A DNA stretch of 64,000 nucleotides from the NCBI RefSeq assembly GCF_034120055.1, contig NZ_CP139368.1, positions 2,046,001 to 2,110,000 on the forward strand. Direction: 5' to 3'. Both the position numbers and the translations under genes were made by a program. Shown one piece after another: positions 1 through 64,000 of this stretch (within the stretch, counting starts at the first letter, position 1; each line of letters starts with the position of its first letter). The notes below the pieces were generated by a model. It had not been told where the DNA came from and made no database searches. It saw only the letters and a list, made by a program, of their open reading frames with translations. Source of the stretch: Microbacterium rhizosphaerae. GTDB lineage: Bacteria > Actinomycetota > Actinomycetes > Actinomycetales > Microbacteriaceae.

Positions 1-96
1 CACTGGTCGAAGGATGCGTCCACCCTCGTGTTGCCGATCGGCGACGATATCCGCGTCCGGTTCCGGTTCTTCCCCGACGCCAACCCGCCGGACTGA
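1..96 (+). CDS. C-terminal end of an unidentified protein (partial)
   Basis: An open frame runs from the first base to a TGA at 94-96 and encodes the last 31 residues of a protein ending FRFFPDANPPD. The rest lies outside the window. The basic and aromatic tail is not diagnostic and I do not recognise the family. It is called because it is in frame from base 1 and is followed after a short gap by the next gene on the same strand. Confidence 0.5.
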   Translation, partial: HWSKDASTLVLPIGDDIRVRFRFFPDANPPD

Positions 97-143
97 GCCC
101 CGCGGGGGAATACCTCCCGCAGCGGGTCGTGTTGGATGGTGGT

Positions 144-830
144 GTGACGGATGCCATCAAGATCGACGTGTGGTCGGACATCGCCTGCCCGTGGTGCTAC
201 ATCGGCAAGCGCAACCTCGAGAACGGGCTCGCCGCCGCGGCGGCGGATGACGACGCTCCGCAGGTGGAAGTCGAGTACCACTCGTTCGAGCTCTCACCCG
301 ACACCCCTGTCGACTTCGAGGGCGGCGAGGCCGACTACCTCGCGACCCACAAGGGCATCTCCGCCGCACAGGCCGAGCAGATGCTCCGCCGCGTGACCGG
401 TGTCGCGGCCGACGCCGGCCTGACGTACCGCTTCGACCTGCTCCAGCACACGAACACCGTGAAGGCCCACGAGCTGCTGCACTTCGCCAAGGCGCACGGG
501 ATGCAGCTGCCCCTCGCAGAGCGCCTGATGTCGGCGTACTTCACCGAGGGCCGCCACGTCGGTCAGGACGACGAACTCGTCGCGCTCGCGGCCGAGGTCG
601 GCCTCGACGCGGACGCGGCCCGCCGTGCGCTCGAAGAGCACGAGTATCTCGACGACGTGCGCGCCGACGAGGAGCAGGCACGTGCCTACGGGATCAACGG
701 CGTGCCGTTCTTCGTCATCGACGGGAAGTACGGCGTGAGCGGTGCCCAGCCGGCCGACGCGTTCGCGCAGATCGTCCGCCAGGTGTGGGCCGAGCACGCG
801 GACGCCACCGCCGGCGAAGCCGTCGCGTAG
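144..830 (+). CDS. DsbA/FrnE-family thioredoxin-fold oxidoreductase
   Basis: A DsbA-family (FrnE-like) cytoplasmic thiol oxidoreductase of about 228 residues. The N-terminus carries the redox motif CPWC within SDIACPWCYIGKRNL, followed by the long helical insertion typical of DsbA. The C-terminal half has the cis-proline segment GINGVPFFVIDGKYGVSGAQ. There is no signal peptide, so it probably acts in the cytosol on protein or small-molecule thiols. I chose GTG at 144 because GGATGG lies about 9 nt upstream; GTG at 129 in the same frame is possible. The gene is convergent with a glutathione peroxidase-like gene only 13 bp away, so two redox genes lie tail to tail. The exact substrate cannot be read from the sequence. 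Confidence 0.88.
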   Translation: MTDAIKIDVWSDIACPWCYIGKRNLENGLAAAAADDDAPQVEVEYHSFELSPDTPVDFEGGEADYLATHKGISAAQAEQMLRRVTGVAADAGLTYRFDLLQHTNTVKAHELLHFAKAHGMQLPLAERLMSAYFTEGRHVGQDDELVALAAEVGLDADAARRALEEHEYLDDVRADEEQARAYGINGVPFFVIDGKYGVSGAQPADAFAQIVRQVWAEHADATAGEAVA

Positions 831-843
831 GAGCGGCGCCGAC

Positions 844-1350
844 CTACCGGCGGGGCAGACTGTCCTCGATCACGCGGACGATCGCCGGGTCGTCCGGCTT
901 GGTCTGCGGGCGGAACCGGTGCAGGTCGCCGGCCGGCGTCAGCACGAACTTCTCGAAGTTCCAGTGGATGCGACCGGTGGCGCCCTCGGCATCCGGAGTC
1001 GCCTTCAGCGCCTTGTACAGCGGAGCGGCCTTGGGGCCGTTGACCTTGACCTTGTCGGCGATCGGGAAGCTCACGCCCCACGTCATCGCGCAGTAGTCCA
1101 GGATCTCGTCCATCGAGCCGGGCTCCTGGCCCATGAACTGGTTGCACGGGAAGCCGAGGACGGTGAACCCGCGCTCGCCGTACGTGCGCTGAAGCTGCTC
1201 GAGCTGCTCGTACTGGGGCGTGAGCCCGCACTTGGACGCCACGTTGACGATGAGCACGACCTCGTCGGCGTAGTCGCCGAGGGTGGCGGTGCTGCCGTCC
1301 GCCGTGGTGAAGGGGATGTCGCGCAGATCGGGGTGGGAGTCCTGGGGCAT
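844..1350 (-). CDS. glutathione peroxidase-family thiol peroxidase
   Basis: A glutathione peroxidase-like protein of 168 residues, in the usual size range. It has the peroxidatic cysteine in NVASKCGLTPQY, the FPCNQF motif and the WNFEKF motif that supplies the catalytic Trp and Asn. Members with Cys rather than selenocysteine usually use thioredoxin or mycothiol-linked reductants in actinobacteria (family knowledge). It reduces hydrogen peroxide and organic peroxides. A TAGCCT hexamer lies six bases before the ATG, so the transcript may be leaderless. Confidence 0.93.
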   Translation of the reverse strand: MPQDSHPDLRDIPFTTADGSTATLGDYADEVVLIVNVASKCGLTPQYEQLEQLQRTYGERGFTVLGFPCNQFMGQEPGSMDEILDYCAMTWGVSFPIADKVKVNGPKAAPLYKALKATPDAEGATGRIHWNFEKFVLTPAGDLHRFRPQTKPDDPAIVRVIEDSLPRR

Positions 1351-1356
1351 GCCTTC

Positions 1357-1362
1357 AGGCTA
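1357..1362 (-). promoter_or_regulatory. -10 hexamer of the glutathione peroxidase gene
   Basis: On the minus strand the hexamer TAGCCT ends six bases before the ATG at 1350. This is the spacing expected when transcription starts at or next to the start codon. No -35 element is evident. Confidence 0.5.
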
Positions 1363-1448
1363 AGCCCGCTCGGACGGGTCGGGCGCCGCGCCGGGCGCTC
1401 CCTGGGGACGGTCAGCCGTCCCACGCCTGCGTCTGGGAGAATGACCGA

Positions 1449-2609
1449 GTGACTTCTGCGCTCGCGCCCGCCCGTGCCCTGCGCATCGGGCCGATCGAGC
1501 TCGATGCGCCCGTCGTGCTCGCCCCCATGGCCGGCATCACCAACACCGCATTCCGGCGCTTGTGCCGCGAGTACGGCGCGGGCCTGTACGTCAGCGAGAT
1601 GATCACCTCGCGGGCGCTCGTCGAGCGCAACGTCACCACGATGCGGCTCATCCGTCATCACGAGTCCGAGACGCCGCGCTCGATCCAGCTCTACGGCGTC
1701 GATCCGAAGACGATCGCGGATGCCGTGCGGATCATCGTCGCCGAAGACCACGCCGACCACATCGACCTGAACTTCGGCTGCCCCGTGCCCAAGGTGACGC
1801 GCAAGGGGGGCGGCTCGGCACTGCCCTGGAAGACGGGTCTCTTCCGCGACATCGTCGAGGGCGCCGTCCGCGCCGCGGGTGATATCCCGCTCACGGTCAA
1901 GATGCGCAAGGGCATCGACGCCGACCATCTGACGTACCTCGATGCCGGACGCATCGCCGAGGACGCCGGTGTCGCCGCGGTCGCCCTGCACGGCCGCACC
2001 GCGTCGGAGTTCTACTCCGGCACCGCCGACTGGTCGGCGATCGCGAAGCTCAAGGAGACCGTGACGAGCGTGCCCGTGCTCGGCAACGGCGACATCTGGT
2101 CGGCGCACGACGCCGTCCGCATGATGGCGGAGACAGGATGCGACGGTGTCGTCGTGGGTCGTGGATGCCTCGGCCGCCCGTGGCTGTTCGGCGACCTCGC
2201 CCGTGCGCTCGGCCCCGAGACGGACTCGATGCCCGTGGACGCCACCCTCGGCTTCGTCGCACAGGCCTTCCGGCGGCACGCGGAGCTCCTCGTGGAATTC
2301 TTCGAAGACGAGGGCCGGGGATGCCGCGACATCCGCAAGCACGTGGCGTGGTACTTCAAGGGGTATCCCGTGGGCGGCGACACCCGCGCGCAGCTCGCGA
2401 CCGCGTCGAGCCTCGCCGAGATCGACGACCTGCTGGCCACTCTCGACGGGGAGGCACCGTATCCGGGTGCCGCCGCCGAGGGTCAGCGCGGCCGTGCCGG
2501 CACCCCGAAGCGTCCGGCGCTGCCGGACGGCTGGCTCGATTCGCGCGAGCTGGGCGAAGACGCATCCTGCACGCTCCTCGAAGCGGAGCTCGACACCAGT
2601 GGCGGCTGA
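1449..2609 (+). CDS. dusB: tRNA dihydrouridine synthase DusB
   Basis: A flavin-dependent tRNA-dihydrouridine synthase, 386 residues. It reduces uridines in the tRNA D-loop using FMN and NADPH. Visible motifs are APMAGITNTAFRRLC at the N-terminus, the catalytic-loop motif NFGCPVPKVTRKGGG, KMRKGID in the barrel, ALHGRT, and the phosphate-binding GNGDI and GVVVGRGCLGRPWLF. The helical C-terminal domain follows and ends in a basic tail. The GTG start has GAGAAT six bases upstream. The dgt frame overlaps its end by 11 bp, so dusB, dgt and dnaG are probably co-transcribed. Confidence 0.95.
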   Translation: MTSALAPARALRIGPIELDAPVVLAPMAGITNTAFRRLCREYGAGLYVSEMITSRALVERNVTTMRLIRHHESETPRSIQLYGVDPKTIADAVRIIVAEDHADHIDLNFGCPVPKVTRKGGGSALPWKTGLFRDIVEGAVRAAGDIPLTVKMRKGIDADHLTYLDAGRIAEDAGVAAVALHGRTASEFYSGTADWSAIAKLKETVTSVPVLGNGDIWSAHDAVRMMAETGCDGVVVGRGCLGRPWLFGDLARALGPETDSMPVDATLGFVAQAFRRHAELLVEFFEDEGRGCRDIRKHVAWYFKGYPVGGDTRAQLATASSLAEIDDLLATLDGEAPYPGAAAEGQRGRAGTPKRPALPDGWLDSRELGEDASCTLLEAELDTSGG

Positions 2610-3963
2610 GCTGCCGGCGCAGACGGCATCCCGTCCCGCCGGCTACGGCGATGCCGACGCCGAGCGCTTCCACTCCGAACGGCACCGGTCGCAGCGCGAC
2701 GACTTCGCCCGGGATCGCGCGCGCGTCCTGCACTCCGCCGCGCTGCGGCGGCTCGCCGCCAAGACGCAGGTCCTGAGCCCCGCGAGCCCCGCGGATTTCG
2801 CGCGCAATCGCCTCACCCACTCGCTGGAGGTCGCGCAGGTCGGCCGGGAGCTCGCGACCGCGCTGCAGCTCGCGCCCGACGTCGTCGACACGGCGTGCCT
2901 CAGCCACGACCTCGGGCACCCGCCGTTCGGCCACAACGGCGAGCGCGCCATGAACGAGTGGGCCGAGGACATCGGCGGGTTCGAGGGCAACGCCCAGACC
3001 TTGCGCATCGTCACGCGGCTGGAGCCGAAGGTGTTCGACGCGGCAGGGCGCAGCGTCGGCCTCAACCTCACGCGGGCGAGCCTCGACGCCACGTGCAAAT
3101 ACCCCTGGACGGCCGCACATCCCCTGCCCGACCCCGGCGGCCGGCTGAAATTCGGCGTGTACCCCGACGACGAGCCGGTGTTCCACTGGATGCGCGCCGG
3201 TGCACCCGGACGGGTCCGCTGCATCGAGGCCGAGGTCATGGACCTGTCCGACGACATCGCGTACTCGGTGCACGACTTCGAGGATGCGATCGTCAACGGC
3301 TATCTCGACCCGTCGCGGCTCACCGCGCCCGGCGAGCACGAGACGCTCGTCACGGCGATCCAGTCGTGGGTCGGCTTCGACTTCGCACGCGACGAGCTCG
3401 CCGACGCCCTGCACCGCCTGACGAGCCTGCCCGAGTGGCTTCCGTCCTTCGACGGCTCGCGGCCGGCCCTGGCCAGGCTCAAGAACCTCACCTCCGACCT
3501 CATCGGCCGCTTCGCGCGTGCCGCCACCGGTGCGACGCGCGACATCTTCCCGACCTCGGAGCTCACCCGCTACCGCGCGCACGTCGTCGTGCCCCGTGTC
3601 GTCGAGGCCGAGATGGCGGTGCTGAAGGGCACCATCGGCGCGGCGGTCGTCACGATCGAGGGCCGCAAAGAGCTGTACCGCGAGCAGCGTCGGGTGCTCA
3701 AGCGCCTCGCGACCGCACTCTGGGAGCGGCCCGAGGAGCTCGACGCGGTGTACGCGGGCGATTTCGCGGCGGCGGAGACGGATGCGGCGCGCCGCCGTGT
3801 CGTCGTCGACCAGGTCGCGAGTCTCACGGATCAGCTCGCCATCGCGTGGCACCGGCGACTCGTCGGCGATGTGGATGCGGCATCCCTCGGCATCTGGGCG
3901 CCCGAGCCGCGGCATCCTGCCCCCGCCGCTCCGCCGGTCCCCGAGCCTGTCGAGGGGCTCTGA
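2599..3963 (+). CDS. dgt: dGTPase-like deoxyguanosinetriphosphate triphosphohydrolase
   Basis: An HD-domain dNTP triphosphohydrolase of 454 residues; the family cleaves dGTP and other dNTPs to the deoxynucleoside and triphosphate. The metal-binding HD residues are visible in HSLEVAQVGRE, in SHDLGHPPFGHNGE and in the later EVMDLSDDIAYSVHD. The open frame extends far upstream inside dusB, but GTG at 2599 gives the expected N-terminus just before DADAERFHSERHRSQRDDFA. The gene sits between dusB and dnaG, the usual actinobacterial arrangement, and its TGA overlaps the dnaG ATG by one base, implying translational coupling. Confidence 0.94.
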   Translation: MAAELPAQTASRPAGYGDADAERFHSERHRSQRDDFARDRARVLHSAALRRLAAKTQVLSPASPADFARNRLTHSLEVAQVGRELATALQLAPDVVDTACLSHDLGHPPFGHNGERAMNEWAEDIGGFEGNAQTLRIVTRLEPKVFDAAGRSVGLNLTRASLDATCKYPWTAAHPLPDPGGRLKFGVYPDDEPVFHWMRAGAPGRVRCIEAEVMDLSDDIAYSVHDFEDAIVNGYLDPSRLTAPGEHETLVTAIQSWVGFDFARDELADALHRLTSLPEWLPSFDGSRPALARLKNLTSDLIGRFARAATGATRDIFPTSELTRYRAHVVVPRVVEAEMAVLKGTIGAAVVTIEGRKELYREQRRVLKRLATALWERPEELDAVYAGDFAAAETDAARRRVVVDQVASLTDQLAIAWHRRLVGDVDAASLGIWAPEPRHPAPAAPPVPEPVEGL

Positions 3964-6005
3964 TGCCCGGGCGCATCGCGCAGGCCGACGTCGACGAGGT
4001 CAAGGCGCGCACGAACATCGCCGACATCATCGGGGAGCGCGTCGCGCTGAAGTCCGCCGGCGTCGGGTCGCTCAAGGGCCTGTGCCCGTTCCACGACGAA
4101 CGCACCCCGAGTTTCCACGTACGTCCGCAGGTGGGCTTCTATCACTGCTTCGGCTGCGACCAGTCCGGCGACGTGTACACGTTCCTGCGCGAGATCGACC
4201 ACGTGAGCTTCCAGGAGGCCGTGGAGCGGCTCGCCGGGCGCATCGGCTACACACTCCACTACGAGGACGGGGGATCGGCGCCTGAGACGTCCGGCCGGAC
4301 CCGCCTGTACGCGGCGAACGCCGCCGCGGCCGAATACTTCCGCGCACAGCTGATGACTCCCGAGGCCGACATCGGCCGGCGATTCCTGGGCGAGCGCGGG
4401 TTCGACGCCGGCGCGGCGGCCCACTTCGGCGTCGGCTACGCGCCGAAGGGCTGGTCCGGCATGCTGGACGCCCTCACTGCGCAGGGCTTCACGCGGGACG
4501 AGATGCTCGCGGCCGGTCTCGTCTCCCAGGGGCAGCGCGGGGTCTACGACCGGTTCCGCGGGCGCGTGATCTGGCCGATCCGCGACGTCACCGGGCAGGT
4601 GCTCGGCTTCGGCGCGCGTCGGCTGTTCGACGACGACAGCGGTCCGAAGTACCTCAACACTCCCGAGACGCAGCTCTACAAGAAGACCCAGGTTCTCTAC
4701 GGACTCGACCTCGCGAAGCGCGACATCTCCCGCGGCGACCCGCGCCGGGTCGTCATCGTCGAGGGGTACACGGATGTCATGGCGTGCCACCTCGCGGGCG
4801 TGACCACAGCCGTGGCGACGTGCGGCACGGCGTTCGGCGCCGAGCACATGCGGATGCTGCGGCGCATCATGGGCGACGATGCGGCGGCTGAGGTGGTCTT
4901 CACGTTCGATCCGGATGCCGCGGGCCAGAAGGCCGCCGTTCGCGCCTTCGCCGAGACGCGTGAGCTGCAGGCGCAGAGCTTCGTCGCGGTCGCACCCGAG
5001 GGCCTCGACCCGTGCGACCTCCGGCTCCAGCGCGGCGACGGGGCCGTGGCATCCCTCATGGACACGAAGGTGCCCATGTTCGAGTTCGTCATCGACCAGC
5101 GGCTGAAGGGGTTCGACCTCGGCACGGTCGAAGGGCGGGCCGGCGCCCTGCGCGCCGCCGCTCCGATCGTCGCCGACATCCGCGACTCGGCGCTTCGCGC
5201 GGGCTACGTGCGTGTGCTGGCGCGTCGCATCGGGCTCGAGATCGCCGAGGTGACGGAGGCGGTCAACCGGGCGGGCCGCGCTGCGCGCTCGGAGGGCGCG
5301 CGCACCGAGGGAGGACGCACGGATGCCGGTCGCGATCCCCGTCGCGTCGACGGGGGTCGGCCGGACCAGGGACGCCGCGAGAACCGGGCACCCGAATCGG
5401 GACGATCGGGTGCCACCCGGCCGGGGAGCTCGCGACCGGACGCTGCTCGCCCCGGGCGACACGATGGCGAGTACGACGGGTACCGCGAGGTGACGGATGC
5501 GTATCCGCCCGACGATCTGCCGCCGATCAGGGTGTCGCTGACCACGCTGCCCAAGACGAAGGATGTCGCGCTCGAGCGCGACGCCGTCATGGGCTTCCTC
5601 CAGTACGGGCACCGCATCGAGCCCGACCTGCTGCAGCGGGCGGTCGACCTGCCGTTCCGCACACCCGCCCTCGACGCGGTGCGGTCGGTCGTGGCCTCCA
5701 CCGCCGATCGCCGGCGCCCGGGCTGGGCGGTCGACGCCGTGTCCGCGGTGCGCGAGCCCTACCGGACGCTGGCGGCCGAGCTGCTCACCGCCGACTTCCC
5801 GGCGCGTGACGACGAGCACGCGGTGGCGTCGACGCGAGACCTCGCGCGCCAGCTCGTGCTGCGCGCGTTCGACGCAGACAAGGCCGAACTGCTGCGGACG
5901 ATTCAGCGCGTGCCGGCCGACTCCGAGGAGGGCCGACGCGTGCGCGTCATGCTGCGTGAGCTCGACGCCGACCGCCAGCGCATCCTGGAGGAGATGCAGC
6001 AGTAG
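3963..6005 (+). CDS. dnaG: DNA primase
   Basis: DnaG primase, 680 residues, makes RNA primers for replication. The N-terminal CHC2 zinc finger is seen as CPFHDERTPSFH followed by HCFGCDQSGD (residues about 40-65). The TOPRIM core contains VIVEGYTDVMACH and DPDAAGQKAA. A long Arg/Gly/Asp-rich linker (about residues 440-510) separates the core from a C-terminal helicase-interaction-like domain. ATG at 3963 overlaps the dgt stop codon. Other primases share the same start context IAQADVDEVKARTNIADII. Confidence 0.97.
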   Translation: MPGRIAQADVDEVKARTNIADIIGERVALKSAGVGSLKGLCPFHDERTPSFHVRPQVGFYHCFGCDQSGDVYTFLREIDHVSFQEAVERLAGRIGYTLHYEDGGSAPETSGRTRLYAANAAAAEYFRAQLMTPEADIGRRFLGERGFDAGAAAHFGVGYAPKGWSGMLDALTAQGFTRDEMLAAGLVSQGQRGVYDRFRGRVIWPIRDVTGQVLGFGARRLFDDDSGPKYLNTPETQLYKKTQVLYGLDLAKRDISRGDPRRVVIVEGYTDVMACHLAGVTTAVATCGTAFGAEHMRMLRRIMGDDAAAEVVFTFDPDAAGQKAAVRAFAETRELQAQSFVAVAPEGLDPCDLRLQRGDGAVASLMDTKVPMFEFVIDQRLKGFDLGTVEGRAGALRAAAPIVADIRDSALRAGYVRVLARRIGLEIAEVTEAVNRAGRAARSEGARTEGGRTDAGRDPRRVDGGRPDQGRRENRAPESGRSGATRPGSSRPDAARPGRHDGEYDGYREVTDAYPPDDLPPIRVSLTTLPKTKDVALERDAVMGFLQYGHRIEPDLLQRAVDLPFRTPALDAVRSVVASTADRRRPGWAVDAVSAVREPYRTLAAELLTADFPARDDEHAVASTRDLARQLVLRAFDADKAELLRTIQRVPADSEEGRRVRVMLRELDADRQRILEEMQQ

Positions 6006-6037
6006 CGGAGCGACCCCGCGACAGGCAGGATGAGCAC

Positions 6038-6826
6038 ATGCTCCGCGCCGACGATGACGCCGTGATCCGCTGCTCCGACCTGTCGCTTCTGCGCGCCTCG
6101 GCGCGCGGCGGCGGGGCCTACCGCGTGATCGACGGTGTCTCGTTCGTTCTGCGGCCGGGTCGGACGCTCGCCGTCATGGGACCGGCGGGTGCGGGCAAGT
6201 CGAGCCTCGCGACGATCCTCGCCGGGGCGGACGACGCCGGCATCCGCATCGCGGGCGGCGCGGCGCAGGTGTTCGGCGCATCCGCGGAGCGTGGCGGACG
6301 CGCGCGCCGCGAGCGTCTGTACGCGACGGGCCTTGTGCCGCAGGATGCCGAATCCTCTCTGCCCGCACGGCTCAGCGTCGGGGAGATCATCGGGTCGCCG
6401 ATCACGAGCCGCGACCGGCGGGTGAATCGACGCGCGCTCTCGCTGCGCATCGCGCGCCTCCTCGACGAACTGGGCCTCCCGCTCGGCTGCGCCGAGAAGT
6501 ACCCCTACGAGCTGAGCGCCGGGATGCGCCAGCGCGTCGCGCTCGCCCGGGCCCTCATGCTCGACCCGCGGCTGCTGGTCGCGGACGAGCCGTTCCGCGG
6601 TCTGGATGTGACCGCGCGTCGCGCCGTGCTCGCCGCGATCCGGCGACGGACGGATGCCGCATCCCTCGCCGCCCTCGTGGTGACCAACGACGCTGAGGCC
6701 GTCGATGCGCTCGACGCCGACGTGCTCGTCCTGCATGCCGGACATCCCGTCGCACTCGGGCACGGAACGCGTGATCTCGTGTGGACGCCGAGCACCGAGA
6801 CCGAGCGCCCGCTGATCGCCTCCTGA
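6038..6826 (+). CDS. orphan ABC transporter ATP-binding protein with H-loop Asn
   Basis: A stand-alone ABC ATPase of 262 residues resembling OppD/DppD-type subunits. It has Walker A GPAGAGKS, Q-loop GLVPQD, the signature ELSAGMRQR, Walker B LLVADEP and D-loop GLDVT. The switch (H-loop) position reads VVTNDAEAV, so the usual His is Asn; this often lowers or abolishes turnover (family knowledge). No permease or binding-protein gene lies next to it: dnaG is upstream and a tRNA downstream. It could serve a distant permease or be a regulatory ATPase. Substrate unknown. Confidence 0.85.
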   Translation: MLRADDDAVIRCSDLSLLRASARGGGAYRVIDGVSFVLRPGRTLAVMGPAGAGKSSLATILAGADDAGIRIAGGAAQVFGASAERGGRARRERLYATGLVPQDAESSLPARLSVGEIIGSPITSRDRRVNRRALSLRIARLLDELGLPLGCAEKYPYELSAGMRQRVALARALMLDPRLLVADEPFRGLDVTARRAVLAAIRRRTDAASLAALVVTNDAEAVDALDADVLVLHAGHPVALGHGTRDLVWTPSTETERPLIAS

Positions 6827-6886
6827 TTTCGTTTCACCGGCGGCGGCTTGCTAAGATGTATGAGTTGTCCGCCGCAAGGTGGTCAT

Positions 6887-6959
6887 TCCTCCATAGCTCA
6901 ATTGGCAGAGCAATCGGCTGTTAACCGATAGGTTCTTGGTTCGAGTCCAAGTGGGGGAG
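6887..6959 (+). tRNA. tRNA-Asn (GUU)
   Basis: A complete 73-nt cloverleaf. The acceptor stem TCCTCCA pairs with TGGGGGA, with one wobble. The anticodon loop CTGTTAA gives anticodon GTT, and the T-arm is CTTGG-TTCGAGT-CCAAG. The discriminator base is G and CCA is not encoded. A Rho-independent terminator follows four bases later. Confidence 0.95.
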
Positions 6960-6962
6960 CGA

Positions 6963-6990
6963 AGGCCTCGGGGCTCCACCCCCGGGGCCT
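6963..6990 (+). terminator. intrinsic terminator after tRNA-Asn
   Basis: AGGCCTCGGG pairs with CCCGGGGCCT across an 8-base loop and is followed by TTCTC. It starts four bases after the tRNA discriminator. Confidence 0.8.
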
Positions 6991-7035
6991 TTCTCATGCC
7001 TGCCGTGCGCCCGGTGCAGCGGCGGTGCGCGCAAG

Positions 7036-7602
7036 TCACGCGTCGATGTCGTCGACGCCGGGCGTCCAGAACTGCCCGGGGCGCCCCCACCCGCGCTTGC
7101 GGGCGAGCTTCTGGACGGTCTTCCAATCGCTGTCGCTGAGCCGGTCGATGTACAGGATGCCGTCCAGGTGGTCGAACTCGTGCTGCATGATGCGCGCACG
7201 CCAGCCGTCCACTTCGATCCGCACGGGCTCGCCCTCGAGATCGGTGCCCGTCACGAGGACGGCATCCGAGCGGCGCAGCGGGAAGCGCTCGCCGGGGAAC
7301 GACAGGCAGCCCTCGGACTCCTCATCCGGGTCCGGCTCTCCGGGCTCGAGCGGCCGCATCCACAGCTCGGGATTGATGACGACGCCGCGCCAGGGTGCGC
7401 CGTCGTCGTCCTGATACGTGTACGTGTAGATGCGCAGGCCCACGCCCACCTGGGGCGCTGCGAGTCCGACGCCGGGCGCGGCATCCATCGTCTCGAACAT
7501 GTCGGCGACGAGTGTGCGGATCTCGTCCGTGATCTCGCCGACGGGGGATGCGGGGGCGTGCAGAACGGGATCGCCCATGATGCGGATGGGAAGTACGGCC
7601 AC
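7036..7602 (-). CDS. def: peptide deformylase
   Basis: Removes the N-formyl group from nascent proteins; 188 residues. All three family motifs are present: GVGLAAPQVG, EGCLSFPGE (metal-binding Cys) and QHEFDHLDGILY (metal-binding His residues and catalytic Glu). It has the short C-terminal tail common in Gram-positive deformylases. The start is GTG at 7602, because TAGGCT lies six bases upstream, which suggests a leaderless transcript. It is convergent with tRNA-Asn and divergent from the DMT transporter. Confidence 0.97.
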   Translation of the reverse strand: MAVLPIRIMGDPVLHAPASPVGEITDEIRTLVADMFETMDAAPGVGLAAPQVGVGLRIYTYTYQDDDGAPWRGVVINPELWMRPLEPGEPDPDEESEGCLSFPGERFPLRRSDAVLVTGTDLEGEPVRIEVDGWRARIMQHEFDHLDGILYIDRLSDSDWKTVQKLARKRGWGRPGQFWTPGVDDIDA

Positions 7603-7608
7603 GTCTCG

Positions 7609-7614
7609 AGCCTA
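7609..7614 (-). promoter_or_regulatory. -10 hexamer of the peptide deformylase gene
   Basis: TAGGCT on the minus strand, six bases before the GTG start of def. A separate plus-strand hexamer for the DMT gene lies only 17 bp away at 7631-7636. Confidence 0.5.
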
Positions 7615-7630
7615 TCGAGCGGCCTGCCGA

Positions 7631-7636
7631 TAAGGT
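7631..7636 (+). promoter_or_regulatory. -10 hexamer of the DMT transporter gene
   Basis: TAAGGT, six bases before GTG at 7643. It lies back to back with the def promoter. Confidence 0.5.
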
Positions 7637-7642
7637 CGAAGA

Positions 7643-8623
7643 GTGATTGCGCTGGGAGCTCCGCTGGGCGACGTCACCGATCACCTGGTCGGCGTGTTCC
7701 GTGACCCCGCCATCCTCCTCGGCATCCCGCTGGCGCTCCTCGGCGCCGTGTTCATGTCGTTCGGCGCGCAATACCAGTATCGCGGCGTGACGAAGGTCGA
7801 GCAGCTCACCGGCACGTCCGGGAGCGCCGGGCTGAGCGGCCGCCAGCTGGTCAACCTGCTGCGGCGCCCGTCGTGGGTGTTCGGCACACTCATGCTCGCC
7901 GCGGCCATCACGTGCCAGTTGTCCGCGCTCGCCGTCGCGCCGCTGATCATCGTGCAGCCGATCGGCGCCGTGTCCCTGGTCATCACGACACTGCTGAACG
8001 CCCGGATCTCGGGCCACAAGCCGACCCGCAAGTCGATCCGATCGATCGTGGCCTGCATCACGGGCATCGTCGTGTTCGTGACGATCGCCGCCCTCTTCGC
8101 CACCGAGACGCCGGTGTCGAACCTGCAGCTCATCATCATCCTGAGCCTGCTGCTGATCGTGCTGATCGCGCTCCTCGTGCTGTGGCTCGTGCTGCGCAAG
8201 CGCGGACACCCGCTGTTCTACATCGCCGCCGCCGGCATCATCTACGGCTTCGTCGCGACCCTCGCGAAGGTGGTGATCTCGCGCGTGCAGGCGCGGGACT
8301 TCAACTGGCTGACACTCCTCTGCCTCATCGGCCTCGTGGTCGCCGTCGTGCTCGGCGCCTACTTCGTGCAGACGGCCTACTCGGTCGGTCCGCCCGACCT
8401 CGTCGTCGCGGGCCTCACGGTGATCGATCCGATCGTGGCCGTCACGATCGGCCTCACGATCCTTCAGGAGGCCGCCGAGGCGCCCCCGTGGGCGTTCGTC
8501 GGCTTCGTCGCGGCGGGCGCGGTGGCGGTGTACGGCGTCATCACCCTCGCGCGCTATCACCCTCAGGTGATCAGTGACAGTCAGGAGATCCCGATCCCGC
8601 GCGGCGGCGGAGGAAAGGTCTGA
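7643..8623 (+). CDS. DMT-superfamily (EamA/NIPA-like) membrane transporter
   Basis: An integral membrane protein of 326 residues with about nine or ten hydrophobic segments in two halves, consistent with the drug/metabolite transporter superfamily. Hydrophobic runs are seen at DPAILLGIPLALLGAVFMSF, in the LIIVQPIGAVSLVITTLL region, at LIIILSLLLIVLIALLVLWL, in IAAAGIIYGFVATLAKVV and near the C-terminus. The loop GTSGSAGLSGRQLVNLLRRP is cytosolic-like. The substrate cannot be read from sequence; NIPA-type proteins move Mg2+, other DMT members export metabolites or drugs. The start is GTG at 7643 with the adjacent promoter hexamer. Confidence 0.82.
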   Translation: MIALGAPLGDVTDHLVGVFRDPAILLGIPLALLGAVFMSFGAQYQYRGVTKVEQLTGTSGSAGLSGRQLVNLLRRPSWVFGTLMLAAAITCQLSALAVAPLIIVQPIGAVSLVITTLLNARISGHKPTRKSIRSIVACITGIVVFVTIAALFATETPVSNLQLIIILSLLLIVLIALLVLWLVLRKRGHPLFYIAAAGIIYGFVATLAKVVISRVQARDFNWLTLLCLIGLVVAVVLGAYFVQTAYSVGPPDLVVAGLTVIDPIVAVTIGLTILQEAAEAPPWAFVGFVAAGAVAVYGVITLARYHPQVISDSQEIPIPRGGGGKV

Positions 8624-8639
8624 GCCGCGGCCGAGGCAC

Positions 8640-8933
8640 TCAGCGGCCGCGCGGCTCGATCGTGATGCGTCCGCCCTCGATGCGGCCCGACCCGCGGCCC
8701 TTGTCGCCCGGGGCCGGCGCCGGTGCCGGCACCTCGACCTGTGCGCGCCACTCGGCGTTCGCCTCCTCGGCGCTCGGACGCCATACCGCGTCGAAGCCGC
8801 CGCCGACACCGCCCATGCCGCCGCCGGAGGCCCGGCGTCCGCGCTCGGCACGCGCGATGCGCGGTGCCAGCGCCACGATGACCGCCCCGGCGATCAGCGC
8901 GGCGGCCGCAACCGTCCAGGCGATGGCGTCCAT
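8640..8933 (-). CDS. small single-pass membrane protein directly downstream of a tRNA
   Basis: A 97-residue protein with one N-terminal transmembrane helix (AWTVAAAALIAGAVIVALAP), a basic stretch RIARAERGRRA, a Gly-rich linker and a Pro/Ala-rich cytosolic tail. I do not recognise a family. Its ATG at 8933 is separated from the 3' discriminator base of the upstream tRNA by a single C, so there is no room for a ribosome-binding site. After tRNA processing the mRNA would be leaderless. Confidence 0.68.
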   Translation of the reverse strand: MDAIAWTVAAAALIAGAVIVALAPRIARAERGRRASGGGMGGVGGGFDAVWRPSAEEANAEWRAQVEVPAPAPAPGDKGRGSGRIEGGRITIEPRGR

Positions 8934-8934
8934 G

Positions 8935-9008
8935 TAGGGCGGGTGGGACTTGAACCCACGATCGTCGGGTTATGAGCCCGCTGCCTTGACCAGCTTGGCC
9001 ACCGCCCC
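8935..9008 (-). tRNA. tRNA with CAU anticodon (Met or Ile2)
   Basis: A 74-nt cloverleaf on the minus strand. The acceptor GGGGCGG pairs with CCGCCCT, giving a G-U first pair. The D-arm is GCC/GGC, the anticodon stem is GCGGG-CTCATAA-CCCGA, and the T-arm is GTGGG-TTCAAGT-CCCAC with discriminator A. The anticodon is CAU. Three G-C pairs flank the anticodon loop, as in initiator tRNAs, but the D-loop is not initiator-like. Elongator Met and lysidine-modified Ile2 cannot be told apart here. Confidence 0.88.
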
Positions 9009-9046
9009 CTGTGCTTCGAGCCTACCGGCGACGCCCGGGCCGGTCG

Positions 9047-11050
9047 TCACATGTGCGCGGCGATGTACGAGTACTTGACGAACACCTCGGCCGCGAGCCC
9101 GGCCTCCTCGAGAACTCCCTGGACGGCGGTCAGCATGTATTTCGCATCCCAGCCCATGAACAGGAAGTGGGTGTCGTCGAGCGTGTCCCAGTGGCCGTTC
9201 CACGCCTGGGCCTCGTAGATGGGGCCGCCGCGCCGGGCGCTGAAGGCCTCGACGTCGCCGCGCGAGTCGGCCCACAGCCGTTTGAAGACGCGATTGAACA
9301 GCGCCTTCACGTCGTGCACCTCCCAGTGCTCGCCGCGGTATTCGGTGTAGTCGAACTCGCGCTGCCATCCGCGCGGCCAGCCGCGCCGGCGAACCGCATC
9401 CAGGATCGGGGTGAGGCCGTCGTCGTCGATTCCCTCGATCGCCGGGCGGGGCCACACCTCGACGAATCGATCGGTCAGGCGCGAGGTGCGTTGCGAGATC
9501 GCCGCCGTGCCCCAACTCTCCGGCATCGCGGCGTCCCGCGAGTCGGCGATGGCGCTCCGTGCGTACACCGTGCGCGCCTCCGGATACGACACCCCGAAGG
9601 CGCGCTCGGCGAGGGGCGCCTCCAGCAGCACGAGGTTGCCGAGCGTCTGGGCGAGCGCGCGGTGGCTGTTCTGCTCGTCCTCGGTGTACTCGCCCCACGT
9701 GCGCATGCCGTCGGCGGTCCACGCGTCGCCGGGGGCGAGGGGGAGGATGTGCGCGACCTCCAGGTCGGCGGCATCCCTCACGTCGCTCAGACGCGAGAGG
9801 ATGTAGGCGGCGTGCGGCAGCTCGCCGTACTTCAGCGCCATCCGCACGCGCTCGTCCGACGGGGTGATGCGGGCGATCGCGTGAACCAGCTCGGACGGGC
9901 CTCCCATGCGCGCGCGGCACAGCCGTGCGACGATCCGCTCGTTGCCGATACCGACGACCGTGCGCCGCACGAGCAGCGACTGCACGAGCTCGAGGAGGGC
10001 GATGAGCTCCGCCTTCGACAGGTCGCCGCGCGCGTGGTCGCGGTAGCCGCGCATGGTCAGAGGCGAGATCGCGCGCCCGAAGGTGTTCACATAAGCGAGC
10101 TGGCGGGCGATGTCCGGGTCGCCCTCCTGCGTCGGGTCGGACAGGATGCGATACGCCTCGGAGTACTCGCGCCATTCGGCCGCGTGCGCACGCAGCGTCG
10201 CCAGGTCGAGCCGGGGGAACTCGTGGCGGAACGCGTCGTACACGCCGTGCTCGCCGGCGACGGCGACCTCGCGGCCCGTCTTCATGACGAGGTAGTGGCG
10301 CCAGAACGGACCGATCGCATCGCCCGTGTTGCGTTCGATCGGAAGCCAGTACTCGTCCTCGATCTCGTTCTGCTCGGCGTGCGACAGCCCCATCAGCACG
10401 TAGTTGTGGATGAGCTCGTGGTCGCGCAGGGGCGCGCCGGTGGAGTTGAGGCTCTCGAAGATCTGCTGGGCATTCGCATCCGCGCCCAGGGTGATCGAGA
10501 CGTGCTCGAGCTTCTGGAGGCCGCGCCACACGCGGGGCACCTCGTCGAGGCCCACCTGACTGCGGAAGAACGCGTAGTTGTCGTCGAAGCGCGAGTCGCG
10601 CAGGTCGTCGCCGTCCTCCCGGACGTCGAGGACCACGCTGCGGAAGACGTCCGCCCACTCGCGATGCGGACGCAGCTTGGTGCGCTTCCCGCCGTCGTGC
10701 ACCAGGACGCGCGCGAGATCCGTCGCCAGCGCGTCGTCGTGCTCCCGCACGGTGTGGTGCAGGGCGGCGACCAGCAGCATCAGGGTCGTGATGCGCTGCT
10801 GACCGTCGATGAGCACCAGCTCCGTGGTGCCGCTCGCGGCGCTCTCGGTGGAGAGGATCGAGCCGATGAAGTGGGTGTGGGCGTCGTCGGAGTCGCCCAC
10901 GGCGCGGATGTCCGCCAGCAGCTGCTCGCACCCGCCGATGTCCCATCGGTACTGCCGCTGATACACGGGGACCACGATCGTCGAGTGTCCTGCTGCGAGC
11001 CAGCCGATCGTGTTGACAGCGGTGGCATCGACATTCGCAGCAGTGGCCAT
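9047..11050 (-). CDS. DUF262/DUF1524 (GmrSD-like) nuclease-type protein
   Basis: A 667-residue protein combining a DUF262 ParB-like NTPase domain and a DUF1524 HNH-type domain, as in the modification-dependent restriction protein GmrSD and related defence proteins. Residues 27-36 (VPVYQRQYRW), 81-86 (IDGQQR) and 198-214 (FESLN..GAPL..HELI) are DUF262 signatures. Residues 434-437 (HILP) with H463 and LGNLVLL (470-476) fit DUF1524. A further region of about 120 residues at the C-terminus is rich in aromatic residues (WNGHWDTLDD, FMGWDAKYML) and I do not recognise it; it may be a sensor or DNA-reading domain. The gene stands alone, upstream of a tRNA. A role in phage or foreign-DNA restriction is inference from the family. 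Confidence 0.85.
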   Translation of the reverse strand: MATAANVDATAVNTIGWLAAGHSTIVVPVYQRQYRWDIGGCEQLLADIRAVGDSDDAHTHFIGSILSTESAASGTTELVLIDGQQRITTLMLLVAALHHTVREHDDALATDLARVLVHDGGKRTKLRPHREWADVFRSVVLDVREDGDDLRDSRFDDNYAFFRSQVGLDEVPRVWRGLQKLEHVSITLGADANAQQIFESLNSTGAPLRDHELIHNYVLMGLSHAEQNEIEDEYWLPIERNTGDAIGPFWRHYLVMKTGREVAVAGEHGVYDAFRHEFPRLDLATLRAHAAEWREYSEAYRILSDPTQEGDPDIARQLAYVNTFGRAISPLTMRGYRDHARGDLSKAELIALLELVQSLLVRRTVVGIGNERIVARLCRARMGGPSELVHAIARITPSDERVRMALKYGELPHAAYILSRLSDVRDAADLEVAHILPLAPGDAWTADGMRTWGEYTEDEQNSHRALAQTLGNLVLLEAPLAERAFGVSYPEARTVYARSAIADSRDAAMPESWGTAAISQRTSRLTDRFVEVWPRPAIEGIDDDGLTPILDAVRRRGWPRGWQREFDYTEYRGEHWEVHDVKALFNRVFKRLWADSRGDVEAFSARRGGPIYEAQAWNGHWDTLDDTHFLFMGWDAKYMLTAVQGVLEEAGLAAEVFVKYSYIAAHM

Positions 11051-11190
11051 CGTGGTGCTCGTCTCCCGGCTTTCGTGTGTGCTCTCCGTGCCCGCTCGCG
11101 CCGGCCACGCCGCATCCCAGTCTATTCGCGGGGATTCGCGCGGCCCTCGGTGCGCTTATTCACGGTCCATCGTTCCGGGGCCGGCAAGGA

Positions 11191-11218
11191 CCCCGGGATA
11201 GGCTTGCCTTACCCGGGG
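11191..11218. promoter_or_regulatory. 28-bp palindrome with an iron-box-like core
   Basis: Perfect 7-bp arms, CCCCGGG at 11191-11197 and CCCGGGG at 11212-11218, enclose an inner dyad AGGC-TT-GCCT. The core TAGGCTTGCCTTAC (11199-11212) resembles half to three quarters of the DtxR/IdeR consensus TTAGGTTAGCC..ACC. It ends about 41 bp before the ATG of the putative Fe(II) oxygenase. It may be an operator; a hairpin role in the leader is the alternative. Confidence 0.5.
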
Positions 11219-11259
11219 CCTGTAAAAACTTCGCTCGCCCCCGACGAAAGGTGATCCGC

Positions 11260-12033
11260 ATGGGTTACATCAAATCCGCAGCCCTCGAGGAGACCGGCTA
11301 CGTCGTCCTCGACAGCTACAACCAGGAGCTCGACCCCAAAGAGTGGCTCGACATCGAGTACAACGACTGGAAGTCCTCCGGCGACACGCGCTTCGCGCCG
11401 CTGGCCAGCGCCTTCGGCGAGATCGAGTGCAACGGCTTCTGGAACCACAAGCCGCCGCGCACCGACAAGGACGGCGTCTGGATCCCGTCGCAGGTCGAGA
11501 AAGCGCCCAACCTCACCCGTCGCGCGCAGGAGCCGGGCGCGAACGTCGGCCGCTGCCGCGTCATCGAGCTGCAGCCCAACACGTACGGCGACTGCCTGTA
11601 CAACCTGCACCAGGACGACAACAACCGCCTGAACCCGGACGGCACCGGCTGGGTCGTGCGCGGCTTCTTCAACCTCACCGACGACAAGGACAGCTTCTTC
11701 GTCCTGCGCGAGAACCGCACCGACCCGGCGGGCGAGGTGCGCATCGCCCTCCCGGCGGGCGCCCAGCTCATCGTCGACACGCAGCGTCTGTGGCACGCCG
11801 CGACCCACCCGGGCCCCGACCCGCGCTACTGCCTCATCACCTCGTGGACGTCCGGCCCGGAGCTCGACGCGTACATCGAGAAGTACCACGGAGTGAACCG
11901 GGTCGAGAGCTACCCCGTGTCGCAGGACATCCTCGACGCCGGCTACGCCGAGCAGGCGCGGAAGGATGCGGCTCGTGCCGCGTACTACGCCGCCAAGGGC
12001 CAGGCCGAGGTCCAGGCCATGAGCGAGGCCTGA
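11260..12033 (+). CDS. putative Fe(II)/2-oxoglutarate-dependent oxygenase-like protein
   Basis: A 257-residue soluble protein with no family I can name with certainty. It contains H117-Q-D119 in YNLHQDDNN, a distal His in RLWHAATH (H179), and R189 ten residues later in PRYCLITSW. HxD...H...R with this spacing is the metal and 2-oxoglutarate binding pattern of double-stranded beta-helix dioxygenases, so this assignment is inference from motif geometry. The C-terminus is an Ala-rich charged helix. ATG at 11260 follows GAAAGGTGATCCGC, a good Shine-Dalgarno sequence. A large palindrome with an iron-box-like core precedes the gene, which would fit an iron-related role. Confidence 0.6.
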   Translation: MGYIKSAALEETGYVVLDSYNQELDPKEWLDIEYNDWKSSGDTRFAPLASAFGEIECNGFWNHKPPRTDKDGVWIPSQVEKAPNLTRRAQEPGANVGRCRVIELQPNTYGDCLYNLHQDDNNRLNPDGTGWVVRGFFNLTDDKDSFFVLRENRTDPAGEVRIALPAGAQLIVDTQRLWHAATHPGPDPRYCLITSWTSGPELDAYIEKYHGVNRVESYPVSQDILDAGYAEQARKDAARAAYYAAKGQAEVQAMSEA

Positions 12034-12049
12034 TCCTCGCACCCCGCGA

Positions 12050-12085
12050 AACGGCGGCCCCGGTCGAAAGACCGGGGCCGCCGTT
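12050..12085. terminator. bidirectional intrinsic terminator
   Basis: A perfect 16-bp stem, AACGGCGGCCCCGGTC with its complement, closed by a GAAA tetraloop. It lies between the convergent putative oxygenase and S53 protease genes. The T-tract is weak on both sides. Confidence 0.8.
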
Positions 12086-12102
12086 CCCTGTGAGATGCGG
12101 GT

Positions 12103-14031
12103 CTACGGTGCCGGAGCAAGCCACCCGGCACGGGCGCTGCCCCAGCCGGTCGAGGAGTCCCAGCCGGGCCCGACGGTCAGGGACGTCGCGGCCCCGTTGA
12201 ACGTGCGAACCGAGTAGAGGTACCCGCCGGATGCGTCCAGTCCGTTGGCGAAGTCGACGCGGATGTCGCCGGCATCCACCCCGGCCCCGGTGACGTCCTG
12301 GAATCCCGTGTGGTTCTTGTAGATGAGCTGGTTCAGGAGGCCGAGGCCGCCTCCGCTCGCCTGTGCCTTGATCGCCGTCATCCCGGCGAACAGCGGGGCG
12401 GCCAGGCTGGTCCCGCCGATGCGGTACGTGTCGTAGGCCGCCGTGCCGGTGAAGGACTGGGTCTGGCCGACGAGCATGCCCGTCGTCGGGTCGGCGTCCA
12501 TCGAGACATCCGGCAGCGCACGCCCGCCGTTCGGGCTCACGATGCCCGCATCGGTCTGGTACGTCGGCTCGGGGAAGTTCGACGAGTAGCCGCCGCCGCC
12601 GCCGTAGAGGAAGTCGGTGACGAGTGACCAGTCGGAGGCGCCCTTCGCGAGCGAGTACTTGCTGGTCTGCCAGCCCGTCTCGCCGACGACGCCCGCCTGC
12701 GTGATCTCCGTGGACGTTCCGCCCACGCCGGTGACGTAGGGATCGGATGCCGGGAAGTCGGTCTGCGGCGAGCCGAGCGCGGTCGCCTCATCGCCGTTGT
12801 CGCCGGTGGAGAACACGTAGCTGATGCCCTCCATCGCGCCCTGCAGGAAGGCGGCCTCATAGGCCAGCGCAGTGGACGGCCGCACGTTGTCGCCGGCGTC
12901 GCCCCACGAGTTGGAGACCACGCTGACCTTGGCTTCGTCGTTGATCCGGGCGAAGGTGTCGAGGAAGTCGGTGTCGTAGCAGCTCTTGGAGGCGTAGTAG
13001 CGGATGCCGGCCGCCGGTGCCATGGCGTGCACCGCTTCGACGTCGAGCGTCTGCTCGCCGTACCACCCCGACGCGTCGCACTGGCGCTGCCCGGTGTTCA
13101 CGCGCGTGAACGAGCCCGGCAGGCTCTGCGTGAACTGCCCGGGGGCGAAGGCGCTGTCGCCGGTGTCGGTCGCGTAGCGGTTCGCATCCGATTCGATGGT
13201 CGGGGATGCGTACGCGTCGACGATCGCGACGGTCACCCCCCGGCCGTTGGCGCCGGATGCCGCTCCGGCCTCGTACGCACCCCGCAGCTGCGGTCCCGTG
13301 TAGCCGCACGGCGCGAAGGCGAGCGCGGCGCCGTTGAACAGCGGAAGAGTCGTGCCGTCCGGCGTCGGCGTGTTGGTCTGCGTCTCGGATCCGTACCACT
13401 GCGAGCACGGAGTCGCGTTGCGGAAACCGTCCGAGGGAGGCGACGGCTTCTGAGTGTGCGGCACGTTCGTCTCCGGCGTCGTGTCCAATCCGGAGACCGC
13501 GAGCACGGCTCCGGCCACGGAGTCGGGTGCCTGCAGCGGACCTGTGGGAGCTTGGACGCTCAGGCCGTCGTGCGTGTAGTTGGCCATCGACACGCCGAAG
13601 GCCTTCGTCGCCGCGGCCACGTTGCCGGTGATGTCGATGTAGCGACCGTGGGGCTCGACTGCTGCGACGCTCATGCCCGCGCCGGTCAGCCAGGCGCTGA
13701 CGGCGTCGACGGTGCTGGACGTCGCGTCGTAGCGCGCGTGGAAGGCCGCCGGCGAGAGGAAGTGATGATAGCTGCCGGATCGCGGCGTGGAGACCGCTGT
13801 CGCGGCGGCCGCCAGCGCGGCCAGGCCGCCGTTCGGCGAGAGGTAGACACGGGCTTGCACCGCCGCCGATGCCGAAGGGGCGCCGGTCTTCTTGCCGTGG
13901 CTGAGCCAGCCCGGAGCCGAGTCGGGAATGGTCTTCTCGGCCGGGGCGGCATTCGCCGCCATCGGTACGGAGAGCGCTGCGACGACGGCTGCGACCGCGA
14001 CGAGTGCCCCTCCCATCATGGTTCTGCGCAT
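12103..14031 (-). CDS. secreted S53 (sedolisin/kumamolisin-type) serine-carboxyl peptidase
   Basis: A 642-residue secreted protease precursor. A Sec signal peptide occupies about residues 1-28 (basic MRRTMMGG start, then an Ala/Val core ending ANA-AP). An activation-type prodomain spans about 30-190, with the typical HHFLSPAAFHARY segment. In the catalytic domain the Glu/Asp pair is seen in GEQTLDVEAV (E326, D330), the oxyanion Asp in SNSWGDAG (D378) and the nucleophile in GGTSLAAP (S542). The C-terminal FQDVTGAG segment is probably the calcium site. S53 enzymes are usually acid proteases acting outside the cell. Several Cys pairs suggest disulfides. It is convergent with the putative oxygenase across a terminator. 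Confidence 0.93.
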   Translation of the reverse strand: MRRTMMGGALVAVAAVVAALSVPMAANAAPAEKTIPDSAPGWLSHGKKTGAPSASAAVQARVYLSPNGGLAALAAAATAVSTPRSGSYHHFLSPAAFHARYDATSSTVDAVSAWLTGAGMSVAAVEPHGRYIDITGNVAAATKAFGVSMANYTHDGLSVQAPTGPLQAPDSVAGAVLAVSGLDTTPETNVPHTQKPSPPSDGFRNATPCSQWYGSETQTNTPTPDGTTLPLFNGAALAFAPCGYTGPQLRGAYEAGAASGANGRGVTVAIVDAYASPTIESDANRYATDTGDSAFAPGQFTQSLPGSFTRVNTGQRQCDASGWYGEQTLDVEAVHAMAPAAGIRYYASKSCYDTDFLDTFARINDEAKVSVVSNSWGDAGDNVRPSTALAYEAAFLQGAMEGISYVFSTGDNGDEATALGSPQTDFPASDPYVTGVGGTSTEITQAGVVGETGWQTSKYSLAKGASDWSLVTDFLYGGGGGYSSNFPEPTYQTDAGIVSPNGGRALPDVSMDADPTTGMLVGQTQSFTGTAAYDTYRIGGTSLAAPLFAGMTAIKAQASGGGLGLLNQLIYKNHTGFQDVTGAGVDAGDIRVDFANGLDASGGYLYSVRTFNGAATSLTVGPGWDSSTGWGSARAGWLAPAP

Positions 14032-14150
14032 CCAGGATCCTCCAGATGTTCCTTCAGGGCGTCGGGCGGTTGCACGACGATGCGAACGTACGCCCGTGCG
14101 GCGGGCTCATTCAGGAGTCTCGGCATTTCCATAGGGATGGAACTACATGC

Positions 14151-14180
14151 TTGTCATTCCCGTGTGTTCTGCGCCATAAT
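14151..14180 (+). promoter_or_regulatory. sigma-70-type promoter of the DUF3145 gene
   Basis: -35 TTGTCA at 14151-14156 and -10 CATAAT at 14175-14180, 18 bp apart. About 75 nt of leader follow, ending in the Shine-Dalgarno AAGGAGAG before the ATG. Confidence 0.65.
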
Positions 14181-14257
14181 GGCCGCGAGAACCGAACAAC
14201 CGCCACGTGGCTCCGATCAGGTCGTAGGGGAAGACGCACCTGAGACAAGGAGAGAAC

Positions 14258-14761
14258 ATGGCGACGACATCAGCGCGCGGCGTGATCTTCATCCACTCCG
14301 CGCCGAAGGCACTGTGCCCGCACCTCGAATGGGCCGTCGGCCGGGTGCTGGGCCGAGGCACGAGCTTCGAGTGGGCAGACCAGCCGGTGCTGTCCGGCAG
14401 CCGGCGCGCGGAATTCTACTGGGAGGGCCCGGCGGGCACCGGCGCGGCTCTGTCCACCGCGATCCGCGGGTGGGAGCATCTGCGGTTCGAGGTGACCGAA
14501 GATCCCACGCCGCGCAGTGACGGCGGCCGTTGGCTGCACACTCCGGGGCTCGGCATCCATTACGCGCAGACCGACACGGCGGGCAACGTCGTGATCGGGG
14601 AGGACCGCATCCGCTACGCGATGGAGGTCGCCGGGGGTGACATGCGCGAGCTGGAGCGCGAACTCGACATCGCGCTCGGCGCTGCATGGGACGAGGAGCT
14701 CGAGCCGTTCCGCCACGCGAGCGACGACGCGCCGGTCGTCTGGCTTCACAAGGTGGGCTAG
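14258..14761 (+). CDS. DUF3145 family protein
   Basis: A 167-residue protein matching the actinobacterial DUF3145 family (starts with RGVIFIHSAPKALCPHLEWA, followed by WEGPAGTGAALSTAIRGWEHLRFEVTEDP). Function is unknown, but in actinobacteria the gene is regularly found next to the type II fatty-acid synthase cluster, as here, where it is convergent with fabF. A link to lipid or cell-envelope metabolism is inference from context. A clear promoter and a strong Shine-Dalgarno precede the ATG. Confidence 0.9.
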   Translation: MATTSARGVIFIHSAPKALCPHLEWAVGRVLGRGTSFEWADQPVLSGSRRAEFYWEGPAGTGAALSTAIRGWEHLRFEVTEDPTPRSDGGRWLHTPGLGIHYAQTDTAGNVVIGEDRIRYAMEVAGGDMRELERELDIALGAAWDEELEPFRHASDDAPVVWLHKVG

Positions 14762-14879
14762 GCGCACGCACAGCGAACATCGAGCGAACGTCAGCAGGAT
14801 TCAGGCAGGTGGAGGCGCCAGTATCGGCGGTCGGAGGACGACATTCCCGGAAGCCGACAAAACGTATCGCCTGCCTGAC

Positions 14880-14917
14880 ACGGAAGAAGCCCCCGGACAA
14901 CCGGGGGCTTCTTCCGT
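14880..14917. terminator. bidirectional terminator between DUF3145 and fabF
   Basis: A 17-bp perfect stem (ACGGAAGAAGCCCCCGG and its complement) with an ACAA loop. The arms supply a CTTCTTCC tract on either strand. Confidence 0.85.
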
Positions 14918-14934
14918 AGGCCGGCAGGCGCGGA

Positions 14935-16173
14935 TCAGACGTTCGTGAACGCGGCGACGGCGTTGTGGCCGCCGAAGCCGAACGAGTTGCTGATCGCCAG
15001 CTGATCGCCGGACCCGAGCTCCTGCGCCGAGCCCGACACGCGGAACGGCACGGCCGGGTCCTGCGTGCTGATGTTGATCGTCGGGGGCGCAACGCGGTCG
15101 CGGATCGCGAGGATCGTGAAGATCGCCTCGAGAGCGCCGGTGCCGCCGAGAAGGTGTCCCGTGGAGGCCTTGGTGGCCGAGACGGGGATGTCGTCGACCC
15201 GGTCGCCGAAGACCGCCTTGAGCGCCTGGTACTCGTTGGGGTCTCCGACGGGCGTCGAGGTCGCATGGGCGTTGATGTGCGTCACGTCGTCGACGGATGC
15301 GCCGGCCATGTCGAGCGCGAGATTGACGGCCCGGGCGGCGCCGTGGCCCTCGGGGTCGTTGGCGGTGATGTGGTAGGAGTCCGCGGTGACGCCGCCGCCG
15401 ACGACCGCGGCGTAGATCTTGGCGCCGCGGGCACGCGCGTGCTCCTCGGTCTCGAGGATGAGCACCGCGGCGCCCTCGCCCATGACGAAGCCGTCGCGGT
15501 CGACGCTCGTCGGGCGCGACGCGGTCTCGGGGTCGTCGTTGCGGCGCGACAGGGCCTGCATGGCCGAGAACGCCGCGATGGTGACCGGATGGATGACGGA
15601 CTCGGTGCCGCCGGTGATGACGACGTCGGCCTTGCCTTCGCGGATGTGCTCGATGGCGTTCACGATCGCCTCGGTGCTCGACGCGCAGGCGCTGGCGACG
15701 GTGCGCGCGTACGCGCGGGCGTTGAACTGCAGCGAGAGGTTCCCGGCTGCGGCATTGGGCATGAGCATGGGGACCGACATCGGCATGACGCGCCGGATGC
15801 CCTTCTCCTGCAGTGTCTTCCAGCCGTCCAGGAGCGTCCACAGGCCGCCGATGCCGGTGGCGAAGTCCACGCCGAGTCGCTCCGGCTCGACCTCGGGGCT
15901 TCCGGCGTCCTCCCACGCTTCGCGGGCGGCGACGAGCGCCAGCTGTGCCGACGGATCGAGGCGCTTGGCGATCGGGCGCTCCAGCACCGTGTCGGGGCGG
16001 ACCTTCGCCGTCGCGGCGAAGCTGACGGGCAGCTGATACTCGTCGATCCAGTCGACCTCGAGAGTGTGTGTCCCGGACGCGCCGTCCAGGAGCGCAGACC
16101 AGCTGTCGGGGACCGTGCCGCCGAGCGGAGTGGTGGCGCCGATGCCGGTGACGACGATGCGGGAGTTGCTCAT
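14935..16173 (-). CDS. fabF: beta-ketoacyl-ACP synthase II
   Basis: The elongating condensing enzyme of type II fatty-acid synthesis, 412 residues, condensing malonyl-ACP with acyl-ACP. The active-site Cys is in VASACASSTEAI, the two catalytic His residues in HINAHATSTPVGD and STGHLLGGTGA, and the C-terminal glycine-rich segment is NSFGFGGHNA. It is the last gene of the leftward fasR-fabD-fabH-acpP-fabF series, separated from acpP by 55 bp. Confidence 0.97.
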   Translation of the reverse strand: MSNSRIVVTGIGATTPLGGTVPDSWSALLDGASGTHTLEVDWIDEYQLPVSFAATAKVRPDTVLERPIAKRLDPSAQLALVAAREAWEDAGSPEVEPERLGVDFATGIGGLWTLLDGWKTLQEKGIRRVMPMSVPMLMPNAAAGNLSLQFNARAYARTVASACASSTEAIVNAIEHIREGKADVVITGGTESVIHPVTIAAFSAMQALSRRNDDPETASRPTSVDRDGFVMGEGAAVLILETEEHARARGAKIYAAVVGGGVTADSYHITANDPEGHGAARAVNLALDMAGASVDDVTHINAHATSTPVGDPNEYQALKAVFGDRVDDIPVSATKASTGHLLGGTGALEAIFTILAIRDRVAPPTINISTQDPAVPFRVSGSAQELGSGDQLAISNSFGFGGHNAVAAFTNV

Positions 16174-16228
16174 GTGGTGGAGGATCCTCGGGATCGTGGG
16201 TGGGGGCCGAAGCCCCCACCGGGAGTGA

Positions 16229-16477
16229 CTACGCCTGGTTCGACGTGATGTAGGTGACGGCGTCGCCGACGGTCTTGAGGTTCTTGACCTCGTCGTCCGG
16301 GATGGTGACGCCGAACTTCTCCTCGGCGTTGACGACGATCGTCATCATCGAGATCGAGTCGATGTCGAGGTCGTCCGTGAACGACTTCTCGAGGGTGACC
16401 TCGTCGGCCGAGATGCCGGTCTCGTCGGTGATGAGCTCCGCGAGTCCGCCGAGGACCTCGTCGTTCGTGTATGCCAT
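16229..16477 (-). CDS. acpP: acyl carrier protein
   Basis: An 82-residue acidic four-helix carrier. The phosphopantetheine attachment Ser lies in DDLDIDSISMMTIV. It carries growing acyl chains for the neighbouring FabH, FabF and FabD proteins. The Shine-Dalgarno ACAGGAGAA precedes the ATG. The length matches the family. Confidence 0.97.
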   Translation of the reverse strand: MAYTNDEVLGGLAELITDETGISADEVTLEKSFTDDLDIDSISMMTIVVNAEEKFGVTIPDDEVKNLKTVGDAVTYITSNQA

Positions 16478-16551
16478 GGGGTTCTCCTGTTCGTAGGGGA
16501 TCTGAGGCCTGGGGCAGGCCGGTGTTCAGTTTAGGGTCGGGGGTCCGCCGC

Positions 16552-17553
16552 TCAGGGAAGAACGACCACCTGCGCGCTGAACACGAGTCCGGCGCCGAAT
16601 CCGATCTGCAGGGCGAGTCCGCCGCTGAGCTCGGGGTGCTCCTCGAGGAGCCGGTGGGTGGCCAGCGGGATGGAGGCCGCCGACGTGTTGCCGGTGGTCT
16701 CGATGTCGCGGCCGATCATGACGGTGTCCGGAAGCTTCAGCTGCTTGGCGAACTCGTCGATGATGCGCATGTTGGCCTGGTGGGGGATGAACGCGGCGAG
16801 ATCGGATGCCTCGATCCCGGACACCTCGAGCGCCTGTCGCGCGACCTTCGCCATCTCCCAGACCGCCCAGCGGAAGACCGCCGGACCCTCCTGCCGGAGC
16901 GTCGGCCAGGGCGCCTCGCCGTCGCGGAACTCGGTGAGGGTGTGGTTCATGCCGACGACATCGGCCTTCGAGCCGTCGGAGCCCCACACCGTCGGGCCGA
17001 TGCCCGGGGTGTCGCTCGGGCCGATGACGGCAGCGCCTGCGCCGTCGCCGAGAAGGAACGAGATGCTGCGGTCCGTCGGGTCGACGATGTCGCTCAGCTT
17101 CTCGGCGCCGACCACGACGGCGTAGTGCGCGACGCCGCTGCGGATGAGGGCGTCGGCCTGGGCCACGCCGTACGAGAAGCCGGCGCACGCGGCGTTGACG
17201 TCGTAGGCGGCGGCCGGCGTCGTGCCGATGCGATCGGCGACGATGGCGGCCACGGACGGCGACTGCTTGGGATTGCTGATCGTGGCGACGATGACCGCGT
17301 CGATGAGCGACGGATCCACGCCGGAGCGCTCGACGGCCTCACGGGCGGCATCCGTCGCGAGCTCGACGGCGGTCGTGTCGTGGTCGGCGCGGACGCGCGT
17401 GATGATGCCCGTGCGCTGACGGATCCACTCGTCGCTCGAGTCGATCGGCCCGACGAGATCGTCGTTGGGGACGTAGTTCTCACCGCGGGCGGCGCCGTAC
17501 GCGTAGATGCGCGTGTGCGCTGCGCCGGTCGGCTGGTTCAGTGTGGCGGTCAT
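16552..17553 (-). CDS. fabH: beta-ketoacyl-ACP synthase III
   Basis: FabH, 333 residues, starts fatty-acid synthesis by condensing an acyl-CoA primer with malonyl-ACP; in actinobacteria branched primers are common (family knowledge). The catalytic Cys is in NAACAGFSYG, the His in FIPHQANMRI and the Asn follows in the GNTSAAS segment. Its ATG overlaps the fabD stop by 4 bp (ATGA), so the two are translationally coupled. Confidence 0.97.
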   Translation of the reverse strand: MTATLNQPTGAAHTRIYAYGAARGENYVPNDDLVGPIDSSDEWIRQRTGIITRVRADHDTTAVELATDAAREAVERSGVDPSLIDAVIVATISNPKQSPSVAAIVADRIGTTPAAAYDVNAACAGFSYGVAQADALIRSGVAHYAVVVGAEKLSDIVDPTDRSISFLLGDGAGAAVIGPSDTPGIGPTVWGSDGSKADVVGMNHTLTEFRDGEAPWPTLRQEGPAVFRWAVWEMAKVARQALEVSGIEASDLAAFIPHQANMRIIDEFAKQLKLPDTVMIGRDIETTGNTSAASIPLATHRLLEEHPELSGGLALQIGFGAGLVFSAQVVVLP

Positions 17554-18470
17554 GCATTGCCTTCCGAGAGCAGGGCGGCCGCGGCATCCAGATCATCCGG
17601 CGTCTTGACGGCGACCGAGGGGACTCCGCGCAGCGCGCGCTTGGCGAGACCCACGAGGGTGCCCGCGGGGGAGAATTCGATGATGCCGCTCACACCCGCC
17701 TGAGCGAAACCCTCCATGCACAGGTCCCAGCGCACGGGCGACGCGACCTGGCCGACGAGGAGGTCGAGCGCGCGGCGCCCGTTGTCGACGATCGACCCGT
17801 CGCTGTTCGTCCACAGTGTCAGCTGCGGGTCGAAGGCGTCCGTTTCCACTGCGGCGTCGCGCAGCGTCTCGACCGCCGGCGCCATGAAGCTCGTGTGGAA
17901 GGCGCCCGCGACCTGCAGCGGGATGACGCGCGTGCCCGCGACCGGCTGCTCGGCAAGGGCGGCGAGCGCGCCGAGGCCGCCCGCCGCGACGATCTGGCCG
18001 CCGCCGTTGTAGTTCGCCGGCGTGAGTCCGAGCTCGGCGAGGCGGGCCACGACCGACTCCTGGTCTCCGCCGACGACCGCGCTCATCCCGCTGTCCTCGA
18101 CGGCCGCCGCATCCGCCATCGCCCGCCCGCGGATGCCGACGAGCCGCATCGCGTCGTCCGGGGAGAGCACACCCGCCGCGGCCAGGGCGGCGAGCTCGCC
18201 GACCGAGTGCCCCGCGACGCCCGACGGCGTCACGGATGTCCGCTCGCCGAGGGCGCCCCACGACAGGAGGCTCGCGGCCACGATGAGCGGCTGGGCGACG
18301 CTCGTGTCCCGGATGTCGTCGGCGTCCCACTCCGTGCCGGCGGCGACGAGGTCGACCTGTGCATGGTCCGAGAAGACCTCGAGGCGCTCGCGTGCCCCCT
18401 CCAGCTCGAGCCAGGGGGAGAGGAAGCCGGGGGTCTGGGAGCCCTGTCCGGGGAAGACGGCGACGATCAC
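17550..18470 (-). CDS. fabD: malonyl-CoA:ACP transacylase
   Basis: Loads malonate onto ACP; 306 residues. It has the GQGSQ motif near the N-terminus and the nucleophile motif GHSVGEL; the QxxR-type region and catalytic His lie in the GAFHTSFM segment. The start is GTG at 18470 with GGATGG as Shine-Dalgarno. It is the first fab structural gene and lies 88 bp after the regulator fasR. Confidence 0.96.
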   Translation of the reverse strand: MIVAVFPGQGSQTPGFLSPWLELEGARERLEVFSDHAQVDLVAAGTEWDADDIRDTSVAQPLIVAASLLSWGALGERTSVTPSGVAGHSVGELAALAAAGVLSPDDAMRLVGIRGRAMADAAAVEDSGMSAVVGGDQESVVARLAELGLTPANYNGGGQIVAAGGLGALAALAEQPVAGTRVIPLQVAGAFHTSFMAPAVETLRDAAVETDAFDPQLTLWTNSDGSIVDNGRRALDLLVGQVASPVRWDLCMEGFAQAGVSGIIEFSPAGTLVGLAKRALRGVPSVAVKTPDDLDAAAALLSEGNA

Positions 18471-18558
18471 CTCACCATCCTGTCAAGGATTGCGGGCGTC
18501 GGCTGGCTATCGGGTCACAAGAATCCTGGAGTCGTTTGTGCTGATTCCACAGAAACGG

Positions 18559-19755
18559 TCAGCGCAGACGCCGGTTCGCCGGAGGCCGTCGACGCACGCC
18601 GTCGGCCCCGACCGCACCCAGGATGAGTGCGGTCTGGAGGATGAGCGCCTCCCGGGGACCCGTGGCATCCCACCCGATGACCTCCGACACGCGCTTCAGG
18701 CGGTAGCGGACGGTGTTCGGGTGCACGAACAGCTCGCGTGCCGTCGCCTCGAGCGAGCGGCCGTTGTCCAGATAGCTCCACAGGGTCGCCACGAGGTCCG
18801 GGCTGTGGTCCTTGAGCGGCCGGTAGACCTTCTCGACGAGGGTCTGCTTGGCCAGCGGGTCTCCAGCGAGGGCGCGCTCGGGGAGGAGGTCGTCCGCCTC
18901 GACCGGCCGCGGCGCCGAGCGCCACGCCTGCGACACCGCGAAGCCGGCGAGCGCGGCGCGCGCGCTCTGGCTCGCGTCGACGAGCGCCGGCACGGTCGGG
19001 CCGAGGACGAGGTGTCCGGGGCCGAAGCCCGGCTCGAGCTGCTTGGCGATGTCGGTGAAGGGAAGGTCGATGATCTCCTCGCCCGTACGCGCCGGCGGCT
19101 CGGAGCGCCCGATGACGAGCACGAGCCGCGACCCGTGCACGCCGATGAGGACATCCACGCCGAGCTTGCGGGCCGTGCGGCGCACCTGGTCGATGTCGAA
19201 CTGGTGGGGTGTCGTGCCGACGAGCACGGCCACCTCGCCGTGGCCGTGCCATCCCAGCGCCGCGATCCGGCTCGGCAGCTCCTCGTCGGCCTCGCCCGTC
19301 AGGATGGAGTCGACGACGAGGGCCTCGAGCCGCGCGTCCCACAGGCCGCGCGCCTCCGCAGCGCGGGCGTACACGTCGGCAGCCGCGAAGGCGACCTCGC
19401 GCGAGTAGAGCAGGATCGCCTCGCGCAGCTGCTCGCCCTTGCCCGTGACCCGTTCCTCGGTGATCTCCACCGTGACTCGGATGAGCTGGAGCGTCTGGGT
19501 GAGGCTGACACTGCGCAGCAGCTCACGCGGAGCGGCGGCGAAGATGTCCGCGGCGATCCACGGCGTCGAGGCCGGGTCGTCGTACCACTGGATGAAGGAC
19601 GTGATGCCGGCCTGAGCCACCAGCCCGACGGCGGACCGTCGGGCCGGTGGCATCTCGGCGTACCACGGGAGCGTGTCCTCCAGACGCTTGATGGTGGCCG
19701 TCGCCAGGTCGCCCGCGATGCGTCGCAGCCAGGCGAGCGTCTCGGCCTTGTCCAT
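18559..19755 (-). CDS. fasR: PucR-family regulator of fatty-acid synthesis (FasR-like)
   Basis: A 398-residue transcription factor with a C-terminal PucR-type helix-turn-helix. The visible core is SLEATARELFVHPNTVRYRL followed by KRVSEVIGWD. The N-terminal two thirds form the GGDEF-like/PucR sensory region. In Streptomyces a homologue in the same position, upstream of fabD, activates the fab operon (established for FasR). Here it precedes fabD by 88 bp on the same strand. ATG at 19755 is used; an in-frame GTG at 19776 with GGGGAG upstream is an alternative. It follows the end of aceE by only 28 bp, so read-through from aceE is likely. Confidence 0.85.
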   Translation of the reverse strand: MDKAETLAWLRRIAGDLATATIKRLEDTLPWYAEMPPARRSAVGLVAQAGITSFIQWYDDPASTPWIAADIFAAAPRELLRSVSLTQTLQLIRVTVEITEERVTGKGEQLREAILLYSREVAFAAADVYARAAEARGLWDARLEALVVDSILTGEADEELPSRIAALGWHGHGEVAVLVGTTPHQFDIDQVRRTARKLGVDVLIGVHGSRLVLVIGRSEPPARTGEEIIDLPFTDIAKQLEPGFGPGHLVLGPTVPALVDASQSARAALAGFAVSQAWRSAPRPVEADDLLPERALAGDPLAKQTLVEKVYRPLKDHSPDLVATLWSYLDNGRSLEATARELFVHPNTVRYRLKRVSEVIGWDATGPREALILQTALILGAVGADGVRRRPPANRRLR

Positions 19756-19783
19756 CGTCGGCGTACCGGCGCTCACAGGCGGG

Positions 19784-22510
19784 TCAGCTCTCCCCGCCGG
19801 CATTCCCGCTGGTGCCCGCGTTGACGTCGTGCAGGCGGTACTTCTCGATCGCCTGGGCCGAGAGGCCCGCGTCGACCACGCCGTCGTCGGCGAGCGCCTG
19901 GAGCGTCCGCACGACGATCGACGGTCCGTCGATCTTGAACCAGCGCCGGGCGGCCGCACGCGTGTCGGAGAACCCGAAGTAATCCGCACCGAGCGTCACG
20001 TAGCGGTTCGGCACCCACGGACGGATCTGGTCCTGCACCGCGTGCATGAAGTCGCTGACGGCGACGACCGGTCCCTCGGCTCCCCGCAGCTTCTCGGTCA
20101 GGTACGCCGTGCGGCGCTCCTCGCCCGGGTGCAGGAAGTTGTGGTCGTCGGCGTCCAGGCCGTCGCGGCGCAGCTCGGTCCACGAGGTGACCGACCACAC
20201 GTCGGCGACGACGCCCCAGTCGTCCTTCAGGAGCTTCTGCGCCTCGAGCGCCCACGGCACGCCGACGCCCGATGCGAACAGCTGGGCGCGAGGACCCTCG
20301 CCTTCGCCGGTCGAGATGCGGTGGATGCCACGGACGATACCGTCGACGTCCACGCCCTCCGGCTCCGCCGGCTGGACCATCGGCTCGTTGTACACCGTGA
20401 GGTAGTACATGACGTTGGGGTCGGGGTGCTGTCCGCCGTACATGCGGTCGAGGCCCGAGCGCACGATGTGGGCGATCTCGTAGCCGTAGGCGGGGTCGTA
20501 CGACACCGTCGCCGGATTGGTGGAGGCGAGCAGCTGCGAATGCCCGTCGGCATGCTGCAGGCCCTCGCCGGTGAGCGTCGTGCGGCCCGCGGTCGCGCCG
20601 ATCACGAAGCCGCGCGCCATCTGGTCGCCTGCCGCCCACTGCGCGTCACCCGTGCGCTGGAAGCCGAACATCGAGTAGAAGACGTAGACCGGGATCAGCG
20701 GCTCGCCGTGCGTCGAGTACGAAGTGCCGGCAGCGGTGAACGCCGCGACCGCGCCGGCCTCGTTGATGCCGACGTGGACGATCTGGCCCTGCGGGCTCTC
20801 CTTGTACGCCAGGAGCAGCTCGCGGTCGACCGACGTGTAGTGCTGGCCGTGCGGGTTGTAGATCTTCGCCGTCGGGAAGAAGGCGTCGATGCCGAACGTG
20901 CGCGCCTCGTCCGGGATGATCGGCACGATCCGGTTGCCGAAGTCCTTCGCACGCAGGAGGTCCTTCAGCAGTCGCACGAAGGCCATCGTGGTGGCGATCT
21001 CCTGCGTGCCCGAGCCCTTGCGCGGGATGGCGTAGGCGCTCTCGTCCGGGAGGGTGATCGGGACGTGCGTCGACCGCCGCTCGGGCACGAAGCCGCCCAG
21101 GGCGCGGCGGCGCTCGAGCATGTACTGGATGGTCTCGTCCTGTGCGCCGGGGTTGAAGTACGGCGGCTGGTAGGGGTTCTCCTCGAGCTGCGCGTCCGTG
21201 ACCGGGATGTGCATCGCGTCGCGGAAGTGCTTCAGGTCGTCCAGGGTCATCTTCTTCATCTGGTGCGTCGCATTGCGCCCCTCGAAGTGCGGACCGAGGC
21301 CGTAGCCCTTGATCGTCTTCGCGATGATGACGGTCGGCTGACCCTTGTGCTCCAAGGCGGCCTTGAACGCCGCGTACACCTTGCGGTAGTCGTGACCGCC
21401 GCGCTTGAGGTTCCAGATCTGCTCGTCGCTGTAGTCCTTGACCAGGGCGAGCGCACGCTCGTCGCGGCCGAAGAAGTTCTCCCGGACGTACGCGCCGTTC
21501 TCGGCCTTGTACGTCTGGTAGTCGCCGTCGGGCGTGACGTTCATGAGGTTCAGGAGCGCGCCGTCGGTGTCGCGGGCGAGCAGGTCGTCCCACTCGCGGC
21601 CCCACACGACCTTGATGACATTCCAGCCCGCGCCGCGGAAGAAGCTCTCGAGCTCCTGGATGATCTTGCCGTTGCCGCGCACGGGCCCGTCTAGGCGCTG
21701 GAGGTTCGCGTTGACGACGAAGGTGAGGTTGTCGAGCCCCTCGTTCGCGGCCACCTGCAGCTGACCGCGGCTCTCGACCTCGTCCATCTCGCCGTCTCCG
21801 AGGAACGCCCAGACGTGCGCGTCGGAGACGTCCTTGATGCCGCGGTTGGTGAGGTACTTGTTCGACATCGCCTGGTAGATGGCGTTGATGGGGCCGAGAC
21901 CCATCGACACCGTCGGGAACTGCCAATAGTCCTGCATGAGGCGCGGGTGCGGGTAGGAGGGCAGGCCGTTCGGCGCGTGCGACTTCTCCTGGCGGAAGCC
22001 GTCGAGCTGCGCCTCGGTCAGGCGTCCCTCGAGGAACGAGCGCGCGTAGATGCCGGGGGAGGCGTGGCCTTGGATGAAGATCTGGTCGCCGCCGGAAGGG
22101 TGGTCCTGGCCGCGGAAGAAGTGGTTGAAGCCCACCTCGTAGAGGGCCGCGGAGGATGCATACGTCGAGATGTGCCCGCCGACCCCGATGCCCGGTCGCT
22201 GTGCGCGGTGCACCGTGATGGCCGCATTCCAGCGGATCCACGCGCGGTAGCGGCGCTCGATCTCCTCGTCGCCGGGGAACTCCGGTTCGTTCTCGGGGGC
22301 GATCGTGTTGATGTAGTCCGTGGTCGGAACCATCGGCACGCCCAGGTGGAGCTCGCGCGAGGTGGACAGCAGACTCAGCATGATCTCGCGCCCGCGCTCG
22401 TGGCCCTTGGCTGCGACGAGCTGCTGGAGCGACTCCTGCCACTCCGACGTCTCTTCGGGGTCGCTGTCGAGGGGCTCCTGGGAGTAGGGATCCTGATCGT
22501 GGACAGTCAC
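19784..22510 (-). CDS. aceE: pyruvate dehydrogenase E1 component, homodimeric
   Basis: The homodimeric thiamine-diphosphate E1 of the pyruvate dehydrogenase complex, 908 residues. It decarboxylates pyruvate and acetylates the lipoyl group of E2. Seen are [21 protein letters not shown], the ThDP motif beginning GDGEMDE, and the transketolase-type second half with GINEAGAV and [13 protein letters not shown] at 22510 follows GAAAGGTCACCC, a suitable Shine-Dalgarno; the longer frame upstream runs into the tRNA region and is not used. The E2 (sucB) and E3 (lpdA) genes are 15 kb away, as usual in actinobacteria. Confidence 0.96.
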
Positions 22511-22653
22511 GGGTGACCTTTCGTCGACTGGCAGATCGTGCCAGGGGTGATCTTTGCGGCGGGGTCCGGGTTGTACGGTCTCGACAAACACCGCATCAAT
22601 CAGCCTACCCAGTACCGATGCCGCCCGGATCTCGCCGCATAGACTGACGTCGA

Positions 22654-22726
22654 GGACTTGTAGCTCAGTTGGTAGAGCGCCACGTTTACACCGTGGATGT
22701 CGTCGGTTCGAGCCCGGCCGGGTCCA
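22654..22726 (+). tRNA. tRNA-Val (UAC)
   Basis: A 73-nt cloverleaf: acceptor GGACTTG/CGGGTCC with two G-U pairs, anticodon stem CCACG-TTTACAC-CGTGG giving anticodon TAC, T-arm GTCGG-TTCGAGC-CCGGC, discriminator A. CCA is not encoded. The next gene starts after one intervening C. Confidence 0.95.
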
Positions 22727-22727
22727 C

Positions 22728-23459
22728 GTGAACGCCAGCCCTGCCGACCAGCGCCGTCTCCTCGAGCTCGCGGAGCTCGATGTCCGCATCCGTCAGGCCG
22801 AGACGGCACGGACGTCCCCGCCGCAGGCGACCCGCGTGCAAGAGCTGATCGCGCAGCGGCAGACGCTCTCTCAGGAGCTGTCCGCCCGCCTGGGCGTCCG
22901 CGACGACGCGACGGCGGAGCTCAAGCGCATCGAGGCCGACGTGGCGGTGGTCGACGCCCGAGCGGCTCGCGACAACGAGCGCCTGCGCACGGTCTCCCAG
23001 CCGAAGGATGCCCAGGGCCTGGAGAGCGAGCTCGCCTCGCTCGCTCGCCGCAAGAGCGATCTGGAGGACGCCGAGCTCGAGGTGATGGAGCGACTGGAGA
23101 CGGCCAACCGCGCGGTCGACGAGCAGGAGGCGCTCATCGCCGAGACGAACGCCGAGGGCTCGTCGCTGTCCGCGGCCGCGAAGGAGCACATCGCCGAGGC
23201 GACGGCTCGGCTCGAGGCATCCACCCGCGATCGCACAGCGGTCGTCACGACGCTTCCCGCCGACCTCGTCGCGCTCTACGACAAGCTCCGCGCGCGCAGC
23301 GCAGGTGCGGCGCTGCTGCGTCGTCAGACCTGCGAGGGGTGCCGGATGGTGCTCTCGGGCACCGATCTCGCCACCCTCCGGCAGACCGCCGAGGACGTCG
23401 TGGCCACCTGCCCGGAATGCGGCTGCATCCTCGTGCGCACCGAGGAATCGGGGCTCTGA
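22728..23459 (+). CDS. coiled-coil zinc-ribbon protein (CT398/DUF164-like)
   Basis: A 243-residue protein with a long antiparallel coiled coil (about residues 10-190, rich in Glu, Ala, Leu and Arg) and a C-terminal four-cysteine zinc ribbon (CEGCR ... CPECGC). This matches the bacterial CT398-like zinc-ribbon family, of which members bind RNA or act near secretion and polymerase machinery; the role here is unknown. GTG at 22728 begins one base after the tRNA-Val discriminator, so no Shine-Dalgarno outside the tRNA is possible. No usable start lies upstream in frame. Confidence 0.85.
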
Positions 23460-25177
23460 GCCCCTCCGCAGACCCGCTGCCGCCGGCCTGGATCGTCGTC
23501 GGCCGCGAGGACGCGCGCATCGTCGCCGTCCGTCTCGACGCGCACGGCGGCCAGCTCTCGCGCACGTCGATCCCGTCCGAGGAGCTGGCGTCGCTCATCG
23601 CGGACGAGGATGCCGGGACGCGCTGGGTCTGGCACGACACGCCGGCGTGGTACCCGCAGCTTCTCGCCGCAGGGGTGCGGGTCGCGCGCGTCCACGACCT
23701 CCGGCTGTGCCACGCGATCCTGCGCGACAGCGCGACCGTGGTCGACGACGGCGGGCTCCGCGCGGCGACGGAATGGGATGCGGCCGCCGTCGTCGAACCG
23801 GCCCCGGCCGCCTTGTTCGAGCTCGATGCGGGAGCGGCGGGACCGCCGGACGACATCGCATCCGCCCTCGCCGAGTTCGCCCGCCAGCGCGCCGCACTCG
23901 ACGCAGCGGACGACCGCGGCCGCCTGCGGCTGCTGCTCGCGGCCGAGTCCGCAGGCGCCCTCATCGCCGTCGAGATGCGCACGGCGGGCCTGCCGTGGGA
24001 CCCGGCCGAGCACGACCGCCTCCTCAGCGAGTTCCTCGGTACGCGCCCGGCGGCCGGAGGGATGCCGGTCCGGATGCAGCAGCTGGCCGACGAGGTGCGG
24101 GCCGAGCTGGGCGACCCCGCCGCGAGCCTCGACTCGCAGCCGAAGCTGCTCCGCGCGCTCCACCGCGTCGGCATCCTGGCCGAGTCGACCAGTCGCTGGG
24201 AACTCGTGCGCTACGAGCATCCCGTCATCGAGCCGCTGATCCAGTACAAGCGGCTCGCACGCCTGTACGCCGCGAACGGCTGGGGGTGGCTGGCCGAGTG
24301 GGTGCACGGGGGGCGGTTCCGGCCCGTGTACGTCCCGGCCGGCGTCGTCACCGGCCGATGGGCGTCATCCGGCGGGGGAGCGCTGCAGATCCCGCGGCAG
24401 CTGCGCCCCGCCGTCTGCGCGGACCCCGGATGGGCTCTCGTGGTGGCGGACGTCGCACAGCTCGAGCCGCGGGTGCTCGCGGCGATGTCGGGGGATGCGG
24501 CGCTCGCGCGCGCCGCCCGCGGGCAGGACCTCTACGCGGGCATCGTCGACAGCGGTGCCGTGCCGACGCGTGCCGAGGCGAAGGTGGCGATCCTCGGGGC
24601 GATGTACGGAGCGACGACGGGTGACAGCGGACGGCTCCTGCCCGCGCTGCGCCGCACCTACCCGCGCGCCATGGCCCTCGTCGACGACGCGGCCCGGGTG
24701 GGGGAGCAGGGAGGTGTCGTCTCGACGTGGCTCGGACGGACCTCGCCCACCACGTCGGCGGGATGGCGAGACACCCAGGCCGCCGCCGCGGAGCCCGACG
24801 CATCCGGTGCCGACGAAGCGCGCGCCCGTCGGCGCGCGGCGGATCGCGGTCGCTTCACCCGCAACTTCGTCGTGCAGGGCACCGCGGCCGAGTGGGCGCT
24901 GGTCTGGCTCGCCGACCTCCGTACCCGGCTCGCCGCGATGGATCCGGTCGACGAGGATCGGGGGGCGCCGGCATCCGGTCCGGTCTTCTCCACACGGCCT
25001 CATCTCGCCTTCTTCCTGCACGACGAGATCATCGTCCACACGCCCCTCGCGCGGGCGGACGAGGTCGCGGAGGCGGTTCGGGATGCTGCGGCATCCGCCG
25101 CCCGCCTGCTGTTCGGCAGGTTCCCGGTCGATTTCCCGCTCGACCTGCGCATCGCGCAGACCGCGGCCAAGGACTGA
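23456..25177 (+). CDS. bifunctional 3'-5' exonuclease/DNA polymerase A-like protein
   Basis: A compact PolA-like protein of about 573 residues known in many actinobacteria. The palm motifs are recognisable: motif A as VVADVAQLEPRVLAAMSGD, motif B region AKVAILGAMYGATTG, and motif C FFLHDEIIVH. The N-terminal exonuclease-like part is short and I cannot see the full set of acidic exonuclease residues. It is distinct from the main PolA. The start is uncertain: CTG at 23456 overlaps the preceding TGA (CTGA), ATG at 23417 would overlap more. It probably shares the transcript with tRNA-Val and the zinc-ribbon gene. Confidence 0.82.
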   Translation: MSPSADPLPPAWIVVGREDARIVAVRLDAHGGQLSRTSIPSEELASLIADEDAGTRWVWHDTPAWYPQLLAAGVRVARVHDLRLCHAILRDSATVVDDGGLRAATEWDAAAVVEPAPAALFELDAGAAGPPDDIASALAEFARQRAALDAADDRGRLRLLLAAESAGALIAVEMRTAGLPWDPAEHDRLLSEFLGTRPAAGGMPVRMQQLADEVRAELGDPAASLDSQPKLLRALHRVGILAESTSRWELVRYEHPVIEPLIQYKRLARLYAANGWGWLAEWVHGGRFRPVYVPAGVVTGRWASSGGGALQIPRQLRPAVCADPGWALVVADVAQLEPRVLAAMSGDAALARAARGQDLYAGIVDSGAVPTRAEAKVAILGAMYGATTGDSGRLLPALRRTYPRAMALVDDAARVGEQGGVVSTWLGRTSPTTSAGWRDTQAAAAEPDASGADEARARRRAADRGRFTRNFVVQGTAAEWALVWLADLRTRLAAMDPVDEDRGAPASGPVFSTRPHLAFFLHDEIIVHTPLARADEVAEAVRDAAASAARLLFGRFPVDFPLDLRIAQTAAKD

Positions 25178-25200
25178 CAGACCGGCCCGTAGAATCGAAG

Positions 25201-25570
25201 GGCGAATGGGTCGGCCGGACGGTCGCGTCGCGAGGGTACTCGCGCCGAGGAACGTCCGGGCTCCACAGGGCAGGGCGGTGGGTAACACCCACCCGGAGCA
25301 ATCCGCGAGACAGTGCCACAGAGAGCAGACCGCCTCGGCTCGGCCGAGGTAAGGGTGAAAGGGCGGTGTAAGAGACCACCGGGGTCGTGGTGACACGATC
25401 CGCACGGCAAACCTCGCCCGGAGCAAGGCCAGACAGGGGATGATGACGCGGCCCGCCGAGTCCCCGGGTAGGCCGCTGGAGCGGCACGGCAACGTGTCGC
25501 CGAGAGAGATGACCGTCGAAGGGGCTCCGGCCCCGGAACAGAACCCGGCGTACAGGCCGGCCCATTCGCC
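25201..25570 (+). ncRNA. rnpB: RNase P RNA (type A)
   Basis: About 370 nt bounded by pairing ends GGCGAATGGG and CCCATTCGCC. It contains the conserved GAGGAACGTCCGGGCTCC box near the 5' end, GGTAAGGGTGAAAGGG in the middle and the 3' ACAGAACCCGGCGTACAGG box. This is the catalytic RNA that matures tRNA 5' ends. Confidence 0.96.
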
Positions 25571-25737
25571 TCAGTCGGCGGCCAGAGCCGCGGCGCGGTG
25601 CTTGTCTGTCGCGGGGTTCCCCCGCGAGTTCGTGGCCGGAGGTTCAGTCGGCGGCCAGAGCCGCGGCGCGGTGCTTGTCTGTCGCGGGGTTTCCCCGCGA
25701 GTTCGTGGCCGGAGGTTCAGTCGGCGGCCAGAGCCGC
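25571..25737. repeat. 73-bp tandem duplication of the ppgK 3' end
   Basis: Two copies (25571-25643 and 25644-25716) plus the start of a third (25717-25737), which is the genuine ppgK 3' end. Each unit carries the last seven ppgK codons with stop and a hairpin TCGCGGGG-TTC/TTT-CCCCGCGA. The only difference noticed between full copies is one base in the hairpin loop. Confidence 0.85.
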
Positions 25738-26478
25738 CGCCCCTATGATCCCGGCATTGTTCCGATGCTTCGCCGGGACGATCGGGGTCTTCAGCGTGAG
25801 CAGGGGCAGGAAACGCTCGGGGTTCTTGGAGACGCCGCCGCCCACGACGAACAGGTCGGGGCTGAACAGGAACTCCAGGTAGTCGTAATACCACTGGAGG
25901 CGCTCCGCCCAGTCCTCCCAGGACAGATCGGCGCGCTCCTTGGCCGAGACGGAGGCGTAGCTCTCGGCATCCCCGCCGTGGTCCGCGCGCTGGAGGTGTC
26001 CGAGCTCGGAGTTCGGCACGAGCAGGCCGTTGTAGATCATGGCCGAGCCGATGCCCGTGCCGAGCGTCGTGAGGATCGTGAGCCCCTTCGCGCCCTTGGC
26101 GGCGCCGTAGCGGACCTCGGCGACCCCGGCGACGTCGGCGTCGTTCGCGAAGTGGATGCGACGCCCCAGGCCCTTCTCGAAGAACGTCTCCGCCGCGAAA
26201 CCGATCCACTCGTGCGACACGTTCGCGGCCGATAGCGTGCGCCCGTCCTTGACGATCGCCGGGAACGCCACGCCGAGGGGCACGGAGGAGTCGACCACTC
26301 CGAGCGTCTTGACGACCTCGTGAACGGCGGCGAGAACATCGTCCGGACGTGCGCCCTCCGGCGTCGACACGCGCACGCGGTCGCTGACCAGCTCGCCCTT
26401 GGTGAGATCGACGAGACCCGACTTGATCCCCGTTCCGCCGATGTCCACGCCCACCGCGAGAGTCGCCTTCGCTGCCAT
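25717..26478 (-). CDS. ppgK: polyphosphate glucokinase
   Basis: A ROK-family kinase of 253 residues that phosphorylates glucose with polyphosphate (or ATP) as donor, typical of actinobacteria. It shows the N-terminal phosphate loop VGVDIGGTGIKSG, the catalytic Asp in HFANDADVAGVAE, TLGTGIGSAM and the C-terminal VVGGGVSKNPE. ATG at 26478 is preferred because TAGGCT lies six bases upstream; a GTG at 26484 would touch the hexamer. The 3' end is duplicated downstream as a 73-bp tandem repeat. Confidence 0.95.
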   Translation of the reverse strand: MAAKATLAVGVDIGGTGIKSGLVDLTKGELVSDRVRVSTPEGARPDDVLAAVHEVVKTLGVVDSSVPLGVAFPAIVKDGRTLSAANVSHEWIGFAAETFFEKGLGRRIHFANDADVAGVAEVRYGAAKGAKGLTILTTLGTGIGSAMIYNGLLVPNSELGHLQRADHGGDAESYASVSAKERADLSWEDWAERLQWYYDYLEFLFSPDLFVVGGGVSKNPERFLPLLTLKTPIVPAKHRNNAGIIGAAALAAD

Positions 26479-26484
26479 GGCCAC

Positions 26485-26490
26485 AGCCTA
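26485..26490 (-). promoter_or_regulatory. -10 hexamer of ppgK
   Basis: TAGGCT six bases before the ATG at 26478. It decides between the two possible starts. Confidence 0.5.
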
Positions 26491-26554
26491 TCCAGAGGCA
26501 CTCGCGGGGTCGCTAGGATCGAGCACACGGACACGGTGCACGAGGGAGGACGTC

Positions 26555-26740
26555 ATGACCAGCGGAACTTTCGACGGCGACGAGAAGTACTGGTACAACC
26601 TCAAGACCGGTGACGTCGAATTCGGGTACAAGACGCCCGCGCCCGACCGGGCGGGCCCCTTCGACACGGCGGAGGAAGCCGCGCGAGCACCCGAGATCAT
26701 CAAGCGACGCTCCCAGGAATGGGCCGACGAGGACGACTGA
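26555..26740 (+). CDS. SPOR-like small protein
   Basis: A 61-residue protein of the small actinobacterial SPOR-domain-like family: KYWYNLKTGDVEFG, then PFDTAEEAARAPEIIKRRSQEWADED. Its role is unknown. The strong Shine-Dalgarno GAGGGAGGA precedes the ATG. It lies 44 bp before glnA2 on the same strand and may share its transcript. Confidence 0.88.
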   Translation: MTSGTFDGDEKYWYNLKTGDVEFGYKTPAPDRAGPFDTAEEAARAPEIIKRRSQEWADEDD

Positions 26741-26784
26741 CCGCCGGATCGGCGCCCGCCGGCCGGACGTGGGGAGAGGCATAG

Positions 26785-28122
26785 ATGGACAAACAGCGTG
26801 ACTTCGTCCTGCGCACGATCGAAGAGCGGGGGGTGAAGTTCGTCCGCCTGTGGTTCACCGATGTCGTCGGCACCCTGAAATCGGTCGCCATCGCACCCGC
26901 CGAGGTCGAGGGCGCCTTCAGCGAGGGTCTCGGGTTCGACGGGTCGGCCATCGAGGGGCTGACCCGCTCGTACGAGTCCGACCTGCTCGCGCATCCCGAC
27001 CCGACGACGTTCCAGATCCTGCCGTGGCGGGGCGAGGTCGACCCCACGGCGCGCATGTTCTGCGACATCACGACGCCCGACGGTGAGCCGGCCGTCGCGG
27101 ATCCGCGTCATGTGCTCAAGCGCACGCTGGCGAAGGCCAGCGATGCGGGGTTCACGTTCTACACCCACCCCGAGATCGAGTTCTATCTCCTGAAGTCGTC
27201 GCAGTTCGGGCCCGACGGCCCTGAGCCGGTCGACTCGGCGGGGTACTTCGACAACGTACCCGGAGGCACGGCGCACGACTTCCGTCGGCGTTCGGTCCGG
27301 ATGCTCGAGGACCTGGGGATCTCGGTGGAGTACAGCCACCACGAGGGCGGCCCCGGCCAGAACGAGATCGACCTCCGCTACGCCGACGCGCTGTCGACGG
27401 CGGACAACATCATGACCTTCCGCACGGTGATCAAGGAGGTGGCGATCGAGCAGGGCGTGTATGCGACGTTCATGCCCAAGCCCCTCGGCGGCCACCCCGG
27501 CAGCGGCATGCACACCCACATGTCGCTGTTCGAGGGCGAGACGAACGCCTTCTACGAGGAGGGCGGCCAGTATCAGCTCTCCACGATCGGGCGGCAGTTC
27601 ATCGCCGGCCTGCTGCGTCACGCCAACGAGATCGCGGGAGTGACGAATCAGTTCGTCAACTCCTACAAGCGTCTGTGGGGAGGCGACGAGGCGCCGAGCT
27701 TCGTGTGCTGGGGTCACAACAATCGCTCAGCCCTCGTGCGCGTCCCGCTCTACAAGCCGAGCAAGGGCCAGTCCTCGCGCGTCGAGTACCGGGCGCTCGA
27801 CTCGGCCGCCAACCCGTACCTCTCGTACGCGCTCATCCTCGCGGCCGGCCTGAAGGGCATCGAGGAGGGCTACGAGCTTCCGCCGGAGGCGGAGGACAAC
27901 GTCTGGTCGCTGACGGATGCCGAACGCCGCGCCCTCGGCTACGAGCCCCTGCCGGCGAGCCTCGACCATGCCCTGGAGTACATGGAGGAGTCCGAGCTCG
28001 TCGCCGAGACCCTCGGGGAGCAGGTCTTCAGCTACGTGCTCCTGAACAAGCGGCAGGAGTGGCAGGAGTACCGCGCGCAGGTGACGCCGTTCGAGCTCAA
28101 GCGCAACCTCGAGATGCTCTGA
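26785..28122 (+). CDS. glnA2: glutamine synthetase, GlnA2 type
   Basis: A second type I glutamine synthetase of 445 residues that ligates ammonium to glutamate with ATP. Motifs are GFDGSAIEG, the metal-binding PEIEFY, the HHEGGPGQNEID segment, KPLGGHPGSGMHTHMS and NNRSALVRVP. It is about 30 residues shorter than GlnA1 encoded at 33.7 kb. It lies 7 bp before glnE, the adenylyltransferase gene, as in other actinobacteria. The ATG follows GGGGAGAGG. Confidence 0.95.
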   Translation: MDKQRDFVLRTIEERGVKFVRLWFTDVVGTLKSVAIAPAEVEGAFSEGLGFDGSAIEGLTRSYESDLLAHPDPTTFQILPWRGEVDPTARMFCDITTPDGEPAVADPRHVLKRTLAKASDAGFTFYTHPEIEFYLLKSSQFGPDGPEPVDSAGYFDNVPGGTAHDFRRRSVRMLEDLGISVEYSHHEGGPGQNEIDLRYADALSTADNIMTFRTVIKEVAIEQGVYATFMPKPLGGHPGSGMHTHMSLFEGETNAFYEEGGQYQLSTIGRQFIAGLLRHANEIAGVTNQFVNSYKRLWGGDEAPSFVCWGHNNRSALVRVPLYKPSKGQSSRVEYRALDSAANPYLSYALILAAGLKGIEEGYELPPEAEDNVWSLTDAERRALGYEPLPASLDHALEYMEESELVAETLGEQVFSYVLLNKRQEWQEYRAQVTPFELKRNLEML

Positions 28123-28129
28123 CCGGCGG

Positions 28130-31129
28130 ATGACGACGGGTGATCGCTCCGGCGGGCTGACCGGCCTCGCCCGCCTCGGCTTCAGCGGGCTGCAGGCGGC
28201 CGACGCCGCCCTCACTGAGCTGGAGTCCACCCTCGGCGCGAGCCGGGGTGTCCTCCTCACGGGCGCTGCACGTGCCGCAGACCCCGACGCCGCGCTCGAC
28301 GCGCTGCTGCGGATCGCGCGGCGACGCTCTGAGCCGCTGCGCGCGGTGCTCGCCGACGCACGCGCGCGAGCCGCCGCGTGGGCGATCCTCGGCGCCTCGC
28401 ACGGCTTCGCGGACTTCTACCTGCGGCATCCCGAAGAGCTCGCCGACCTCACGACCGCGGGCAGTGCACTGCCGTCCGCGCAGACGTTGAACGCCGAGCT
28501 CTTGGACGCCGTCGGGGCGGTGGACGGCTTCGCGACCGACGGCAGCGAGGACGCGTGGGACGCGCTGCGCGTGCGCTACCGGCGACTCCTCGCGCGGATC
28601 GCGGCATTCGACCTCCTCAGCGAGGACCCGGTCGAGGTCCTGCCCGCAGTGTCGGCCCGATTGGCGGATGCGGCGGCCGCGGCACTCGAGGCATCCCTCT
28701 GCGTTGCGCGCACACGCATCTCGGGCGGCGCCCCGGGCGCGAAGTTCCCCCGCGACCAGGTCGCGGCCACCCGGCTCGCGATCATCGGGATGGGCAAGAC
28801 CGGCGCCCGCGAGCTGAACTACGTGAGCGACGTCGACGTCATCTTCGTGGGCGGCGCGGATGACCGAACGCTCGCCGACGTGGGCGAGAGCCGCATCATC
28901 GACATCGCGACGAAGCTCGCGTCCCACACGATGCGCGGCATCTCGGGAGTCGAGCGGGAGCCGCCGCTGTGGGAGGTGGACGCCAACCTGCGCCCCGAGG
29001 GCAAGCAGGGTGCGCTCGTGCGCACGCTGGAGTCCCATCTGTCCTACTACGACCGGTGGGCGCGCAGCTGGGAGTTCCAGGCGCTGCTGAAGGCCCGGCC
29101 CATCGCGGGCGACGCGGATCTCGGACACCGATATGTCGCCGCCGTGCAGCCGAAGGTCTGGACGAGCGGCGCGCGCGAGAACTTCGTCGACAGTGTGCAG
29201 CGGATGCGCGAGCGCGTGACGGAGCACATCCCGGCGGCCGACGTCCCCTTCCAGATCAAGCTCGGACCCGGCGGCATCCGGGATATCGAGTTCACCGTGC
29301 AGCTGCTGCAGCTCGTCCACGGACTCTCGGACGACCGCATCCGTCAGCGCGGCACGCTCGAGGCCCTCGACGCGCTCGTCGCGGAGGGCTACATCGGGCG
29401 CGCGGATGCGGGCGCCTTCGCACGCGACTATCGGATGCTGCGCGTCCTCGAGCACCGCATGCAGCTCAGCGCCCTGCGCCGGACGCACCTCATGCCCTCG
29501 CGGCCCGAGGAGCAGCGCGTCCTCGCGCGCGCGTCCGGCCTCGCCGAGAGCGGCGAGGCGGTGTGGGCGTTGTGGGAGTCGATCAAGCGCGAGGTGCGCG
29601 AGATCCACGTCCGCCTGTTCTACCGGCCGCTCCTGTCCGCCGTCGCCGCGCTCCCCGAGGAGGAGCGGACGCTGTCCGCGACCCAGGCGCACGATCGCCT
29701 CGCGGCGATCGGCTTCACCGACCCGGCCGGCGCGCTCCGGCATATCGGGGCGCTCACGAGTGGCCTCAGCCGGACCGCGACGATCCAGCGGCATCTGATG
29801 CCCGTGATGATCCGCTGGTTCGCCGACGGGGTCGACCCGGACTACGGCCTGCTGGCATTCCGCCGCATCAGCGAGCGTCTGGGCGACACGCCATGGTTCC
29901 TGCGGATGCTGCGCGACTCGTCCGGCGCGGCGGAGAGTCTCACGCGTGTGCTGTCGAGCTCCCGGTTCATCGGCGAGCTGATGGAGTGGATTCCCGAGTC
30001 CGTCGCCTGGCTCGACTCGGAGGAGCAGCTGCGGCCGCGCTCCGGCGTCGCGCTGCAGGAGGAGGCGCGCGCCATCCAGACGCGTCACCACACCGTGGAC
30101 GAAGCCATGAAGTCCGTGCGCGCACTGCGGCGCCGCGAGCTCCTGCGCACCGCGATGGCGACCGTGCTCGGCATCCTGTCGCTCGAAGAGCTCGCCGAGG
30201 CGCTCACCACGATCACCGAGGTGACGATCCAGGCGACGCTGCGCGCCGTCCGCCGCGAGGTCGTGCCGCCGGAGGACGAGGCGCTCGACTTCTCCGTCAT
30301 CGCGATGGGACGTTTCGGGGGAGCGGAGCTCGGATTCGGTTCGGATGCCGATGTCCTCTACGTCTACCGCCCGAACGGCGTGGACGAGCAGCGCGCGCAC
30401 GAGCTCGCTCTGCAGCTCGTCGCCGCCCTGCGCCGCCACTCCGAGGACCACCGCGTACCCCTCGATCTCGACGCCGATCTGCGACCCGAGGGCCGCAACG
30501 GCCCCGTGGTGCGTTCCATCGAGGCGTACACCGAGTACTACCGCAGGTGGTCGCTGTCATGGGAGGCGCAGGCACTCCTGCGCGCCCGCGGTGTCGCCGG
30601 CAGCGTCAAGCTGATCGGCGAGTTCATGAAGCTCGCGGACGAGGTGCGGTATCCGGCGGATGCAGGCATCCAGGCCCTTCGCGAGATCAAGCGCATCAAG
30701 GCCCGCGTGGAGAACGAGCGCCTGCCGCAGGGCGTCGACCGCCGCCGCCATCTGAAGCTCGGACCGGGCGGCCTCAGCGACGTCGAGTGGCTCGTCCAGA
30801 TCACCCAGCTCGCGCACGCCCACGCCGTGCCGGCGCTGCGGACGACCTCGACGCTCGGGGCGCTGGCCGGCGCGGTCCAGGCGGGGCTGATTCCGGATGT
30901 CGCGGCATCCCGCCTCGCCGAGGCCTGGCGCCTTGCGAGCCGCCTGCGATCCGCCAACACGCTGCTGTCCGGGCAGACGAGTGACGTGCTGCCGACGGAC
31001 CGGCGGCGGCTGGACGGCATCGGGCGCCTGCTCGAGTATCCACCGCGATCGGCGACGGCTGTGGACGAGGACTGGCTGGGTGCCTCCCGACGCGCGCGCC
31101 GGGTCTTCGAGAAGCTGTTCTATGGGTGA
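28130..31129 (+). CDS. glnE: bifunctional glutamine synthetase adenylyltransferase
   Basis: GlnE, 999 residues, adds and removes AMP on glutamine synthetase and so tunes nitrogen assimilation. Two nucleotidyltransferase halves are visible. The N-terminal deadenylylation domain has GKTGARELNYVSDVDVIFV. The C-terminal adenylylation domain has GRFGGAELGFGSDADVLYVY. Each is followed by a helical domain (LGPGGIRDIEFTVQ and LGPGGLSDVEWLVQ). Its TGA overlaps the start of pdxH by 8 bp. The likely target is GlnA1, which has the adenylylation tyrosine. Confidence 0.96.
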   Translation: MTTGDRSGGLTGLARLGFSGLQAADAALTELESTLGASRGVLLTGAARAADPDAALDALLRIARRRSEPLRAVLADARARAAAWAILGASHGFADFYLRHPEELADLTTAGSALPSAQTLNAELLDAVGAVDGFATDGSEDAWDALRVRYRRLLARIAAFDLLSEDPVEVLPAVSARLADAAAAALEASLCVARTRISGGAPGAKFPRDQVAATRLAIIGMGKTGARELNYVSDVDVIFVGGADDRTLADVGESRIIDIATKLASHTMRGISGVEREPPLWEVDANLRPEGKQGALVRTLESHLSYYDRWARSWEFQALLKARPIAGDADLGHRYVAAVQPKVWTSGARENFVDSVQRMRERVTEHIPAADVPFQIKLGPGGIRDIEFTVQLLQLVHGLSDDRIRQRGTLEALDALVAEGYIGRADAGAFARDYRMLRVLEHRMQLSALRRTHLMPSRPEEQRVLARASGLAESGEAVWALWESIKREVREIHVRLFYRPLLSAVAALPEEERTLSATQAHDRLAAIGFTDPAGALRHIGALTSGLSRTATIQRHLMPVMIRWFADGVDPDYGLLAFRRISERLGDTPWFLRMLRDSSGAAESLTRVLSSSRFIGELMEWIPESVAWLDSEEQLRPRSGVALQEEARAIQTRHHTVDEAMKSVRALRRRELLRTAMATVLGILSLEELAEALTTITEVTIQATLRAVRREVVPPEDEALDFSVIAMGRFGGAELGFGSDADVLYVYRPNGVDEQRAHELALQLVAALRRHSEDHRVPLDLDADLRPEGRNGPVVRSIEAYTEYYRRWSLSWEAQALLRARGVAGSVKLIGEFMKLADEVRYPADAGIQALREIKRIKARVENERLPQGVDRRRHLKLGPGGLSDVEWLVQITQLAHAHAVPALRTTSTLGALAGAVQAGLIPDVAASRLAEAWRLASRLRSANTLLSGQTSDVLPTDRRRLDGIGRLLEYPPRSATAVDEDWLGASRRARRVFEKLFYG

Positions 31130-31700
31130 CGCCTGGTCACGCATGGGGGAGCCGCTCGGCGCATGGCTGCGGGCGCAGCCGACGCTCACCGGCGCCGCGC
31201 CGGCGTTCGATGCCGGCGCCGCTGCGGAGGATCCCGTCACGCTGTTCCGCGAGTGGCTCCGCGCGGCCGCCGGTGCAGGCGTCGCCGAGCCGCATGCCAT
31301 GACTTTGGCGACCGTCGACGCTGACGGCATCCCGGACGCCCGCACGCTGATCCTCAAGGACGTCGGCGCAGAGGGCTGGGCGTTCGCGGGCACGACGTCG
31401 TCGCGCAAGGGCCGTCAGCTGGCTGTGCATCCGGCTGCCGCGCTCACCTTCTGGTGGCAGCCTGTCCTCCGGGCTGTGCGGGTCCGGGGACCCGTCGCGG
31501 AGGCCTCCCGGGCGGACAGCCTCGCAGACCTCGCCGCCCGCTCGCCCGCGGCGCGCGAGGATGTTGATTCCGACGAGTGGGCGCTGTGGCGGGTCGTGCC
31601 GACACGCGTGGAGTTCTGGCAGGGCTCCATCGACCGACGGCACCTGCGTCTCGTCTACGAGCGCGAGGACGGACGCTGGATCCACAGCGCCTCGCGCTGA
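31122..31700 (+). CDS. pdxH: pyridoxine/pyridoxamine 5'-phosphate oxidase-like protein
   Basis: An FMN-binding split-barrel protein of 192 residues. It has AMTLATVDADGIPDARTLILKD, GWAFAGTTSSRKGRQLAVHP, LTFWWQPVLRAVRVRGPV and the C-terminal PTRVEFWQGSIDRRH..RLVYERE, matching PdxH, which makes pyridoxal 5'-phosphate. The C-terminal substrate-binding WQG...R motif is intact. ATG at 31122 overlaps glnE by 8 bp; a second ATG at 31143 is possible. PLP is the cofactor of the alanine racemase encoded at 47-48.8 kb. Confidence 0.87.
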   Translation: MGDAWSRMGEPLGAWLRAQPTLTGAAPAFDAGAAAEDPVTLFREWLRAAAGAGVAEPHAMTLATVDADGIPDARTLILKDVGAEGWAFAGTTSSRKGRQLAVHPAAALTFWWQPVLRAVRVRGPVAEASRADSLADLAARSPAAREDVDSDEWALWRVVPTRVEFWQGSIDRRHLRLVYEREDGRWIHSASR

Positions 31701-31784
31701 CATCCTGCCGACTCACGACGATCCGCCGCGACTGACGAGCGACGGACGAGTTCCGGGCTCGCGGGCGGGCGCCACGGGAAGGGA

Positions 31785-31816
31785 AGAGCCCCCCGAGCGC
31801 AAGCTCGGAGGGCTCT
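31785..31816. terminator. terminator next to the left attachment repeat
   Basis: A 14-bp stem, AGAGCCCCCCGAGC with GCTCGGAGGGCTCT, one C-A mismatch and a GCAA loop. It lies just outside the left repeat. Before the insertion it would have been the glnA1 terminator; now it serves pdxH read-through from the other side. Confidence 0.75.
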
Positions 31817-31819
31817 CCA

Positions 31820-31857
31820 CCCGCTGGAACAGATCAGACGCCGTAGTACAGCTCGTA
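31820..31857. repeat. left 38-bp direct repeat (attachment site)
   Basis: Matches 33721-33758 at 36 of 38 positions; the last 24 bases (31834-31857) are identical. They are the complement of the final seven codons and stop of glnA1 (YELYYGV). The fragment here is a bare copy without the rest of the gene. Confidence 0.85.
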
Positions 31858-31963
31858 GTTTCCTCCGCCTGACGGCAGTGATTGTGTGTGCGTGGTTGCT
31901 CCGCGTGACCGGGACTTTTCTCGAAGTGAGTGCAAGTCGGTCATGGGCGGTTGTTGAGACTTC

Positions 31964-31983
31964 TGCGGACTTCCTGCGGACTC
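31964..31983. repeat. left pair of arm-type TGCGGACT sites
   Basis: TGCGGACT at 31964-31971 and again at 31976-31983, 12 bp apart, about 110 bp inside the left repeat. The same word, first preceded by TTC, recurs near the right end. Confidence 0.55.
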
Positions 31984-32006
31984 AGCGCACAGTCGACGCA
32001 TGAGCC

Positions 32007-32375
32007 TCACAGCCTGTCCGAGTGTGCTTCGACCCAGTCGACAACCTCGATGAACTCGAGCCTGTGATCGGCGATCCCGCGTACGAACGCGTCGCCGTCC
32101 GCCACGCTATCCGCGACCAGGTCATGGCCGTTGAGGGCGAGGAGGGCTTTCGTGAGAACCCACGACAGGCGCTTGTTGCCGTCGAAGAGCGGGTGGTTCT
32201 GATTGATCGCGATGATCAGCGCAGCGGCCTTGTTGTAAAGCCCCAGGTAGACCTCCTCGCCAAAGACGGGGAGGGGCGCCGAGAGCGCTGAGAGCAGGAG
32301 CCCCCGGTCGCGCACGTGAAAACCCGCCGACGCGATGAAATCATCGACGTCGGCGGGTTCGAGGTACTCGGTCAC
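32007..32375 (-). CDS. Doc-type Fic-fold toxin
   Basis: A 122-residue death-on-curing (Doc) family toxin. The Fic motif reads NHPLFDGNKRLSW; Lys in place of the second Gly of AMP-transferring Fic proteins is the mark of Doc kinases that phosphorylate EF-Tu and stop translation (established for P1 Doc). The preceding segment YLGLYNKAAALIIAI matches the family. Its ATG overlaps the antitoxin stop (ATGA). It would kill or arrest cells that lose the antitoxin and so stabilise the element; that role here is inference. Confidence 0.9.
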   Translation of the reverse strand: MTEYLEPADVDDFIASAGFHVRDRGLLLSALSAPLPVFGEEVYLGLYNKAAALIIAINQNHPLFDGNKRLSWVLTKALLALNGHDLVADSVADGDAFVRGIADHRLEFIEVVDWVEAHSDRL

Positions 32376-32575
32376 TTAGACAGCGCGTCCAGCAGGTCAG
32401 CATCCTCCTGAACGATCCGCTCAAAGATCGCGCGCGTGCGGGCGCTCTTGTCGGTCTTCGATGCGCGCTCTTCGATCGCGAGTTTCAGAACCTCAGTCTT
32501 CGAACGGCGCTCCTGCGCGGCTAGCGCGTCGAGCAGCTCATCATGGGCGGCGTCCAGCCGCAGATTCATTGCCAT
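32372..32575 (-). CDS. antitoxin of the Doc module (ribbon-helix-helix-like)
   Basis: A 67-residue protein starting MAMNLRLDAAHDELLDALA and continuing ERRSKTEVLKLAIEERA, a beta strand then two helices as in ribbon-helix-helix repressors, rather than the Phd fold of P1. The C-terminal helical tail would wrap the toxin. A strong GAGGAGGAA Shine-Dalgarno precedes the ATG. It is the first gene of the toxin operon, and four GTAC words spaced exactly 10 bp lie 50-85 bp upstream, suitable for autoregulation. Confidence 0.82.
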   Translation of the reverse strand: MAMNLRLDAAHDELLDALAAQERRSKTEVLKLAIEERASKTDKSARTRAIFERIVQEDADLLDALSK

Positions 32576-32625
32576 GGTTCCTCCTCTCTCTCTGTTTCAA
32601 AAATCGTTCTGGCCTGTTCCCAACA

Positions 32626-32659
32626 GTACCACGGTGTACCACCTGGTACGACCAGGTAC
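32626..32659. promoter_or_regulatory. four GTAC half-sites at 10-bp spacing (toxin-antitoxin operator)
   Basis: GTAC at 32626, 32636, 32646 and 32656, exactly one helical turn apart. The inner part forms CCTGGT-ACG-ACCAGG. It lies in the promoter region of the antitoxin gene. Confidence 0.6.
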
Positions 32660-32667
32660 CAGAAACT

Positions 32668-32760
32668 CAAATGTAACGATTACAACGACGACGATTACGA
32701 GAACGACGAGAGATGACGAGCGATGACGACTATGACGACGACGACAACGATGACTGATCA
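32668..32760. repeat. low-complexity GAC/GAT-rich tract
   Basis: A purine-skewed run made mostly of ACGACGA, GATGACGA and GACGAC triplets between the operator and the integrase remnant. It has no convincing gene. It may mark a deletion or slippage junction where the integrase N-terminus was lost. Confidence 0.6.
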
Positions 32761-32795
32761 GTCCGCGGACGGGTCGATCAGGCCGCCGGCCTCGC

Positions 32796-33488
32796 GTGCG
32801 AGGGCGCGCACCGAAACAGCGACCGTACGTCGCGACCACCGCGCAGATCTGGGCGCTCTACGACGCCCTGCCGCCGAGCTACCGGAACATGCTGCTCCTC
32901 GGCGCCTTCGCGGGCATTCGCGTAGGCGAGATGGCCGCCCTCACCGTCGACGACGTCGACTGGACCCGCGGCATCGTCACACCCACCGCGCAGCACGACG
33001 ACGAAGACCTCAAGACCGACGAATCAGCGAACAGCATCCCCATCCCGCTCGAGCTCGTCGACATGCTGCGTGCCGACGCCGGCACGCGCATGGTCGTCCC
33101 CGGCGTCTTCGGCAGGGGAGTGTCCGCCTACCAGCTGAACCGCGTCTGGATCGACGCGAGATCAACCGTGCCCGGCCTCCCCGACGGTTTCAGGATCCAC
33201 GACCTGCGCCACTACTTCGCCTCCATGCTCATCGCCGCAGGCCTCGACGTGAAAGTCGTCCAGGCGCGGATGCGGCACGCCTCGGCCACCGTCACCCTGA
33301 ACACGTACGGGCACCTGTGGCCCGACAGCGACGACTCATCGCGCGCCGCGGTGGCCGCTGTCATCCGGCTACACGCGCAGAACAAGGCCCCGGGTAAGGT
33401 CCCCGTCGGTCAAGAGATCCACGAACACGATGCCGGCTTCGGCAACGATCGGGAGAGCGAGCGGGGCGCCGACGGCGACGTTCGCTAG
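32796..33488 (+). pseudogene. tyrosine recombinase (integrase), catalytic domain only
   Basis: Encodes only the C-terminal catalytic half of a phage-type integrase. Arg I is in GIRVGEMAAL, the HxxR box in IHDLRHYFAS and the final His and nucleophile Tyr in MRHASATVTLNTYGHLWPD. The N-terminal arm-binding and core-binding domains, usually about 150-180 residues, are missing, and stops close the frame upstream at 32751. In another frame the preceding bases read like a typical linker (ADGSIRPPAS), so a frameshift or deletion is likely. The last 35-40 residues also look like read-through past the normal end. It lies next to the right repeat, where an integrase gene is expected. Confidence 0.8.
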
Positions 33489-33599
33489 AACGTCACGATC
33501 GGCAGAGAGTGCGACCACCCGCACCATGCCATCGGCGAGTGGCTGGAACTCCACAACATGTAGTCGCGGATCGCGCGCAACGTCGGAGAGGGCGTTCAT
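33369..33599 (-). CDS. hypothetical 76-residue protein, antisense to the integrase 3' end
   Basis: An open frame with codon use like a real gene (MNALSDVARDPRLHVVEFQP, then VRVVALSADRDVLANVAVG). It overlaps the tail of the integrase frame by 120 bp on the other strand, but that tail is probably non-native. No family is recognised and there is no clear Shine-Dalgarno. It may be a fragment of a former cargo gene. Confidence 0.35.
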   Translation of the reverse strand: MNALSDVARDPRLHVVEFQPLADGMVRVVALSADRDVLANVAVGAPLALPIVAEAGIVFVDLLTDGDLTRGLVLRV

Positions 33600-33635
33600 G
33601 ATCGCGACGTTATCGGCGCTCGAGGAGGCAACGAA

Positions 33636-33667
33636 AGAGCCCCCCGAGTGCGGACTCGGAGGGCTCT
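33636..33667. terminator. near-copy of the glnA1 terminator inside the element
   Basis: AGAGCCCCCCGAGT pairs with ACTCGGAGGGCTCT, loop GCGG, with the same C-A mismatch as the hairpin at 31785-31816. It would terminate glnA1 transcription now that the native terminator is 1.9 kb away. Confidence 0.7.
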
Positions 33668-33678
33668 CCCGGAAATTC

Positions 33679-33697
33679 TGCGGACTAAACGCGGACT
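33679..33697. repeat. right pair of arm-type sites
   Basis: TGCGGACT at 33679-33686 (within TTCTGCGGACT, as on the left) and CGCGGACT at 33690-33697, 11 bp apart, about 25-40 bp inside the right repeat. Confidence 0.55.
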
Positions 33698-33720
33698 AGA
33701 AGCCGCTCAACCCCCGGAAT

Positions 33721-33758
33721 CCCGCTGGAACGGGTCAGACGCCGTAGTACAGCTCGTA
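33721..33758. repeat. right 38-bp direct repeat, inside glnA1
   Basis: The right attachment copy. Bases 33735-33758 are the glnA1 stop codon and last seven codons; 33721-33734 are its 3' flank. It differs from the left copy at two of the three bases just after CCCGCTGGAAC. Confidence 0.85.
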
Positions 33759-35159
33759 CTCGAACGGGTGCGGGCGCTGGGCCATCGGCAGGATCTCGTT
33801 CTCGTACTTGTACGAGATCCAGGTCTCGATGAGCTCCTCGGTGAACACTCCGCCGGCGAGCAGGAACTCGTGGTCCTCACGCAGGGCGTCGAGCGAGTCG
33901 AGCAGCGAGTTCGGCACCTGCGGGATGTTGGCGGCCTCCTCCGGGGGCAGCTCGTACAGGTCCTTGTCGATCGGCTCGAGCGGCTCGATGCGGTTCTTGA
34001 TGCCGTCGAGGCCGGCCATCAGCTGCGCGGCGAAGGCGAGGTACGGGTTGCCCGAGGCATCCGGAACGCGGAACTCGATGCGCTTGGCCTTGGGGTTGGA
34101 GCCGGTCAGCGGGATGCGGACGGCCGCCGAGCGGTTGCCCGCGGAGTACGCGAGGTTGACCGGAGCCTCGAAGTGCTTCACCAGGCGGTGGTAGCTGTTC
34201 AGCGTGGGGTTCGTGAACGCGAGCACGGCGTGAGCGTGCTTGAGCAGGCCGCCGATGTACCAGCGCGCGATGTCCGACAGGCCGCCGTAGCCCTTCTCGT
34301 CGTAGAAGAGGGGCTTGCCCTCGCTCCACAGCGACTGGTGCGTGTGCATGCCCGAACCGTTGTCGCCGAACAGCGGCTTCGGCATGAAGGTGGCCGTGCG
34401 GCCCCACTGCTCGGCCGTGTTCTTGACGATGTACTTGAACTTCAGGATGTCGTCGGCGGCGCTGACCATCGTGTCGAACTTGTAGTTGATCTCGCCCTGA
34501 CCGGCGGTACCGACCTCGTGGTGAGACCGCTCGACCTCGAGGCCGGCGTCGATCAGCTTCAGCACGATGTCGTCGCGCATGTCGGCGTGCTTGTCGACCG
34601 GCGAGACGGGGAAGTAGCCGCCCTTGAACGGGGTCTTGTTGCCGAGGTTGCCGCCCTCTTCGGTGCGGCCCGAGTTCCAGGCGGCCTCGGACGAGTCGAC
34701 CTCGTAGAAGCTGCGGCCCTGACGCACCTCGTACCGCACGTCGTCGAAGACGTAGAACTCGGCCTCGGGCGCGAAGAACGCCGTGTCGGCGATGCCGGTG
34801 GATGCGAGGTACTTCTCCGCCTTCTTCGCGACCTGGCGCGGGTCCTTCGCGTAGATCTCACCCGTGCGCGGGTTGTAGATGTCGAAGACCATGATGAGCG
34901 TGGTCTCCTCGCGGAACGGGTCGACGTAGGCCGTCGTCACATCCGGGATGAGCTGCATGTCCGATTCGTGGATGCTGGCGAACCCGCGGATCGAGGAGCC
35001 GTCGAACAGCTGACCGACGGTGAAGAACTCCTCGTCGACAGTGGCCGCCGGGATGTTGAAGTGCTGCTGCACACCAGGGAGGTCGGTGAACCGGATGTCG
35101 AGGAACTTGACATCGTTATCCTTGATGAACTTCAGCACCTCGGATGAATCTTTGAACAT
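33735..35159 (-). CDS. glnA: glutamine synthetase type I (GlnA1)
   Basis: The main ammonium-assimilating glutamine synthetase, 474 residues, a dodecamer. Motifs are [54 protein letters not shown], and NRSAAVRIP. The adenylylation tyrosine is in [10 protein letters not shown], making it a target for GlnE. The last residues YELYYGV coincide with the integration site of the neighbouring element and are unchanged. A four-site GlnR operator lies upstream, so expression should respond to nitrogen supply. It is divergent from an RDD membrane protein gene. Confidence 0.98.
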
Positions 35160-35229
35160 GGAGTCTCCAGGATCGGGGTGCGGAACTCGCCTGCGAGTGG
35201 CAGGCTCGCACTGAAACTAGCCGGGGGGC

Positions 35230-35267
35230 GTTGCTCGGTGGTATCGCCCATGTTTCCGGCATGTTAC
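35230..35267 (-). promoter_or_regulatory. GlnR operator, four sites at 11-bp spacing
   Basis: Read on the minus strand: GTAAC-N6-GAAAC-N6-GATAC-N6-GCAAC. The first two match the actinobacterial GlnR consensus GTnAC-N6-GaAAC exactly, the last two are weaker. A TAGTTT hexamer follows at 35219-35214, upstream of glnA. The operator could also affect the divergent RDD gene. Confidence 0.75.
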
Positions 35268-35277
35268 ACGGGCGCAT

Positions 35278-35283
35278 TAGGCT
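35278..35283 (+). promoter_or_regulatory. -10 hexamer of the RDD gene
   Basis: TAGGCT six bases before GTG at 35290, next to the GlnR operator. Confidence 0.5.
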
Positions 35284-35289
35284 CGAAGG

Positions 35290-35691
35290 GTGCCCGACTC
35301 CGACATCATGAGCTCGTACCCCGGCGAGCGGCTCGGTCTTCCCGAGTCCGGGCCGGGAAGCGTGGGGCGCCTCGGACGTCGTATCGCCGCGATCGCGATC
35401 GACTGGGCGTGCGCGATGGTCGTCTCGCTGGCGTTCTTCCACTACGACGGGTTCGCCACACTGACGATCTTCGCGATCGTCCAGATCGTCTTCATCCCGA
35501 CGATCGGCGGCAGCCCCGGTCACCGCATCATGCGGATGCGCGTGCAGCTGGCCCACGGGGGATGGGCGGGCCTCTGGCGCCCGATCGTGCGCACAGCCCT
35601 GCTGTGCATCGTCATTCCGGCGGTCATCTGGGATGCCGACCACCGCGGCCTGCACGACAAGATCGCCGGGACGGTGCTCGTCAGATCCTGA
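35290..35691 (+). CDS. RDD-family membrane protein
   Basis: A 133-residue membrane protein of the RDD family. The hallmark residues are in VGRLGRRIAAIAIDWACAMV, the middle segment PGHRIMRMRVQL, and DHRGLHDKIAGTVLV at the C-terminus. There are three hydrophobic segments. Function is not established; some RDD proteins are transport-related. The start is GTG at 35290 with the adjacent hexamer; ATG at 35305 is an alternative. The gene is convergent with the DUF4191 gene. Confidence 0.87.
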   Translation: MPDSDIMSSYPGERLGLPESGPGSVGRLGRRIAAIAIDWACAMVVSLAFFHYDGFATLTIFAIVQIVFIPTIGGSPGHRIMRMRVQLAHGGWAGLWRPIVRTALLCIVIPAVIWDADHRGLHDKIAGTVLVRS

Positions 35692-35712
35692 CCGATCGTT
35701 CGGCACCGCGGC

Positions 35713-36423
35713 TCAGCGCGGGCGCGGGGCGCGCGCCTTCGTCGGATCGATGCCCTTGGGAATGGGCAGCGAGGCCAGCGACTGCGAGACGGAGTCGAGG
35801 CGCTTGATCACGGCGGCCTCGGTGCCGCGGTCGACCTTCTTCGGGAGCTTCTTGATCGCCTTGGCGAGCTGGTCGATCGGCACCTCGCCCTCACCGTGCC
35901 CGACGTAGAAGACCGTCACGGGGACGCCGGACGCGACGCGCTGCACCTTCGAGCGCTCGTCGTTGATCAGCCGGGTCAGGCGGCTGCGCGCACCCTCGCC
36001 GACGATCGCCACACCGCCCCGGCCGACAGCTCGGTAGACGGCCTCCTGGGTCTTCGGGTTGACGCCGACGGGCATCTCGCTGGCCCGCCAGTTGCGGCCG
36101 AGCGAGGTCGACAGGACCTGGCCGGCGGCACCCGGCATCCCGTCGATCTTGATGTACATCGCCTTCGTCGACAGCCGCGTGAGCGTCATCATCGCGCCGA
36201 GGACGCCGAGGAGCAGACCCGTGATCGCCCACAGGATGACGCTCCAGACGGCGACCGGCGGGATCAGGAATCCGACTAGCACGCCGGCCCAGACTCCCAC
36301 CACGAGGATGCCGGCGAGCAGCCACGGCAGCCACCGGAACTCCTTCTGCGTGAAGGTGTACAGGGAGCGGATCTGCGAGAAGAATCCGGGACGCTTCTCG
36401 GGCGTGGACGTGCGCGATGCCAT
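35713..36423 (-). CDS. DUF4191 membrane protein
   Basis: A 236-residue actinobacterial DUF4191 protein. Residues about 30-80 hold two transmembrane helices (WLPWLLAGILVVGVWAGVLV and SVILWAITGLLLGVLGAMM). The cytosolic C-terminal part contains GVAIVGEGARSRLTRLINDE and the PKKVDRGTEAAVIKRLDSVS region. Role unknown. TAGGCT lies seven bases before the ATG at 36423. In many actinobacteria it neighbours glnA or lipA/lipB, consistent with this place. Confidence 0.87.
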   Translation of the reverse strand: MASRTSTPEKRPGFFSQIRSLYTFTQKEFRWLPWLLAGILVVGVWAGVLVGFLIPPVAVWSVILWAITGLLLGVLGAMMTLTRLSTKAMYIKIDGMPGAAGQVLSTSLGRNWRASEMPVGVNPKTQEAVYRAVGRGGVAIVGEGARSRLTRLINDERSKVQRVASGVPVTVFYVGHGEGEVPIDQLAKAIKKLPKKVDRGTEAAVIKRLDSVSQSLASLPIPKGIDPTKARAPRPR

Positions 36424-36544
36424 AGGTTCCAGCCTACCTTTCCGGGACCGTCGGCGTTTCCTGCACAACGTCGGCTGCGGCTGCGCATTCCTCCGGCCGC
36501 CCGGCGCTCCGGAACGTTCGCAACACCGCGCCGAGACTGGCGGG

Positions 36545-37936
36545 GTGAGCGAGGAAGCGAAGGCGATGGATGCGGGCTACCACCCGATGCGGCACGTGAC
36601 CGCGGGGGAGTCGCCGTGGCCGGGGATGCTCGTTCGGGACGCCGGCGGTGACAGCCGGCTCCTCGTGGATGCCGCCGCTGTGGACGGCTTCGCGGGCTGG
36701 GATGCCGACCCCGCCGGTCACGTCCTCGCTCCGCTCGACGTCGTGCGGCGCAGGGACGGCCACGACCTCTTGCTCCCCGCCTGCTCCGAGCGCCTGGATG
36801 CGTTCCTGGCGAGGCGCCGCGATCGTCGTGTGCCGCCGACGTCGGGGGAGCGCGTGACGATCGCGATCAGCCTGCTGCGCGGTCTGCACGAGGCGCACGA
36901 GCGGACGGCCGAACCCTGCGGAACCTGGTGGCTGACGACCGATGGCCGGCCCGTGATCGCCCTCGCGACGACGGAAACGCAGGCGGCCGACAGCGCATCC
37001 GCGTGCACGGCGCGTCTGCTGAGCGGGCTGAGCGTCGGCGCCGAGGATCGCCTCGGTCGGGTCCTCGCACGCGCGGCGGCGCGCTCGGAGCACCCGCGAG
37101 CGTTGGCACGCGAGGCTGACGAGCTCGAGGCCGACCTCTTCGCCTGTGCGGCGCCCGAGCCGCTGGCGACCGCCGGCGTCGTGCCGGCCGGGGAGCGGCC
37201 AAGCCTGCGTGTCGCCGACGAACTCGAGGTCGAGGAGTCGCCGACCGAGGACGCGGGCCTGTGGGCGCGCATCACTCCGTTGGTGGATGCGGGGCTGGCG
37301 GATGCGGCATCACAGGTGCTGAGCTCGCTCTGGCGGCGGTTCCGCCGTGCAGGCGAAGCTCCACCCCGTGGGCGAGCCGGCCGGAAGAAGCGCGGTCCGG
37401 TCCTGCTGGCCGGTGCGACGGTGGCCGTCGTCGTCGGCATCGGGATGGTGTGGCCAGGCGGTCCGGCCAGTCCGGCGCAGGCCGGCGCCGACCGACCCGC
37501 GGCATCCGTTCGGGCCATCGAGCATCCGGGGACCGAGCCCATGTCCGGCCCTGCACCGTCGCCGAGCACGTTGGCGGAGGAGCCGGCCGACATCGCGCGC
37601 GTGGTGGACGCGCTGCTCACGAAGCGCTCGACGTGCGGAGCAGACGAGACGTGCCTTTCCGCCGTGCAGGAGGACCCGCGCCGCAGGTTCGCGCGTGGCG
37701 CTGCCGATCTGGAAACCGGCCAGCGCCGCATCACGCTCCTGGATTCCTTCGGCGGAGCCGCCGTGGCCAAGGTCGAGGCAGCCGGGAGCGATCAGAACGC
37801 GGGAGAGCCGGTCTTGTCTACGGACGCAGGCGCGCCCGCTGCCGAGGCAGCGGGCGCGCAGCTGGTCGTCGTCGTGCGGGACGGCGACCGGTGGCTGCTT
37901 CGCGATGTCTATGGCGCGCAGCAGCAGCAGCCGTGA
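36545..37936 (+). CDS. single-pass membrane protein with pseudokinase-like cytosolic part
   Basis: 463 residues. Residues about 1-260 are cytosolic, followed by a basic RAGRKKRGP stretch, one transmembrane helix (VLLAGATVAVVVGIGMVWP) and a secreted Ala/Pro-rich domain with one Cys pair (STCGADETCLS). The cytosolic part has VTIAISLLRGLHEAHE ... GTWWLTTDGRPVIALA, which resembles the kinase stretch around the catalytic loop (LHxxGxxHGxLxxxNVLLxxDGRPVL) but without HRD and DFG. A degenerate kinase is therefore inferred, not shown. GTG at 36545 has GAGACT six bases upstream. Confidence 0.62.
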   Translation: MSEEAKAMDAGYHPMRHVTAGESPWPGMLVRDAGGDSRLLVDAAAVDGFAGWDADPAGHVLAPLDVVRRRDGHDLLLPACSERLDAFLARRRDRRVPPTSGERVTIAISLLRGLHEAHERTAEPCGTWWLTTDGRPVIALATTETQAADSASACTARLLSGLSVGAEDRLGRVLARAAARSEHPRALAREADELEADLFACAAPEPLATAGVVPAGERPSLRVADELEVEESPTEDAGLWARITPLVDAGLADAASQVLSSLWRRFRRAGEAPPRGRAGRKKRGPVLLAGATVAVVVGIGMVWPGGPASPAQAGADRPAASVRAIEHPGTEPMSGPAPSPSTLAEEPADIARVVDALLTKRSTCGADETCLSAVQEDPRRRFARGAADLETGQRRITLLDSFGGAAVAKVEAAGSDQNAGEPVLSTDAGAPAAEAAGAQLVVVVRDGDRWLLRDVYGAQQQQP

Positions 37937-37946
37937 GGTGTCTCGC

Positions 37947-39758
<1,812 letters not shown>

Positions 39759-39823
39759 GGACAAATCTCCTTCGGAATTCCGATGTCGTTCTAGCTTACT
39801 GATACCGGCCTGACGGCCGGGCG

Positions 39824-41197
39824 TCACAGAGCGTGGAGGGGTTTGCCTGCGAGCGCGAGGAACGCCTCTCCCAGAGCCTCGCTCTGAGTCGGGTGCGCGT
39901 GGATGAACGGCGCGATGTCCTCTGGATGCGCCTCCCAGCCTACGGCGAGCTGGCCCTCGGTGAGGAGTTCGCCGACACGATCGCCGAGAAGGTGCACGCC
40001 GATGATCGGCCCATCCTTCAGGCGGACGACCTTCACGAGACCGGCGGTGCCGATGATCTCGCTCTTCCCGTTTCCCGCGAGGTTGTACTCGTACGCGACG
40101 ATGCGATCCGCGCCGTGCTCGTCGGCGGCCTTCGCCTCGGTGAGCCCGACGGACGCGACCTCCGGGCTCGAGTAGGTGATCTTCGGGATGAGCGTCTCGG
40201 GCACCACGATGGGACGCAGGCCCGCGATCTCCTCGGCGACGAAGATCCCCTGCTGGAAGCCGCGGTGCGCCAGCTGCAGACCCGGGACGATGTCGCCCAC
40301 CGCCCACACACCCGGGAGGTTCGTCCTCAGAAGTTCGTCGGTGATGACGAAGCCGCGCTCCATCGCCACGCCCGACTCGGCGAAGCCCGTGCCATCGGTC
40401 GCCGGTCCGCGGCCGACGGCGACCAGCAGATAGTCGGCCTCGAACGTCTTGCCGTCCTCGAGCGTCACGGTGACGGCATCCTGCGTCTGCGTCGCCGATG
40501 CGAACCGCACGCCGAGCGAGTACGCGATGCCGCGCTTGCGGAAGGCACGCTCGAGTCCTTTGCTGAGCGCGATGTCCTCGTTGGGCACCAGGTGGTCGAG
40601 TGCCTCGACGATCGTGACCTCGACGCCGAACGAGCGCCACACGCTCGCGAACTCGACGCCGATCACGCCGCCGCCGAGGATGACGACGCGCGCCGGAATC
40701 TCGGCGAGATCGAGCGCCTGCTCGCTCGTGAGGATGCGGCCGCCGATCTCCAGGCCGGGCAGGCTGCGGCTGAACGATCCGGTCGCCAGGATCACATCCG
40801 CTCCCCGGTACACATCGTCGCCGACCAGGACGGAGCGGTCGGGCTGCAGGACGCCCGTGCCCGGCACCGTCGTGATGCCGCGGGTCTTGATGAGGCCTTC
40901 CAGCCCCTTGAACTTCTTGGCGACGATGCCTTCGCGGTAGGCGCGCAGCCCCTCAGGATCCACGCCGTCGAAGCTCGCGCGGACGCCGACGTGCGACGCA
41001 TCCCTCGTGTGATCGGCCACCTCCGCGGCGTGCAGCAGCGCCTTGGTCGGGATGCAGCCGCGGTGCAGGCACGTGCCGCCCACCTTGTCCTTCTCGATGA
41101 GTGCGACCGACTTGCCCAGCTCGGCGGCCCGCAGCGCGGCGGCGTAGCCGCCGCTCCCGCCGCCCAGGATGACGATGTCGAAGGTCTGCTCGGTCAT
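39824..41197 (-). CDS. lpdA: dihydrolipoyl dehydrogenase (E3)
   Basis: The FAD-dependent E3 that reoxidises lipoyl groups with NAD; 457 residues. It has the FAD motif [20 protein letters not shown], the redox disulfide [13 protein letters not shown], the NAD motif [15 protein letters not shown], the second FAD segment GVWAVGDIV, and the catalytic His-Glu pair in [16 protein letters not shown]. Its ATG overlaps the pepA stop by 4 bp. Together with sucB it forms a pepA-lpdA-sucB transcription run. Confidence 0.97.
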
Positions 41198-42687
41198 GCC
41201 GCGTCCTCTCCCTTGAGGAGGGCGATGAGCGATCGCACGCTCGCCCCCGTGGGTCCCTTGCCCGTGAACCCGTATGCCGAGCCCTTGTCGTTGTCGCCGC
41301 TGCCGGCGATGTCCAGGTGCACCCATGGGATGCGGGGAGCATCCTCGGCGTCCGAGGTGCGTCCGACGAAGCGGCGCAGGAACAGGCCTGCGAAGAGCGA
41401 CCCGCCCGCCGGCTCGCCGATCTTCGCGTTGCGCAGGTCCGCGATCTGGGAGTCCAGCTCGTCCTCCATGTGCGCAGGCAACGGCAGCGGCCACGCGAGC
41501 TCGCCGGCGCTGCGCGCTGCGGCGAGGTACTCCGCGACGGCATCCTCCTCGCCCATGACGCCCGTGTGGCGTGTTCCGAGTGCGACCAGGATCGCGCCGG
41601 TGAGCGTCGCGACGTCGACGATCAGGTCGGGGTTCTCCCGGCTCGCCGCGACGAGTCCGTCGGCGAGGACGAGCCGGCCTTCCGCATCCGTGTTGAGCAC
41701 CTCGATGCTCGTTCCATCGAGTGCGCGCAGCACGTCACCGGGGCGGATGGCGCGCCCCGACGGCATGTTGTCGGCGACGCACATCCATCCGGTCACGTGC
41801 ACGGGCAGCTTCAGCTCGGCGGCCGCTCGAACGACGGCCAGCACCGTCGCGGCGCCGCACATGTCGTACTTCATGCCGACCATGGATGCCGGCTGCTTCA
41901 GCGACAGGCCGCCGGTGTCGAACGTGATGCCCTTGCCGACGATCGCGACGTGACGCCGGGCGTCTGCGGGCGCGTAGTCGAGGCGCACGAGGCGCGGGGG
42001 CCGGTCCGACCCCTGCCCGACGCCGAGGATCGCGCCGTAACCCTGCTCCGCCAAGGCGGTCTCATCGAGCACCGTGACCTCGACGGGCAGATCTGCGACC
42101 TCGGCGACGGCGCGGTCGGCGAGCTGCGCGGGTGAGAGCCACTCGGCGGGCGTGCTGCCGAGGTCCTTGACGAGGGCCACCGCTGATGCGGCCGCGGTGG
42201 CCGCCGCGAGCACGTCGTCCTCGACATCGATGCCATGGAGCACGACCCGCGATGCACGACGAGAGGGCTCGGACGTCTTGTAGTCGGCGAACGCGTAGCC
42301 GCCGAGCGCGGCGCCCTCCGCAGCGGCGGCGCTGTGCTGGCCGTCCGCGAGGGGCAGAACGAGGGCGACGGTCTCGAAACCGGTGAGCTGACGGATGCCG
42401 GCGCCCACCGCATCCCGGATCGCATCCCGGTCGGGGGAGGCGCCGGTGCCGACCACTGCGAGCGGCGTGGTCGTGACATCGGGAAGCGGGACGCGCACGA
42501 GCACGCCGTTCGCGCCGGTGAACCCGACGGCGCGCAGCGCGCCCGCGAGGCCGGGCCAGTCGGGAACCTCGACGGGGTCCGCGTCGTCGCGGTCCGGTGG
42601 GGTCAGCGGGGGGAGGGCGATCAGTATCGCGTCGACTTCGGATTCACGGATCGGCGCGCTCGAGCGCGCGAGCTCGGGAAACGGCAT
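41194..42687 (-). CDS. pepA: leucyl aminopeptidase (M17)
   Basis: An M17 cytosolic aminopeptidase of 497 residues that removes N-terminal residues using two metal ions. The metal site and signature NTDAEGRLVLADGL are intact; also seen are GKGITFDTGGLSLKQ with the catalytic Lys and KYDMCGAATVLAVV. ATG at 42687 is chosen because TAGGAT lies seven bases upstream; an ATG at 42696 would lie inside that promoter. It is divergent from the PAC2 gene. Confidence 0.95.
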   Translation of the reverse strand: MPFPELARSSAPIRESEVDAILIALPPLTPPDRDDADPVEVPDWPGLAGALRAVGFTGANGVLVRVPLPDVTTTPLAVVGTGASPDRDAIRDAVGAGIRQLTGFETVALVLPLADGQHSAAAAEGAALGGYAFADYKTSEPSRRASRVVLHGIDVEDDVLAAATAAASAVALVKDLGSTPAEWLSPAQLADRAVAEVADLPVEVTVLDETALAEQGYGAILGVGQGSDRPPRLVRLDYAPADARRHVAIVGKGITFDTGGLSLKQPASMVGMKYDMCGAATVLAVVRAAAELKLPVHVTGWMCVADNMPSGRAIRPGDVLRALDGTSIEVLNTDAEGRLVLADGLVAASRENPDLIVDVATLTGAILVALGTRHTGVMGEEDAVAEYLAAARSAGELAWPLPLPAHMEDELDSQIADLRNAKIGEPAGGSLFAGLFLRRFVGRTSDAEDAPRIPWVHLDIAGSGDNDKGSAYGFTGKGPTGASVRSLIALLKGEDAA

Positions 42688-42774
42688 GGCCTCCATCCTA
42701 GGGACGTGGCCGACGTCTGTTCGCTGTCAGCGGCAAGGGGCGCCCGCGGTGCGGGCGGCTCGTAGAGTGGACGC

Positions 42775-43692
42775 ATGCCGTTCTCCCTGCCGCTCTACGA
42801 GTGGTCGACGTCTGCGCCGCCGGTGGCCTCCGGGCTGCCGCTCGTGATCGCGCTGACGGGGTTCACGGATGCGGGCGGTGCCGTCTCCGGCCTCATCGAC
42901 TACCTGCGGGACGAGCTCACGTCGCGCGAGCTCGCGACCTTCGAGAACGACATCCTCCTGGACTACCGGGCGCGCCGGCCGCTCGTCACATTCGACGAGG
43001 ACCACCTGACGGACTGGACGCCGCAGCGGCTCGAGCTGACACTCACGTCCGACACGCTCGGGCAGCCGTTCCTCCTGCTCGCCGGCTACGAGCCGGACTT
43101 CGCGTGGAACGCGTTCGCCGACGCGGTCGTGTCGCTCGCCGCCAACCTCGCGGTGTCGTCGGTGACCTGGGTGCACGCCATCCCGATGCCCGTACCCCAC
43201 ACTCGACCCGTGCCGACCACGGTCAGCGGCACGCGCGACGAACTCACGGCGGCGCACTCCGTGTGGCGGCCCCGTACGCAGGTGCCGGGAACCGTCGCGC
43301 ATCTGCTCGAACTGCGGATGGCGGATGCGGGTCTGCCCGTCGCAGGGTTCGCCCTCCTGGTGCCGCACTACCTGGCCGACTCCGAGTACCCGGCGGCGAT
43401 CCTGGCGGCGCTGGACAGCATCGCCGTCGCGACCGGACGGGTGTTCGCCGGCGACGACCTGCGCGAGCAGAACCGCGAATACCTCGACAAGGTCACCGAG
43501 CAGGTGTCCGGCAACGACGAGCTGATGGGCATGCTCCATGGCCTCGAGGAGCGATACGACTCCTATATGGCGGGATCCACCCAGGCCACGCCCATCATCC
43601 ACACCGGCGACCTGCCGAGCGCCGACGAACTGGCCGCCGAATTGGAGCGCTTCCTGGCGAATCGGCCGAGCGACGACGACAAGCGCGGCTGA
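42775..43692 (+). CDS. PAC2-family protein
   Basis: A 305-residue protein of the PAC2 (proteasome-assembly-chaperone-like) superfamily, common in actinobacteria. Conserved parts are LVIALTGFTDAGGAVSGLIDYL, LLAGYEPDFAWNAFADAVV, HTRPVPTTVSG and GFALLVPHYLADSEYPAA. The biochemical role in bacteria is unknown. The C-terminus is charged and helical. TAGAGT lies six bases before the ATG. Confidence 0.9.
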   Translation: MPFSLPLYEWSTSAPPVASGLPLVIALTGFTDAGGAVSGLIDYLRDELTSRELATFENDILLDYRARRPLVTFDEDHLTDWTPQRLELTLTSDTLGQPFLLLAGYEPDFAWNAFADAVVSLAANLAVSSVTWVHAIPMPVPHTRPVPTTVSGTRDELTAAHSVWRPRTQVPGTVAHLLELRMADAGLPVAGFALLVPHYLADSEYPAAILAALDSIAVATGRVFAGDDLREQNREYLDKVTEQVSGNDELMGMLHGLEERYDSYMAGSTQATPIIHTGDLPSADELAAELERFLANRPSDDDKRG

Positions 43693-43921
43693 GGCATCCG
43701 TCCGCTCGGCGGAATACCCGCCGGCGTGAACCCGTTGTACCGAGGGCGAGACGTCGCGCCTCCGTGCGGTCACACCGGCGGGGTATGCGACAATAGAGCA
43801 CCTGACCCGTTGTCTGCGGGCGTTCGAGGCATTCTCGGCCGCTCCGACTTGACAAGGGTCTTACTAGTGTCCGAAACGAAACGGCGCCGCGAGGCCCGCT
43901 CGTACCGGTGAAAGGCGAGAC

Positions 43922-45271
43922 GTGACCGCAGCGAAGACGAAGACCCGCGCGCAGGACGCCGAGACCGAGGAGACCCCCGAGACAGAGGCGAAGGCCCCGG
44001 CCAAGCGCACCGCGACCCGCAAGCCGGCCGCCAAGAGCGCGGCGAAGCCCGCAGCGAAGGCTCCGGCCAAGGCCGCATCGAAGAGCAAGGCGAAGTCCGA
44101 GGACGACGACGATGAAGAGCTCGACGTCGATGCCGTCGCGGAGGAGCTCGAGGTCGAGGTCGACACCGACGACGTCGAACACGAGGGCGAGGTCGAGGAG
44201 GCGCCGGCGGCCGCCAAGGAGGAGCCCGAGGACGACGACGAGGACGAGGAGGGCGCGGCGAAGCCTGTCTTCTCCGAGCCGCTGCCGACGGGCGCCATCG
44301 TCATCTCCTCGAGCGACGACGAGGACGTCCCCGTCTATTCCGCGCAGATCACCGGCGCAACCGCGGACCCGGTCAAGGACTACCTGAAGCAGATCGGAAA
44401 GGTCGCGCTGCTGAACGCGGCCGAAGAGGTCGAGCTCGCGATGCGCATCGAGGCGGGCCTGTTCGCCGAGGAGAAGCTGTCGCACATGTCGGCGGCCGAG
44501 AAGTCGTCTCAGTTGGGGCTGGATCTGCAGTGGGTGGCCCGCGACGGCCAGCGTGCGAAGAGCCACCTGCTGGGTGCCAACCTGCGCCTCGTGGTGTCGC
44601 TGGCAAAGCGCTACACCGGTCGCGGCATGCAGTTCCTGGACCTCATCCAGGAGGGCAACCTCGGCCTCATCCGTGCCGTCGAGAAGTTCGACTACACCAA
44701 GGGCTTCAAGTTCTCGACCTACGCGACGTGGTGGATCCGCCAGGCGATCACCCGCGCGATGGCCGACCAGGCTCGCACCATCCGCATCCCGGTGCACATG
44801 GTCGAGGTCATCAACAAGCTCGCGCGCGTGCAGCGCCAGATGCTGCAGGACCTGGGCCGAGAGCCCACGCCCGAGGAGCTCAGCCGTGAGCTCGACATGA
44901 CCCCCGAGAAGGTCATCGAGGTGCAGAAGTACGGCCGTGAGCCGATCTCGCTGCACACCCCGCTAGGCGAGGACGGCGACAGCGAGTTCGGCGACCTGAT
45001 CGAGGACACCGAGGCCGTCGTTCCGGCGGACGCGGTGGGCTTCACGATGCTGCAGCGCCAGCTCGAGTCGCTGCTGGACTCCCTGAGCGAGCGCGAGGCC
45101 GGCGTGATCCGCATGCGGTTCGGTCTGGGCGACGGTCAGCCCAAGACGCTCGACCAGATCGGCGACACCTTCGGCGTCACGCGCGAGCGGATCCGCCAGA
45201 TCGAGTCGAAGACGATGGCGAAGCTGCGCCATCCGTCACGTTCGCAGTCGCTGCGGGATTACCTCGAGTGA
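43922..45271 (+). CDS. rpoD: principal RNA polymerase sigma factor
   Basis: The primary sigma factor (SigA/HrdB type), 449 residues. The first 110 residues are low complexity: Lys/Ala-rich, then a strongly acidic run ([14 protein letters not shown]), as expected for region 1.1 of actinobacteria. Region 2 has [20 protein letters not shown] and [20 protein letters not shown]; region 4.2 has [20 protein letters not shown] at 43922 follows GAAAGGCGAGAC. The next gene overlaps by 4 bp. TTGACA at 43849 is a possible -35, but I see no well-placed -10. Confidence 0.97.
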
Positions 45272-45966
45272 GCGGCGAGGCGAACGAGGGCAAGGCGCTC
45301 ACCGCGACACTGGACGGGACCCGATACGCGCGGATCCCGATCCGGACGCGGGTCGTCATGCCCGGTGACGACCTCGATGCATTCGTGCGCGAGTACGCCG
45401 ACGGCAAGCTGCAGGGCGGCGACATCCTCTTCGTCACGGAGAAGATCGTCGCCATCACGCAGGGCAGGTCGTACCTCGTCGAGGAGATCACGCCGCGCAA
45501 GCTCGCCTACTTCCTCTCGAAGTACGTGACGCGCACGCCCCACGGGATCGGCCTCGGCATGCCCGAGACCATGGAGATGGCATTGCGCGAGTGCGGGCCG
45601 ATCCGCATCCTGTTCGCGGCCGCCGTGGCGGCCGTGACCAAGGCGTTCGGCCGCAAGGGCGACTTCTATCGCATCGCCGGTGACAAGGCTCGCGCGATCG
45701 ATGGTCCGACGAGCGGCACGATCCCGCCGTACAACAAGGCCGTCGTGCTCGGACCGGAGCGTCCCCGCGAGGTCGCGCAGCGCCTGCAGGCGCTGCTCGG
45801 CGGCGTCGCGGACGTCGCGGTCGTCGACATCAACGACCTCGGCGGCAACATCCTCGGGTCGACGCTCGACAAGTCGGGCGAGAAGCGCCTCGTCGCCATC
45901 CTGAAGGACAACCCTCTCGGCCAGGGCCACCAGTCGACTCCTCTGGGGATCGTCCGGCCCTCCTGA
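45268..45966 (+). CDS. CofE-like F420-0:glutamate ligase-family protein
   Basis: A 232-residue protein related to the ligase that adds glutamate to coenzyme F420 (CofE/FbiB). Seen are [34 protein letters not shown] and [17 protein letters not shown]. No F420 biosynthesis gene (CofC, CofD, FbiC types) is in the window, so the substrate may be another glutamyl acceptor. It starts with GTGA overlapping the rpoD stop, implying coupling to sigma factor synthesis. A terminator follows. Confidence 0.8.
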
Positions 45967-45978
45967 CGGCGAACGAGT

Positions 45979-46004
45979 ACGCCCCCGGCTCGTGCCGGGG
46001 GCGT
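45979..46004. terminator. bidirectional terminator after the CofE-like gene
   Basis: ACGCCCCCGGC pairs with GCCGGGGGCGT, loop TCGT, followed by TTCTCGT. It separates the convergent CofE-like and ATP-grasp genes. Confidence 0.85.
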
Positions 46005-46011
46005 TCTCGTG

Positions 46012-47034
46012 TCAGAAGCCGATCGCCTGGCGGTAGCGGGGCTTGTTGCCGGTGCGGATGCCGGTCACGCTGGGCTTGTTCTCGTACACGCCGGCACCCC
46101 AGTTGCCCTCGACGAGGACCGGGCCCTCGGGAGTGACCACGATGTCCCAGCCCACGTACTGCACCTGCGGCACGACCCGCGCGACCTGATCGACGAACGT
46201 CTTGACCTCGTCGACCATCGGCAGCTGGAAGTCCGCGATGCGGAAGCCCGAGTCGGGATGGAGCTCGTGCACGTTGGCGTGCGAGTCGTAGCCCGCTCCC
46301 ATGGCATGCCCGTTCTCGTCGAGCATCGTGTAGAAGCCGCCGAACGTCATCTGGTCGCTCACGGCGCCGCGCCCGAACTTCTGCGCCATCGCGAGGATGT
46401 GCGTCTGCTCGCCGTCGAAGAAGGCCGTGACGCGCGTCGTGTTCACCGTGCCCGGGCACACCGCGGCGAGGTCTTCGTGCTGCACGATGACTTCTTCGAT
46501 GAGGATCTCGCCGCGCTGGAGCAGACCGCGGTGGAAGGCATCCCAGTCGTCCACGTCCGCCGCGTGGTAGCGATGCACACCCGTGCCCGCCTGCCCGACG
46601 GGCTCCTTCGTCACGACCGTGCCCTGGCGCTCGGTGAAGGCGCGCACCTCGTCCGCGTTGCCCGCCTCGACGACCATCCACTCGCGCTTCAGGTAGTCGC
46701 TGAAGACCCGGTCGAAGGCGACTTTGTCGTGGAACAGGTGCCGGAACGCCGGATCGTCGTATCGCTGCGAAAGCTGGTTCGAGACGGGATGCGTCATGTA
46801 CGTGGCGCGCTCGTCGCGATTCAGGATGGCGAAGTCGAAGTCGATGTAGTCCTGGAAGCCGACGTTGCGGAAGCCCGCCTGCCACAGCATGTCGGCGACG
46901 ATGGCGGGCGTCCACTTGCCGTGCTGCTCCGACGCCTCCTTCGCGCGCTCCACGACCGAGCCGACATCGATGCGGCGGGCCCGGGCGGCGAGATAGCGGA
47001 GGCGGGGGGTGAGGCCGAGGCCGTTCTGAGGCAA
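46012..47034 (-). CDS. sugar-transfer-associated ATP-grasp-like protein
   Basis: About 340 residues with an ATP-grasp fold: nucleotide-binding KEPVGQAGTGVHRYHA, then ILIEEVIVQHEDLAAVCPGTVNTTRV, GGFYTMLDENGHAMGAGYD and the metal-binding end VGWDIVVTPEGPVLVEGNWG. This resembles the sugar-transfer-associated ATP-grasp family often encoded in polysaccharide or envelope loci. The precise reaction is unknown. TTG at 47034 is chosen because GGAG lies six bases upstream; no ATG or GTG fits as well. Its promoter overlaps that of the divergent alanine racemase pair. Confidence 0.78.
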   Translation of the reverse strand: MPQNGLGLTPRLRYLAARARRIDVGSVVERAKEASEQHGKWTPAIVADMLWQAGFRNVGFQDYIDFDFAILNRDERATYMTHPVSNQLSQRYDDPAFRHLFHDKVAFDRVFSDYLKREWMVVEAGNADEVRAFTERQGTVVTKEPVGQAGTGVHRYHAADVDDWDAFHRGLLQRGEILIEEVIVQHEDLAAVCPGTVNTTRVTAFFDGEQTHILAMAQKFGRGAVSDQMTFGGFYTMLDENGHAMGAGYDSHANVHELHPDSGFRIADFQLPMVDEVKTFVDQVARVVPQVQYVGWDIVVTPEGPVLVEGNWGAGVYENKPSVTGIRTGNKPRYRQAIGF

Positions 47035-47067
47035 GTCGTACTCCGGGTCGTGGGGCGGGGACCCGGA

Positions 47068-47074
47068 TAGTCTA
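47068..47074. promoter_or_regulatory. shared heptamer with two divergent -10 elements
   Basis: TAGTCTA reads TAGTCT on the plus strand (seven bases before GTG 47081) and TAGACT on the minus strand (34 bases before TTG 47034). The two promoters could not be occupied together. Confidence 0.5.
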
Positions 47075-47080
47075 AAGGGC

Positions 47081-47773
47081 GTGACGGCGGTGAACCTGGG
47101 CGACGATGCGCCCGACGCCGTCGGCACGTCGGCTCCGCGCGTCCGCCTCTCGCGTGCCGCACTGCACCGCAACGCCCTCGCTCTGGGCGGCCGTCCGGCC
47201 GATCTGCGCCGCGATGCGTGGGGTCATGGCATCCTCCAGGTCGCCGCGGTGCTCGTCGACGCCGGGGTGCGCGCGGCGCTCGTCGACGCGGGCGATGAGG
47301 ATGCCGTGGCGATGGCCGGACTCGAGCCTCGACTCACCGGCTCAGCCGTCGGTGACACGGTGTACGGCGTGGCGTCCGGCACGAGCGCCGTCATGGCGCT
47401 CGAGGGCACCGTGCTGTCGACCAAGGCGCTTCGCACCGGGGAGGGCGTCTCCTACGGCTTCCTGCACCGTGCCGCCGCGGACACGCGCATCGCGCTGGTC
47501 ACCGGCGGCTATGCCCAGGGTGTGGTGCGCTCGCTGGGCGGCCGGGCATCGGTGCTGATCGCCGGACATCGTCTTCCGATCGTCGGCCGCGTCGCCATGG
47601 ATGTGTGCGTGGTGGATATCGGGGATGCCGACATCCCCCGCGGGACGACGGCCACGTTCTTCGGTGGCACCGGCGCCCCGAGCGTCGCCGAGTGGGCCTC
47701 GGCCACCGGTCTTTCCGCCGCCGAGATCCTCACGGCGGTAGGCCTGAACGCCACGAGGGAATGGATCGCATGA
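47081..47773 (+). CDS. alanine racemase C-domain protein lacking the barrel (split Alr, part 1)
   Basis: A 230-residue protein similar to the C-terminal beta domain of alanine racemase. It carries the catalytic-base tyrosine motif EGVSYGFLHR (Y125), GGYAQGVVR and the substrate-binding GRVAMDVCVVDIGD. The front 50 residues are a vestige of the start of the enzyme, but the PLP-Lys motif VKADAYGHG reads LRRDAWGHG, with Arg in place of Lys, and the remaining barrel of about 200 residues is absent. The next gene, overlapping by 4 bp, has the complementary part. In normal Alr dimers each active site combines Lys of one chain with Tyr of the other. GTG at 47081 has TAGTCT seven bases upstream. Confidence 0.85.
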   Translation: MTAVNLGDDAPDAVGTSAPRVRLSRAALHRNALALGGRPADLRRDAWGHGILQVAAVLVDAGVRAALVDAGDEDAVAMAGLEPRLTGSAVGDTVYGVASGTSAVMALEGTVLSTKALRTGEGVSYGFLHRAAADTRIALVTGGYAQGVVRSLGGRASVLIAGHRLPIVGRVAMDVCVVDIGDADIPRGTTATFFGGTGAPSVAEWASATGLSAAEILTAVGLNATREWIA

Positions 47774-48807
47774 CCGCACGGCTCGACGTCGATCTCGACC
47801 TCTTCGCCGCGAACCTGCGCGCCGTGCGCGAGCGCATCGCGCCGGCCGAGCACATGCTGGTCGTGAAGGACGACGCGTACGGACACGGGCTGGTGCCCAT
47901 CGTCCGGGCGGCTCGGGCCGAGGGCGTGCGCTGGTTCGGCGCCTTCGACATCCCGACCGGGCTGGCGGTGCGCGACGAGGCTCCCGACGCGCGGGTCTTC
48001 TCGTGGCTCGTCGGCTCGGCGGACGAGGCCAGAGCCGGCGTCGACGCCGACCTCGACCTGGGAGTCGGCGATACGGCGCTGCTGGAGGAGGTCGCGGCGG
48101 CGGGACGCGAGGCCGGCCGGCCGGCGCGCGTGCACCTGAAGATCGACACCGGTCTGCACCGCAACGGCATCCGTCCCGAGGAGTGGGATGCAGCGGTCGC
48201 TCGCGCCGCGCAACTGGAGCAGGCGGCATCCCTCATCGTGGAGGGCGTGTGGAGCCACATCGCCGAGGCGTCCGACGCCGAGGATGACGCCGCGCGAGCG
48301 GTCTTCGACGACGCGGTGCGCGCGGCCGAGCGGGCGGGCCTGCAGCCGCGTCTGCGGCACCTCGCGGCGAGCGCGGCGGCGTTCGCACGTCCCGAGTTCC
48401 GCTACGACCTCGCTCGGGTCGGCGCGTTCGCCTATGGCATCCGTCCCGCGGGCGGTCCGGGGGAGGACGAACTCGGCATCCGGCCGATCGGCGCCCTGCG
48501 GGTCGACGTGCGGTCGGTGGTCGACGACCGGGCGATCCTCGGTCTGGGAGCGCTGGACGGATTCCCGTCTTCGCTGGCAGGTCTCACCCACGTCGGCACG
48601 CCCGCCGGACGGGGCGAGGTCGTCTCCGTCGATCTGGACACGATGACCGTGACGGGCTGGGCGGATGCTGCGCCCGCCCAGACGGTCACGGTGTGGGGAG
48701 CGGATGCGCCGTCGGTGACGGATCACGCCGAACTCATCGGGTCGATCGGCGAGGAGATCGCCGTGCGGCTCTCGCCGCTCGTGCCGCGCGTCTACCGCGC
48801 GGAATGA
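47770..48807 (+). CDS. alr: alanine racemase barrel protein lacking the Tyr motif (split Alr, part 2)
   Basis: A 345-residue alanine racemase-like protein with a complete PLP barrel: MLVVKDDAYGHGLVPI (K33), HLKIDTGLHRNGIRP, WSHIAEASD, LAASAAAFARPEFRYD and RVGAFAYGIRP. The C-terminal domain is shorter than usual: after RPIGALRVDVRSVVDD the GxGVSYG segment with the catalytic Tyr is missing and GRVxMD is replaced by GEVVSVDLD. The C-terminal end PRVYRAE is typical. ATG at 47770 overlaps the stop of the first gene (ATGA). It probably acts with that protein to make D-alanine for peptidoglycan. Confidence 0.88.
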   Translation: MTARLDVDLDLFAANLRAVRERIAPAEHMLVVKDDAYGHGLVPIVRAARAEGVRWFGAFDIPTGLAVRDEAPDARVFSWLVGSADEARAGVDADLDLGVGDTALLEEVAAAGREAGRPARVHLKIDTGLHRNGIRPEEWDAAVARAAQLEQAASLIVEGVWSHIAEASDAEDDAARAVFDDAVRAAERAGLQPRLRHLAASAAAFARPEFRYDLARVGAFAYGIRPAGGPGEDELGIRPIGALRVDVRSVVDDRAILGLGALDGFPSSLAGLTHVGTPAGRGEVVSVDLDTMTVTGWADAAPAQTVTVWGADAPSVTDHAELIGSIGEEIAVRLSPLVPRVYRAE

Positions 48808-48808
48808 A

Positions 48809-49033
48809 TCAGTCGTTCGTCTCGTGCAGACGGTCGCTCTCGTCGTGCCACGACGTGGCGACCGCGCGGAGCTTCTCTTCGAACTTGCGGCCGTGGTGGG
48901 CGCAGTAGAGCAGCTCGCTGCCGTTGACGACGGCGATGATGTACGCCTGGGCTCCGCACGCATCGCAACGGTCCGCTGCGGTGAGACGGCGCTCGAGGAC
49001 GGCGGGCTCGTTCGGTGTCGATAGCGTGGTCAT
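48809..49033 (-). CDS. DUF7455-type small zinc-ribbon protein
   Basis: A 74-residue actinobacterial protein with CDACGAQAYIIAV and LLYCAHHGRKFEEKL, a Cys/His metal-binding pattern. Function unknown. This family is often found between rpoD and the type II topoisomerase gene in actinobacteria, as here. It is convergent with the second alr gene, with only one base between the stops. Confidence 0.86.
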   Translation of the reverse strand: MTTLSTPNEPAVLERRLTAADRCDACGAQAYIIAVVNGSELLYCAHHGRKFEEKLRAVATSWHDESDRLHETND

Positions 49034-49188
49034 CTCGGTGCCTCCTCGGTGTCGTCGTGTCAGTGCCGGTCACCACATACAACCACGCCGACGTTGCGGT
49101 AATGCCACGATCGGCCGTGAGTTCGCTGACCGCGTACGGTGGCCGGTCGCGAGCCGTGTTCATGACGGGGCGCGTCGGCCCTCCCGAT

Positions 49189-49194
49189 TAGGCT
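49189..49194 (+). promoter_or_regulatory. -10 hexamer of parE
   Basis: TAGGCT eight bases before GTG at 49203. Confidence 0.45.
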
Positions 49195-49202
49195 GGAAGA
49201 TC

Positions 49203-51268
<2,066 letters not shown>

Positions 51269-51272
<4 letters not shown>

Positions 51273-51736
51273 GCGCGGAGCTTCCCGAGGGCGTCTCGCT
51301 CCGGCCCGCGACGACCGACGACATCGACGCCATCGCCGCGCTGAAGGAGCGCGTGCTGCGGCTCGATCTCGAGTCACTCGAGGGCTGGGACCCTGCCCGC
51401 TCGCGGGAGCGCGTCATCTCGCACTTCTCCCCGGACCACACGCGGATGATCCTCCTCGACGGCGCCGTGGCGGGCACGATCACGCTCCGAGAGGACGCGG
51501 ACGCGCTCTGGCTCGAGATGTTCTACATCGACGAGGCATACCAGGGGCGCGGCATCGGCACCGCCGTCCTCCGGAAGGTCCTGGCCGACGCGCCGGACGA
51601 TCGCCCCCTCCGACTGCAGGTGCTGGTCGGGTCTGCGGCGCGGCGACTCTACGAGCGGCACGGATTCGTCGCCGAGAACCAGGACGCGGTCGACGTCTGG
51701 ATGCGCCGGCCCGCGCGCCTCGACAGGCGCTTCTGA
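51269..51736 (+). CDS. GNAT-family N-acetyltransferase
   Basis: A 155-residue GNAT acetyltransferase. The acetyl-CoA loop reads YQGRGIGTAVLRKVL, preceded by WLEMFYIDEA, and the C-terminal RLYERHGF is typical. Substrate unknown. It begins with GTGA overlapping the parE stop by 4 bp and ends 10 bp before the convergent end of parC. Confidence 0.9.
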
Positions 51737-51746
51737 GCGGGTCGCC

Positions 51747-54212
51747 TCAGCGGACGGCGGTGCCGATGACGCCGACCACGGCGTCGAGCGGCGTACCGGA
51801 TGCATCGCGCTTGGCGCCCGCAGCTGGCAGCTGACGCGCCGCGCCGTCCGTTCCCACAGCACGCGGCTCCGATCCCACCCAGGCGAGCGCGATCGTGTCC
51901 TCGCCGCGCAGGAAGCGCTGCGCGCGGACGCCGCCCGTCGCGCGCCCCTTGGCCGGGAACTCCGTGAAGGCGGAGACCTTGGCGGTGCCCGCATCCGTGC
52001 CCGCAAGCGCGGTGCTGGAGCCGGCGACCGTGACCACGACCGCATCGAAGTCAGACGGGCCGACCACATCGAAGGCGACGACGCGTGCGCCATCCGACAG
52101 GCGGATGCCGGCCATGCCGCCCGCCGAACGACCTTGCGGCCTCACCGATGACGCGTCGAAGCGCAGCAGCTGTGCGTCGCTCGCGACGAACACGAGCTCG
52201 GCGCCGTCAGATGCCGGGGCGGCGCCGATCACGCGGTCGCCGTCCTTCAGCGCGATGATCTCGACGTCGTGCTTGGTGCCGAGCTCGCTCGCCGCGACCC
52301 GCTTGACGACGCCCTGCTCCGTGCCGAGTGCGATCGGCGGCCCGTCGACGATCGGCACGATCGCGACGACGTGCTCGCCCTTCTCCAGGGGCAGGTACTG
52401 GTCGGCGCGCGTCCCCGCGGCGAGCTGCACCGAGTTGCCGGGCACGGAGGGAAGATCGACGGGGGAGAAGCGGATGAGACGTCCCGCGCTCGTGACGGCG
52501 CCGATGTCCCCGCGGGTGGTCGTGTCGACGGCCGAGCGGATCGCATCGTGCTTCGACCGGCGCGCGGGGGGCACGATTCCGTTGCCCGGCGTATCCGTCG
52601 CGAGTTCGGCGCGCACCATGCGTCCCGTCGCCGACAGGAACACACGACAGGGCGCGTCGGCGATCTGAAGGTCGACGGCGACCGCAGCCGCGCGCGAGCG
52701 CGGCTGGACCGGCCCGCCGTTCAGCAGCAGCGTGCGGCGCGGAGTGCCATACGTCTCGGCGGCGGTGTCGAGCTCCCGCGCGACCTGGGCGCGCAGCATC
52801 CCGTCGTCGCCGAGCAGCTCGACGAGCGCCGCGATCTCGGCCTGGAGCGCGTCGCGCTCGGCCTCGAGCTCGATGCGCGAGAACTTCGTGAGGCGACGCA
52901 GGCGCAGCTCGAGGATGTACTCGGCCTGCACCTGCGAGAGGTCGAACACCTGCTGCAGTCGGCCGCGCGCCTGCTCGCTGTCGTCCGAGGTGCGGATGAC
53001 CTGGATGACCTCGTCGATGTCGAGGATCGCGATGAGCAGGCCCTCGACGAGATGCAGCCTCTCGCGCCGTCGGGCGAGACGGAATTCGCTGCGGCGGGTC
53101 ACCACGCTGATGCGGTGGTCGAGGTAGACGCGCAGCATCTCGCGCAGTCCGAGGGTCTGCGGCTGCCCGCCGACAAGAGCGACGTTGTTGATGCCGAACG
53201 AGTCCTCGAGCGGCGTCAGACGGTAGAGCTGCTCGAGCACGGCGTTCGGATCGAAGCCCGTCTTGATGCCGATGACGAGCTTCAGGCCGTTGTGACGGTC
53301 GGTGAGGTCGGTGACATCCGAGATGCCCGTCAGCTTCTTGGCGGTGACGGCATCCTTGATCTTCTCGATGATCCGCTCGGGGCCGACGAGGTAGGGCAGC
53401 TCGGTGACGACGAGTCCGGTGCGCCGCGGGCCGAGCTGCTCGACCGCGACCTTCGAGCGGGTGCGGAAGCTGCCGCGCCCGTTCGCGTAGGCGTCCTTGA
53501 TGCCGTCGAGTCCGACGATGATCCCGCCGCCGGGCAGATCGGGCCCGGGGACGAACTCCATGAGCTCTTCGACGGTCGCGTCCGGGTTGTCGAGCAGATG
53601 GATGGCCGCGGCCACGACCTCGATGAGGTTGTGCGGCGCCATGTTCGTCGCCATACCGACGGCGATGCCGGCCGCGCCGTTGACGAGCAGGTTCGGGTAG
53701 GCGGCAGGCAGCACCTCGGGCTGCTGGAACTGCCCGTCGTAGTTCGGGATGAAGTCGACGACGTTCTCGTCGAGGTTCTCCGTGAGGGCGAGCGCGGCGG
53801 GCGCGAGGCGCGCCTCGGTGTAGCGCGGAGCCGCCGGGCCGTCGTCCAGCGAGCCGAAGTTGCCGTGCCCGTCGATCAGCGGGACCCGGAGGGTGAACGG
53901 CTGCGCCAGCCGCACGAGGGCGTCGTAGATGGCCGTGTCGCCGTGGGGGTGCAGCTTGCCCATCACCTCGCCGACGACGCGCGCGCTCTTGACGTGCCCG
54001 CGGTCGGGGCGCAGGCCCATGTCGGCCATCTGGAACAGGATGCGCCGTTGCACGGGCTTCAAGCCGTCGCGTGCGTCGGGCAGCGCCCGCGAGTAGATCA
54101 CCGAATACGCGTACTCGAGGTACGAGCCCTGCATCTCCGCAGAGACGTCGACGTCCTCGATGCGTTCGACGGGACCGTCGTCGGTGGGCGAGGAGGAGCG
54201 CGATGCGGGCAT
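51747..54212 (-). CDS. parC: type IIA topoisomerase subunit A (ParC-like)
   Basis: The DNA-cleaving subunit, 821 residues. It has PDARDGLKPVQRRILF, the quinolone-region GKLHPHGDTAIYDALVRLAQ, with Thr at the position equivalent to E. coli GyrA Ser83, and the catalytic Tyr in APRYTEARLAP. The C-terminal part is a six-bladed DNA-wrapping domain; the strict gyrase box QRRGGKG is not present, only the looser AKGRATGGVRAQ, which favours topoisomerase IV. It is convergent with parE and the GNAT gene rather than in an operon with parE. Confidence 0.92.
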   Translation of the reverse strand: MPASRSSSPTDDGPVERIEDVDVSAEMQGSYLEYAYSVIYSRALPDARDGLKPVQRRILFQMADMGLRPDRGHVKSARVVGEVMGKLHPHGDTAIYDALVRLAQPFTLRVPLIDGHGNFGSLDDGPAAPRYTEARLAPAALALTENLDENVVDFIPNYDGQFQQPEVLPAAYPNLLVNGAAGIAVGMATNMAPHNLIEVVAAAIHLLDNPDATVEELMEFVPGPDLPGGGIIVGLDGIKDAYANGRGSFRTRSKVAVEQLGPRRTGLVVTELPYLVGPERIIEKIKDAVTAKKLTGISDVTDLTDRHNGLKLVIGIKTGFDPNAVLEQLYRLTPLEDSFGINNVALVGGQPQTLGLREMLRVYLDHRISVVTRRSEFRLARRRERLHLVEGLLIAILDIDEVIQVIRTSDDSEQARGRLQQVFDLSQVQAEYILELRLRRLTKFSRIELEAERDALQAEIAALVELLGDDGMLRAQVARELDTAAETYGTPRRTLLLNGGPVQPRSRAAAVAVDLQIADAPCRVFLSATGRMVRAELATDTPGNGIVPPARRSKHDAIRSAVDTTTRGDIGAVTSAGRLIRFSPVDLPSVPGNSVQLAAGTRADQYLPLEKGEHVVAIVPIVDGPPIALGTEQGVVKRVAASELGTKHDVEIIALKDGDRVIGAAPASDGAELVFVASDAQLLRFDASSVRPQGRSAGGMAGIRLSDGARVVAFDVVGPSDFDAVVVTVAGSSTALAGTDAGTAKVSAFTEFPAKGRATGGVRAQRFLRGEDTIALAWVGSEPRAVGTDGAARQLPAAGAKRDASGTPLDAVVGVIGTAVR

Positions 54213-54274
54213 GTGCTGTGCGTGACCTTCGGGTGTGCGGGGCTGGGTTCGGACGCATGTGCGACACTGAACCG

Positions 54275-55408
54275 ATGTCCCTCAGCCTACCGGCGGACCC
54301 GCCGCGTGCCCGGAGCCTGGTCCGTGTCCTGCCCGAGGTGATCGATGCGCTGTCCGGCTCCTCGACGTGGTTCGCGCCGGCGCGCAGCGCGATCCTGCTC
54401 GTCGTCGACGGCCTGGGGGCGGCGAACCTCGCCGCCCGCAGCGGGCACGCGCGCTTCCTCGCGACCGCCGGCGGCAAGAGGGACGTGGCCCGGACGGTCT
54501 TCCCCTCGACGACGGCGGCCGCCCTCACCAGCCTCCTGACCGGTGCCGCCCCCGGCGAGCACGGCATCCTGGGCTACCGGGTCCGAGTGCCTGGCGCGCA
54601 GGACACCGTGAACCAGCTGAAGGGCTGGGAGACCGACGGTCTCGATCCGCACTCGTGGCAGCGACTGGAGCCGCTCCTGGCCCGCGAGGCCAAGCGCGGC
54701 CGGCCGTGCTTCGTCGTCTCCCACGCGAAGTACGCCGGCACGGGCTTCACGGAGGCGATCCTCCGCGGCGCGGAGTTCGTGGTCGCCGCGGACATCGCGG
54801 ATCGGGCGCTCCTCGCCGCGGATCTCGCCGCGTCCCACCCGGGCGCTCTCGTCTATCTCTACGCCCCTGACCTCGATTCGGTCGGCCACAAGCACGGCTG
54901 GGAGAGCGAGCGTTGGACAGCTGCGCTGGAGAAAGTGGATGCGGCGGCCCGCTCGCTCAGCGACGCCCTCGACGGCGGCACCGGCGTCGTCGTCACAGCG
55001 GATCACGGGATGATCGATGTGCCGAAGCAACGGCAGGTGCTGCTGGAGGCAGGGGACGCCGTCCTCGACGGGGTCGACATGATCGGCGGCGAGCCGCGCA
55101 TGCTCCATCTGTACGCGGAGCCGGGAGCCGCCGAGGGCCTGCTGGAGGTGTGGCGGTCGACCGAGTCGGGCCGCTCCTGGGTGGCCTCGCGCGACGAGGC
55201 CATCGCGGCCGGCCTCTTCGGGCCCGTGGTCGACCCGGCGGTGCGAGAACGCATCGGGGACGTGGTGGTCGGCGCGCGGTCCGGCATCGTCTACTACGAC
55301 GACCGAGCGGCCGACAAGGGTCCCCAGCGCATGGTCGGCCAGCACGGCTCGCTCACCGACGAAGAGCGGATCGTCCCCTTGCTGCGCCTCGGCGCGTTCG
55401 CGGGCTGA
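54275..55408 (+). CDS. alkaline phosphatase-superfamily phosphodiesterase
   Basis: A 377-residue nucleotide pyrophosphatase/phosphodiesterase-type protein. Metal ligands and nucleophile are seen in LLVVDGLGAAN, FPSTTAAALTSLLTG (Thr nucleophile), YAPDLDSVGHKHG, TADHGMIDV and GQHGSL. No signal peptide is evident. The substrate is not known. GACACT lies six bases before the ATG at 54275. It is divergent from parC and convergent with sepH. Confidence 0.87.
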   Translation: MSLSLPADPPRARSLVRVLPEVIDALSGSSTWFAPARSAILLVVDGLGAANLAARSGHARFLATAGGKRDVARTVFPSTTAAALTSLLTGAAPGEHGILGYRVRVPGAQDTVNQLKGWETDGLDPHSWQRLEPLLAREAKRGRPCFVVSHAKYAGTGFTEAILRGAEFVVAADIADRALLAADLAASHPGALVYLYAPDLDSVGHKHGWESERWTAALEKVDAAARSLSDALDGGTGVVVTADHGMIDVPKQRQVLLEAGDAVLDGVDMIGGEPRMLHLYAEPGAAEGLLEVWRSTESGRSWVASRDEAIAAGLFGPVVDPAVRERIGDVVVGARSGIVYYDDRAADKGPQRMVGQHGSLTDEERIVPLLRLGAFAG

Positions 55409-55414
55409 GGCCGG

Positions 55415-56530
55415 TCACTCGTCGGTACGCGCTCCGAACACGATCTCGTCCCAGGACGGCATCGACGTCCGGCCCTTGCGGCGGCCGGATTCGGCGGTCG
55501 CGCGGCTCGGCTCCGCCGTCGTACGAGGCGGCTCTGCGGCCGCTCGAGCGGGCTTCGCCGCGGCGTGGGCCGGCTCCGCGCTGTGCGCGGGCTCCGGAGC
55601 GGCAGACGTGGCCGCCGAGGTCTCGAGCGCGGGTTCGAGGGCGTCGAACAGGGCCACGGGGGAGTTCTGCCGGTGGCTCACCGGCAGCTCCACGTCGTCC
55701 GCCTCTTCGGGCATGCTCTCGCGCTGACCGCGCCGCCGGCGCAGGGCCTCGAGGAGGTCCGCGGTCTGGCTCGAGGTCTGACTGGTCTCGGGCGCGCGCT
55801 TGATGGCGGCGTCCTGGACGGCGGCCGGCGCAGGCTCGTGCATCGCCGGGGACTCGAGATCGGCCTCGGGGTCCGGCATCCGTCGCGGTCCGAATGCGCC
55901 GCTGTCGAAGCGGCTGTCGTCCTTGAGGGGCGTGTCGAGCGCACGCAGCCGGGGGATGAGGCTGTCGGGCAGCGACCCCTGCCGTGAGAGCTGGATCGCG
56001 TCGGGGTTCAGGGGAGAGAGGATGCCGCGGCGGGGGTCGAAGCCCCAGCGGGCGTCGCGGTCGACCTCGGCGGCTGTGAACTCCAGCTTGACGATCCAGC
56101 CGGTCTGCTCTTTCCAGCTCGTCCAGCGCTCACCCGTCGCGCCGACGTCGGCGAGCTTGGCGCGGACGGCCGAGCCGAAGGTGGGCGGCGCGTCGCTGTC
56201 GAAGTCCGTGCCGAGCAGCACGGGAACGGCGAGCGCCTGTCCCACGACGTGCTCGCGCTCCGCGAGCACAGGCCCCTCGAAGCGGGCGACATCCTCGACT
56301 CGGGCGCCGAGGAGCGCTGCGACCTCCTCGGTCGACAGACCGGCGCGGATGTGCGCCTGCACCTCACGGGGACTGGGACGCGCGGTGCGATCGCCCGCCT
56401 CCCGCTCCCGGCGGGCGCGGCGCAACTCGGCGCGCAGCACGTCGTCCACGGGGAGGGTGAATCGCTCCCCGGACTCGGTTGCGAGGACGAGCTTTCCGTC
56501 CTCCTCGCCGACGACTCTGAGCTGTTCCAT
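55415..56530 (-). CDS. sepH: septation protein SepH
   Basis: The actinobacterial cell-division protein SepH (DUF3071), 371 residues, which binds FtsZ and promotes ring assembly (established in Streptomyces and Mycobacterium). The N-terminal domain starts EQLRVVGEEDGKLVLATESG and includes the helix-turn-helix-like segment STEEVAALLGARVEDVARFE. A long Ala/Pro/Glu-rich disordered linker follows and the conserved C-terminal motif SWDEIVFGAR closes the protein. Confidence 0.94.
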   Translation of the reverse strand: MEQLRVVGEEDGKLVLATESGERFTLPVDDVLRAELRRARREREAGDRTARPSPREVQAHIRAGLSTEEVAALLGARVEDVARFEGPVLAEREHVVGQALAVPVLLGTDFDSDAPPTFGSAVRAKLADVGATGERWTSWKEQTGWIVKLEFTAAEVDRDARWGFDPRRGILSPLNPDAIQLSRQGSLPDSLIPRLRALDTPLKDDSRFDSGAFGPRRMPDPEADLESPAMHEPAPAAVQDAAIKRAPETSQTSSQTADLLEALRRRRGQRESMPEEADDVELPVSHRQNSPVALFDALEPALETSAATSAAPEPAHSAEPAHAAAKPARAAAEPPRTTAEPSRATAESGRRKGRTSMPSWDEIVFGARTDE

Positions 56531-56762
56531 GGGAAGAGCGCCTCCGATCTGGGGTCCTGCCCTATCGTGGCACGGCGGGCCCGCACGGCCGGGAATATCC
56601 CGCGCGCGCCGCCCGTTTCGTCTACGCGGTTTCGGTGAACCTGCGAATCCGCAGAGGACATTTGCGAAATGTCATACGGTCGTGCAAACTATCGCCGCCC
56701 GTACCGGCGGACCCGCATACCGCCGGGGGCGACAGCACTCAGGGAAGTAGAGAAACTCAGGC

Positions 56763-57056
56763 ATGGCAACGGACTACGACGCACCCCGCAAGAACGAGGA
56801 CGAAAGCGAGTCGATCGAGGCCTTCAAGGAGCGCGTCCCGGACAGCTCCTCCGCTTCGATCGACGTCGAGGACGCCGACAACCCCGCGGGCTTCGAACTG
56901 CCCGGCGCAGATCTGTCGGAGCTCGAGCTCGATGTCGTCGTCCTTCCGCCACAGGAGGACGAGTTCACGTGCGTCAACTGCTTCCTCGTGAAGCACCGCT
57001 CTCAGATCGATCACGACACGGCGTCGGGCCCTATCTGCGTGGAGTGCGCGGCGTAA
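56763..57056 (+). CDS. DUF4193 family protein
   Basis: A 97-residue acidic protein of the actinobacterial DUF4193 family: ATDYDAPRKNEDESES start and the C-terminal metal site FTCVNCFLVKHRSQID...GPICVECA. Function unknown; the Cys pairs suggest zinc binding. GGGAAGTAGAG lies upstream. Its last 26 bp overlap the 3' end of the DUF3093 gene on the opposite strand. Confidence 0.9.
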   Translation: MATDYDAPRKNEDESESIEAFKERVPDSSSASIDVEDADNPAGFELPGADLSELELDVVVLPPQEDEFTCVNCFLVKHRSQIDHDTASGPICVECAA

Positions 57057-57528
57057 CCTGCGCACGGCGGATGGCCGCCGCAAGCCGATCCGGCGTCCGG
57101 GTGGAGACGATCCACACGGGCGTCGGATCGTCTTCATCCAGCACCGGGATGCGGAGCACCCCGTCGATTCCCCCTCGGACGATGTGCCACGCACGCGGGT
57201 CGAGCTCGCGGCCCCGCGCGATGCGCGCGTCGTCCCCGGTGAGGATCTCCGGCTCGCCCAGAAGGTGGGCGTCGATGTGAGCTCGACCGGCGACGAACTC
57301 GCCGCCCCGGACGGCGACCGTCGGTGATCCGGCGATCAGGAGCCACACGACGCCGACTCCGACGACGGCACCGCCGATGAGTGCGACGGTCGCGTCGAAG
57401 GGCGCCAGGACGAGCGCCGCCATGGGACCGCAGACGGCTGCCGCCACCAGGAACCAGAGCGATGGGCTGAGTCTCTCGCGGTAGATGACGCCGCTGTCGG
57501 CGGGAGCACCGCTCACTGTGTTCTGCAT
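57031..57528 (-). CDS. DUF3093 membrane protein
   Basis: A 165-residue actinobacterial DUF3093 protein with two transmembrane helices (SLWFLVAAAVCGPMAALVLA and VALIGGAVVGVGVVWLLIA) and a soluble C-terminal part containing RGGEFVAGRAHIDAHLLGE and RAWHIVRGGIDGVLRIPV. Function unknown. ATG at 57528; GTG at 57516 is also possible. Divergent from dut. Confidence 0.88.
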   Translation of the reverse strand: MQNTVSGAPADSGVIYRERLSPSLWFLVAAAVCGPMAALVLAPFDATVALIGGAVVGVGVVWLLIAGSPTVAVRGGEFVAGRAHIDAHLLGEPEILTGDDARIARGRELDPRAWHIVRGGIDGVLRIPVLDEDDPTPVWIVSTRTPDRLAAAIRRAQVTPRTPRR

Positions 57529-57540
57529 TACCCTCGATGA

Positions 57541-57996
57541 GTGACCGAAACCGTGGACGTCCTCATTATCGCCCCCGAGCTTCCGGCCTACGCCCACCCC
57601 GGGGATGCCGGGGCAGACCTGATCGCCGCCGAAGCCGTCCGTCTCGCGCCCGGCGAGCGGGCGCTCGTGGGCACCGGCGTGCGCATCGCGCTCCCCGAGG
57701 GGCATGCCGCCTTCGTCGTCCCGCGCAGCGGACTGGCGGCCAAGCACGGCATCACGATCGTCAATTCGCCCGGGACGATCGACGCCGGCTATCGCGGCGA
57801 GATCAAGGTCGCGCTGCTGAACACCGATGCTCGAGAGCCCTACGACATCGCGGTCGGCGATCGCATCGCTCAGCTCATCGTGATGCCGGTGCCGCGTGCG
57901 CGCTTCATCCCGGTCGACGAACTCCCCGACAGCCTGCGCGGTCACGGCGGGTTCGGCTCGACCGGCTACCAGAACCACGGAGGGAGCAACGCATGA
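57541..57996 (+). CDS. dut: dUTP diphosphatase
   Basis: A trimeric dUTPase of 151 residues that keeps uracil out of DNA and provides dUMP. All five motifs are present: [46 protein letters not shown] and the C-terminal arm [16 protein letters not shown] lies six bases before GTG at 57541. It overlaps the DUF3710 gene by 4 bp. Confidence 0.97.
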
Positions 57997-58592
57997 CCGA
58001 TGCGTCTGCCGCACCAGAAGAGCCCAAGTCGGCACCCGAGGACCGCGCGACGGCCGGCCCGTTCGACGACTCGGAGGCGAACCCCGTCCGCCCCTACATC
58101 GACCTCGGCGGCATCAAGGTCCTGCCGCGGGAGGGGCTGAACCTGCGCCTCGAGGTCGAGGAGCAGACGAAGCGCATCGTGGCCGTCGGTCTCGATTACG
58201 CCGACTCGACCCTGCAGGTGCAGCCCTTCGCGGCACCGCGCACCGCGGGACTGTGGGAGGAGACGCGCGAGCAGATCCGCCAGCAGATCCGCCAGCAGGG
58301 CGGACGCGTCGAGGAGCGCGAGGGCCCGCTCGGCCCCGAGCTGCTCGCCGAGGTGCCCGTGATCGCCGGCGCGGACGGCGCTGCAGGCAAGCGCCTCGCG
58401 CGCTTCGTCGGCGTGGACGGGCCCCGCTGGTTCCTCCGCGGCGTGATCGGCGGAGCTGCGACGAGCGACATGGATGCCGCGGCCCAGGTCGAGGATCTCT
58501 TCCGGTCGATCGTCGTCGTGCGCGGCGGCAGCCCCATGCCCCCGCGCGACCTCATCCCGCTGAAGATGCCGTCCACTCCGGGCGTCGCGTGA
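57993..58592 (+). CDS. DUF3710 family protein
   Basis: A 199-residue protein of the actinobacterial DUF3710 family, regularly found after dut. Conserved blocks are [40 protein letters not shown] (in part), [16 protein letters not shown] and DLIPLKMP. Function unknown. It starts with ATGA overlapping the dut stop. Confidence 0.92.
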
Positions 58593-59335
58593 GCGACCCG
58601 GACGACGGAGCATCGAAGGATGCCGCGGAGCCGCAGCCCTCGGCATCCGAACTGATCGGCGCCGCCCTCGGTGAGGCGGCCCGACGCGCGGGGCTCGATC
58701 CGGCGCAGTCCCGCAGCGCCGGCCACGTCGTGTGGCATGCCATGGGGGGCGTACGCGGTGTGCTGGAGTCCATCCTCCCGAGCCTCGCGTTCCTCATCGC
58801 GTACACCGTGACGGCCGACCCGGTCACGCACCAGGGCGATCTGTGGCTCTCGCTCGCGGTGTCGGTGGGATTGGCCGTCGTCTTCACGGTGATCCGGATC
58901 GTCATGCGCCAGCCGGCCGCAGCGGCCCTCGGCGGGCTCATCGCGGTCGTCGCGGCTGCAGCGCTGTCGCTGTTCACCGGCCGCGCGCAGGACAACTTCG
59001 TCTGGGGCTTCATCACGAACGGGGCGTACGGCACGGCGTTCCTCGTCTCCGCGCTCGTCGGATGGTCGCTGATCGGGCTCGCGGCCGGGTTCCTCATGAA
59101 CGAGGGGACCGCCTGGCGGCGGAGTCCGCGCAAGCGGCGCGTGTTCTTCTGGCTCGCCATCGCGTGGGCGGCGCTCTTCGCCGCGCGTCTGGCCGTGCAG
59201 CTCCCGCTCTACTTCGCCGGCAACGTCGCAGCGCTCGGAACGCTCAAGCTCCTCATGGGCCTGCCCCTGTTCGCGCCCCTCGTCGCGGTCACGTGGCTCG
59301 CCGTCCGGGCGCTCTATCCCCACCGCGCGAAGTGA
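58589..59335 (+). CDS. DUF3159 membrane protein
   Basis: A 248-residue DUF3159 protein with about six transmembrane helices, among them ESILPSLAFLIAYTVTAD, LWLSLAVSVGLAVVFTVIRI and FLVSALVGWSLIGLAAGFLM. Function unknown. It starts with GTGA overlapping the DUF3710 stop, making dut, DUF3710 and DUF3159 a coupled operon. Confidence 0.92.
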   Translation: MSDPDDGASKDAAEPQPSASELIGAALGEAARRAGLDPAQSRSAGHVVWHAMGGVRGVLESILPSLAFLIAYTVTADPVTHQGDLWLSLAVSVGLAVVFTVIRIVMRQPAAAALGGLIAVVAAAALSLFTGRAQDNFVWGFITNGAYGTAFLVSALVGWSLIGLAAGFLMNEGTAWRRSPRKRRVFFWLAIAWAALFAARLAVQLPLYFAGNVAALGTLKLLMGLPLFAPLVAVTWLAVRALYPHRAK

Positions 59336-59338
59336 TAC

Positions 59339-59362
59339 ATTTATCTCGACATCAAGATAAAT
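59339..59362. promoter_or_regulatory. 24-bp AT-rich palindrome upstream of acnA
   Basis: ATTTATCTCGAC meets ATCAAGATAAAT; the two halves are reverse complements except at two symmetric positions. It stands out in high-GC DNA and ends 112 bp before the acnA start. The ATCTyGA/TCrAGAT core looks like a MarR-family operator. Confidence 0.6.
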
Positions 59363-59380
59363 TTCCCCCGCGCGAACGGT

Positions 59381-59394
59381 TAGGCCAGCCTCAC
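59381..59394. promoter_or_regulatory. iron-box-like motif upstream of acnA
   Basis: TAGGCCAGCCTCAC, preceded by T, shares TAGGC-NN-GCCT-N-AC with the motif at 11199-11212 and matches 12 of 19 positions of the DtxR/IdeR consensus. Aconitase needs an iron-sulfur cluster, so iron control would make sense. Confidence 0.4.
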
Positions 59395-59474
59395 TAGCCC
59401 CCGGCGCTCGGGCGGGGGAGGATGGGAATCGCGGGTACCGCGCCCGCTCCCGCCGCCGATGAAGGAGACGACAC

Positions 59475-62285
<2,811 letters not shown>

Positions 62286-62298
62286 GCTCGGATGCGGC

Positions 62299-62340
62299 AG
62301 AACGGGGCCGGCGGCGCGCACGCGCCGCCGGCCCCGTTCT
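62299..62340. terminator. intrinsic terminator after acnA
   Basis: A 19-bp uninterrupted stem from AGAACGGGGCCGGCGGCGC and its complement, loop GCAC, followed by CTTCAG. Confidence 0.85.
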
Positions 62341-62432
62341 CTTCAGGGCGCGGGAGATCCGAGGGGCCTCACGGATCGCTGACAAAGCGCTCGGCGGGCC
62401 TGGGGGATCTGCTCGCTCGAGACCGCCTCGCG

Positions 62433-62438
62433 TAGACT
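62433..62438 (+). promoter_or_regulatory. -10 hexamer of dxs
   Basis: TAGACT six bases before the ATG at 62445. Confidence 0.5.
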
Positions 62439-62444
62439 CGAGGG

Positions 62445-64000
62445 ATGAGCCTGCTCGAGACGATCACGGGTCCGAGAGACCTCGATGCACTCTCAGATGA
62501 GCAGATGGACCTCCTCGCCGCCGAGATCCGGGACTTCCTCGTCGCCAACGTCGCGCGGACGGGCGGCCACCTCGGCCCCAACCTCGGCGTCGTCGAACTG
62601 ACCCTCGCCATCCACCGCGTGTTCTCGTCGCCGCGCGATGCGGTCGTCTTCGACACGGGGCACCAGTCGTACGTGCACAAGCTGTTGACCGGCCGGCAGG
62701 ACTTCTCGACGCTCCGGCAGACCGGCGGGCTCGCGGGCTACCCCCAGCGGGCCGAGTCGGTGCACGACATCGTGGAGTCCTCGCACGCGTCGAGCTCGCT
62801 GTCGTGGGCGGACGGCATCTCCAAGGCGTTCGAGATGACAGGGCAATCGGACCGGCACGTCGTCGCCGTCGTGGGCGACGGCGCACTCACCGGCGGCATG
62901 ACGTGGGAGGCGCTCAACAACATCTCCGACGACAACACGCGCAAGCTGATCATCGTCGTCAACGACAACGGACGCTCCTACGCGCCGACCATCGGCGGCA
63001 TGGCGCGGTTCCTGAACTCGGTGCGCACGAAGCAGACCTATCGCAACCTGCACCTGTCGAGCAGTCGCGCGTTCGAGCGGCTCGGCGACCCCGGCAAGGC
63101 CTTCTACAACGGTGTGCGCGGCGGCCTGCACGGGTTCCTCGCGCGATTCACGGACAATGAGGCTCTCTACTCGAACCTCGACATCAAGTACGTCGGGCCC
63201 GTCGACGGGCACGATGAGCACGCGATGGAGTCCGCGCTGCGGCAGGCGAAGAACTACGGGGCCCCTGTGATCGTGCACGCGATCACCGAGAAGGGGCGCG
63301 GCTACGAGCCCGCTCGCCAAGACGAGGCGGACCAGTTCCACGCGGTCGGGATCATCGACCCCGAGACCGGCGAGCCGCTGGAGAGCTCGTCGGCGCCATC
63401 GTGGACGTCGGTGTTCGCGGATGCTCTCGTCCGCGAGGCGGAGCGCGATCCGCGCCTCGTCGGCATCACCGCCGCGATGCTGCAGCCCACGGGCCTGCAC
63501 CGCATGGCCGAGCGCTTCCCCGACCGGGTCTTCGACGTCGGCATCGCGGAGCAGCACGCGGTCACCTCGGCCGCGGGCCTCGCGTTCGGGGGGCTGCATC
63601 CGGTCGTCGCGGTCTACGCCACCTTCATCAACCGCGCGTTCGATCAGGTGCTGATGGATGTCGCGCTCCACCGTGCGGGCGTGACCTTCGTGCTCGACCG
63701 GGCGGGTGTCACCGGCCCGGACGGGCCGAGCCACCACGGCGTGTGGGACCTCGCGATCCTGCAAGTCGTGCCCGGCATCCGCATCGCTGCTCCCCGGGAC
63801 GCAGAGCGCATCGTGGAGGAGCTCGCCGAGGCCGTCGTCGTGCAGGACGCCCCCACGGTGATCCGCTTCCCGAAGGGTGCCGTCGGCGCTGAGCTGACCG
63901 CTGTCCGCCGCACGGACGACGGCGTGGACGTCCTGCGCGAGGCCGATGTGAAGGACGTGCTGATCGTGACCGTCGGCCCCATGGCCGTCACGGGTCTCGC
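62445..64000 (+). CDS. dxs: 1-deoxy-D-xylulose-5-phosphate synthase (3' end outside window)
   Basis: The first enzyme of the MEP isoprenoid pathway; joins pyruvate and glyceraldehyde 3-phosphate with thiamine diphosphate. The first 518 residues are present and the frame is open at the end. Seen are [36 protein letters not shown], the ThDP motif [11 protein letters not shown] followed by [13 protein letters not shown], and in the second domain [17 protein letters not shown] and [16 protein letters not shown]. About 110-120 residues are missing. The promoter hexamer six bases before ATG suggests a leaderless transcript. Confidence 0.96.

Follow-up and report, generated by a model that had tools for sequence, protein, structure and literature searches.

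Two overlapping genes of Microbacterium rhizosphaerae probably encode complementary subunits of one heteromeric PLP-dependent racemase

We analyzed a 64,000-nucleotide stretch of the Microbacterium rhizosphaerae genome (hereafter the window), in which two overlapping genes, A and B, lie between sigA and parE (gene names read from the sequences) together with a F420-0:gamma-glutamyl ligase-like gene and a divergent ATP-grasp ligase gene (Table 1). The first-pass annotation had described the two genes with the same coordinates, open frames and ATGA overlap. The sole Pfam match of protein A is PF00842 (residues 104-226, 108.2 bits), while protein B matches the whole PF01168 profile and PF00842 from profile position 35 on. 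The Pfam gathering cut-offs are 25 for PF01168 and 24.1 for PF00842, and the domains of both proteins score above them, placing the pair by Pfam domains and by fold in the fold-type-III PLP racemase superfamily. Both fall short of the curated 168-bit cut-off of TIGR00492, the alanine racemase equivalog (A 92.4 bits, B 133.8 bits), and their best solved relatives by sequence are the alanine racemases of mycobacteria (A) and Streptomyces (B). B carries the PLP barrel with its lysine and also has Lys124, Arg131, His163 and Arg216, while its tyrosine loop is deleted and its C-domain lacks the SYG and GRVxMD motifs, as had been noted before. For A, the earlier description of a C-domain with the tyrosine and an arginine in place of the PLP lysine held, with one refinement to the absence of a barrel: its first ~100 residues match the Alr PLP-lysine motif weakly around DAWGHG and form a barrel remnant, so A resembles a racemase that has lost the greater part of its barrel. 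Upstream of A, a TAGTCT hexamer (within 47068-47080) ends 7 bases 5' of the GTG, a position that would fit a leaderless transcript.

Table 1. Genes, overlap and key codons at the pair locus (positions in the window)
Feature	Position	Strand	Remarks
F420-0:gamma-glutamyl ligase-like protein (PF01996)	45268..45966	+	Pfam 45.6 bits, locus comparison
Divergent ATP-grasp ligase (PF14397)	46012..47034	-	likely start TTG at 47034; varies among species
Protein A, C-domain subunit	47081..47773	+	230 aa, GTG start; PF00842 108 bits, residue census, located codons
A barrel remnant	residues 1 to ~100 of A		
A Arg43, at the PLP-lysine position	codon 47207-47209		
A Tyr125, catalytic-type	codon 47453-47455		
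A Met173	codon 47597-47599		
ATGA overlap, A stop / B start	47770..47773	+	sequence
Protein B, barrel subunit	47770..48807	+	345 aa, ATG start; PF01168 185.5 bits, PF00842 28.9 bits
B Lys33 (PLP lysine)	codon 47866-47868		
B Glu328, at the Tyr354 position	codon 48751-48753		

In alanine racemase (Alr), each of the two identical active sites combines the PLP lysine of one barrel with the tyrosine base of the other chain's C-domain. To follow these residues through the relatives of the pair, we collected 129 B and 130 A loci from same-genus, family and named genomes (one A locus, L120, holds only a piece of B) and removed repeats, leaving 113 distinct B and 114 distinct A sequences. The fetched loci showing both genes span at least 19 genus labels, and having been chosen by similarity to the window they sample the pair, not racemases at large. 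Residue numbers such as 39, 265, 312 and 354 follow what we take to be Geobacillus Alr numbering; tyrosine mutants of solved racemase structures are named Y265F and Y274F. Lys39, Lys129, Arg136, His166 and Arg219 are present in every distinct B (113/113), the Tyr265 loop is deleted in all of them and Met312 occurs in none; the SYG/SYD strings of 36 B sequences fall inside the barrel part, away from the Tyr265 position. Conversely, every distinct A (114/114) has Tyr265, Arg309 and Met312 and none has Lys39, the PLP-lysine column being filled in 112 of them (Arg in 57, Ala in 28, other residues in 27, a gap in 2), and Lys129 and His166 are likewise absent from all 114. No chain in either set holds both Lys39 and Tyr265, and this reciprocal pattern is not chance. 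A frameshift or sequencing error in a single gene is rejected, in line with the first-pass annotation, by the reversed domain order, the two open frames and the repetition of the pattern in all 113 + 114 distinct sequences.

The two genes are also inherited together. Across 35 same-genus genomes A and B either co-occurred or were both absent (7 genomes), and neither was found without the other in these whole genomes or in 77 readable named loci. The identical 4-base overlap recurs in 108 of 129 loci, counting repeats, and some relatives carry natural A-B fusion proteins, one of which is predicted to form a confident pseudo-dimer (pTM 0.89). A is under purifying selection (dN/dS); this result rests on A, the dN/dS of B being set aside as its stop-to-stop frames include overlapping upstream sequence.

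We consider it very probable that A and B are non-identical subunits of one heteromeric PLP-dependent fold-type-III amino-acid racemase that arose by complementary loss, an enzyme that probably works only as the mixed pair. A gene would have been duplicated, with B retaining the barrel and lysine and shedding the tyrosine loop, and A retaining the C-domain and tyrosine while its lysine was lost first and the bulk of its barrel later. Given these complementary losses, the only site that could work would join the B barrel to the A C-domain; we infer both assembly and activity. The earlier proposal of two mutually dependent chains that form a single type of working site is supported by residue complementarity, joint inheritance, natural fusions and long A proteins with a dead barrel.

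B might instead be the sole enzyme, either a single-chain racemase with another base or an enzyme with another fold-type-III activity, and A a regulatory or stabilizing partner. B retains all the PLP-site residues we examined, and dead partners that activate an enzyme are known from the ornithine decarboxylase (ODC) antizyme inhibitor and the AdoMetDC prozyme of trypanosomes. However, A keeps Tyr265, Arg309 and Met312 without exception while the rest of it erodes, a mere scaffold would have no need of exactly the catalytic tyrosine, and the loop is deleted from B itself in every sequence, so we regard this arrangement as improbable. That A and B serve separate partners, such as the housekeeping Alr for A and another complex for B, is very improbable: a C-domain protein could in principle dock on a complete Alr barrel, but the two genes were never found apart in the 35 whole genomes and 77 readable named loci, mostly share the 4-base overlap and are fused in some relatives. 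Finally, that both are dead racemase-gene remnants in the course of being lost is scarcely credible, since the sub-threshold TIGR00492 scores of both stand against strict complementarity, the recurrent overlap, the fusions and purifying selection on A, and on dN/dS we reject pseudogene decay.

An origin of the heteromeric pair by duplication with complementary loss, as suggested in the first-pass annotation, is well supported by the residue census, the trees and long forms of A with a dead barrel. Four genomes with the genus label g79 have an A of ~343 aa with a complete barrel in which Lys39 is replaced by Asp, Lys129 by Val and His166 by Gly while Arg219 is kept, and judging from these substitutions the long A is a dead full-length intermediate; long-A barrels sit on long branches in the barrel trees. 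The racemases of Curtobacterium (P0025) and Frondihabitans (P0040) are intact single proteins that have Lys, Tyr (SYD) and Glu354; P0033 and P0037 group with them (SH-aLRT 97) in a position between the main B clade (18 rows) and Alr, a placement that a second barrel tree also gives for P0037 and P0040. The path would likely have run from an Alr copy through the change at residue 354, duplication and complementary loss to deletion of the A barrel. B is not one clade in the barrel trees, which show four changes, at least three of them forced by starred branches: a six-row B group stands beside the Alr of Herbiconiux and Subtercola with L121 nearby, all seven having Asp354, and the B of a second pair from Agreia falls among Alr. 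This is compatible with as many as three independent splits.

The Agreia genomes (loci L241-L280) carry this second pair in addition to one resembling that of the window. Their genus label, g99, was identified through the second A of one genome, which matches Agreia pratensis at 100%, followed by A. bicolorata and Agreia sp. COWG; P0245, which one source attributes to Clavibacter michiganensis, is 86% identical to the A. pratensis sequence, unexpectedly close between genera and possibly mislabelled. An intact alr was not found in any of the five Agreia genomes, each 99% complete: both strong barrels are B-type, both full C-domains are A-type, and PF00842 does not adjoin any of the remaining, weak PF01168 matches. 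Pair 1 has the order A then B and Glu354, like the window pair, while pair 2 has the order B then A and keeps Tyr354. Its B is about 47-49% identical to the complete Alr of the window genome, and it lies between glmS-acpS and tsaE (gene names read from the sequences), which is the position of alr in the window genome. By sequence and position, pair 2 is a separate split standing in for alr at the usual alr locus. Such split pairs would then have to work, unless Agreia obtains its D-Ala from a D-amino-acid transaminase, a possibility that counts against using these genomes as an argument for the heteromer.

The first-pass annotation had taken the pair to be the organism's alanine racemase, and had listed a complete alr elsewhere in the genome as part of what would speak against its reading. 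A complete alr is present at C1:1047577-1048647; we therefore reject the pair as the cell's sole alanine racemase, and alanine is probably not its substrate. Another substrate is also indicated by the conserved change at the Tyr354 position, where 112 of 113 distinct B sequences have an acid (Glu in 102, Asp in 10) and one has Tyr. Position 354 presumably faces the substrate pocket, where an acid would suit a side-chain amino group and may take part in substrate choice. In B-type cell walls the bridge begins at the alpha-carboxyl of D-Glu, the group that MurT-GatD, which we take to be lipid II isoglutaminyl synthase, amidates. The acid at 354, together with MurT-GatD beside the pair in some relatives, makes D-Orn for the bridge our best guess, and on balance we favor a diamino acid for the B-type peptidoglycan bridge, with ornithine the likeliest (D-Orn; D-Lys or D-Dab in relatives). 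That the pair is instead a second, heteromeric alanine (or serine) racemase is rather unlikely. Its similarity is highest to Alr, and the Agreia pair with Tyr354 at the alr locus is the only Alr candidate found there; against this stand the complete alr of the window genome, the complete alr match in each of the seven same-genus genomes that lack the pair, and the near-universal Glu/Asp354, whereas the alr-replacing pair keeps Tyr.

Comparison with published wall chemistry, taken from the portions consulted of PMC10757982 and PMC10978784 and with gene content of named species read at the pair locus only, gave agreement for 6 of 9 species. Ornithine accompanies the pair in M. testaceum, M. hydrothermale, M. 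proteolyticum and M. croceum (the last via its A protein only), and lysine accompanies its absence from the locus in M. arborescens and M. saccharophilum. The exceptions are M. radiodurans, with D-Orn reported and no pair at the locus, and M. enclense and M. kunmingense, with lysine reported and the pair present. In the parts consulted, M. radiodurans and M. enclense are flagged as unlike their own clade (PMC10757982), and M. kunmingense is unlike its close relative ET2 in wall chemistry (PMC10978784). The count omits species for which these sources gave no diamino acid (trichothecenolyticum, flavescens, ginsengisoli, oleivorans and others), and passages from PMC6113628, PMC11319209, PMC3655929 and PMC9998209 yielded no further usable species.

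The ligase genes beside the pair are variable. A close relative of the window ATP-grasp gene is present in 43 of the 52 named pair loci; another 5 have two divergent ATP-grasp genes and the remaining 4 have MurT-GatD. Out of 25 named loci without the pair, 14 (L190, L198, L207, L214, L220 and L231 among them) carry in the same slot two ATP-grasp genes about 38-44% identical to that of the window. As the ligase varies and also occurs without the racemase pair, the link between the two is loose. When compared by sequence with solved structures, the ATP-grasp ligase had no match up to E 1. Within the slot at 45268-47034, MurT-GatD and the F420-ligase-like plus ATP-grasp genes are mutually exclusive (L130, L134, L135, L142, L143, L148, L158, L208, L212, L213, L229), the F420-ligase-like gene being missing wherever MurT-GatD takes its place. 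One of these loci, L208, is titled Planococcus sp. APC 4015 and has a Microbacterium-type sigA-MurT-GatD-parE-parC arrangement; it is probably mislabelled or mixed. MurT was not found in a whole-genome search of the window genome, and the 6 of 35 same-genus genomes that have it are exactly those without a close ATP-grasp homologue (none in 5, matches of only ~30% in 1). From this gene content it looks as though unrelated ligases replaced lipid II D-Glu amidation.

A composite active site across the dimer interface is a textbook feature of alanine racemase, and that interface is a drug target. With the Alr homodimer (PF01168 + PF00842, TIGR00492) the pair shares both domains, the PLP lysine, the catalytic tyrosine and GRVxMD, and it would share the composite site as well. 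The pair differs in being two genes with lysine and tyrosine on separate proteins, in the Tyr354 to Glu/Asp change in B, in the largely deleted barrel of A and in the separate complete alr of the same genome. Broad-specificity, lysine, serine (VanT) and histidine racemases have the same fold and domain order, and some act on basic amino acids, but the pair scores lower against them than against Alr, and to our knowledge they are single-gene enzymes. P0025 and P0040 share Glu354 and neighbor the main B clade, yet hold Lys, Tyr (SYD) and GRVAMDQF on one chain. In enterococci, a D-Asp racemase and an ATP-grasp ligase (RacD/Aslfm type) serve the wall bridge; the pair likewise lies near an ATP-grasp ligase gene with a proposed bridge role, whereas its racemase family is unrelated and its putative ligase link is variable. 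In the open-licence literature we found no account of a split racemase or of genes for the D-diamino acid of B-type walls.

Taken together, we lean towards the view that naturally split PLP racemases working as obligate heterodimers evolved in the Microbacteriaceae on at least two occasions, perhaps three: a Glu354 enzyme of D-ornithine type for the B-type wall bridge (with a perhaps separate Asp354 group), and a split of the housekeeping alr at its own locus in Agreia, where no intact alr was found, while some lineages would have re-fused the halves into a single-chain pseudo-dimer. Evolution seems to have run a complementation experiment in which each chain holds half the chemistry. One bacterial family offers the intermediates (dead full barrels), the end point (a 230-aa protein with a barrel remnant) and re-fusions, a clean system for how homomers turn into obligate heteromers. 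The pair may also help build the unusual cell wall of the Microbacteriaceae, and its genes are candidates for supplying the D-diamino acid of B-type peptidoglycan, which has long served as a marker in taxonomy.
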